From positions 1-34,651 of the IMG/VR virus record IMGVR_UViG_3300003323_000086: a DNA stretch of 34,651 nucleotides, one strand, 5' to 3'. The translations under genes and the position numbers were made by a program. A model generated the notes under the pieces. The model worked only from the letters and a program-made list of their open reading frames with translations. It was not told the origin of the DNA and did no database searches. Positions 1 to 34,651 of this stretch are shown piece after piece (positions within the stretch are counted from its first letter, which is position 1; each line of letters opens with the position of its first letter). This stretch comes from a virus.

Positions 1-1155
1 TTCGTGGAAATGTTCAAGGCGCCCATCAAGGTCTTGCATCCGCTGCTGACGGCCACACAGGAAGGTAACTATGTCGGAACTGAAGCTATTTCTGCGATTC
101 CATTCCAAGGCATCATTCTTGCGCACTCTAACGAAAGTGAGTGGAAGACGTTCCGAAACAACAAGAATAATGAAGCGTTTCTTGACCGAATTTGCGTCAT
201 CAAACTTCCGTATTGCCTCCGTGTCACCGAAGAGCAAGAAATTTACCGCAAGATGCTATCGTCGTCCTCTCTCAAAGACGCGCCATGCGTCCCGGAAACC
301 CTCCGAATTCTTGCAGAATTTTGCGTCATGTCACGTCTGAAGGAGCATGAGAATAGCTCCTATTACTCCAAGATGCGAGTGTACGATGGTCAAAACACTA
401 AGGACAGTGATCCCCGGGCTAAGTCGCTCCACGAATACAAGACAGTCGCGGGAGTGGATGAGGGTATGGAAGGAATCAGCACGCGCTTTGCGTTCAAGCG
501 CCTGTCCGAAGCCTTCAATCTGGACCCTGAAGAAATCTCGGCAGACCCGGTGCACTTGCTATTCGTGCTTGAAAAGGCAATTCGCAATGAGCAATTCCCT
601 GAAGAAGCGGAAAAGAAGCTCATCAACTTTGTGAAGGGCGATCTGGCACCCCGCTACGCGGAGTATATCGGTAACGAGATTCAGAAGGCGTATCTGGAAT
701 CCTATGCAGATTTTGGGCAGAACACGTTTGATAACTACGTGGAATATGCCGATGCGTGGATTCAGGATCGGGACTACAAAGACCCCGATACGCACCTGCA
801 AATGGACCGCAAGGCCCTGGATGATGCCATGTCCAAGATCGAAAAGCCCGCAGGGATTGCCAACCCGAAGGACTTCCGTCATGAGGTGGTGAACTTCTGC
901 CTGCGCGCACGTGCCAAGAACGGGGGCAAGAACCCGGCTTGGACAAGCTACGCCAAGTTGCAGGAAGTGATCGAAAAAACAATGTTCGGTCAGATGGAAG
1001 ACATGCTTCCGGTGATTAGCTTTGGCACCAAAAAGGACAAGGATTCAGAGCGCAAACACACTGAGTTTGTGTCTCGGATGGTCAAGCGAGGCTATACCGA
1101 GAAGCAAGTCCGCCGACTGGTCGAGTGGCACTCCCGCGTACACAAGGCTAACTAA
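1..1155 (+). CDS. prkA: PrkA/YeaG-family serine protein kinase, C-terminal part
   Basis: The frame is open from the window edge, so the N-terminal half, including the Walker A of the AAA+ domain, lies outside. The visible part starts with a highly conserved PrkA stretch (LLTATQEGNY, residues ~15-25) and continues with ILAHSNESEW and LDRI, typical of the AAA+ portion, then the PrkA C-terminal kinase domain to the stop. About 384 residues are seen; the bacterial family is about 640. PrkA (E. coli YeaG) is a protein kinase involved in stationary-phase and nitrogen-starvation stress. Its usual partners YeaH and SpoVR follow here on the same strand, which supports the call. The first in-frame start-like codons in the window (GTG at 4, ATG at 10) are internal, not the true start. 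Confidence 0.93.
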   Translation, partial: FVEMFKAPIKVLHPLLTATQEGNYVGTEAISAIPFQGIILAHSNESEWKTFRNNKNNEAFLDRICVIKLPYCLRVTEEQEIYRKMLSSSSLKDAPCVPETLRILAEFCVMSRLKEHENSSYYSKMRVYDGQNTKDSDPRAKSLHEYKTVAGVDEGMEGISTRFAFKRLSEAFNLDPEEISADPVHLLFVLEKAIRNEQFPEEAEKKLINFVKGDLAPRYAEYIGNEIQKAYLESYADFGQNTFDNYVEYADAWIQDRDYKDPDTHLQMDRKALDDAMSKIEKPAGIANPKDFRHEVVNFCLRARAKNGGKNPAWTSYAKLQEVIEKTMFGQMEDMLPVISFGTKKDKDSERKHTEFVSRMVKRGYTEKQVRRLVEWHSRVHKAN

Positions 1156-1397
1156 TGAAGCCTCATATTTTGTATGAGTTTGGTGTTTGGACTTGTATGG
1201 CTTGGTACCCCGGGGCTGAAAAGGATTTTCCATATATTCCTGTAGGGTATGGGGCAAGTCCTTTAGAAGCGTACAAAAGTTATAACTACGAAAAGGACCG
1301 ATATGTCAGTAATCATCGATCGCCGGGAGACGCCTCGGGACCGGAACATCAACAGTCGGGAGAAATTCCTCAAGCGGGCCAGCAAACAGGTTCGTAG
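1155..1397 (+). CDS. small hypothetical protein overlapping the start of yeaH
   Basis: The ATG shares one base with the prkA stop codon, the usual sign of translational coupling. The 80-aa product starts MKPHILYEFGVWTCMAW and contains GYGASPLEAYKSY, resembling a G-x-G-x-(T/S)-P-x-E-A-Y motif common in short phage proteins of unknown role. The last 32 codons overlap the beginning of the DUF444 gene in another frame, and the C-terminal part (rich in P, G, Q) is probably constrained mainly by that gene. No function is proposed. Confidence 0.6.
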   Translation: MKPHILYEFGVWTCMAWYPGAEKDFPYIPVGYGASPLEAYKSYNYEKDRYVSNHRSPGDASGPEHQQSGEIPQAGQQTGS

Positions 1398-2562
1398 GGC
1401 TGTGGATGACGCCATTACCGATGGCAGTCTGGAGGATTTGCAGAAAGGTAAGGTTAAAGTCCCGGTCAAGGGGATTGATGAGCCTACCTTTCAGCATGAT
1501 TGGGATACCGGTTCAAAGGATTGGGTAGCTCCTGGGAACAAGGATTTTGTAGAGGGCGACACCATCAATAAACCCCCGCAAGGGGGTGGCAAGGGTGGGG
1601 AAGCCTCAGAAGACGGGGAAGGCGAAGATGAGTTCGTGTTCACTCTCACCCAAGAGGAATTCTTGAATTACTTCTTTGAAGATCTGGAGTTACCCGATCT
1701 GCAAAAGAAGACTTTGATGGAGTTGGAGCGTGTCCGAATTCGACGTGCCGGTTTTACATCCTCTGGTAGCCCTACTAATCTTGCTCTTGTGCGTACTATG
1801 CGCAATAGTCTTGGTCGCCGTATTGGCCTAGGTCGGCCCTCCAGTGACAAGATTGAAGAACTGGAACAGGCACTAGAGGAACTGGAAGAACACGAGGAAG
1901 ACGCCCGCCAAGACATTTTGGCACGGCTGGAAGAACTTAAACAGCGCACTAAGGCTATCCCGTGGATTGATCCGATTGATGTTCGGTACAAGGCGTTTGA
2001 GCCTAAGCCCTACCCGATCTCACAAGCAGTTGTGTTCTTCCTGATGGACGTGTCCGGCTCGATGGAAGAACGGGAAAAGGACATCGCAAAGCGGTTCTTC
2101 CTGCTACTGAAGATTTTCCTTAACCGTAAGTACGAGCGGGTAGATGTGGTATTTGTACGACATCATTCCATTGCAGAAGAATGTAATGAGTTTGATTTCT
2201 TCTACAAGCCAGAAAGTGGGGGCACTGTAGTTTCTACGGGACTGGAGTTGGTGAACAAGGTTATCAAGGAACGATACCCTTTGGAAGACTGGAATATCTA
2301 TATTGCCCAGGCTTCAGATGGAGATAATTTCTGGTCGGATGACAAGAAGTGTATTGCCGTCCTGAATGATCTTTTGCCTAAAGTGCAGTACTATGCCTAT
2401 CTGGATATCCCTAATCGGTATTCCAGCCCTGTGACTCCTAGCCAACTGTGGGAAATGTTCTCGGCAATGCTGCCAGACTATGCTAATCTACAGATTAAGC
2501 AGGCCCTGAGTGTTAAGGACATCTGGATGGTGTTTAAGGAACTGTTCAAGAAAGAGGACTAA
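1303..2562 (+). CDS. yeaH: YeaH-like DUF444 protein with VWA fold
   Basis: The 419-aa product is close to the usual length of the family (E. coli YeaH is about 427). It has the charged N-terminal region of DUF444, a glycine-rich linker (residues ~93-107), an acidic helical stretch (~183-213) and a C-terminal von Willebrand A-like domain with a MIDAS motif, DVSGS at 249-253, followed by the conserved ESGGTVVSTG at 304-313. The start is supported by AAGGA seven bases upstream. YeaH is genetically and physically linked to the kinase YeaG/PrkA; here it directly follows prkA and precedes spoVR, so the trio is complete. Its molecular role is unclear even in bacteria. Confidence 0.95.
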   Translation: MSVIIDRRETPRDRNINSREKFLKRASKQVRRAVDDAITDGSLEDLQKGKVKVPVKGIDEPTFQHDWDTGSKDWVAPGNKDFVEGDTINKPPQGGGKGGEASEDGEGEDEFVFTLTQEEFLNYFFEDLELPDLQKKTLMELERVRIRRAGFTSSGSPTNLALVRTMRNSLGRRIGLGRPSSDKIEELEQALEELEEHEEDARQDILARLEELKQRTKAIPWIDPIDVRYKAFEPKPYPISQAVVFFLMDVSGSMEEREKDIAKRFFLLLKIFLNRKYERVDVVFVRHHSIAEECNEFDFFYKPESGGTVVSTGLELVNKVIKERYPLEDWNIYIAQASDGDNFWSDDKKCIAVLNDLLPKVQYYAYLDIPNRYSSPVTPSQLWEMFSAMLPDYANLQIKQALSVKDIWMVFKELFKKED

Positions 2563-2564
2563 TC

Positions 2565-2723
2565 ATGAACTACGAACTCATTACCTATTTCTCTACCAGC
2601 AACACCATGGATGAAATCTTGGATCGGTGGAGCCACGGCACAGCGGCAGAGCAGGCCCTTGCAAAGATGATTGACGACCACATTGAGGATTATTTGTTTT
2701 CGGAGTGGAATAACCATGAATAA
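2565..2723 (+). CDS. small hypothetical acidic protein
   Basis: A 52-aa ORF begins two bases after the yeaH stop, with AGAGGA as a plausible ribosome binding site, and overlaps the next lipoprotein gene by 8 bases. The product (MNYELITYFSTSNTMDE...) is acidic, probably helical, and has no signal or membrane segment. The tight packing in the operon is the main reason to accept it. Function unknown. Confidence 0.55.
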   Translation: MNYELITYFSTSNTMDEILDRWSHGTAAEQALAKMIDDHIEDYLFSEWNNHE

Positions 2724-3093
2724 ATTTATTACCGCCTGTGTTTCTGCACTCTTCCTGGCCGCATGCTCAAATGACGCAGATGTAGCCTCCCGCAATCTCT
2801 CCACAGATGCTGATAATTTTAAGATTAACCGGCGTATTGTGTTCTATAACGGAATTACGGGAGACTACATGCTAACTATCGAGGGCCTTTGTTCTAAAGA
2901 CAATAGTAGCACTGATCGAAAACTTGCCATTGTGTGTAAAACGGGCCCGAACGCTTATAAAAAACATTTTCTGGGCTTGTCAGATAATGTAACGTACTTC
3001 ATCGAACAAATCGACGCGGCCAATGTAAGTGAATACCATTACAAGGTAATCTTTAAACCTTCGGAAATCGTCCCGGAGATTGAAATTCGGTGA
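2716..3093 (+). CDS. phage beta-sandwich lipoprotein
   Basis: The start chosen gives a clear lipoprotein signal: MNKF, a hydrophobic core, then lipobox LAAC with the modified cysteine at residue 17. An upstream in-frame codon would bury the signal peptide. The mature part contains INRRIVFYNGITGDY and KTGPNAYKKHFLGLSDNVTY, which I recognise from a family seen in many enterobacterial and other phages and annotated as beta-sandwich lipoprotein. The mature protein should sit on the outer or inner membrane of the infected cell. Phage lipoproteins of this kind are sometimes linked to superinfection exclusion, but nothing in the sequence proves that. Confidence 0.85.
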   Translation: MNKFITACVSALFLAACSNDADVASRNLSTDADNFKINRRIVFYNGITGDYMLTIEGLCSKDNSSTDRKLAIVCKTGPNAYKKHFLGLSDNVTYFIEQIDAANVSEYHYKVIFKPSEIVPEIEIR

Positions 3094-3097
3094 TTCC

Positions 3098-4549
3098 ATG
3101 AGACCCCTATTCACAGGTAATGAGTGGTCTTTTAAGCTGATCGAGAAGACAGATCAAGCTATCAAGAAGATCGCCACTGAGGAACTGGGCCTAGAGCCTT
3201 ACCCAGCACAGATCGAAATTATTAGCAGCGATCAGATGCTGGAGTTGTATAGCTCTACCGGCCTGCCGATGAACTATAGCCACTGGAGTTTCGGTAAGCG
3301 CTACCTACGGGACGAATACCAGTACCGAAAGGGTATGTCTGGTCTGGCGTACGAAATCGTCATTAACTCTAACCCGTGCATTGCGTACCTTATGGAAGAG
3401 AACACCATGACGATGCAGGCACTTGTGATTGCACACGCGAGCTATGGGCATTCGGACTTCTTCAGGAACAACTACCTATTCAAGCAATGGACTGACGCAG
3501 CAGGTATTCTGGACTATCTTTCTTTCGCCCGCCGATTCATACTTGAGTGTGAACAAAAGTACGGATACGATGAGGTTGAGTGGACGCTTGACGCCTGCCA
3601 CAGCCTGCAAGATTATGGGGTTGATCGGTACAAACGACCTCGACGACTGTCTTTGCAGGATGAAATCACTCGTGCCCAAGATCGTAGTGAACAACGTCAG
3701 CGAGAAGCCCACTATCTCTATGACACAATCACACCGTCAGCCCCTGACGACGTAGAAGAAGAGTTTGAAACCTTTCCTCCCGAACCCCAAGAAAACCTGC
3801 TGTATTTCTTGGAAAAGCATAGCCCAGTACTGGAGGAATGGCAGCGTGAGATTGTGCGGATTGTGCGTAAGATCGCCCAGTATTTCTATCCGCAAGCACA
3901 AACTAAGGTGATGAATGAGGGTTGGGCTACCTTTGTTCACTACTACATCATGAACCGGCTTTGGGAGAAAGGACAACTTACCGATGGACAATACCTCGAA
4001 TTTGTCGCTAGCCATAGCGGAGTTGTATTACAATCACGGTACGATTCTCCCTATTACTCTGGATTCAACCCATATTGGCTTGGGTTTAACATGTTCCAAG
4101 ACATCCGAAGGATGTGTGAGCATCCGAGTGATGAAGACCGAGAATGGTTTCCAGATATCGCTGGCAGAGAATGGAAAAGTACTCTACGAGAAGCTATGGT
4201 GAACTATCGGGATGAGTCGTTTATTCGACAATTCCTGTCACCTAACCTGATCCGCAAATATCATTTGTTTAGGGTAAACGATAGTAAGGACACCCATTAC
4301 ACGGTGGACTTTATCCAGAACGAGCGCGGGTACAAGAAGGTTCGTACCGCTCTAGCAGATATGTACACTCAGTCACAGCGCCAGCCCCATATTCAGGTGG
4401 AACGGGCCGATCTTCGCTACAGCCGTACGTTGTATTTGACCCACAAGAAGTACAATGGGGTAGAACTTAAAGACCCTAAGAAGGTATTGGGTGCAGTAGA
4501 ATATCTGTGGGGGTATCAAGTTAAACTAGATTCGGTGGAGGACGTATGA
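3098..4549 (+). CDS. spoVR: SpoVR/YcgB family protein
   Basis: The product of about 483 aa is the usual size of the family. It carries SpoVR hallmarks: HWSFGKRY near residue 66, ALVIAHASYGHSDFFRNN near 108-125, and MNEGWATFVHYYIMNRL near 275-290. The His/Glu clusters may bind a metal. SpoVR was named for a spore cortex defect in Bacillus; in proteobacteria (YcgB) it belongs with PrkA and YeaH and responds to starvation. ATG 3098 has GGTGA just upstream; an alternative TTG at 3080 would add six residues and overlap the lipoprotein gene. It is the third member of the trio and is followed by a start overlapping its stop (ATGA). Confidence 0.95.
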   Translation: MRPLFTGNEWSFKLIEKTDQAIKKIATEELGLEPYPAQIEIISSDQMLELYSSTGLPMNYSHWSFGKRYLRDEYQYRKGMSGLAYEIVINSNPCIAYLMEENTMTMQALVIAHASYGHSDFFRNNYLFKQWTDAAGILDYLSFARRFILECEQKYGYDEVEWTLDACHSLQDYGVDRYKRPRRLSLQDEITRAQDRSEQRQREAHYLYDTITPSAPDDVEEEFETFPPEPQENLLYFLEKHSPVLEEWQREIVRIVRKIAQYFYPQAQTKVMNEGWATFVHYYIMNRLWEKGQLTDGQYLEFVASHSGVVLQSRYDSPYYSGFNPYWLGFNMFQDIRRMCEHPSDEDREWFPDIAGREWKSTLREAMVNYRDESFIRQFLSPNLIRKYHLFRVNDSKDTHYTVDFIQNERGYKKVRTALADMYTQSQRQPHIQVERADLRYSRTLYLTHKKYNGVELKDPKKVLGAVEYLWGYQVKLDSVEDV

Positions 4550-4779
4550 AATGGTATAAAGACCCATCGTTTATTGCAATCATCTTTGCCCTGGGGTTTT
4601 GGTGTTGGGCCATGTATGTGGATATGGCGGCAGATCAGCAAAAGGCCGCAGAGATTGAAAAGCGCCACAATGCAGAATTACAAGAAGTAGCAAATACGGC
4701 CTATAAGATGGGCAAGCAGATTGCCCGAGATGACTGCCGACGAGTGCGGGACAAGGAAGAGGAAAATGCGCCCAAATAA
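4546..4779 (+). CDS. small membrane protein with coiled-coil tail
   Basis: The start overlaps the spoVR stop codon (ATGA). The 77-aa product has one N-terminal transmembrane segment (residues ~8-26, IIFALGFWCWAMYV) followed by a charged helical tail with two cysteines or charged repeats (QQKAAEIEKRHNAELQE). This is the shape of a small inner-membrane accessory protein or an i-spanin-like protein, but a proper Rz pair is present elsewhere, so a spanin role is unlikely. Function unknown. Confidence 0.7.
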   Translation: MKWYKDPSFIAIIFALGFWCWAMYVDMAADQQKAAEIEKRHNAELQEVANTAYKMGKQIARDDCRRVRDKEEENAPK

Positions 4780-4942
4780 CCGACTCACTAAGCACAAGCT
4801 GTACGAATGGCTCAAGAAGAACTGCCCAGAGATCCTGCTGGAAGATATGGATGAGCTATTCAAGATTTACAAGGCAGACACTGACCATGCCTACGCCTTA
4901 GGCTACCACGATGGATTCAACGATAGGGGGATTCAATGCTAG
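4766..4942 (+). CDS. small hypothetical protein
   Basis: The 58-aa product (MRPNNRLTKHKLYEWLKKN...) starts at an ATG preceded by AAGGAAGAGGAAA, a strong binding site lying inside the end of the previous gene. An upstream in-frame start exists but lacks this site. The C-terminus DHAYALGYHDGFNDRG resembles short helical motifs (A-x-x-x-G-Y-x-x-G) of many small phage proteins. No signal or membrane segment. Function unknown. Confidence 0.65.
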   Translation: MRPNNRLTKHKLYEWLKKNCPEILLEDMDELFKIYKADTDHAYALGYHDGFNDRGIQC

Positions 4943-5013
4943 GATTGCTTGTGGCAGTGCTGTTTGTGATTGCACTGATTTGCTGCGTAGACTGGAGGAA
5001 ATGGGATGACTAG
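4936..5013 (+). CDS. 25-aa membrane micro-protein
   Basis: A 26-codon ORF starts with ATG overlapping the previous stop and has AGGGGG five bases upstream. The peptide MLGLLVAVLFVIALICCVDW... is nearly all one transmembrane helix with a short charged C-terminus. Such peptides are often missed by gene finders. Good binding site plus overlaps on both sides support translation. Function unknown. Confidence 0.5.
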   Translation: MLGLLVAVLFVIALICCVDWRKWDD

Positions 5014-5167
5014 TCACCAAACCCAAACATGGATTGATGATGCTCTGTTGGATTCTTATATTTTGGAGTTTTTGAAACAGGCGCAGATATTTTCGCAAAA
5101 GGCGAATATTCCCGAATTTAAAGAAGCTTTAGCCCTTCTTCACAAAGTAAACGATGTACAGAAATAA
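5006..5167 (+). CDS. small hypothetical protein
   Basis: A 53-aa ORF overlaps the preceding micro-gene (by 8 bases) and the following HNH gene (by 14 bases). GGAGG lies about ten bases upstream of the ATG. The product (MTSHQTQTWIDDALLDSYILEF...) looks like a compact helical protein. No recognisable family. Confidence 0.55.
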   Translation: MTSHQTQTWIDDALLDSYILEFLKQAQIFSQKANIPEFKEALALLHKVNDVQK

Positions 5168-5441
5168 GAAGCTGCTGGCGCTTGCAAATGGGAAGTGTTG
5201 TGCGAACTGTGGCACTGAAGATGGTACGGTAGTGTCCGCACACAGCAACATGTTGCAGCATGGGAAGGGGCGGGGAATCAAGGCAAATGACTGGGCGATT
5301 GCGTGGCTGTGCTTTCGGTGCCATACTGAATATGACCAAGGCACCAAGCTCAATCGCAGGGAGAAAGAGGTATTTTTCCTCAATGCTGCCTTGAAGACTT
5401 ACGGTATGATGCTAGAGTTAGGACTATTGGAGGTTAAATGA
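5154..5441 (+). CDS. YbcO/DUF1364-like HNH-fold protein
   Basis: The 95-aa product contains CCANCGTEDGTVVSAHSN (residues ~15-32), HGKGRGIKANDW (~36-47) and LCFRCHTEYD (~52-61). This Cys-x-x-Cys, AHSN, Cys-x-x-Cys-His layout matches the DUF1364/YbcO family of lambdoid phages, an HNH-like zinc fold suspected to be a nuclease in the nin region. The zinc ligands (two CxxC pairs) and the histidines are present. It overlaps its neighbours on both sides, so it belongs to the same operon. Biochemical activity is inferred from the family only. Confidence 0.85.
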   Translation: MYRNKKLLALANGKCCANCGTEDGTVVSAHSNMLQHGKGRGIKANDWAIAWLCFRCHTEYDQGTKLNRREKEVFFLNAALKTYGMMLELGLLEVK

Positions 5442-5692
5442 TCCACGCTAATCGAGCAAAAGAAATTGCTGACAAGTTTGACCCAGTGTCAGATCGAGAA
5501 ACGCGGCTTGCCAAAACTAAAGCCGAAATTTCGGAAAAAATTCTTGAAGCTGCCAGAACTGGGAAATACCATGTGCATGTAGCTATAGAAGCAGATATTG
5601 CTGGAGACATGTGCGGGTATTTGTGTGGGGATTGTGGGTATCTTGTAACTCAGACATTCCCCCACAGTTGTTTTAAGATTTCTTGGACCTAG
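5438..5692 (+). CDS. hypothetical protein with CxxC pair, last gene of the left operon
   Basis: The start overlaps the previous stop (ATGA). The 84-aa product has a charged helical N-terminus (MIHANRAKEIADKFDP) and a cysteine-containing C-terminus (DMCGYLCGDCGYL) that could hold a metal or a disulfide. Its TAG stop overlaps, tail to tail, the stop of the Rz1 gene on the other strand; no terminator hairpin lies between the converging operons. Function unknown. Confidence 0.65.
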   Translation: MIHANRAKEIADKFDPVSDRETRLAKTKAEISEKILEAARTGKYHVHVAIEADIAGDMCGYLCGDCGYLVTQTFPHSCFKISWT

Positions 5693-5925
5693 CAGCCACC
5701 TAAAGCAGCCTCTAGCTGTTCTTCATACCCTAAATGCAATTGGATGTCTGACAGTACGCATTTAGTCATATTGAACACGGATTCTCCAGGCTGTACGCAG
5801 GCAGGATACTGAAACTGGGGTTTCTCGATCTGCGGTGGGTTGCATTTGACCGGCACAGGCACTTGAACTGTTTTGACGGTCGAGGCACACCCAGCCAACA
5901 GTAGCACTAAGCAAAGGTATTTCAT
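5689..5925 (-). CDS. Rz1-like outer-membrane spanin lipoprotein
   Basis: The 78-aa product has a short lipoprotein signal with lipobox LAGC (Cys at residue 13), then a proline-rich segment (VQVPVPVKCNPPQIEKPQFQYP), both typical of o-spanins. Its start overlaps the stop of the Rz-like gene (ATGA), the usual separated-but-overlapping spanin arrangement. With Rz it fuses inner and outer membranes at the last step of lysis. The mature chain, about 66 residues with three further cysteines, is a little longer than lambda Rz1. Confidence 0.85.
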   Translation of the reverse strand: MKYLCLVLLLAGCASTVKTVQVPVPVKCNPPQIEKPQFQYPACVQPGESVFNMTKCVLSDIQLHLGYEEQLEAALGGC

Positions 5926-6257
5926 TTCACACTCTCTAGAAACAGATTCTGCGCATCCTCACAAGTAGAACCAATTGCCTCCTGAAGTTTTTTTGCCCGG
6001 TTGTAGTTTGACTGGGCGTTTTTCTTTGCTTGTGCTAAAGCTGCATCACGTGCCTTGTTAGCGGCGTCAATCTGTGCTCTCATAGCGTCCACTGCCGCAT
6101 TCTGCGTATCGATAGCGGCGTTGGCTGCCGCTACCTGCTTGGTAAGCTCGTTGATAGTAGTTTGGCGATGGTCCGCTTCAAGTTTGAACCACGCAACAGC
6201 CGCCAGCAATACAATCGCAATCCCAGCCTCAAGATACGTCCTGATTCCCAGCATCAT
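5922..6257 (-). CDS. Rz-like inner-membrane spanin
   Basis: The 111-aa product has one N-terminal transmembrane segment (residues ~10-25, AGIAIVLLAAVAWFKL) followed by a long alanine-rich coiled coil (~30-95, repeated A/Q/K heptads such as AAANAAIDTQNAAVDAMRAQ). This is the i-spanin form. It is coupled to the holin gene upstream (stop and ATGATG overlap) and to Rz1 downstream. It spans the periplasm to meet the Rz1 lipoprotein. Confidence 0.85.
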   Translation of the reverse strand: MMLGIRTYLEAGIAIVLLAAVAWFKLEADHRQTTINELTKQVAAANAAIDTQNAAVDAMRAQIDAANKARDAALAQAKKNAQSNYNRAKKLQEAIGSTCEDAQNLFLESVK

Positions 6258-6484
6258 TTTTCACACTCACGTTTCAATCCAAGAGCGACTCCTACGCCGC
6301 CAAACAAGGCAGCAACCCCACCCCCGAAGTTAAGCACATCGAAATGTGCCTTATTGACAACAATGTCCCAAAACGCCAAACCCAAAGCAGACAGGATTGA
6401 CATCACAGCCAGATACTTTACAATATCGTGAGTCTGGTTGTCCGATTCCGTAAACAGTTGCCTAACCACTTCTCGCAAACCCAT
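6254..6484 (-). CDS. probable holin, two transmembrane segments
   Basis: The 76-aa product has a charged N-terminus, a first hydrophobic segment (~25-46, LAVMSILSALGLAFWDIVV), and a second glycine-rich one (~54-70, GGGVAALFGGVGVALGLK), ending in a charged tail. This fits a class II holin that opens the inner membrane to the endolysin. GGGGG about seven bases upstream is a good binding site. Position inside the lysis cassette supports the call; the other membrane protein at 7074-7265 is a competing candidate, and the two may act as holin and antiholin. Confidence 0.7.
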   Translation of the reverse strand: MGLREVVRQLFTESDNQTHDIVKYLAVMSILSALGLAFWDIVVNKAHFDVLNFGGGVAALFGGVGVALGLKRECEK

Positions 6485-6487
6485 ATG

Positions 6488-6589
6488 CTACCCCCATCTA
6501 TCGCGCTTCTGCTTGCGCTCTTCGCGGCGCTCTTGTTTCTTTTTCTCAGCACTACGTTGTTGTTGCCTTTCCCGAAATTCTTTATTCAT
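6488..6589 (-). CDS. 33-aa highly charged basic micro-protein in the lysis cassette
   Basis: The start codon overlaps the endolysin stop (ATGA) and the stop lies four bases before the holin start, so the ORF fills the gap exactly. The peptide is almost entirely charged (many K, R, E, Q; for example RREERKQKRD), predicted as a single helix, with no membrane segment. The upstream binding site is weak, so translation would depend on coupling to the endolysin. Function unknown. Confidence 0.5.
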   Translation of the reverse strand: MNKEFRERQQQRSAEKKKQERREERKQKRDRWG

Positions 6590-7074
6590 TTTTGATTCTG
6601 ACGATAAACATGTTCAGCCAAGACGTAATCCCCACTTTCGTACAAAGTGTACTCAGCCAGACGGCGTGCTTTCAGGCCCTTTACTGGAACTCCTCCAGCA
6701 TTAATCCACTTGCCCCACTCCGTACCAATTTCTACAATTGGGGCCATAGCGTTAATTTTCTTCAACAGTGTGCTACTATCCAGATTCCCTTTCCCTAAGT
6801 TGTAGGTAAAGCACACCAAAGCATCAAACTCGGATTGGGTCAAAGTACCCTGCACAGCCGTGTTTACGGCCCCCTCAGCAGTCTCTAGGTCTCGTGCCAG
6901 TAGGGAAGTAGCTTCTACGCTGGAAATCGCTCCAAAGACCTCTCCAGGCTTAATCAGGTGTCCAAATCCAATGGTGGGCAGGCCAGCGCTATCGTTGTAC
7001 GGCACAGCGCTGAAACCTTCAAACATCTTGATAAACTCTACCCCCTGTGAGGAGGTTTTACGTGCATAATCCAT
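6586..7074 (-). CDS. endolysin, GH24 lysozyme (T4/P22 type)
   Basis: The 162-aa product has the full phage lysozyme signature. The catalytic Glu in MFEGF is followed after eight residues by Asp (YND) and after five more by Thr (PTIGFGH), the E-8-D-5-T spacing of GH24 enzymes. It cuts the glycan backbone of murein. There is no N-terminal signal or anchor segment, so release through a holin is expected. Its start overlaps the stop of the upstream membrane-protein gene (TAATG). Confidence 0.95.
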   Translation of the reverse strand: MDYARKTSSQGVEFIKMFEGFSAVPYNDSAGLPTIGFGHLIKPGEVFGAISSVEATSLLARDLETAEGAVNTAVQGTLTQSEFDALVCFTYNLGKGNLDSSTLLKKINAMAPIVEIGTEWGKWINAGGVPVKGLKARRLAEYTLYESGDYVLAEHVYRQNQK

Positions 7075-7265
7075 TACTTGAATTTAAAGAAGAAATTATA
7101 GGCGCCGGCCACACCGGCACCGAGAACAAATAACCATTTAAAGACTGCCACCACGGCATTGGCTGTTCGCCATGCCTCCACCAAATCCTTGATATCGGAT
7201 TGCATTGCCTTTACCGATTCTTCAAGTTCCGCCACCCTCATTGCAATATTATCGTTATCACTCAT
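7074..7265 (-). CDS. small coiled-coil/transmembrane protein, XhlA-like; candidate holin partner
   Basis: The 63-aa product has an N-terminal heptad region (AELEESVKAMQSDIKDL) and a C-terminal transmembrane segment (~38-58, AVVAVFKWLFVLGAGVAGAY) with a short basic tail. This is the layout of haemolysin XhlA-type proteins, which often sit beside phage lysis genes. It is coupled at both ends (ATGA with the upstream gene, TAATG with the endolysin). It may be the holin, an antiholin or a lysis regulator. Confidence 0.65.
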   Translation of the reverse strand: MSDNDNIAMRVAELEESVKAMQSDIKDLVEAWRTANAVVAVFKWLFVLGAGVAGAYNFFFKFK

Positions 7266-7636
7266 ACCGGTTCCACTAAAATGTAAGCTAATGTTGACGT
7301 ATCAGCACCATTGCTGGACGTAATTGTAAAGCTACTACCTACTGATCTTGTAATTGTATAGGCACCCGCATTTACTGCGGTCTGGGTTGTGAGAAACACC
7401 AGAGTATTTGCTGTAATTTTAGTAGTGCTGATTGTTTTTGTACCTGCCACTAAAGCAGTGGTTCCTACTGTGCCACTGCTGGAAAATACGGTCAGGCCCT
7501 GCGTCACCCAATTCCACAAACGATCCAGCCAGCGTTCCCAGGTATCGTTTCTTGTGGTATCAGGCCGTTGCCCCATTCGGGGCACGTCAAACGTATTTTC
7601 CTTAGTCGGATATCGGTCTAGTTTTTGGAATGCCAT
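7262..7636 (-). CDS. hypothetical virion-module protein
   Basis: ATG 7636, overlapping the stop of the ATP-grasp gene (TAATG), is preferred over an in-frame GTG at 7651. The 124-aa product begins MAFQKLDRYPTKENTFD, has a tryptophan-rich segment (WERWLDRLWNWV, ~33-44), then a Thr/Ser/Val-rich half that looks like beta-structure. It resembles small structural proteins near tail or lysis genes, but I do not recognise a family. Confidence 0.65.
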   Translation of the reverse strand: MAFQKLDRYPTKENTFDVPRMGQRPDTTRNDTWERWLDRLWNWVTQGLTVFSSSGTVGTTALVAGTKTISTTKITANTLVFLTTQTAVNAGAYTITRSVGSSFTITSSNGADTSTLAYILVEPV

Positions 7637-8955
7637 TATTCGTAGCTCCACCCGTCCGCGTAGCCGTGCTCTTGGATTTCCTCCAAATGCTTTTCTAGGC
7701 GCTTACCGATATCAATACGCCACATCGGGCTATTAGGAACTTCGGCTTTCTTTAGCGCACGGTATGCCCGCTTTGCAGATCCGGCAACAGAATAATCGGT
7801 ACCGGTGGCGACAAGGATATAGTCCCCCGCTGTGACAAACATCCGGCCATCCACGATTTGACCGTCTTTCTCAATGGGGGCTTTGCCCATCTTGACTTCG
7901 CATAGATGGATGTCGGTATGCAAGAATCCTTCAACTCCATAGATCGGAAAGCCGGATACTTCTTCCTTCTTCTTGTTGCCGTACGGAAAGTCTGGAATTG
8001 CCATCACTACGCCGGTAGAAACTTCCCCCTCCAGAACTTCCAGAGTGTCCTTGCCTTCGATCAAGTCCAGCATCCATTGAGCCGGGTCTCCTAGATGGAG
8101 TGCGGTCTGGATGATGAAGCACGGCCAACCGGGGCGGGTTGTGAATTCCAGGGGCCACGGCTTGCCTTCTTTATCGATGATAACAGCCACATCCACATAG
8201 CCTACGTAGTTCATCTTTTTGAGCATGCCAGTGAGGGGTAGCAGCATTTCATCAGCTAACTTGGAATGCTCTACGTACTTAAGGCAAGTGCCCATCTCAC
8301 CGGTATTAACGCCGTTATCTCCGGCCATCAGCTTCTTGTGCTCAAAATTCTCACAGAACCACTTAGACCAGCCTACCGGGCCAAACCAGCCTCCCACAGC
8401 CATTTCAATTCCAGGATTAAACTCCTGTAGGATAAACGGAGATTTGTTCTTGCCCATCTCCTTCCAACGTTGAAGCATGAAGATCATGTCAGCCGGAGAC
8501 TTGGACACATACGACAAGGCTTTATCCGCATCCCCTGAGGGCTTGGACACATACCGCTTCATGGTCTTCTTGACGTATTCAATGGCTTTGTCGTAGTCAT
8601 TGAACTCAATCGATTCCATGATATCGATACCGGCTTTCTTAAAGGCTTGCTGTCCCGCATCGCGGTCTAATTCCAGCTTGGCAGCCTCTACACCTGGGCC
8701 AAAGATTGGGTATCCCTTTTTACGGTATGGCTCCAGTTTTTCAATTTCCTTGGCGTTGTCCGTCAAAAAGATCAGGTCTGCCCAATCCATATGCGGTTCC
8801 CAGCGGGGAACACGTTGCACAATCCCGTCCCCCACATCGCAGCGCGTACCGTCTTTGCGAGGGCCACACCACATACGCACCTCATGCCCCACTTCCAAGC
8901 ATTGCTGCGCCCAATCGAGCGCGGCTCCGCACAGGTCGATTAAAAGGATTTTCAT
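7636..8955 (-). CDS. PurD-like ATP-grasp enzyme
   Basis: The 439-aa length matches glycinamide ribonucleotide synthetase (PurD, about 430). Family-like features in order are MKILLIDLCGAALDWA at the N-terminus, an ATP-grasp lysine region (RYVSKPSGDADKAL, ~134-147), ILQEFNPGIEMAVGGW (~175-190), GVNTGEMGTC (~214-223, compare NTGGMG in PurD), a metal-site strand (KPWPLEFTTRPGW) and a C-terminal ...RIDIGKR like the RDIGYR of PurD. The PurD EFN-x-RFGDPE site is altered to EFTTRPGWP, so a usual Mg2+-binding Asn is missing and the N-terminal GGREHA signature is absent. The substrate may therefore not be phosphoribosylamine. It lies between the ejection-protein and lysis genes and overlaps both neighbours. 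Confidence 0.8.
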   Translation of the reverse strand: MKILLIDLCGAALDWAQQCLEVGHEVRMWCGPRKDGTRCDVGDGIVQRVPRWEPHMDWADLIFLTDNAKEIEKLEPYRKKGYPIFGPGVEAAKLELDRDAGQQAFKKAGIDIMESIEFNDYDKAIEYVKKTMKRYVSKPSGDADKALSYVSKSPADMIFMLQRWKEMGKNKSPFILQEFNPGIEMAVGGWFGPVGWSKWFCENFEHKKLMAGDNGVNTGEMGTCLKYVEHSKLADEMLLPLTGMLKKMNYVGYVDVAVIIDKEGKPWPLEFTTRPGWPCFIIQTALHLGDPAQWMLDLIEGKDTLEVLEGEVSTGVVMAIPDFPYGNKKKEEVSGFPIYGVEGFLHTDIHLCEVKMGKAPIEKDGQIVDGRMFVTAGDYILVATGTDYSVAGSAKRAYRALKKAEVPNSPMWRIDIGKRLEKHLEEIQEHGYADGWSYE

Positions 8956-10826
8956 TGGTCAGTAGCACGCCCTTGGCTGCGCAGAGTGGTTTGATTTACG
9001 CCCGTGGCCGATACGGAAGCCGGACCAGCGGCTGAATTGAGCAGGGCACGTAGCTGTTTAACCCGATCAATCACTTCTTGGTTGTATTTACCAGAAGCAG
9101 CAAGATCGGTCAGGCCACCCGGTTTAGTGGCCGCGTCAATAATTTCCTTGGCCTGTGCTTGGCCCATGGAAGACTTAGCCATGATCCGCTGCACAATACC
9201 AAATTCTCCCATCAGCTTGCCTCCCATATAGTTGGCAGCAGTGGTAATGGATTCGTCATTGGCTTCCGCCCGGTTCATTCCCTTAATCAGGTTATTGGAA
9301 TTGATTGCACGTTGGTACTCTTTAGCCACGGCAGACTTGACTTGCGCGTGGTAGTTTGCTCCACGTGCTGTGCCAAGAATCTCCTTGACTTCCGGGGATT
9401 CCAACGCCTGCATAGTGCGTTGTAGGAACTCGGTGGATTTGTTTCCCGGCATGGTCAGATAGTCATGAATACCATCCATCAAGCCGAACCGGGCGTGCAT
9501 CTTTTCCCACGGTGTCATTGCTCGGAACGTTTCCATATCGGCTTCCGGCACGCCTTGAGCGAACTTGTTGCCCCATTGAACTCCTAATTGGGCAGCCTCT
9601 TCTTTTCCACGCCCCAGCACAGCGGAATATTCCGAACCCTTGGCATATTCGGGGACCGCCTTCTTCATCATTTCAGTCATCTTTGACTTCATTTCAATCA
9701 AAGATGCTTTCATGGCAGGATCTTTCTCGGCAGCGATCTGCTCTTGCAAAGCCCGCTGGGTTTTATCCAAGAACGCCAGCGGCACTTCTTTACCTGTCTG
9801 GTAATTCTGCTTAGGGATTTTACCCAGAGAAATGTCTGTGGCTAGGTTCTTCTTGGCCTCAGCAATAGCGGCTTGGGCCGGAGCGGTCTTAAACAGCTTG
9901 TCCAAGTCTTCCGACATTGGAACATTCTTCTTATAGGACGCTTTGTATGCCTCGTCCATCTCCTTGGACATGGTACTGATAACGTCAGATACCTTGTTCT
10001 TGAGGGAGTTATAGGGGCTGGCGGCTACCGCCGTAGCGTCACTGAAACGCTTGTTCTGTTCGTACGAGAATTGCCGTACGTTCTCTTCAAGACGGCGAAG
10101 CTGCTTTAATCCCTGTGCGCCTGCTTGACGGGCCACAGATTCAATATCCGGAACGATGTCGGCCAGACGCTCCTGCGGATTAGCTGCCATCCGATTGAGC
10201 ACGTCTTTGAATTTATACCCGGCAGCTTCCACACCTTCCCGGATCTTGCCTAATGCCAGCTTGGCCGGGTCAGCAATACCTACTGCCTCTGCTGCACGGG
10301 AAGCCATCTTGCCAAGCCCTGCCGTGACTTTAGGAATCACATATCCGCCTGCCCCACCTACGGCACCTCCAAAGAGGGCCGATTCCAGCCGTTCACCAAT
10401 CGTACCGCCAGAACCCGCACCCATGGCCGCACCCACCAAGGCATTACTGCCCACTTGGGACGATAGCGCGGCATAGGTCTTAGGCATCGCTGCGGGCAGT
10501 CCTGTCGCACCTACAGCGTTACCTACCCCTTTGGAGACAAGCGCCGCCCCAGCGGCATCAATAGCAATACCAAGGAACGGGTGATCGGCTTTAAACGAAG
10601 CAGCCAAACGGCGGGTTTCTTGGCCCTGCCCCTTCTTAATCATTTCATCAACGTCAGCCCCAAACCCCAAGGTAAGGGCTTGGTATGCCGCAGCACCACT
10701 GGTGGCAGACGCCGTGTCCCCGGGACGGCGCAAGGACCGTTTTTGTTCGTCTGTGAGAGGTTTTACCGGTTCTTGCGCGTTATACCCCGCCATGAGCGGG
10801 TCAGCATACGAAGGAGTATCCGCCAT
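8952..10826 (-). CDS. large internal virion / DNA ejection protein
   Basis: The 624-aa product begins with a proline/charged leader (MADTPSYADPLMAGYNAQEP), then a Gly/Ala-rich hydrophobic region (residues ~85-175) with segments such as GGAVGGAGGYVIP, then a long helical, charged region to the end. Amphipathic Gly/Ala regions and long helices are typical of podovirus ejection proteins that form a conduit through the envelope. It is the last of three consecutive candidates and overlaps the ATP-grasp gene and the transglycosylase gene. The assignment is by position and composition only. Confidence 0.65.
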   Translation of the reverse strand: MADTPSYADPLMAGYNAQEPVKPLTDEQKRSLRRPGDTASATSGAAAYQALTLGFGADVDEMIKKGQGQETRRLAASFKADHPFLGIAIDAAGAALVSKGVGNAVGATGLPAAMPKTYAALSSQVGSNALVGAAMGAGSGGTIGERLESALFGGAVGGAGGYVIPKVTAGLGKMASRAAEAVGIADPAKLALGKIREGVEAAGYKFKDVLNRMAANPQERLADIVPDIESVARQAGAQGLKQLRRLEENVRQFSYEQNKRFSDATAVAASPYNSLKNKVSDVISTMSKEMDEAYKASYKKNVPMSEDLDKLFKTAPAQAAIAEAKKNLATDISLGKIPKQNYQTGKEVPLAFLDKTQRALQEQIAAEKDPAMKASLIEMKSKMTEMMKKAVPEYAKGSEYSAVLGRGKEEAAQLGVQWGNKFAQGVPEADMETFRAMTPWEKMHARFGLMDGIHDYLTMPGNKSTEFLQRTMQALESPEVKEILGTARGANYHAQVKSAVAKEYQRAINSNNLIKGMNRAEANDESITTAANYMGGKLMGEFGIVQRIMAKSSMGQAQAKEIIDAATKPGGLTDLAASGKYNQEVIDRVKQLRALLNSAAGPASVSATGVNQTTLRSQGRATDQ

Positions 10827-12703
10827 TATTCAGTTCCGTTTTGTTGCAGCCAATCTTTCCAAGCCATACGCTTCTTATTCACAACATAAGTTCCATCCGG
10901 CATACGGGTGTATGCGGGTTGTGATGCCTCATACCGTTCCCACAGGCGTTCTCCGGCATGGATGTCTGTGTTCACTTGCCCCCAAGAATTAAGGAATTCG
11001 GAACGGGCAAGAGCATTTTCTCCCATAGCAATACCCAATTCCAAAATATAGCGGTTAGCGTCTTGCGGCAAAGTCGAAGACGGCTTGGACTTTGCAATAA
11101 TTCCAGCCATCTTGGCCGTGGATGCTCCGTTACCCTTCATCGACATCTGAACGTCGTTAATAATCTGGTTGGCTTCTTTATCAAAGGCCGCAACCTTCGG
11201 GTCCAAGGTCCACAGATTATTATTAGTAATCATGTTCAAAGGCCCAGTCTTCAGATCGTCCAGATTCTTTAACAGACGGCTAAAGCCTTGGGCATACTCA
11301 TGGCCCCGCTTGGCATCCGTATTGATCTGGTCCAATTGCTTGGCAGCCTGGGCTTGTTCCTGTTTAAGGGCGGCATCACGGCCCTTGGCCGTTTGTGCTT
11401 GGAGAACGGCCTGACTATGCGGCAGCATCGGGATACCCAGAGCCGCAGCAGCTTCTGCACGTTTATTCTCGGACTCGTCAAACGACTGCGCAGCGGCAGC
11501 TTCTGTATTAGCTTTCTTCTCAGAAATCTCCATCTTTTTGGCATTGATGTCGAATTGCTGTTGGCGCAGATCAAGTTCTTTCTGATCCTTGACGGTCAAA
11601 ACACGGCGCTTGAGTGCTTCCAATTGCGGGCGGTCTTGGTTATAGTCCCCGGTCAGGCGCAGCCCTTGGAGGGTCTTTGCCATGGTGGGGTCGGAACGAA
11701 TATAGTTCAGGGCCGTCATGTAAGACTCTTGCCCATTCACTCCATTAATAACTCCGGCCACCTCGTTATTGGCGTCCTTTTGCTCCTTCAGAGCGATTTG
11801 GCGCTGTTGAACTTCCACCGCTCGGGCAGCACGTGCCTTGTCCCCTAGCGAGGTAGCAAGATCAAATCGACCTGCTTTGAATGCGGCCTGTGAGGCTTGC
11901 TCTAAACGATCCGCCATCGATTGCTGTTGTTGCACAGCGGCCTGCTGAACTTGGCGATCTGGAATACCGCCAGCCTGCATGCGTTCGGCAACCTGTGTTG
12001 CGGGAGCAACAACACCTTCCTTAGAGTATTTGTCCAGTGCCGCCATAAAGCGGGGCACATAGGTTTGCGTCTCTTTGTTGTTGGGGTTTCCCCCCGGACC
12101 AGCATTGTAGTACTGGGCTAGCTTTTTCATGTCGCCGCCAGACTTGTTGTACAATGCCTGAACGTAATTGGACACGCCTTCCGGGTCTCGGGGATCAAAC
12201 GGGGCCACCCCAAACCCAGGCTTTTGCGCCGTGGTGGGCAGTACTTGGAAACGGCCTACGGCCCCCTTCGGAGAAACGGCTTGATCTCCACTATTCTCAG
12301 CCGACAGGAAGGCGCGTAGCGTCCCCGCAGGCCGGCCATTTTGTCGGTCCAAACGATCTAAGTTAGCGGGGCTGTAGTCGTACCCTTGCGATTTTGGATT
12401 GGCTGCGGCCTTTACGTGTCCCGGTGACATTTCTCCGCTAGGAATATTCGCCCCTTGGGGGCTATAGTCCGGCCCATTTTGCTGCGCCATATAGCTCGCC
12501 AAGAACTGCTGGTCCATCTGCTGCTGCTGCATTTGCTGCTGCTGCATCTGGTTTGCAAGTTCGGTGCGAGCGTTGTTATCCTGCATACCGCGCAATTGCT
12601 CTTGCCGATATTGTCGCAGGAATTGTAGATCTTCCTGATCCTTGTTATACTGATTAAACCCTTGGGCAAGGCCCAGCAGGGCCAATCCACCTAGTCCCGC
12701 CAT
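10826..12703 (-). CDS. virion protein with lytic transglycosylase (SLT-like) domain
   Basis: ATG 12703 is preferred because AGGAGG lies seven bases upstream; a TTG at 12709 is also in frame. In the 625-aa product a Met/Gln-rich low-complexity helix (~50-68) is followed by an SLT-like domain: catalytic Glu ~136 in AENSGDQAVSPKGAVGRFQV and the closing YNAGPGG near 199-205. The remaining two thirds are a long charged helical region (QQFDINAKKMEISEKK...). Such proteins are ejected with the DNA and locally open murein. It lies between two other putative ejection proteins, as in P22-like internal protein clusters. Confidence 0.85.
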   Translation of the reverse strand: MAGLGGLALLGLAQGFNQYNKDQEDLQFLRQYRQEQLRGMQDNNARTELANQMQQQQMQQQQMDQQFLASYMAQQNGPDYSPQGANIPSGEMSPGHVKAAANPKSQGYDYSPANLDRLDRQNGRPAGTLRAFLSAENSGDQAVSPKGAVGRFQVLPTTAQKPGFGVAPFDPRDPEGVSNYVQALYNKSGGDMKKLAQYYNAGPGGNPNNKETQTYVPRFMAALDKYSKEGVVAPATQVAERMQAGGIPDRQVQQAAVQQQQSMADRLEQASQAAFKAGRFDLATSLGDKARAARAVEVQQRQIALKEQKDANNEVAGVINGVNGQESYMTALNYIRSDPTMAKTLQGLRLTGDYNQDRPQLEALKRRVLTVKDQKELDLRQQQFDINAKKMEISEKKANTEAAAAQSFDESENKRAEAAAALGIPMLPHSQAVLQAQTAKGRDAALKQEQAQAAKQLDQINTDAKRGHEYAQGFSRLLKNLDDLKTGPLNMITNNNLWTLDPKVAAFDKEANQIINDVQMSMKGNGASTAKMAGIIAKSKPSSTLPQDANRYILELGIAMGENALARSEFLNSWGQVNTDIHAGERLWERYEASQPAYTRMPDGTYVVNKKRMAWKDWLQQNGTE

Positions 12704-12705
12704 AA

Positions 12706-13053
12706 TCAACCTCCTCCTGCCCCTTCGCCGTAATTTACTCCGCCGTGCATGGCGTCAATTGTTTTTTGGAAACTTTGAGTAGCATTCCATGTACTTGGGT
12801 TGTTCACCATATATTGTGCAATGCTAGCAAGCTGGGCTTTGGTTTGATCTGTGTAAAAGCCTCCACCGCTATTCAAACTATTCATAAAGTTTTGATACCC
12901 CTGTTGCATGCTGGCAGCGGTGTTCGGGTTTCCGTTATTTGAGAAGAACGGGCTAAATACCCCAGCGTCGCCTCCCTGTGTGCCAGACTGCAATTGGCTA
13001 AAGAATTGCGCCGGGTTAGACGCCCACCGACTAATCGAATTAGTCAGATCCAT
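12706..13053 (-). CDS. ejection-module ORF, possibly the 3' part of a frameshifted gene
   Basis: Read alone this is a 115-aa protein (MDLTNSISRWASNPAQFF...) rich in Asn, Gln, Gly and Ser. No clear binding site precedes the ATG. The same frame stays open upstream, without ATG, GTG or TTG, to beyond 13224, and codes for a convincing Gly/Ser/Leu-rich stretch with a hydrophobic run (GAFALPATIAIGGLL) like the end of the previous protein. It may therefore be the C-terminal part of the 13218-14105 product, reached by a -1 shift. Confidence 0.6.
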   Translation of the reverse strand: MDLTNSISRWASNPAQFFSQLQSGTQGGDAGVFSPFFSNNGNPNTAASMQQGYQNFMNSLNSGGGFYTDQTKAQLASIAQYMVNNPSTWNATQSFQKTIDAMHGGVNYGEGAGGG

Positions 13054-13217
13054 TGTGGCATGATTGCCAGAGCTAATCAGGTCAGGAATCCCACTAAGCA
13101 GCCCGCCAATTGCAATAGTTGCCGGTAATGCAAACGCCCCAAGACTTCCTAATCCACCACTTAAACTACCTAAGCCACCACTACTGGCTCCTCCGGATGT
13201 GGCTAGTCCAGAAGAGC

Positions 13218-14105
13218 CTAGAGAAAATCCGAAAGGCCCCCGAACAGGGAAGAACCACCTTCACCAAAGATGCCGGTAAACCCACCACCTAAAGCGCCGC
13301 CAGAACTACCGAACCCAGGCAGGAAAGACCCTGTGCCAAACATACTTCCCAAGGTGTCTACGGAACCCATTCCGGAAGCTAAAGACCCCCCGAACAGGCC
13401 ACTGCCTCCAAACATGCTGCCCAAGGAACTCAGATCAATTCCGCTGCCGCCGAACAAATTGCCGATGTTCCTTACAAGGCTTCCAATGTTGCTTGTGCCA
13501 TTTCCGCCCAGTAGCTGACCCAGTCCTTGCCCCGCTGCTTGAAACCCCTGTCCGGCTTGGTTACGTGCGTTGGATAGGGCTAAGGCGGCGGCGCCTGGGT
13601 TAGCTTGGGATAGGCCCGACAGTCCGGCAAGCTGAGAAAACCCTTGCTGATTCATGCCAAGGGCGTTATTCTCCAATCCACTAAGCTGTTGCAGGCGCTG
13701 ATTGTAAAAGTTTGCTCCCTGCGTCATACCGTAGTTCTGAAGGGCAGTAAGCTGATTGCCGCTCAGATTCATCCCAGATGCTGCCAAGGACCGGTTGATT
13801 GCTTCGGTGCCCTGACCAAAAGCTGCTTGGTAGGTGGGATCGCTGTAAATTGATCCGGGATTTTGGGCAAGGTTTTGGAGCATGGAAGCATATGTTCCTG
13901 CCTGCTGACCACCTTGCTGCATAAGGCTTTGGGCAGAACCTGCGCCAGTTTGAGAAGACGCTAATTGCTGTCCGAATTGGCCCCGATATTGTCGAAACGG
14001 ATCGGCGATACTCGCCAGTTCCCCACCCATGGAAAGGGAGTCCAAACCGGACCAAATACCGCCAGCAGTCTGACCAATTCCCCCAAGAAGATCGGATAAT
14101 GTCAT
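13218..14105 (-). CDS. glycine/glutamine-rich internal virion protein, putative ejection protein
   Basis: The 295-aa product starts MTLSDLLGGIGQTAGGIW with GGGGAATAA directly upstream as binding site. It is unusually rich in Gly, Gln, Ser and Leu, with repeats of SLGSMFGGSGLFGG type in the last third and ends ...GGLSDFL. Composition and position (first of the putative ejection group, just after the gp10-like protein) suggest an internal protein comparable in place to P22 gp7. The codons GAT TTT CTC TAG at its end form a run of four T from which a -1 shift would enter the downstream open frame. Confidence 0.65.
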   Translation of the reverse strand: MTLSDLLGGIGQTAGGIWSGLDSLSMGGELASIADPFRQYRGQFGQQLASSQTGAGSAQSLMQQGGQQAGTYASMLQNLAQNPGSIYSDPTYQAAFGQGTEAINRSLAASGMNLSGNQLTALQNYGMTQGANFYNQRLQQLSGLENNALGMNQQGFSQLAGLSGLSQANPGAAALALSNARNQAGQGFQAAGQGLGQLLGGNGTSNIGSLVRNIGNLFGGSGIDLSSLGSMFGGSGLFGGSLASGMGSVDTLGSMFGTGSFLPGFGSSGGALGGGFTGIFGEGGSSLFGGLSDFL

Positions 14106-14124
14106 TTATTCCCCGAATATAGTT

Positions 14125-15780
14125 TTACATTGTGCCTTCTTCCACATCCAGTTCTAAATCATAGAATCGGGGGGAATAATTGCCAAAATAGATAATCTGC
14201 CATGCGCGACGCCGAGACATGCCGCATCGCCTAAGTTGAGACCTACTGGAAAGTAAATTAACTGGGCGGAAAGGACTGAATGACACATAATCATTGTCAG
14301 TGTACCCAATGTATGCTGTGCCCGGAACTTTATCGGCAATGATCTCAGCACGGGAATAGAAATCTCGTTTATTTGACCCTAAATCCAGACCATTGGTTCT
14401 CATCATTCTATAAATAAATGCCCCGTTATCGGAAGTAAGTCCTTCCGTAATAGTAGAAATGATCCCGGAGGTCTCGTTTAGAATTAAATCTTGTCCTGTG
14501 TTTGCATAAAACACACCCGAAAAATAATTCTGAACATAGGGTGTAACAGTTAAATAAGTAATCGACACGGCCCCAATCGAGGCGATTGCTCCGTTTAGGG
14601 GCTTTACCCCCATAGGAAATGTATTGATGCCAGCCTGGGGAGTAGAGAAATTAGCCGATGTATAGTAAAAGTTATCCGAATCGATAACCGTAATTAAATA
14701 AGTGCCTAAAAACTGCGAAGAGGCTACGCCACCAATATTTACAATACTGCCATTCACCAGACCATGTGACGGCAGATTAACAGTTACGGTAGTGCCGGAA
14801 TAGCTTGCAGAGGATGCTGTGCGAGTGGTCCCTGTGGCCGTGCTCGACCACGTATGCCATGCCCCTGTTTTGGAGTCAAATACCAACGTAAGATTAGACG
14901 ATTTTAAGGTAAGGATATAAAAATCGTGACCGTCAATCGACAGGGCATAAGCATATACCGTAGTGAGCGGGTCCGCGTTAAGAATACGATCAATGTATTG
15001 GTTAGACACCACAACCGGTGTTACTCCGTTGAGCATATAGATGCTGCGGCCCTTTTGCCGGGTCTTACCAATCCAATAAACAGTATTTTGAGTCGAAACT
15101 ACACTATTTCCAGCGGCACAGCCTACTAAGTTAAACGAACTGACTGCTTGGGCTAGCGGAGATCCCGTGGGATTGCCGACATCTTGAAAGAAAGCCGTAC
15201 TTTGATCGCAGAACGCTACCACGTAATTCAGATAGCGAGTAAGGGCCACGCCCGAATTGGAAATTGCATTGGCGGAGATAAAATTTAGGGCTTGCCAAGT
15301 CTGGGGGTCATTCAGTGCACTGCCCCAAATAGTTCCGTTGGGGTCCATGACATAAGTGGTACCATCTAAATATACAACCCCAGGAACAGTCGTGGCTGGG
15401 TAGTTTGGGTCCGTTACTTTTGCAAAGGCAGATCCGGTCCAAACATACGCATTCGAATTATTCTTTGCAATAAACTTGGTGTTTGGCTGATTGACAGATG
15501 CGAACTGATATTGGCTATTTGTATCCAGCCCAGTCTGGGTATTGCCGCTATAGCGAATAGTACCGCCAATGACAGTTACAGGCTGAGAATTAAACGCAAA
15601 CATCCCCAATGCCTGACCGGCGGGTAAAGTTTGGCTCGGGGTCAGCCCAAACCGAAGTACTGAATATTTTGACCCGTCTTGCTCCTTTTCTAGAAAACAA
15701 TTGACCGCAATCGAGTCAAACCCTAAAGTAGAATCCCGACTACCAATGTCTTCAGGAAGAGGAATGCGGATAGTTTTCAT
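14125..15780 (-). CDS. P22 gp10-like tail needle/hub, DNA stabilisation protein
   Basis: The 551-aa protein is rich in beta-type sequence (Thr, Ser, Tyr, Gly, Val), with an N-terminal MKTIRIPLPEDIGSRDST and a segment VNCFLEKEQDGS resembling the N-terminal strand region of packaged-DNA-stabilisation proteins. Its start overlaps the stop of the gp4-like gene (ATGA). In P22 gp4 and gp10 close the portal ring after packaging; order and size fit here. Identity is inferred mainly from position and length. Confidence 0.6.
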   Translation of the reverse strand: MKTIRIPLPEDIGSRDSTLGFDSIAVNCFLEKEQDGSKYSVLRFGLTPSQTLPAGQALGMFAFNSQPVTVIGGTIRYSGNTQTGLDTNSQYQFASVNQPNTKFIAKNNSNAYVWTGSAFAKVTDPNYPATTVPGVVYLDGTTYVMDPNGTIWGSALNDPQTWQALNFISANAISNSGVALTRYLNYVVAFCDQSTAFFQDVGNPTGSPLAQAVSSFNLVGCAAGNSVVSTQNTVYWIGKTRQKGRSIYMLNGVTPVVVSNQYIDRILNADPLTTVYAYALSIDGHDFYILTLKSSNLTLVFDSKTGAWHTWSSTATGTTRTASSASYSGTTVTVNLPSHGLVNGSIVNIGGVASSQFLGTYLITVIDSDNFYYTSANFSTPQAGINTFPMGVKPLNGAIASIGAVSITYLTVTPYVQNYFSGVFYANTGQDLILNETSGIISTITEGLTSDNGAFIYRMMRTNGLDLGSNKRDFYSRAEIIADKVPGTAYIGYTDNDYVSFSPFRPVNLLSSRSQLRRCGMSRRRAWQIIYFGNYSPRFYDLELDVEEGTM

Positions 15781-16511
15781 CGTTTGCTGTTAGCTTGCAG
15801 GTACTGCATGTTGGGAGTAAAGAAGGTACTAGCCTCTTCCACACTCCAATCAAACATATTTTCCCTAAGAGTTTCTGCTCGTTGGATAATCCGTTCTGCT
15901 TTAGGGGAAGGGACATCGTATTCATCCACCATTTCGGACGCCAAGTTATATTTTAACGCGTCTAGCCACTCAATTGGGAAATCAAAATCATCCCCGGCAT
16001 TTAGCATGTCTTGTAACGGACGTTGCACAGTGAGCAATACATTATTACCCGTCTGCGTAGCATCTGGAGTTACATAAAGGTGGATAACCCCGTTAATGGT
16101 TTGTGGATCATAGTAAAACGAATTTACTGTTCCTGTGCTAGATTTTTGCCCTAATATTTCCCACTCTTGCCGCGACAATTGGATAAGCGGGACTTCAAGT
16201 CCAGATGTAGCTGTGTATTGGAGACGTCCCGAAATACAACGTAAGGGACGTGGCGTAATAACGGTCCCTGATGGTCCCAAAGTGTAGGTATTTACGCCAC
16301 TGGTGCATGGGACCGTCACTGTGGAAACACACCATAAGGGATATCCACGCGCCATCCACTGCTTAATCATCAGATTAAGTGCTTGGACAGCATTGCTTAC
16401 ATCGGTTGGGGGGGCCGGGGCGTCGTCGTTGAACACGCCTAAAACTCGAAATGCCGCCGCAATAAGGGTATCCCGATTAACCGAGTATGTATAGGAACCA
16501 CTAGTGCTCAT
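15777..16511 (-). CDS. head-to-tail adaptor, P22 gp4-like
   Basis: The 244-aa product has the form of tail accessory factor gp4: an N-terminal helical domain (RDTLIAAAFRVLGVFND, AVQALNLMIKQWMARGYPLW), a beta-rich middle, and a C-terminal helix pair (ALKYNLASEMVDEYDVP, RIIQRAETLRENMFDW). The WMARG-x-x-LW motif after the Asn/Leu/Met helix is characteristic. It should bind below the portal ring. It is coupled to the gp10-like gene. Confidence 0.75.
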   Translation of the reverse strand: MSTSGSYTYSVNRDTLIAAAFRVLGVFNDDAPAPPTDVSNAVQALNLMIKQWMARGYPLWCVSTVTVPCTSGVNTYTLGPSGTVITPRPLRCISGRLQYTATSGLEVPLIQLSRQEWEILGQKSSTGTVNSFYYDPQTINGVIHLYVTPDATQTGNNVLLTVQRPLQDMLNAGDDFDFPIEWLDALKYNLASEMVDEYDVPSPKAERIIQRAETLRENMFDWSVEEASTFFTPNMQYLQANSKR

Positions 16512-16518
16512 TTAATTC

Positions 16519-17511
16519 TCACGCATACTCATAAATAATACAAACCCCATTTGCCCCTGCGCCACCGGCACGAGAAGCCAACCCGGCTAAATCTGCTTTA
16601 GCACCACCCCCGCCTCCGCCAGGGAATTGGCCCGCTTGGCCTACTCCAATACTTCCCCCGGAGGTAATTTGCGCCACGCGGGGAGCTAAGATATTGCTAC
16701 CACCTTCCCCACCAAAGACAATGTTTCCGGTTGTGGTAAATATGTAGAATGCTGCGCCTCCAAAACCACCTGCGCTATTTAAAATGTTCCCCCCACTAGC
16801 ACTACCGCCGCTTACAAGCGGATCTAGACTGGTACTAGAACTGGCCGGACCTTGCGTTCCTCCAGAACCCCCAAAAGCGCTACATCCTAAAAAGGTAGAC
16901 GTTCCGCCATTACTACCTGCGGTGCCCCCAGTACCTGCATTGCCACCAGTACCAATTGTCACGGTCTGCCCGGAGAATCCAGAAGTTGCGCGATGGATAA
17001 CGACACCGCCAGCACCGCCACCGCAGCCCATAGCAAGCTGCCCAGCCGCAGTCGCTGCCGTACTGCCGCCGCCACCGCCCCCACCTACGAGTTGGAATAC
17101 AATGCTATTTGTCCCTGATGTGGGAGTATAGGTGCCCGTTGTTGTAATAATTTGAGTGCCAATCAATCTCCCAGATTGGCTAGGAAACGTGTCATACGTC
17201 TTACTAAAAAAATCACCTGCTTGGGCAGCGGTAATATCTAAATAAAAAATATCTCCAGCATTGTAGGCGCGAGCGGTTGTTCCCTCTTGCGCACGAGTAA
17301 CCGTGAACGTATCTCCAGCAGTTGCTGTGACCTGTACAATTTCCCGTAACGATTGCGTGGCGGCATCTACCAATGTCCCTCTAAAAACATTACCGCCGCT
17401 AAGGATAGGGAACAAAGACCCTGTACCAGTAGATACAGTAATTGTTGAGCTTCCCGCAGTAATCGAACTGGATAAGGTTGTGCTGGCGTTATTAGTATAT
17501 TGATAGGCCAT
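16519..17511 (-). CDS. glycine-rich tail fibre / structural protein
   Basis: ATG 17511, one base after the tailspike stop, gives MAYQYTNNASTTLSSSI; an in-frame ATG at 17565 lies inside the tailspike gene and is less likely. The 330-aa product has an N-terminal beta region (FRGTLVDAATQSLREIVQV...) and a very Gly-rich C-terminal half (~130-330) with repeated GGxGG blocks, ending in a hydrophobic strand (GVCIIYEYA). Gly-rich domains that form polyglycine sandwich or receptor-binding tips are known in phage adhesins. Function by analogy only. Confidence 0.65.
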   Translation of the reverse strand: MAYQYTNNASTTLSSSITAGSSTITVSTGTGSLFPILSGGNVFRGTLVDAATQSLREIVQVTATAGDTFTVTRAQEGTTARAYNAGDIFYLDITAAQAGDFFSKTYDTFPSQSGRLIGTQIITTTGTYTPTSGTNSIVFQLVGGGGGGGSTAATAAGQLAMGCGGGAGGVVIHRATSGFSGQTVTIGTGGNAGTGGTAGSNGGTSTFLGCSAFGGSGGTQGPASSSTSLDPLVSGGSASGGNILNSAGGFGGAAFYIFTTTGNIVFGGEGGSNILAPRVAQITSGGSIGVGQAGQFPGGGGGGAKADLAGLASRAGGAGANGVCIIYEYA

Positions 17512-17512
17512 A

Positions 17513-19609
17513 TTAGACAGTATATTCCATAGAAAGGTATACAAATTGTCCGGTACCGGCCCCATAAGAAATGGTCGCCCCGATACTAGCTTGTTGCACT
17601 AAAGATATGGTAGTGGAACCGGTGGTAGCAATCCCAACTGCTGGGTTGGCTCCTAATCCTGACAGCCCCACTAGACCCATAGCATTCACCCCAGCCGGGG
17701 CAAATGGAAGCCCCCGAATTACTACTTGTCCAGAGGCGCCGGTAGTAGTCACATTCAAAAATGTAACTTCAACACGAACAATACGCCCTATCCGTGTCCA
17801 GCGGCCTGTGGATGTAACTGGGGTTGTCGGATCTGTTGTAGACCCCCCTAAAGTAGCTGTCCAAGTGCCTTCGTCATAATAATTAAGAGAGGCCCCATTA
17901 ACTGTGCCCGGAAACCGAATACCGTCAATAGAATTGATGATTGTTAAGCCGCCAGTATTAGATACCGTCCCGAAAGGCTTTCCAATCCAGACAACCCGTT
18001 TATTATTTAAATTATAAACCGGGCTATCGCCTGTTTGTGTATAACAATTAATTACAACAGTGTCTTGGCCGGATTGAATATTAATATCATATTTTCCAGC
18101 AGTTACTGTGTCTCCGTTTCTTGCGACATTAGTAAATGTGTTAGCTACTGCTTCTAGCCCGGTTCCCGAGGTCATCAAGATGATGTCTTGAGTGTACGCC
18201 CCGCTGGCATCCCAAAAAGAAATATTCTGGAAATTACAATTCTTAAAAGAACTGATTTGGAATGCCCCACCCTTACACACTTCAAAATTGAGGTTTTTAA
18301 AGGTGTTATTAGTCAGCCAGTTTGATCCTGCTACAATCCCAATATTAAAAAATTGTGTGCCAGTAGCATTATACAGCCGCAGGTTTTCAAAAAGGTTTTC
18401 ATTAAAAATAGTACCATTGGCCTTGAATTGAACCCCCGGAACGGTCGATCCTACTGGGACAATCCAATTCCCTCCACGGAACTTAGTATCGTAAACTCCT
18501 CCGCCACTTGCGGAGTAATCCCCGTAAATGCAAGATTTTGCAGTGTTAGTTTGGTTTAGTTCTACATTATCAATAAAACAAGTAGTGCACCCATAAACAA
18601 TATTAATAAGGTGCCCACCAGAAGACGTGTTTGTGATTTGTAGATCCCTAATCCACGAATTTTGCAAGAATTGCGTGGTAGAGAATTTGATAGCATCTAC
18701 CCCAGCCGCTGTAACATTGATAATTGTATTTCTTCCAGCTCCACGAAGAGAAATCCCACGAGTATAAACCCCGGTATCCATTGTCAAAGACGATGAAATA
18801 TTATAAGTGCCGTTGGGTAAATATACTTCTCCGCCAATAGTAGCAACATAATTTAAAGCTGCCTGGATGGCGGCGGTATCATCGGCAACACCATTTCCAA
18901 CTGCTCCAAAGTCTTTTGCGCTGACAACATCTTGCAGTTTAGACGGAACAGACCTAGCTACACTGCCCGTTCCTCCTTGTAAATAGTTTAAATTACTTGT
19001 AGCAGTAGTTTTATTGTTTAGATCTGATAGGTTATTGGCGATAGCAAGCGCACCAATATTGTTTGCTGCTGTAGCTCCAGCAGATGTTGCCCCAGTCCCG
19101 CCACCAGAAACTCCCAAAACTCCATAGTTAGGATCTGCTGTGCCCCCGCCACTGAGTAAAGGTTGGCCGGAACTTCCTGGAGCAACCGCTACCACCGGCC
19201 CAGTTCCTTGCCCAATGAGCACCCCATGGGCGCTAAGCGTACTGGCTCCGGTACCCCCACTACTTACAGAAATTGCGGTAGACGAGGTAACACTACTGAA
19301 CGCTCCAGAGGAGGGCGTATTCGCTCCAATAGGAGTTCCATCGATATTTCCACCCGTAATAGCCACAGCATTGGCATTTTGTGTGGAAATACTTCCAAGT
19401 CCTAAATTAATTCGAGCTTGGGCCGCAGTAGTTGCCCCGGTACCTCCGGAGGCAATCGCGATTGGTAAAGTCAGTCCTAAATATTGCTGAATAGCCAACG
19501 CTAAAGCGTTTAGCGGAATATCGCAGGTAGCCCCGGTCACTACCCCCGTTGCGGTGTCCGTAGTTAGATTAATTGTTCGGGTTCCGATAGGGTAGCTGCC
19601 CTGTTGCAT
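17513..19609 (-). CDS. tailspike with pectate-lyase-like beta-helix
   Basis: The 698-aa product has an N-terminal fibre-like part (~50-220) with repeats of the SGGTGATTAAQARINLG type and a linker, then KDFGAVGNGVADDTAAIQAA (~232-251), the entry motif of the pectate_lyase_3 right-handed beta-helix, followed by long helix rungs with many Asn and Thr (to ~540). The C-terminal domain starts DEGTWTATLGG and includes RWTRIGRIVRVEV, a common fibre end domain. It probably binds and may degrade a surface polysaccharide; no catalytic residues can be assigned by eye. Its start overlaps the previous stop (TAATG). Confidence 0.85.
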   Translation of the reverse strand: MQQGSYPIGTRTINLTTDTATGVVTGATCDIPLNALALAIQQYLGLTLPIAIASGGTGATTAAQARINLGLGSISTQNANAVAITGGNIDGTPIGANTPSSGAFSSVTSSTAISVSSGGTGASTLSAHGVLIGQGTGPVVAVAPGSSGQPLLSGGGTADPNYGVLGVSGGGTGATSAGATAANNIGALAIANNLSDLNNKTTATSNLNYLQGGTGSVARSVPSKLQDVVSAKDFGAVGNGVADDTAAIQAALNYVATIGGEVYLPNGTYNISSSLTMDTGVYTRGISLRGAGRNTIINVTAAGVDAIKFSTTQFLQNSWIRDLQITNTSSGGHLINIVYGCTTCFIDNVELNQTNTAKSCIYGDYSASGGGVYDTKFRGGNWIVPVGSTVPGVQFKANGTIFNENLFENLRLYNATGTQFFNIGIVAGSNWLTNNTFKNLNFEVCKGGAFQISSFKNCNFQNISFWDASGAYTQDIILMTSGTGLEAVANTFTNVARNGDTVTAGKYDINIQSGQDTVVINCYTQTGDSPVYNLNNKRVVWIGKPFGTVSNTGGLTIINSIDGIRFPGTVNGASLNYYDEGTWTATLGGSTTDPTTPVTSTGRWTRIGRIVRVEVTFLNVTTTGASGQVVIRGLPFAPAGVNAMGLVGLSGLGANPAVGIATTGSTTISLVQQASIGATISYGAGTGQFVYLSMEYTV

Positions 19610-19908
19610 TAAGAAGTCCCCAAAATTGGGAAGCCGAGAGTATCCCTAATCTCGTCTCCATTAGTATCTAAAAGAATGCTTGTAATTACTGGAACAAATA
19701 CATCTTGCCCCTGCGGACGGGTCCAAGGTGGGGCTTGTGGATCTGCGATACCCCTAACAAAGTCCTGGGGTTGACGAGGGTTCCAGTCTTTTTGGCAAAC
19801 CATGAGACCGTCCCACCGTTTGCGCAATTGCGATGCTTTATACTTAAAGCCGCAAACGTCACAAATGACGTTATAGTCCCCCGGTTTCCAAAAATCAGCG
19901 CGCCCCAT
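19609..19908 (-). CDS. small protein with zinc-ribbon-like CxxC
   Basis: The 99-aa product contains ICDVCGFKYKASQLRKRWDG and VCQKDW (residues ~15-42): a CxxC pair and a third Cys with nearby Asp/His-poor surroundings, suggestive of a small metal site. The rest (PRQPQDFVRGIADPQAPPW) is proline-rich. I have seen this type near structural genes of phages but know no function. Placed between a minor structural gene and the tailspike. Confidence 0.65.
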   Translation of the reverse strand: MGRADFWKPGDYNVICDVCGFKYKASQLRKRWDGLMVCQKDWNPRQPQDFVRGIADPQAPPWTRPQGQDVFVPVITSILLDTNGDEIRDTLGFPILGTS

Positions 19909-19911
19909 TTA

Positions 19912-20337
19912 TTATTGTTTTACCAGTGTAAAAATAATGGTGAACTGCACCGGGGTTGCAGCAGCAATAGTGCCGCTATAGGTCTTGGTATCGAACGCAA
20001 TACCGCCCGTAAACCCAGCAGCCTTGGTGTTGTTCAGGTCTTGATACTTGCAGTTATCCACCATCCCACGGCCAGTCAATTCCCACACACGGTCAGCGTT
20101 TGCGGGCGTAGAATTGTCCCAGTACACACGCACAGACGTTCCGTCTTGTATGTCGTAATCGATCTTGTCAATACGGAGTTGGGAAGCCTTATACCCAGCG
20201 GGTCCAACATCAGAAAGGGTGGACGGCAGAATGAGCACTGTGTAGCTCAAGTCTGCTGTGTCCAGAATCCCTTCCAGTTTGATGCGGGTGTTTCGCTGGC
20301 CGTCCTGCAAGATTTTAGTACTCGTTGCATTAGCCAT
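19912..20337 (-). CDS. probable minor structural protein
   Basis: The 141-aa product is beta-rich (LSYTVLILPSTLSD, RIDKIDYDIQDGTSVRVYWD, TPVQFTIIFTLVKQ) with no signal peptide. GGAGG lies upstream of the start. Position between capsid-group genes and the tailspike suggests a virion component. No family recognised. Confidence 0.65.
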   Translation of the reverse strand: MANATSTKILQDGQRNTRIKLEGILDTADLSYTVLILPSTLSDVGPAGYKASQLRIDKIDYDIQDGTSVRVYWDNSTPANADRVWELTGRGMVDNCKYQDLNNTKAAGFTGGIAFDTKTYSGTIAAATPVQFTIIFTLVKQ

Positions 20338-20349
20338 TAAAACCTCCGA

Positions 20350-21120
20350 TTAACGTTCGCGGGCAGCGAGGAAAAAGTCAACCGTCATTGTTTTAGACGA
20401 GGCCGTACCGGACTGAATCGCAAGCGTCGGGTTAAGAACCGCAGTGGTCAGCGTAGGAGTCCCCGCAGCCACCGGACCACGGTTAGGCAGCGTGCTACCA
20501 GTACCCGATTGCGGGATATAGCCCACCATGTTACCGTTTACAAATGCGTAGACGTTGCCCTTGCCGTCAAAATACCAACCTAGGTCAATGTTGGTGTTGT
20601 TGGCAAGCGTATAAGCAGCCGTGGGGATTGCAATCGTAGTCGGGGTAGAACCCACCATGCTAACCAATTGCAGGTTGTTAGCTGCACCAGACGCCTTGTT
20701 AAAATACAGGCCGTCAGTAGCTGCAAACGGGGTCGTGGTCGTATTCATCAGGCCCACGTTAAACGCTGCGTTGGTTGCATCAGAAACCTGAAGACGGGTC
20801 AGGAAGAAAGATTTCTTACCTGCTACCGAACTGGTTTGGGGAACAAACGAAAAAGACGCAGCGGCACGCTGGATAGAAGAAACATCCGTGCCGGCCGGAG
20901 TACTGGAGTTAGTAGTAAAAAGAAGTGCACCGCCATCAACAGGGGTCAGGGCCGTAGTTCCGTTGCCTGTGTTGGTTGCGGTGAAAGCGCCCGTACCGAA
21001 TGCGTTGAAATCATCCGCATCAACATGGTAGAAGAAAGGATTCGGGAAACCCGATTGTGCAAGGGGTTGCCACGGGGCATCTTGAGTAAAGCCCGAAGTA
21101 AAGCGTACCGGAGTAGGCAT
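20350..21120 (-). CDS. probable structural protein with jelly-roll-like fold
   Basis: The 256-aa product begins MPTPVRFTSGFTQDAPWQPL and is dominated by Thr, Ala, Gly and Phe with regular strands (KKSFFLTRLQVSDA, IDLGWYFDGKGNVYAFVNG, KTMTVDFFLAARER). This looks like a concanavalin/LamG-like beta-sandwich, seen in head fibres or decoration proteins of phages. A strong binding site (AGGAG) precedes the ATG. Fold and role are inferred. Confidence 0.65.
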   Translation of the reverse strand: MPTPVRFTSGFTQDAPWQPLAQSGFPNPFFYHVDADDFNAFGTGAFTATNTGNGTTALTPVDGGALLFTTNSSTPAGTDVSSIQRAAASFSFVPQTSSVAGKKSFFLTRLQVSDATNAAFNVGLMNTTTTPFAATDGLYFNKASGAANNLQLVSMVGSTPTTIAIPTAAYTLANNTNIDLGWYFDGKGNVYAFVNGNMVGYIPQSGTGSTLPNRGPVAAGTPTLTTAVLNPTLAIQSGTASSKTMTVDFFLAARER

Positions 21121-21140
21121 AATGTCTCCTAAGACGTTAT

Positions 21141-21164
21141 AAGAACGCGCCTAATGCGCGTCTT
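21141..21164 (-). terminator. hairpin between structural genes
   Basis: A nine-bp stem (AAGA-CGCGC / GCGCG-TCTT, with one bulge) and a five-base loop lies between the 40-aa basic gene and the 256-aa structural gene. There is no T-run, so it is more likely a processing or stability element than a full terminator. Confidence 0.4.
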
Positions 21165-21168
21165 GGAG

Positions 21169-21291
21169 TTAAGATTTAGACTTCTTGTTTTTGAATGCTG
21201 GAACTTTTGTTTCCTTGACTGGCTTTGTCTTTTTCTTTTTCCGGTCAGGAAGTTCCATCTTTGAATTATAGCTATATCGATTGGTAGCCAT
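21169..21291 (-). CDS. 40-aa lysine-rich micro-protein
   Basis: The ORF begins two bases after the stop of the 42-aa gene, so translation is probably coupled; its own binding site is weak. The product (MATNRYSYNSKMELPDRKK...) is strongly basic, with Lys clusters to the end. Small basic proteins next to the capsid gene could bind DNA or the capsid interior, but this is only a guess. Confidence 0.55.
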   Translation of the reverse strand: MATNRYSYNSKMELPDRKKKKTKPVKETKVPAFKNKKSKS

Positions 21292-21293
21292 AA

Positions 21294-21422
21294 TTAGGTT
21301 GTGTTAGTTTTACGAGCCTTCCCGCCGTTACTTACATTGCGCTGAGGCTTGTTTTTTGGTTTGGATGCTTCGTCCCGTTTAGCGGGTTTCGGATGCATCA
21401 GATCGCGTAACTTCTTGTTCAT
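21294..21422 (-). CDS. 42-aa basic micro-protein
   Basis: An excellent binding site, AAGGAGA five bases before ATG, shows that this short ORF is translated. The product (MNKKLRDLMHPKPAKRDE...) is basic and proline/asparagine-rich and probably disordered. It is placed directly after the major capsid gene and before a second basic micro-gene. Function unknown. Confidence 0.65.
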   Translation of the reverse strand: MNKKLRDLMHPKPAKRDEASKPKNKPQRNVSNGGKARKTNTT

Positions 21423-21436
21423 AGTCTCTCCTTAAA

Positions 21437-21454
21437 TGGGGGACTGATCCCCCA
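21437..21454 (-). terminator. hairpin downstream of the major capsid gene
   Basis: A perfect seven-bp stem (TGGGGGA / TCCCCCA) with a four-base loop begins 22 bases after the capsid stop and is followed by only three T before the next binding site. It may be a leaky terminator or an mRNA-stabilising end that raises capsid expression relative to downstream genes. Confidence 0.55.
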
Positions 21455-21475
21455 CACTCTCAATTAAGGAGTTGA

Positions 21476-22396
21476 TTACGGCCCGTTGCTGCCGAACAGA
21501 GCGCGCGGATCTGCCCAACCAAACGAATAACGCTCATAACCCTTATACTTGCGGTTCATTGTGTCGAAGTCATTGTCTTCCGTGAACTGCGGTGCCTCAC
21601 GTTCAAAGCAGATCATGCCTTGCTTGCTCGGGATGTTCGTACGGATGAAGAACGCATGCGGCGAAGTGAGATAACGGTTAACCTTGATGCCTTCCGGGAA
21701 GACATTCATGTTGTTAAGCGCGTTGATATCGTTGTTCGCCGTACCCGATTGGAAGGTAGACTTCAGGATACGTTGTGCGTTATAGATTTCTTGACGCGGG
21801 ATAATCAGGCTACGCGGCATCAGATTGATAAGCAGGCCGCGATCATCCACAGCACCCATAATCTGAATCGTCAAGTCTTCCAGCGATGCTTCCGACAGGT
21901 CGGCGTCCACTGCCAGCTTGTTCGAGAACGTACCACCACCAGCCAGCGGGTGAGCGGTGTTCAGCAGGGACACACCATCACCGCCCGTGTAGGACGAGTT
22001 GAACGCACGGTTATAGACGTTTGCAGCAACGTTTTCTTTGGTCTGACGGAACGAGAAGCCCAGAGCCTGTGCACGCGACATCGAAACCTGCGAATACAGG
22101 TTATCCATGATTTCTTCGTGCGTAACCACATAGCCCAGAGCATAGGCCACGTGCACAAAGCGCGTCACATAGGTTTGGAATTCGGAGTCGTAGTTGACCA
22201 TCGAGCCTTCAGCCTTTTGCGGAACAAGGCCAAAACCGGTGATACCTACGATTTCTTCATACTGCTTGTTCGACGTATGAACATCAAACAGCGGCTTCCA
22301 TTCTTGAGTGGTTTCGTCATAACCACGGCCCCACCAACTAAAAATACCGGGCCAAAGGGCCTTCGGAGAAGTCCCAGTATTAATTACACCAGCCAT
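21476..22396 (-). CDS. major capsid protein, Mu gpT-like/HK97-fold
   Basis: The 306-aa product has the features of this capsid family: MAGVINTGTSPKALWPGIFSWWGRGY at the start, a region QTYVTRFVHVAYALGYVVTHEEI (~75-97), the LLNTAHPLAGGG motif (~145-156) and IPRQEIYNAQRIL (~198-210). AAGGAGG seven bases before the ATG is a strong binding site, as expected for the most abundant protein. Scaffold and portal genes upstream complete the head module. Confidence 0.85.
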   Translation of the reverse strand: MAGVINTGTSPKALWPGIFSWWGRGYDETTQEWKPLFDVHTSNKQYEEIVGITGFGLVPQKAEGSMVNYDSEFQTYVTRFVHVAYALGYVVTHEEIMDNLYSQVSMSRAQALGFSFRQTKENVAANVYNRAFNSSYTGGDGVSLLNTAHPLAGGGTFSNKLAVDADLSEASLEDLTIQIMGAVDDRGLLINLMPRSLIIPRQEIYNAQRILKSTFQSGTANNDINALNNMNVFPEGIKVNRYLTSPHAFFIRTNIPSKQGMICFEREAPQFTEDNDFDTMNRKYKGYERYSFGWADPRALFGSNGP

Positions 22397-22415
22397 TTTA
22401 CCTCCTTATTAATTA

Positions 22416-23027
22416 TTAAGCACCAGCAGTCTGACCGCCAAGCTCATGGACGTTGATTTTCACAACCCAACGAGCATAGTTAGTCAACTGGTTGTTAGTC
22501 ACTTGCTTGAGACCGATCAGCTTGAGCGGAAGGGTACTCGTCGTAGCGACCGTGCTATTCTTCAGAACAGATGCCGAAATCTGCCCGTTACCCGACGGGG
22601 TAGCGACCGTGAAATCGATGTTCTTGTTAGCAGCAGAGGCACCAAGGTTGGTAGTACCGTCGTCTTGTGCTTCAAACAGCAGTTCGGGGTCATCCGCAAC
22701 CAAGACGTAATAGTCTTTCGACTTACTAGCCGGGATGCTGATAAGCTCCAACGGAAGGGCCGCGCCGTTTAACGATGTCGGGCCGTTGGGCGGCACCACA
22801 TACACGCCAACAATCGCGCCGCGCAGGCGGGTAGCCGCAGAAGCTGCCTTACCAATTTGCGGGACGCCGTTAGCATCGGCACCGGCAACCGTAGTCACCA
22901 GATCGCCGATGTAATAAGCGCTACCATCCGAAGCCGGAATGTAGTACATGTTGCCCCCACCAGTGTAGGGGCTGCCACTAACCGTTCGGATCGGTTGAAA
23001 ACCCGAAGGATTAATTACGTTTGCCAA
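22416..23027 (-). CDS. capsid-associated structural protein, TTG start
   Basis: The 203-aa product starts MANVINPSGFQPIRTVSG, a leader typical of proteins encoded just before the major capsid in many phages; it is beta-rich and has no signal peptide. The start is TTG at 23027, chosen because GGAGG lies seven bases upstream and no ATG or GTG fits. Likely a decoration or head-stabilising protein. Confidence 0.7.
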   Translation of the reverse strand: MANVINPSGFQPIRTVSGSPYTGGGNMYYIPASDGSAYYIGDLVTTVAGADANGVPQIGKAASAATRLRGAIVGVYVVPPNGPTSLNGAALPLELISIPASKSKDYYVLVADDPELLFEAQDDGTTNLGASAANKNIDFTVATPSGNGQISASVLKNSTVATTSTLPLKLIGLKQVTNNQLTNYARWVVKINVHELGGQTAGA

Positions 23028-23046
23028 AATAAACCTCCATAATTAT

Positions 23047-23661
23047 TTAGGAGGCGCTTTTCTCCAGAGAATGCCGAATCGATAATGCGGGTTTCGACCG
23101 TCCCGGAAGAGCGCCCGGAACATATGTGTTTTCAATTCGGTCTGCGTTAGAGCCATTGCTGCGAATCATGGCGCGCTCACGATCCGTGATCGCTTGCTGC
23201 ATGTCGGCTTGGTCTTCCTCAAACCATTCTTGCTTAAGCTTCATAAGGTAGGCGTACAAAGGCTCCGATTTTTCGCCTTGTCCTACTACCAGCCTAACTT
23301 TTTCGCCCAGATCAGTGTTGGGGTCCAAGGCTTTGGTACTGACGGGAAGTTCTACCTCTTGACGAGTAACAAACTCCCAGCCCGTTTCCTGAGCCTTTGC
23401 GATACGTCCCGGATAGTCGTTCATCCAATGCAACTTGTACCCAGGGACTTCTCCGTTGACTTCTAACTTGAGATTAGTACCGTTAAAAACCCCGCGACGC
23501 TGGCGAGTTTTTCGGTCTGCTTCTGTACGTACTGCCTTTTCTTCTGGTTGTGCGGAAACCGCTTCTGCAAGCGATTCCGCCTTTTTCTCACGGCGGGCGG
23601 CGTTCACCTTCTTCATGTGTTCCGCACGGCGTTGTTTTTCTTCACTAGTCAGATTTGCCAT
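23047..23661 (-). CDS. head-module protein of unknown role
   Basis: The 204-aa product has a very basic/charged N-terminus (EKQRRAEHMKKVNAARREKK), then a recognisable phage-type segment GVFNGTNLKLEVNGEVPGYKLHW (~58-80) and WMNDYPGRIAKAQETGWE. It resembles proteins found between scaffold and capsid in many phages. No clear binding site. It may act in head assembly. Confidence 0.65.
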   Translation of the reverse strand: MANLTSEEKQRRAEHMKKVNAARREKKAESLAEAVSAQPEEKAVRTEADRKTRQRRGVFNGTNLKLEVNGEVPGYKLHWMNDYPGRIAKAQETGWEFVTRQEVELPVSTKALDPNTDLGEKVRLVVGQGEKSEPLYAYLMKLKQEWFEEDQADMQQAITDRERAMIRSNGSNADRIENTYVPGALPGRSKPALSIRHSLEKSAS

Positions 23662-23669
23662 GATTTTGA

Positions 23670-24482
23670 TTACGAGTTATAAAGGCGAAGATATTCTTCT
23701 CGGCCAAGTTTGGGATGCTCTTTAACGAATGCATCGCATGCCGCTTTTGCATCCGGAGGCAGGCGGTCATACGTGACTTTGCCAGTGCTACGGGTGTTAC
23801 CGCCGCCGGTCGGAGCCTCTACCATGTTGGCACGCTTGCGGGTTGCAAACTTTTCCGGGAAATTAGCCTTGATTTGCTGTTCCACGGCTTGCAGCAATTC
23901 CATCCCGCGAATACCTTGCTGCCCAAGCTGAATTGCATAGCCGGTAGCTGCTGCGCTCAACCCTGCGTCTTTTTCTGCCCAAGCATTGTCTTGTACCCAT
24001 GCTTTGAACTCGTCTTGGGAGAACAACGAGGGCTGTGCTTGGGGTGCGGGCTTGTCGCTGGGGAAATCCGGGGCGTTTTCTCGCAGGTTATCTAACTGAT
24101 CCTCAAACTCTGCCGCCGTATCATAATCTCCGGTTGCCCGGGCGGCTTTGATTTGACTCTTCAGGAAATTAATCTGACTGTCATATTCCTTTTTGACCTG
24201 TTCCTTCTGCATACGGATAATTTCCGAGGCAGTGTTTTTGTATTGGTCAAATTGGCCTTTAATTTCCTGAATTTGCTTCTTCAATTCCTCGTTGTTTTTG
24301 CGAAGAATCGGGTTCAGGCGCTGCCCAAACTCAAGAAACTCAGCAGCATCACGCCAATGGTCCGGGTTGCCTTCAAATTCATCAAGCGGCTTCCAGCCTT
24401 GTTGCCGTGCTTCTGCTTCAATCGCTGCTACATCAGCGTCACCACCGCCGGTATCGGCGTTATCGATAATTTCGTCGCTCAT
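23670..24482 (-). CDS. capsid scaffolding protein
   Basis: The 270-aa product is acidic at the N-terminus and has a long coiled coil (~60-135, for example NEELKKQIQEIKGQFDQYK and QVKKEYDSQINFLKSQIK). It ends with a basic/charged helix near the C-terminus (AACDAFVKEHPKLGREEYL), where scaffolds bind the capsid protein. Position between portal and capsid genes fits. Its start overlaps the stop of the GroES-like gene (ATGA). Confidence 0.8.
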   Translation of the reverse strand: MSDEIIDNADTGGGDADVAAIEAEARQQGWKPLDEFEGNPDHWRDAAEFLEFGQRLNPILRKNNEELKKQIQEIKGQFDQYKNTASEIIRMQKEQVKKEYDSQINFLKSQIKAARATGDYDTAAEFEDQLDNLRENAPDFPSDKPAPQAQPSLFSQDEFKAWVQDNAWAEKDAGLSAAATGYAIQLGQQGIRGMELLQAVEQQIKANFPEKFATRKRANMVEAPTGGGNTRSTGKVTYDRLPPDAKAACDAFVKEHPKLGREEYLRLYNS

Positions 24483-24820
24483 TCCTCAATTCCTACAATA
24501 TCTAAGTCGTTTACTACTCGATATTCCTGCTCATCCTTTCCAATAAGGCGATTTCCGGCATATTTGCCGATTTGCACCCGGTCTCCCACCTTGCACCAAG
24601 CGGTTGGGTCTTTGCCCATTGCCATCTCAATTCTTGCAAGAGGGGTGTCCATCCAGCAATCCGGGCCAATTTCGACCACAACGCCCTTAATTTGAGCATT
24701 TTGTTCCTTATTGACCAAATCTTGCGCTAGAATGATGCCGCCTTCCGATACTTCCTCTACTTTATCCACCTTGATGAGGACACGCGGACCTCGTGGATGG
24801 AAACCAGATTCATTAATCAT
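24479..24820 (-). CDS. GroES-like co-chaperonin
   Basis: The product (113 aa from ATG 24820) shows the Cpn10 fold pattern: HPRGPRVLIKVDKVEEVSEGGIILA (GroES: RPLHDRVLVK...SAGGIVL), then KGVVVEIGPDC (GroES: GEVVAVGNG), VGDRVQIGKYAG (VGDIVIFN), and a final VVNDLDIVGIEE (ESDILAIVE). A GTG at 24844 in frame is an alternative start. GroES caps GroEL; T4 gp31 and similar phage co-chaperonins replace it for capsid folding. No GroEL-like gene is visible, so it would act with the host chaperonin. Located among portal, scaffold and capsid genes. Confidence 0.8.
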   Translation of the reverse strand: MINESGFHPRGPRVLIKVDKVEEVSEGGIILAQDLVNKEQNAQIKGVVVEIGPDCWMDTPLARIEMAMGKDPTAWCKVGDRVQIGKYAGNRLIGKDEQEYRVVNDLDIVGIEE

Positions 24821-25052
24821 TTCGTGCCAGATCCACAAATTCACCGTAGCCCATCGTAAAAATCTGCTTTAACGTCGCCAACTTCTGTTGGAGGCGTGCA
24901 GATGCACGTGCGGCCATTTCTGGGTTCGGAAGGTTGTATTCGCCTTCCACAAATCGATCAAGATCCCGGTTGTACTCGTTTTTGAGTGCTTCCATTACTT
25001 CCTGGGTTTCGCTTTGGCTTAACCAGCTTTCCCATTGCTGTCGAGTCAGCAT
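24813..25052 (-). CDS. small protein nested in the end of the portal gene
   Basis: The 79-aa product (MLTRQQWESWLSQSETQEVM...) starts inside the portal gene and overlaps it by 95 bases in another frame. AGAGGT eight bases upstream supports the start. It is mostly helical and acidic. Its end overlaps the GroES-like start. Role unknown; it may assist head assembly. Confidence 0.65.
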   Translation of the reverse strand: MLTRQQWESWLSQSETQEVMEALKNEYNRDLDRFVEGEYNLPNPEMAARASARLQQKLATLKQIFTMGYGEFVDLARND

Positions 25053-27054
25053 TGTTTTCTACCTCTTTCTGTTTAAGTAGTACCTCAATCATGGAGAAAA
25101 TACCCTCTTGACGCTGTTTTGCAGCCCCTAGCATGGTATTAAGTAGGGCAATTGCATGCCCATTATCTGTCTCCCGCGCTTTCGCAAGAGCCAAGATAGC
25201 TTCGGCTTCCAGCTTGACCATTTCAGCCTGAGCGTGCTCGGCTTCTTGTGCCAACTGGGCCAGTTTGATATCCTTTTCTGTCTGAATCTTGAGTTGCTTA
25301 GTCTGTTCTTTGGCCTGTTCAATAAGAACTTTGGGATTCGGCTGAGGCGGAATGGCGTTGGGGCCTTTCGGATCAGGGAAAATCTGCTCAATGTCGGGCA
25401 CTTTAAGGGCCACAAGTAGACGCTTGGTGGCTTGGTACCGATCAAAGCCTGGGGTATTCGTGGATAACTGGTAGACCGTCGTTGCCTGTGCTACTTGCTG
25501 GGTTTCCGACGAAATATTCGGGTCCGCAGCAGGAACAATTGATTTATCTGACTCAAAATAGTCTTCATATAGCGCATAACCGCCGCCATACTCGTATTTC
25601 CCATTCGGAGCCAGAATATCGGCATAGAGATAATTCAGATGATAAAGCTTGCGGAACTCTTCTTTAAGCGAGCGATAGGTACGCTTGTAGATTCCGTTAA
25701 ATACCTTCTCGCCCTGAGCGATTGTGTTGCGGGAAGTCTCCGCAGGGGTGTTTTGACCCGGATTCTGGCCGACCAAAGGATCGGTTGCCATACCGATCTT
25801 GGTGCCGTATTCGATCATCAGCCCCAGTAACTGGAACAAAACGGAGCTAGGTTCCCGGGTCGGGAGCGGGACAATACCCTTGGAAAGTTCCTCGGCAGAG
25901 GTATCCGTGCGTTTAAATTCGTTGGGTCGGAACGTATAATCCCCGCCACGGACTCGCACACCACGGCTTAAGAAGCCGCCACTGGTACTGTACATCGTAC
26001 CCTGGTCAATCATTTGATTGATGGCTGTGTCGATTGCGTGGTTCAGGGAACCCAACAGAAGACCAAACCCCATGTCATAGAAGCCGCCGTCTGGGCTTGG
26101 AATGAACGGGAATTTGGTGAAAAAGTGTTCGGCTTTGATGGACTGGACGTGTTCGCCGTCCTTCGTATAGGTGACATTTTCCTTTAGGAAGCGCGCCACA
26201 ATGCGCAGCACCTGTTTGGTGTCCTCTCGAAGCCAAACGATGTAAGGCTCCGCGTACCCATCCCCGTCCAAATCAAGCAGCCGATGCTGTTCGAGAATTG
26301 TGTAGGGAGTATCCGCGTCTAGCGGGGGCGGCGTGATGCCTTGTTCTTGATCCCGGCTGTCTGTGATAGCGTCAGCCTTGGGCGGAGTGGGAGTTTTCCC
26401 TTCCGTGAATTCTAAGAAAAGTCCTGCTTTTTGCCGTTCGTAGCACTGATTGCGCGTTAAATAAATAACATGCGTAACACGGCTAGCAGTTTCAAGAGAA
26501 GTGGTATAATAATTGACCACCAAATCTTTTGGAAAGACCAACTCGCTAACATTATGGCCCTTTGCAGTGTCAAAATAGGTTTTCTTGAAGGCACTGCCCA
26601 AAATAGGCTGCACAAGCAACAGCTTGTCCATACTTTCTTCCCACTGAGTATCTTCTTCAGTGACTTGGAAGTCCATATGCTCCGTTACCCGCTTGGCGCG
26701 GGCCATTTTGGATCCGTCAGTGTCCTCACCAATAATACGAGCCTTAACCACATGCTCCGAAGGTACTAAGGCCGGATAAGCACGGGCATGGTATTGCAAG
26801 GCAGCAATGGTGATGAGCGGGAACTTGACGTTCGATGCGCCCGGCCACGGGAAAGTCTTTTGCTGTGTGACCTGCATAGCCATTTCCATGGCCTCTGCAT
26901 AACGGGTCTCCCAGTCCGCACGACTATTCTTGTCGTTCTCATAGTCGTTAAAGACACAATTCCCGATATAATCGAGATCGTCATTATCCATGAACTCCGC
27001 CACATTGTCGGAATCCAGGATTTTGTCGAGGTTTAGATGTTGCTTAAGCTCCAC
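24958..27054 (-). CDS. portal protein
   Basis: The 698-aa product starts with GTG at 27054 and has the shape of a podoviral portal: WETRYAEAMEMAMQV (~48-62), TFPWPGASNVKFPLI (~70-84), a large central domain with EEDTQWEESMDKLL, YLTRNQCYERQKAG and FPFIPSPDGGFYDMGFG, and a long Glu/Lys/Gln helix near the C-terminus (~570-660, EQAKEQTKQLKIQTEKD), typical of the barrel or crown. Length and place after the large terminase fit. It forms the dodecameric channel for packaging and ejection. Confidence 0.85.
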   Translation of the reverse strand: MELKQHLNLDKILDSDNVAEFMDNDDLDYIGNCVFNDYENDKNSRADWETRYAEAMEMAMQVTQQKTFPWPGASNVKFPLITIAALQYHARAYPALVPSEHVVKARIIGEDTDGSKMARAKRVTEHMDFQVTEEDTQWEESMDKLLLVQPILGSAFKKTYFDTAKGHNVSELVFPKDLVVNYYTTSLETASRVTHVIYLTRNQCYERQKAGLFLEFTEGKTPTPPKADAITDSRDQEQGITPPPLDADTPYTILEQHRLLDLDGDGYAEPYIVWLREDTKQVLRIVARFLKENVTYTKDGEHVQSIKAEHFFTKFPFIPSPDGGFYDMGFGLLLGSLNHAIDTAINQMIDQGTMYSTSGGFLSRGVRVRGGDYTFRPNEFKRTDTSAEELSKGIVPLPTREPSSVLFQLLGLMIEYGTKIGMATDPLVGQNPGQNTPAETSRNTIAQGEKVFNGIYKRTYRSLKEEFRKLYHLNYLYADILAPNGKYEYGGGYALYEDYFESDKSIVPAADPNISSETQQVAQATTVYQLSTNTPGFDRYQATKRLLVALKVPDIEQIFPDPKGPNAIPPQPNPKVLIEQAKEQTKQLKIQTEKDIKLAQLAQEAEHAQAEMVKLEAEAILALAKARETDNGHAIALLNTMLGAAKQRQEGIFSMIEVLLKQKEVENNADSTAMGKLVKPKRNPGSNGSTQKRVQPGS

Positions 27055-27087
27055 TATTGCGCCTTATAAATAAGAGACCGGGCGGCC

Positions 27088-28542
27088 TCAATAACCCGTC
27101 ACACGATTGCGGTTTTGATTGTCATCTCGCTGTATCTGCTGCCAGTACTCTTCTTCTTGTTCTTCTTCTGTCTGGGGCGTGATAAGCTCTGCTAGCTCCA
27201 AACCGAGATAGGCAAGGGCGTCTACTTGGTCGTCATGTTTCCCGCGTGGGAACTGTAAAAGTTCCTGTTCTAATTCTGGGAACCAATCCGCCTTCTTATC
27301 AAATTTGACGCCCCCGGCCTTCATTCGGCCAGCGATGGATCGTGCTCGGGTCTGTTTATCTTTTGCTGGGGATACCAGCTTCAAACTAACAAATTTGTTA
27401 CGCTTTACCTGTTCTTCGTTCAGGAACGGTCCAATCGACTTCTGTATAGCCCCCGCTTCCACAAAGAACATTTCCGGCTCATACATATCCCGGATCTGGA
27501 AAAAGATATCGATAATTTCCAGAGGATCAAACCGGCCTTTAACTACATGCTCAATGAACACCATGCCATGAGTGTTCACCCCCGCCACCATAAATACTGT
27601 CCGGTCGGCTGATTCTTTCTGGGAAATAGCCAAGTCCACCGAACAGTAGTACACCTTGTCTGCGTCGTAATCTGAGGGCTTGTAATCAACAATGTCCGCC
27701 CGCTTAAAGAAGCTGGCTTGCTCAGAGAACGGTTCATTCAGGTATTCTTGGCTGTAGCCTTCTGGAATACCCTGTTCAATGTACTGTTCTCGTTGCGTTC
27801 TGTAGTGGGCCTCGTCAAATTGTTCGGGCCAAATAAGGTCCGAAAAATCGTCAAATGCTGCGTGAGCCCTAAATATTTTACTTTTCCAAGTCTTCTTGTT
27901 TTCTAGAAGATTTTGAAGTAGACTGTCAAAATGGAGGATTGTACCTACGATTCTGTAGATACAATTTTTACTCCCGCAAGGGATCAAGGCATTCATAAAC
28001 CATGACTTGAACTTTATGCGGCGCTGAGGGTTGAGGACGATTTCATCGTTCTCTAGATCATCTCCCACAACGAAATTTGGGCGCTTATTGCGCCACTTCA
28101 AGCCCCGGACCTTTTGCTCGGAGCCTTTAGCGATAATACAAAACCTAGATCCATCAATGAACTCTACCTCAATCTCGGTTTCAGTATTCTTGATGAAACC
28201 CTTGATGGCAAAGTCTCGCTTGATGTCGTCGTTTTCCTCAATCTCGGTAGCGATGTCTTTGAGGAACTTACTAGCCTGCCCTTCCGTATCAGAGACAATG
28301 ACGCCAAAGTCACGGATACGGAAAAGTACTAGCGCCAGAGTACAGGTATGCGTAACCCCGGTGGATTTAGCATGCCCCCGAGGGGCGGCATGCGCAACAA
28401 ATCGATGCTCACAACAAAAATCCTCCCAGATTTCCCGGTGAAACTCCGGGGTCGGAGCAGGATTGTCAAAATTGTTAAGTAGGTAGGCCCTCTGGAAGCC
28501 CTCAATAAGAGCCGGGGTTAATTTGATCTTCTTGGTCTGCAA
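27088..28542 (-). CDS. large terminase subunit
   Basis: The 484-aa product contains Walker A-like APRGHAKST (53-61), Walker B with adjacent catalytic Glu FVVGDDLEN (157-165), and a RNase H-like nuclease with SVDLA (Asp ~303) and HDDQVDA (436-442). This is the ATP-driven packaging motor with headful- or cos-cutting nuclease. The start must be TTG 28542 because a stop codon lies four codons upstream and no ATG follows nearby; AGGG lies upstream. Confidence 0.95.
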   Translation of the reverse strand: MQTKKIKLTPALIEGFQRAYLLNNFDNPAPTPEFHREIWEDFCCEHRFVAHAAPRGHAKSTGVTHTCTLALVLFRIRDFGVIVSDTEGQASKFLKDIATEIEENDDIKRDFAIKGFIKNTETEIEVEFIDGSRFCIIAKGSEQKVRGLKWRNKRPNFVVGDDLENDEIVLNPQRRIKFKSWFMNALIPCGSKNCIYRIVGTILHFDSLLQNLLENKKTWKSKIFRAHAAFDDFSDLIWPEQFDEAHYRTQREQYIEQGIPEGYSQEYLNEPFSEQASFFKRADIVDYKPSDYDADKVYYCSVDLAISQKESADRTVFMVAGVNTHGMVFIEHVVKGRFDPLEIIDIFFQIRDMYEPEMFFVEAGAIQKSIGPFLNEEQVKRNKFVSLKLVSPAKDKQTRARSIAGRMKAGGVKFDKKADWFPELEQELLQFPRGKHDDQVDALAYLGLELAELITPQTEEEQEEEYWQQIQRDDNQNRNRVTGY

Positions 28543-28630
28543 CCGCGTACCCTACTGAAAAACTTACTTTAAACTTTAGAAACCCTAGGCAAAGACACTG
28601 AAATCGAGCATTAATTGCTTTGGCATACAT
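28502..28630 (-). CDS. possible 42-aa ORF between terminase genes
   Basis: A short frame (MYAKAINARFQCLCLGFLKF...) covers the gap between the two terminase genes and overlaps the large-subunit start by 41 bases. Binding site is weak. Hydrophobic and basic. It may be translated or may just be non-coding leader for the TTG start. Confidence 0.3.
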   Translation of the reverse strand: MYAKAINARFQCLCLGFLKFKVSFSVGYAVADQEDQINPGSY

Positions 28631-28635
28631 ATGAT

Positions 28636-28698
28636 CTAGTCTTGGGAGAAGATCAGTATGAATACGATCCCAATAAACAAGAGTGACAATAATTTCAT
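28636..28698 (-). CDS. 20-aa hydrophobic micro-protein
   Basis: ATG overlaps the stop of the small terminase (ATGA), and GGAAGAAGA lies just upstream. The peptide MKLLSLLFIGIVFILIFSQD is a single membrane helix. Coupled translation is plausible; function unknown. Confidence 0.35.
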   Translation of the reverse strand: MKLLSLLFIGIVFILIFSQD

Positions 28699-29252
28699 TC
28701 TTCTTCCACTTCAGACCCATCCGGTACAGATGCGAAGTCTTTAAGTGTTCCTTGGACATCCTGAAATTTGACATCCTCTGCCTCAATAACGGGTGGGGCT
28801 TTACTATCTACTAGTTTCTCCAGCCGTTGTGCTAACTGGGCTAGAATGTCTGTCGGAGACTGGTCCGTAACTGGGGTCTTGCGGATCGCCGCACGTTTAT
28901 CGAAGCTGATCCCCAAGATTGTGCCTAGCTGGATCAAGTTGGCCGGTACACGAATTTCTGTACCGTCCTTTAGAACCCGGACATCCCCGTTCTGAATACG
29001 GTCCTCAATAGCGTCTGAGGCCATATCGATGATCTTGGACAGTTTCCGGTCAAACTGCTTATCTGCTTCAGTCTTGACCTTGTTTAGCTTATCCTGCCAC
29101 CAATCATGCTTTACCCAGGCTTTGACAGTCTGGTAATTCACTCCCACTGCTTCCGCAGCCGCCTTCAGCGTCCCCAGCTTATAATACTGAAGCACCACGT
29201 CATCCTTAACGGACTCCGGATAGATAGAATTTTGGGGCTGTGGAACTGACAT
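28695..29252 (-). CDS. small terminase subunit
   Basis: The 185-aa product has an N-terminal helix-turn-helix (GTLKAAAEAVGVNYQTVKAWVK, ~27-48), a charged helical oligomerisation region (~55-130) and an acidic tail. This matches DNA-recognition subunits of phage terminases. It is encoded just before the large subunit. No clear binding site precedes ATG 29252, so the start is less certain than the gene. Confidence 0.8.
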   Translation of the reverse strand: MSVPQPQNSIYPESVKDDVVLQYYKLGTLKAAAEAVGVNYQTVKAWVKHDWWQDKLNKVKTEADKQFDRKLSKIIDMASDAIEDRIQNGDVRVLKDGTEIRVPANLIQLGTILGISFDKRAAIRKTPVTDQSPTDILAQLAQRLEKLVDSKAPPVIEAEDVKFQDVQGTLKDFASVPDGSEVEEE

Positions 29253-29308
29253 GTGAATGATTACTAACTTGTACGCCCCATTAGAATTACATTAAAATAA
29301 AAAGTTCC

Positions 29309-29467
29309 CTAATCTTTTGTAACTTTCTGTTTCAGATCGGGTTGCTGCTGTTCCCACAATGCTTCTAACCTATAGAAATACATACTTAATGTTTCATCTT
29401 CTTCCGGAGGGTGCTCTCTTGGATCAATCCACCCATACTTATATTCCAAGTATTTATTATCCGACAT
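29309..29467 (-). CDS. small hypothetical protein
   Basis: The 52-aa product (MSDNKYLEYKYGWIDPREH...) starts 15 bases after the tRNA-Leu gene; a longer frame would run into the tRNA and is not credible. Acidic, helical (MYFYRLEALWEQQQ). Binding site weak. Function unknown. Confidence 0.5.
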   Translation of the reverse strand: MSDNKYLEYKYGWIDPREHPPEEDETLSMYFYRLEALWEQQQPDLKQKVTKD

Positions 29468-29481
29468 AATTTTACAAGGAT

Positions 29482-29567
29482 TGGTGCCCAAGGCCGGGAT
29501 CGAACCGGCACGCACTCATGGCTGCGGATTTTAAGTCCGCTATGTCTACCAGTTTCATCACTCGGGC
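29482..29567 (-). tRNA. tRNA-Leu(UAA)
   Basis: A complete cloverleaf with long variable arm on the minus strand: acceptor GCCCGAG/CTTGGGC, anticodon stem GCGGA/TCCGC with loop CTTAAAA (anticodon TAA), T arm GCCGG-TTCGATC-CCGGC, and encoded CCA. It reads UUA and UUG, codons that are rare in many GC-rich hosts. Confidence 0.95.
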
Positions 29568-29569
29568 AT

Positions 29570-29645
29570 TGGAGCGGGCGATGGGTCTCGAACCCACGAC
29601 ATTTTGCTTGGAAGGCAAAAGCTCTACCAACTGAGCTACGCCCGC
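29570..29645 (-). tRNA. tRNA-Gly(UCC)
   Basis: A complete cloverleaf on the minus strand: acceptor GCGGGCG/CGCCCGC, anticodon loop CTTCCAA (anticodon TCC), T arm GTGGG-TTCGAGA-CCCAT, and encoded CCA. Only two bases separate it from tRNA-Leu, and it begins directly after the stop codon of the upstream ORF, so it must be cut from a longer transcript. Confidence 0.95.
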
Positions 29646-29861
29646 TTATTCAACCATACAATCACAAAACCCAACGACACGACCATCCACAACTACAATA
29701 TATGTCTGGCCCCAACCACGTACGTCTACACCATAGCATTCTACTGCGAGATTTTCCTTGGGACATCCGAAGTACCGACTTAAATCGTCTATGGTAGGCT
29801 CAATCTCTTGGGCAGTCTTCATAGACTCTTTATAACCTCCCAAGTGCTTCCTGACCCACAT
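29646..29861 (-). CDS. small hypothetical protein abutting tRNA-Gly
   Basis: The product (71 aa from ATG 29861, or 58 from ATG 29822, which has GGAGG at a longer distance) includes DDLSRYFGCPKENLAVECYG and ends VDGRVVGFCDCMVE. Its TAA is followed immediately by the first base of tRNA-Gly. Beta-type core with cysteines. Function unknown. Confidence 0.55.
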   Translation of the reverse strand: MWVRKHLGGYKESMKTAQEIEPTIDDLSRYFGCPKENLAVECYGVDVRGWGQTYIVVVDGRVVGFCDCMVE

Positions 29862-29862
29862 A

Positions 29863-29997
29863 TCAGTACATACTCTGAAGAGCGTTCCAGATGTCTTCCT
29901 GGCGATTACCTGTGTCTTTACTCTCACGCGTCTGGTCGATGTTGGGCACGGCACCCCACTGATGTGGGGTGCAAATCCTTTTCTGAATCAACGACAT
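29863..29997 (-). CDS. 44-aa ORF, probably part of a frameshifted or overlapping gene
   Basis: ATG 29997 is preceded by AAAGGTC, a good binding site. The second half (VPNIDQTRESKDTGNRQED...) is convincing protein sequence. It overlaps the 50-aa ORF at 29924-30076 by 74 bases; a +1 shift at CCC near 29968 would join both into one protein of about 70 aa. Confidence 0.5.
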   Translation of the reverse strand: MSLIQKRICTPHQWGAVPNIDQTRESKDTGNRQEDIWNALQSMY

Positions 29998-30076
29998 ATT
30001 GACCTTTATACTTCGCATATACTAAAGGCCATAAGTCCTTCAAATTTACACAGCCAGTATTGACTACGCTATCCAT
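29924..30076 (-). CDS. 50-aa ORF, first gene of the late operon
   Basis: ATG 30076 follows AAGGATC. The first ~36 residues (MDSVVNTGCVNLKDLWPLVY...) look like real protein; the last ~13 do not, where it overlaps the ORF at 29863-29997. See that entry for the possible fusion. Confidence 0.5.
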   Translation of the reverse strand: MDSVVNTGCVNLKDLWPLVYAKYKGQYVVDSEKDLHPTSVGCRAQHRPDA

Positions 30077-30109
30077 TTAGGATCCTTAAAATATCACTGT
30101 TTCTAAATA

Positions 30110-30127
30110 TTTCAGCGTCTGCTGAAA
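30110..30127 (-). terminator. small hairpin upstream of the late operon
   Basis: A perfect seven-bp stem TTTCAGC/GCTGAAA with a GTCT (plus) loop. On the minus strand it is followed by TATTT. It could end a minus-strand transcript coming from the GC-rich region at 30147-30420 or be a leader hairpin; the stem is too AT-rich for certainty. Confidence 0.3.
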
Positions 30128-30146
30128 ATCATAAAAATAATGAAGT

Positions 30147-30420
30147 TGGACCATCATGCCATAGGGGAATCAAGTCCGTAGAGGTTGAGGGACCACCACT
30201 GTACATCCATGGGCGGTGTCGCGGGCTACGCCCTAGAATCCCTCACGGCTGGCGACTGTTCTTGAGGCTGGCTCCCGGAAAGTGCCTGCACCGCTTTCGC
30301 GGCAATCGCCATGCGTGAAACGCTTGTCTATCCCAAGCTGCCACCAAGCTGTACGGCACCTGGAACCGGATACATGTAGGCCATGCATAGTATGGCTGTA
30401 GCATCACTACAGACTATAGC
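30147..30420. ncRNA. GC-rich, hairpin-dense region; candidate structured RNA (strand unknown)
   Basis: About 270 bases without a usable ORF, clearly GC-richer than both flanks. It contains nested or adjacent stems: TGAGGGA 30186-30192 with TCCCTCA 30239-30245; TGGCGA 30250-30255 with TCGCCA 30306-30311; CCGC-TTTC-GCGG 30291-30302; GCGT-GAA-ACGC 30313-30323; and CTGTAG-CATCA-CTACAG 30396-30412, extended by ATAGT/ACTAT. It does not match tmRNA, RNase P RNA or 6S RNA as I know them. Large phage RNAs such as GOLLD or ROOL are often near tRNAs, but no signature of them was recognised. A packaging or replication site is an alternative. Confidence 0.4.
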
Positions 30421-30573
30421 ACAACTTAAACAAATAGCAAGAATTAGAATTAGAACAAAAGCTCTAGGAACTTTTCAAAGAAAAAATTGTCATATGGCAC
30501 ATATATTTATTTTTATATTATAAGCGCGCTACAGGAGCGCCCCAAAGGCGCTAGATGCGCGCAATCAATCCCT

Positions 30574-30618
30574 TGTGCGCAATAAGGGCTGCCTAGAGCA
30601 GCCTAAGGCGCACATATA
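30574..30618 (+). repeat. 45-bp inverted repeat, left copy
   Basis: These 45 bases are identical to the reverse complement of 33826-33870, about 3.2 kb away. The repeat contains bipartite hairpin H2 (outer stem GTGCGC/GCGCAC, inner stem GGCTGC/GCAGCC). Confidence 0.95.
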
Positions 30619-30652
30619 TAAGTATTAAGTAATATTTAATAGTTGTGTAATG

Positions 30653-30673
30653 AAGCCGCCCTGGAGGCGGCTT
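30653..30673 (+). terminator. terminator-like hairpin of copy A
   Basis: An eight-bp stem AAGCCGCC/GGCGGCTT, loop CTGGA, followed on the plus strand by ATTTATTAT. No plus-strand gene ends just before it, so it would terminate an RNA from copy A or from the structured region upstream. Confidence 0.6.
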
Positions 30674-31390
30674 ATTTATTATATATCTACCGTTTGTAAA
30701 AATTGAATTGTGTCTGTTTCCTGTATAGGAGAGAATACCTCTGTGCCACTTCAACCCAAGTTGGCACAATTTAAATGGGGTCAGATACCAATTTATAGAT
30801 CACATGTGTTTGGTCCCACCCGTAGACGGCCTGCCGGGCCGTCCCCTATAGGGGACCCTCTAAACCCCTCTCTATTCCATTTAAACGGTACGCAGCTACC
30901 TACCCCTATACGTGACCTAAATAATCGATTGTAGGCCCTATAAACAGGCCCTATACGCTTTTTATTTTTGCAGCAATGATTTAAGGTGGGTGTTACAGAA
31001 ACCGTATGGTCCAAATTTCCCCCTCCCCTGCCCCGGGAAATGGAGTAGGAGCCACATTCTAAGTGAATCTGCCTCATAATCTGTAATATGACAAATAGAA
31101 TGAAGTAGGCTATTCGTTATAAATCAATGGCTTAGGATGGGTTGCTGATGTTGGGATGGTTTTTAAGCAACCCCATGATCTAATATAATGCAACTCAGTT
31201 GCATTATACTTTGTGGTATATCTTTTTAGATTATTCTCCCAGTTGATGGGGAGATACCCAATACATTAATTAAACTATTGCTGTTGTACACAGACAACAT
31301 CCTAAGCTTAGATGCTAACGCATCCTCTGTCCTCTCCTATACTTCTCTCTACTAGTGTTACTTGTTGTGCGCAGGATCGAGGAGAAACTT
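30674..31390. promoter_or_regulatory. gene-free control region between divergent operons
   Basis: About 700 bases with no credible gene; the ORFs present look random. It holds a hairpin with ten paired bases and one bulge (30742-30768, TGTGCCA...TGGCACA), the even palindrome GTCCCCTATAGGGGAC (30841-30856), four CCCTATA copies (30844, 30904, 30936, 30949), stem ATTTCCC/GGGAAAT (31014-31040), a ten-bp stem with one bulge ATGGGTTGCT...AGCAACCCCAT (31137-31176), and a 25-bp palindrome (31184-31208). Early promoters and operators for the plus-strand operon are likely here, but no convincing -35/-10 pair was found. Confidence 0.5.
31184..31208. promoter_or_regulatory. 25-bp perfect palindrome, candidate operator
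   Basis: TATAATGCAACT, a central C, then AGTTGCATTATA: twelve-base arms with no mismatch. Each arm starts with TATAAT, so a -10 could lie on either strand inside the dyad. Suggests binding of a dimeric repressor, or an RNA hairpin. Confidence 0.6.
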
Positions 31391-31579
31391 ATGCGTACTG
31401 AATGGGAATTGGGAAAGCCGCCTTGCTTGGTGACGGTTAAGGCTATCGTTAGGGGGCATGTGCGTAAGGGGGTAAGCGACGGGGTGTACTTCTGGTTCTC
31501 TGACTGTGACCGTCCTGAACAAAACATGGTGAATGTTATAGAAGTGGTAGAAGCTTGGAAGGTAGATGATGAGAACTAA
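31391..31579 (+). CDS. small hypothetical protein, first gene of the right operon
   Basis: ATG 31391 has GAGGAGAAA just upstream and is preferred to an in-frame start at 31355. The 62-aa product (MRTEWELGKPPCLVTVKAIV...) looks like a small beta-barrel-like protein with an acidic C-terminus. It overlaps the next gene by 14 bases. Function unknown. Confidence 0.7.
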   Translation: MRTEWELGKPPCLVTVKAIVRGHVRKGVSDGVYFWFSDCDRPEQNMVNVIEVVEAWKVDDEN

Positions 31580-31763
31580 TCAGTACATTCAAGCAAGGGA
31601 TGCTGTGCTTAGGACCGGCATTCCATCGGTAGCACAGCTACATCGTGAGCTAGGGTGTGGATACAAACAGGCCGCTATCTACCTGGAACGACTAGAGAAG
31701 GCTGGTATTGTGTCTCCTATATGCAACGGTCAGCGTGTTGTTGTGAAAAAGATCAAACAATAG
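31566..31763 (+). CDS. stand-alone FtsK-gamma-like winged-helix protein
   Basis: The 65-aa product consists of almost nothing but a winged helix resembling the gamma domain of FtsK: SVAQLHRELGCGYKQAAIYL and LEKAGIVSP (compare GYNRAARIIEQME and GIVS of E. coli FtsK). In FtsK this domain reads KOPS sequences to orient DNA translocation. No motor domain is attached here. GGAAGG lies upstream of the start. It may be a regulator or a KOPS-binding interference protein; DNA binding is inferred from the family. Confidence 0.75.
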   Translation: MMRTNQYIQARDAVLRTGIPSVAQLHRELGCGYKQAAIYLERLEKAGIVSPICNGQRVVVKKIKQ

Positions 31764-31764
31764 C

Positions 31765-31793
31765 TTGACAAGTAGCAAACTAAGACTTACAGT
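31765..31793 (+). promoter_or_regulatory. sigma70-like promoter
   Basis: TTGACA, 17 bases, TACAGT, upstream of the gene at 31848. The -35 is perfect; the -10 has four of six consensus bases. It is the same -10 as the promoter at 33947. Confidence 0.75.
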
Positions 31794-31847
31794 TTAGTCA
31801 AACAATACTTCATACCAACCTAGCGGGGGATTTTCATCGGTGTCGAA

Positions 31848-32048
31848 ATGGAAATCACGCACAGCAAGAAGCAAATGGCAGTTGTTAAGGTCTATGACCG
31901 CAATACGGGAAAGACAATGCTTGTGAAGAACAAGCTAAAGAACCATGTAATGAGTCCGCCAGCGGCCTATGCATTGGCTAAGAAGTTCTCCAATAGCCCG
32001 CTGATCCGGCCAGAACTTGAGTTCAAGGTAAAACTAATCACGGTTTAA
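31848..32048 (+). CDS. small hypothetical basic protein
   Basis: The 66-aa product (MEITHSKKQMAVVKVYDRNTGKTMLVKNK...) is basic and probably partly helical. It has its own promoter at 31765 and is followed by a terminator-like hairpin, so it seems to form a single-gene unit. No clear binding site. Function unknown. Confidence 0.65.
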   Translation: MEITHSKKQMAVVKVYDRNTGKTMLVKNKLKNHVMSPPAAYALAKKFSNSPLIRPELEFKVKLITV

Positions 32049-32059
32049 GGGTGGGACGC

Positions 32060-32087
32060 TGCGCCCGGCGTAATGGGCGCATTTATT
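32060..32087 (+). terminator. terminator-like hairpin
   Basis: Seven-bp stem TGCGCCC/GGGCGCA with an eight-base loop, then TTTATTC, beginning 12 bases after a stop codon. Confidence 0.7.
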
Positions 32088-32099
32088 CTGGAGGGTAGC

Positions 32100-32234
32100 A
32101 TGGAAATCATCAGCGCAGTGCTTAATTTCGTATTCCTGGCAGGGTTTCTATGCTTCCTGATCTGGCTTGGCCTGATTGCTATTGGGGCAGTATTGGAGGC
32201 CCTGGAAAGGCTTGCTTACAAGATTTGGGGCTAA
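32100..32234 (+). CDS. 44-aa membrane micro-protein
   Basis: GGAGGG stands just upstream of the ATG. The peptide has one long hydrophobic segment (LNFVFLAGFLCFLIWLGLIA) and a short helical tail (LEALERLAYKIWG). Probably an inner-membrane protein of unknown role. Confidence 0.6.
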   Translation: MEIISAVLNFVFLAGFLCFLIWLGLIAIGAVLEALERLAYKIWG

Positions 32235-32324
32235 CTATTGATCCTAAGTACACTATAGGAACAATCAATTAGCGTTGTGCTTAAAATCAAGTATAGTAGA
32301 GCCATCAACAACGCGGGGTTACAA

Positions 32325-32444
32325 ATGTACAGACTAATTTCCGTAGCAATCATTGCCGCAGCCATGGCCTACGTCGGCCAAGCGGCAACCGACAGCGTTC
32401 AGCAATCTATTGCGCACCAACAGGCTGCGCTTAACCGTATCTGA
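32325..32444 (+). CDS. 39-aa small secreted or membrane protein
   Basis: MYRLISVAIIAAAMAYVGQA looks like a signal peptide or membrane anchor followed by a short polar tail (TDSVQQSIAHQQAAL). GGGG lies eight bases upstream. GC-richer from here on. Function unknown. Confidence 0.5.
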   Translation: MYRLISVAIIAAAMAYVGQAATDSVQQSIAHQQAALNRI

Positions 32445-32462
32445 CTAACTGGGGATGACGAA

Positions 32463-32690
32463 ATGTATTACCGCGCAAAGCTGATGTACCGGACCATCGA
32501 AAGCCTTAGCGAAGGCAGTACCGACGACGTGGCGATCCGGAACGCTGTCGCAGATTCGATCAGCATCCAAGGCGCCATCAAAGATGGTGACCAAGCGAAG
32601 ATCGCCGTAGTTGTTTTTCAAGTCACCGGGAACGATCAGCACGTTTCCTACGTGACGACCTACAGCCAATACCTGCGCGACATCGCCTAA
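32463..32690 (+). CDS. small hypothetical protein
   Basis: The 75-aa product (MYYRAKLMYRTIESLSEGST...) combines a helix and beta-strands (KIAVVVFQVTGN). GGGGATGACGAA upstream provides a binding site. GC-rich codon use. No family recognised. Confidence 0.6.
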   Translation: MYYRAKLMYRTIESLSEGSTDDVAIRNAVADSISIQGAIKDGDQAKIAVVVFQVTGNDQHVSYVTTYSQYLRDIA

Positions 32691-32721
32691 CCCACCACCG
32701 AACAACACACAGGGGATGAGC

Positions 32722-33006
32722 ATGAAAACCATCGAGATCAAGGGCTGGCTGTACGCCAAGCAAGGCTGGGACGGCAAGACCGAATTCACCTTCTTTGACT
32801 TTGAAGTGGGCGCCGACAGCGACTGGATTCAGATCTGTCCGCACGTCGCCCACATCGAATTGCCGGAAGGTTTCGACATCCGCTCGGCAGAAATCACATC
32901 GCTCGAAAAGAAACTCGAAAAGGTGCGCGCGGCATTCGCAGCAACGCAAGCGGAAATCCTTGATCGCATCAGCAAGCTCAAAGCGCTGACGTTCGACGCC
33001 GCCTGA
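32722..33006 (+). CDS. small hypothetical protein with C-terminal coiled coil
   Basis: ATG 32722 is preferred over ATG 32716 because AGGGG is then at a normal distance. The 94-aa product has a beta N-terminal half (MKTIEIKGWLYAKQGWDGKT) and a helical coiled-coil C-terminal half (SLEKKLEKVRAAFAATQAEI). GC-rich. Unknown role. Confidence 0.65.
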   Translation: MKTIEIKGWLYAKQGWDGKTEFTFFDFEVGADSDWIQICPHVAHIELPEGFDIRSAEITSLEKKLEKVRAAFAATQAEILDRISKLKALTFDAA

Positions 33007-33025
33007 CCGCTACCAAGGAGCAGAC

Positions 33026-33280
33026 ATGGATACGAAGGACGCTAGCCAGCCAAAGTGGATGACATGCGAATCGCGTCGGCCCCTCGTCACGGACAGTCTT
33101 AGGGCCCGTGCCGACGAACTGCGCCGAGCGGCTCACCGTTGCCGCACGGCATACACCAAAGATTTCATGGGCGAACCGTACCGATACATCGCAGAGGCAT
33201 ACGACAAGGCTGCTGAGGTCATCGAATCTGCGCTTGCAACCGTACAGAAAGCCACCGGAGCCACCCATGCGAGTGAATGA
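33026..33280 (+). CDS. small hypothetical helical protein
   Basis: AAGGAG nine bases upstream supports the start. The 84-aa product is rich in Ala, Arg and Glu (LRARADELRRAAHRCRTAY), probably a helical pair. It overlaps the next gene by 14 bases. GC-rich. Function unknown. Confidence 0.65.
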   Translation: MDTKDASQPKWMTCESRRPLVTDSLRARADELRRAAHRCRTAYTKDFMGEPYRYIAEAYDKAAEVIESALATVQKATGATHASE

Positions 33281-33476
33281 CACCGAAGCCGCGCAGCGCG
33301 TGGCGGAGCACGAGAACTTGGTGGGGGAGTTGGTGGAGGCGTTGAAGTCGCTCCACTGCCTTGTATGGGGTGAGTGCCCAAGTCTCTTGAATGAAGACAG
33401 CGGCGGAAATTCAACGCTTGATCTGGAAATCAAGACGGTTCTCGCCAAAGCCGAGAAGCAAGGAGCCACAGCATGA
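33267..33476 (+). CDS. small hypothetical protein
   Basis: ATG 33267 has GGAG seven bases upstream; a longer frame starts inside the previous gene and is not needed. The 69-aa product (MRVNDTEAAQRVAEHENLVG...) is acidic and helical (LVEALKSLHCLVWGE). Its stop overlaps the next start (ATGA). Confidence 0.65.
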   Translation: MRVNDTEAAQRVAEHENLVGELVEALKSLHCLVWGECPSLLNEDSGGNSTLDLEIKTVLAKAEKQGATA

Positions 33477-33574
33477 ACACTGTAGTAACCCCGTTTGTAA
33501 TTGCCATGGCAGCAGGCACAGCATACATCGCGTGTATTGTTACGTACCTATATGCCTGGGTTCATCTAATGTAA
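33473..33574 (+). CDS. 33-aa membrane micro-protein
   Basis: AAGGAG stands upstream and ATGA overlap couples it to the previous gene. The peptide (MNTVVTPFVIAMAAGTAYIA...) is one transmembrane helix. Function unknown. Confidence 0.55.
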   Translation: MNTVVTPFVIAMAAGTAYIACIVTYLYAWVHLM

Positions 33575-33605
33575 AAGTTTTTCTTATATGAAAGAGAGGT
33601 TGGAA

Positions 33606-33791
33606 ATGGTTCAGACTTTATTTCTTAAGGTATGCCCCCTGATTTTGGTTGGGGCACTCGGAGCCTGCGGCGGTGGAGAAGACGACGTACAGCCTGTGCA
33701 GCAACAAGAAACGATTCTTAAACCACCTGAGAATGTAACTTGCCAAACCACGATCCCACTACCTCCGGACTGTAAACTTACCCATAAGTAA
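33606..33791 (+). CDS. small lipoprotein
   Basis: ATG 33606, preceded by GAGAGG, gives a 61-aa product with lipoprotein signal (MVQTLFLKVCPLILVGALGAC; lipobox LGAC), then GGGEDD, which favours outer-membrane placement, and a Pro/Gln-rich tail with two cysteines. An in-frame ATG at 33588 lacks a binding site. It is the second lipoprotein of the window, perhaps acting at the cell surface. Confidence 0.7.
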   Translation: MVQTLFLKVCPLILVGALGACGGGEDDVQPVQQQETILKPPENVTCQTTIPLPPDCKLTHK

Positions 33792-33795
33792 ACTA

Positions 33796-33818
33796 AAAGC
33801 CACCTTTAGGGTGGCTTT
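33796..33818. terminator. bidirectional terminator
   Basis: Nine-bp stem AAAGCCACC/GGTGGCTTT with a five-base loop. Plus strand: follows the lipoprotein stop and is followed by ATTTATTTAT. Minus strand: followed by TAGTTT, at the end of element copy B. Its sequence is the diverged, pair-conserving counterpart of the hairpin at 30653. Confidence 0.8.
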
Positions 33819-33825
33819 ATTTATT

Positions 33826-33870
33826 TATATGTGCGCCTTAGGCTGCTCTAGGCAGCCCTTATTGCGCACA
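33826..33870 (-). repeat. 45-bp inverted repeat, right copy
   Basis: Exact reverse complement of 30574-30618. Contains the bipartite hairpin with outer GTGCGC/GCGCAC and inner GGCTGC/GCAGCC stems. Confidence 0.95.
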
Positions 33871-33946
33871 GTTAAAAGTAATCATTAGACGTCAGATATT
33901 CTAGAAGTTCCTAGAGGAAGTGCTCTAATTTAGTTTGTAATAGAAC

Positions 33947-33975
33947 TTGACTGGATGTTAAGCACAACCTACAGT
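33947..33975 (+). promoter_or_regulatory. sigma70-like promoter
   Basis: TTGACT, 17 bases, TACAGT, placed to transcribe the gene at 33993. The -35 matches five of six bases. Confidence 0.7.
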
Positions 33976-33992
33976 TGACACATGGAGGCTAT

Positions 33993-34097
33993 ATGCTAAA
34001 GAACTGGGTAACTTACATGGCTGAGGAACATCCAAACATTCTGTTTGCGATTGTGTGCTTGTTCCTTATCTTTTCTAACGGATTGTCTAACATTTAA
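33993..34097 (+). CDS. 34-aa membrane micro-protein
   Basis: GGAGG lies seven bases upstream of the ATG and a promoter stands just before. The peptide has a polar start (MLKNWVTYMAEEHP) and one hydrophobic segment (ILFAIVCLFLIFS). Function unknown. Confidence 0.6.
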   Translation: MLKNWVTYMAEEHPNILFAIVCLFLIFSNGLSNI

Positions 34098-34113
34098 CTA
34101 TTACGAGGAAGAC

Positions 34114-34338
34114 ATGGATAAGAGCAACGGGCGTTACCCCTGGACGTATTCGGCGGACTACATCCGCATGGGCGTCACGGATTTTGACCCATCTTGCCAA
34201 ATGGAGCGACCAACAATCTCGCGTTCGCAGGCTTCGCAAGCACGCCGAACCATTGCACGAGCGCTTGGAATTTCGGATGACGAATTGGCGGCAAAGCTCG
34301 CCGATCAGTACATCGCTGATAACCGGGAGGCGACATGA
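34114..34338 (+). CDS. small hypothetical protein
   Basis: ATG 34114 with GAGGAAGAC upstream. The 74-aa product (MDKSNGRYPWTYSADYIRMG...) ends with a helical region containing ARALGISDDELAAKLADQY, which resembles part of a helix-turn-helix but is too short to name. Overlaps the next start (ATGA). GC-rich. Confidence 0.65.
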   Translation: MDKSNGRYPWTYSADYIRMGVTDFDPSCQMERPTISRSQASQARRTIARALGISDDELAAKLADQYIADNREAT

Positions 34339-34651
34339 CGGAGAGCGAGAAAAGAGACGCGGCATTTGAAGCATGGTGGTGCTCGCCAGAAGCCAAGAAG
34401 GTTACTCAGCACGCAGATCGCCGAGCTGCAGCTATTGGCTTCCAAGCCGCCTACGCCCTGCTTGCGCCAGAGATGAGGGATGCGGCGCGGTATCGGTGGC
34501 TGCGCAATCCAAATCATGACATTGAGCCAGTCATCGACCATCGGCTTGATGGAGCAACGATTGATGGAATGCCAGCGGAAATATATGAGTACCGGTCAGG
34601 AGAAGACCTTGACCGCGCAATCGACACCGCCATCGCCGCTATGGAGACCAA
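34335..34651 (+). CDS. hypothetical protein, runs off the window
   Basis: Start overlaps the previous stop. At least 105 codons are open to the window end. The product includes AARYRWLRN near residue 52 and DLDRAIDTAIAAM near the end, a pairing I know from many conserved phage hypotheticals in proteobacterial phages. No function is known to me. Confidence 0.7.
   Translation, partial: MTESEKRDAAFEAWWCSPEAKKVTQHADRRAAAIGFQAAYALLAPEMRDAARYRWLRNPNHDIEPVIDHRLDGATIDGMPAEIYEYRSGEDLDRAIDTAIAAMET

Follow-up and report, generated by a model that had tools for sequence, protein, structure and literature searches.

A phage-lineage prkA-yeaH-spoVR cassette carried by a podovirus-type phage

We found prkA, yeaH (DUF444), and spoVR in phage DNA, where they keep their canonical order in a single compact block interspersed with phage genes. 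The DNA analyzed here, which we call the window, comprises all 34,651 bases of one linear IMG/VR record that has no terminal repeats. The phage is of podovirus type, and the trio region that opens the record is the distal portion of its early/middle operon. We consider it almost certain that the trio is a phage-borne cassette belonging to a phage lineage. Phages with these genes are already known (Thermus phages, 600-kb phages, and Ralstonia phage RsoM2USA). What is new is the trio's presence in a small podovirus-type lineage otherwise devoid of it, in a block that includes phage genes, as is the apparent shared phage ancestry of all three genes.

RESULTS

Organization of the trio operon

From base 1, the plus strand encodes, in order, the 3′ part of prkA, a small open reading frame (ORF), yeaH, a second small ORF, a lipoprotein, spoVR, three further small ORFs, an HNH/YbcO-type nuclease, and a last small ORF that ends at position 5692. 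The operon genes abut or overlap: base 1155 belongs to both prkA and the ORF after it, a gap of 2 bases separates yeaH from an ORF that overlaps the lipoprotein gene by 8 bases, and spoVR overlaps the ORF that follows it by 4 bases. The three small ORFs that continue the operon after spoVR lie on the plus strand at 4546 to 5167 (4546 to 4779, 4721 to 4942, and 5006 to 5167). The product of the nuclease gene (5154 to 5441, plus strand) matches phrog_131 with 84.7 bits and falls under the Pfam cutoff for PF07102. The final operon ORF (5438 to 5692, plus strand) meets the spanin gene of the minus-strand late module tail to tail, with an overlap of 4 bases. An earlier sequence-only reading of this DNA had placed the trio in a real phage operon, and the interleaved phage genes and the frames that overlap up to the lysis cassette agree with that placement. 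The same reading called the trio complete, which holds for yeaH and spoVR (510 and 558 bits) but not for prkA, of which the contig carries only the 3′ 384 codons. A scan of positions 1 to 8000 for promoters and terminators gave no hits above those in shuffled sequence.

The prkA gene (also called yeaG; 1 to 1155, plus strand) is cut at its 5′ end by the end of the contig. It retains the last 384 of about 645 residues; in an alignment with full-length PrkA, its first residue corresponds to position 261 of YeaG (644 residues) from the Enterobacter LAU1 record. This portion matches positions 239 to 358 of the 358 in the AAA_PrkA profile (PF08298; 196 bits) and the whole of the C-terminal domain profile (PF06798, 1 to 255; 228 bits), against a cutoff of 25. 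The proposed kinase lysine, K426 in YeaG numbering, is kept as residue 166 of the window protein (bases 496 to 498), and the window retains 86 of the 89 prkA columns that are invariant in all other rows of the alignment. Because the contig begins inside prkA, the positions of Walker A (K116) and the arginine finger (R232) lie upstream of its start. The full-length PrkA proteins of the ten closest phage contigs keep K116, R232, and K426 in every case (10 of 10), so we take the cut to reflect the contig end and not as evidence of a broken gene. One solved PrkA structure, 9xip, is a distant relative of the window protein. An 80-amino-acid ORF (1155 to 1397, plus strand) has the final base of the prkA stop codon as its first base and runs into the start of yeaH; it may or may not be a gene, and profile searches gave no family match for it.

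The yeaH gene (1303 to 2562, plus strand) is complete, and its product covers positions 2 to 418 of the 418 in PF04285. The vWA/MIDAS domain lies in the C-terminal half, which has a vWA fold according to PDB matches of the AF2 model (pLDDT 82). The DVSGS motif that the sequence-only reading had picked out in this DUF444 protein is indeed present at residues 249 to 253 (2047 to 2061, plus strand), with invariant D249, S251, and S253; T308 and D339, likewise invariant, are also kept, such that all MIDAS residues are in place. Altogether, the window retains 43 of the 44 yeaH columns that are invariant in every other row.

Between yeaH and spoVR lie a 52-amino-acid ORF (2565 to 2723, plus strand) and a phage lipoprotein gene (2716 to 3093 from its ATG, plus strand). 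That small ORFs and a lipoprotein are wedged into the block had also been noted beforehand, and the lipoprotein now has a family: its 125 residues, with the lipobox LAAC, match Phage_VG64 (PF25682; 188 bits) and phrog_478. A search of 50,697 phage records recovered this family in 797. The "RDF" label attached to phrog_478 is unlikely to apply here, and we set it aside because the protein has a lipobox and Pfam calls the family only Phage_VG64.

The spoVR gene (3098 to 4549, plus strand) is complete; its best start is the ATG at 3098, while the longest ORF runs from a TTG at 3080. Its product matches PF04293 (558 bits) and PF24755 (53 bits), and all 56 columns that are invariant in the other rows are kept. 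The main profile scores for prkA, yeaH, the lipoprotein, and spoVR all lie far above what chance would give. Residues H119, H124, and N279-E280-G281 (numbered from 3080) are kept as well and are invariant among 100 sequences. The AF2 model is confident (pLDDT 89.5), but neither sequence nor fold searches of the PDB found a significant relative, and the chemistry of SpoVR is therefore a guess. It is possibly metal-dependent; a candidate metal site at H119/H124/E280 is offered as a lead only.

Identity of the phage

The late module occupies 5689 to 29252 on the minus strand and encodes spanins, endolysin, an ATP-grasp protein, internal virion proteins, connector, tail fiber, capsid, the product of a gene in the scaffold position, GroES, portal, large terminase, and a putative small terminase. 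Genes for tRNA-Leu(TAA) and tRNA-Gly(TCC) lie at 29482 to 29645, also on the minus strand. The window also encodes an FtsK-gamma-like protein; accompanying KOPS sites were looked for and occur at chance level only.

The terminase, portal, GroES, scaffold-position, and capsid genes are homologous to those of a GroES-encoding podovirus-type lineage and stand in the same order. Identity to MW202796 is 51% for the portal, 64% for the capsid, 46% for TerL, and 41% for GroES. The late modules of MW202796 (43.8 kb, circular), Alcaligenes phage vB_Af_QDWS535 (50.1 kb), and MW202785 (40 kb) match that of the window; those of Pelagibacter HTVC023P and Caulobacter RW (57 to 62 kb) also match but are more distant. 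These late-module matches to GroES-encoding phages point to a podovirus-type phage, probably of about 40 to 60 kb (relatives, 40 to 62 kb). Part of its genome would thus lie beyond the contig, and the replication genes should be found there. Searches of IMG/VR by TerL or portal sequence alone found no close relatives, and portal alignment led to a broad lineage at about 50% identity.

All five phages named above share the module with the window but lack PrkA and SpoVR. Among 41 related-backbone records, most of them fragments, neither PrkA nor SpoVR was found (0 of 41 for each). In QDWS535 and MW202796, both of which are complete, ribonucleotide reductase genes occupy the equivalent slot; the end of the early operon that faces the late module thus appears to be a place for accessory genes in this lineage.

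Phylogenetic placement of the trio

Our first trees comprised the window, 31 viral contigs, one 635-kb phage, and 36 cellular loci; the cells in our trees are almost all Pseudomonadota. The window grouped with the same ten viral contigs in the yeaH tree (SH-aLRT support, 98), the spoVR tree (98), and the concatenated tree (99). The prkA-only tree joined the window to these ten contigs as well, but weakly (49). A single clade of phage copies, as proposed beforehand, is thus recovered for yeaH, spoVR, and the concatenation, but is poorly supported by prkA alone. After 19 viral and 11 cellular loci were added, the window fell in a viral-only clade of 15 (support, 99), with contig L343 as its sister (96). 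An AU test rejected trees in which the window was held with cells (p-AU = 3e-5). A second AU test likewise rejected such a grouping (p = 0.002), although it also forces all cells together and thus says less about the window by itself.

Raw identities of the window to its nearest cellular and nearest phage relatives were 72.1% versus 73.1% for prkA, 51.1% versus 51.6% for yeaH, and 56.7% versus 59.2% for spoVR. Since the window is nearly as close to cells as it is to phages, its grouping with phages is deep.

That the trio is host DNA joined to a phage contig, either as a chimera or at a prophage edge, is barely credible. Certainly, prkA sits at the contig end, and host flanks do seem to occur: for example, the record of Enterobacter phage LAU1 starts with yeaG-yeaH. 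In the window, however, a phage lipoprotein gene lies between yeaH and spoVR, an HNH gene lies downstream, overlapping ORFs reach the spanin gene, and GC content is even along the record (0.44 to 0.53 in 1.5-kb steps), while the trees put the trio with viral copies and the AU tests reject its placement with cells. On these grounds we rule out a chimeric contig, the objection that the sequence-only reading had raised against itself; from yeaH onward it is already refuted.

The trio as a recurrent phage cassette

The window shares its gene families, gene order, and strand with the bacterial operon, represented by Rhizobium etli CH02817-CH02815 and by Escherichia coli yeaGH plus ycgB (PMC3188799, PMC4664914), and it keeps the family-invariant residues. 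It differs in that its copies are divergent, belong to a phage operon in which phage genes separate them, and group with those of phages.

At IMG/VR prkA loci followed by 5 kb or more of sequence, prkA, yeaH, and spoVR occur in this order on one strand in 58 of 58, as they do in 68 of the 68 nearest cellular loci. Inserts between the trio genes are present at 13 viral loci versus 2 cellular loci, and at least two of the viral inserts are homing endonucleases (contigs L024 and L041). Contigs L013 to L092 carry the trio in the same order as the window, and ten to fourteen IMG/VR contigs form its clade. Partner contigs bear phage genes: L002 has a T4-type DNA polymerase near the trio, flanks encode UvsX, DnaB, ligase, endolysin, and homing endonucleases, and large terminases are present on L015, L021, and others. 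Many phages in IMG/VR, most of them large, carry the trio genes; trio-bearing contigs with a detected terminase span 35 to 580 kb, most being far bigger than a podovirus. The structural genes of the window were not found in the examined flanks of trio-bearing contigs. Between phage copies, dN/dS was 0.04 to 0.23 where dS, which is near saturation, was measurable, and the trio is thus under purifying selection in related phages.

The uncultured phages LR756502, LR745206, and LR756504, all over 600 kb, have all three genes; these are adjacent and in the usual order in LR745206 and LR756504, whereas spoVR lies elsewhere in the genome of LR756502. Thermus phages (phiYS40, TMA, MN1, Lalka8, and others) encode a PrkA-like kinase, a vWA protein, and SpoVR close together, with the serine kinase and SpoVR partly annotated as such. 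Their copies are only 23 to 39% identical to those of the window and form a separate, deep branch; in MN1 the order (vWA, SpoVR, kinase) also differs. The 344-kb Ralstonia phage RsoM2USA is a jumbo myovirus, unlike the phage of the window; in the part of its description available to us, SpoVR (ORF28) and PrkA (ORF30) are annotated close together and the trio is not recognized as a unit (PMC8504454). The RsoM2USA record was not among the matches of our phage-record search. In the open-licence literature, we found no paper that treats the trio as a single phage cassette.

DISCUSSION

The link to starvation, part of the sequence-only reading, holds for the bacterial genes. In R. etli, prkA forms a three-gene operon with the vWA and SpoVR genes that is induced over 27-fold by (p)ppGpp, and mutants in prkA lack a clear stress phenotype (PMC3188799). 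E. coli yeaG and yeaH act jointly in nitrogen starvation, and YeaG needs K116, R232, and K426 in vivo (PMC4664914). YcgB, YeaH, and YeaG are co-conserved, and a shared sensitivity of ycgB and yeaH mutants to antimicrobial peptides has been reported (PMC2375023).

The reading that we favor, tentatively and at a little less than even chance, is that the three proteins form an AAA+/VWA/SpoVR machine serving infection of starved hosts. PrkA (an AAA+ ATPase) and YeaH (VWA/MIDAS) would be a remodeling pair, an AAA+ motor plus a VWA adaptor, and SpoVR would be the partner or client of the pair. Expressed in infection, the three would stand in for, or add to, a host activity on which growth-arrested cells depend, and the phage could thereby pause in a starved host and take up growth again later. 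That the trio helps the phage to grow in such hosts is plausible. We know of no demonstrated physical complex between PrkA and YeaH; the proposal draws on the NorQ/NorD and RavA/ViaA systems, which, like PrkA and YeaH, combine an AAA+ ATPase with a VWA/MIDAS partner (PMC13036017, PMC3893208). The typical task of an AAA+ ATPase that has a VWA partner is to remodel a client, as NorQ/NorD do in metal insertion (PMC13036017). PrkA differs from the AAA+ partner of MoxR-type pairs: its Pfam matches are to PrkA families only, and it is not MoxR by family.

Protein kinase activity has been reported for the E. coli and Bacillus subtilis PrkA proteins (PMC3188799), and PrkA could instead act as a Ser/Thr kinase that rewires host signaling, such as the RpoS/stringent program, with YeaH and SpoVR as accessories. 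Its C-terminal kinase-like domain is complete, K426 is kept, and an E. coli yeaG K426A allele does not complement (PMC4664914). Nevertheless, purified Bacillus anthracis PrkA had negligible kinase and protease activity (PMC13001217), which strengthens our preference for the AAA+/VWA/SpoVR machine. K116 and R232 mutants also fail, so the AAA+ motor is needed (PMC4664914), and a machine of three parts better explains why PrkA is so strictly accompanied by a VWA protein and SpoVR. We therefore regard a signaling kinase as unlikely. Ser/Thr phosphorylation is the less likely mode of action, the "kinase" label for PrkA is doubtful, and the earlier suggestion that the kinase phosphorylates host or phage targets is weak.

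Divergence of the phage copies from those of hosts (about 51% identity for yeaH and 57% for spoVR at best) might suggest a decoy or inhibitor that poisons or sequesters the host PrkA-YeaH-SpoVR complex and so blocks entry into stasis. An inhibitor, however, would need neither three genes nor every active site, while catalytic and invariant residues are kept in all three proteins, the trio is complete at 58 of 58 loci, and dN/dS is low; we find this very unlikely. More improbable still is that the trio is passive cargo with no role in the phage. The lack of PrkA and SpoVR from the 41 related-backbone records does indicate that acquisition is sporadic in this lineage, but placement in a viral clade, purifying selection, full frames, and intact motifs all speak against mere carriage, as does recurrence of the complete set in unrelated phages.

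Extending the AAA+/VWA/SpoVR proposal, the trio may be a self-contained mobile phage machine (AAA+ motor, VWA adaptor, and metal-dependent SpoVR client) that phages of very different sizes use to seize host growth-arrest physiology for replication or persistence in starvation; we would give this broader idea only a modest chance of being right.

Most bacteria in nature are starved. A bacterial operon that ranks among those most strongly induced by starvation recurs in phages as a complete set, with a phage lineage of its own that is handed from phage to phage, and this offers a handle on two questions: how phages cope with starved hosts, and what the operon does biochemically. For the latter, the phage copies point to a minimal functional unit, namely, three genes kept together. 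Virome surveys are also affected: spoVR ranked first in abundance among the "sporulation" genes of a virome from an oxygen-minimum zone (PMC8940887), and our findings suggest that spoVR in such data often marks a starvation cassette and is not evidence of sporulation. A phage of this kind may arrive with machinery of its own that lets it grow, or wait, inside starved cells.

Trio genes in other viral records

Two of the closest phage contigs, L015 and L016, carry a dimethylarginine-dimethylaminohydrolase-like gene immediately 5' of prkA (positions 3291-4088 and 7835-8620, respectively). The GenBank record of Enterobacter phage LAU1 (MN688132.1; locus L173) has yeaG-yeaH at its very start (1-3308), adjoining lambda-type tail genes; this pair is probably a leftover host flank on a prophage record. 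In contrast to most other viral contigs, L008 (IMGVR_UViG_3300047550_004286), filed as viral, has a trio that clusters with a cellular copy, L154; the contig may be host DNA misplaced among the viral records, or its trio may have been transferred recently.

Other genes of the phage

The lipoprotein encoded between yeaH and spoVR (2716-3093, + strand) belongs to PHROGs family phrog_478, labeled recombination directionality factor; we consider this label doubtful because the protein has a lipobox and the family occurs in many phages. Also on the + strand, 31566-31763 encodes a 65-amino-acid protein with a match to a stand-alone FtsK gamma domain, a DNA-reading winged helix (38 bits); KOPS sites, the usual FtsK gamma targets, occur at no more than chance level across the whole window.

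Within the late module, an ATP-grasp protein gene (7636-8955, - strand) encodes a relative of phosphoribosylglycinamide synthetase (GARS_A, 38 bits), which has a counterpart in the relative MW202796 (47% over 438 amino acids). The phage's own GroES co-chaperonin gene (24479-24844, - strand), flanked by portal and scaffold-position genes, is kept throughout the GroES-encoding podovirus-type lineage. A small protein with a K1-lyase C-terminal domain (7262-7651, - strand) and a tail fibre with a pectate-lyase-like domain (17513-19609, - strand) are likely polysaccharide-degrading tail components.
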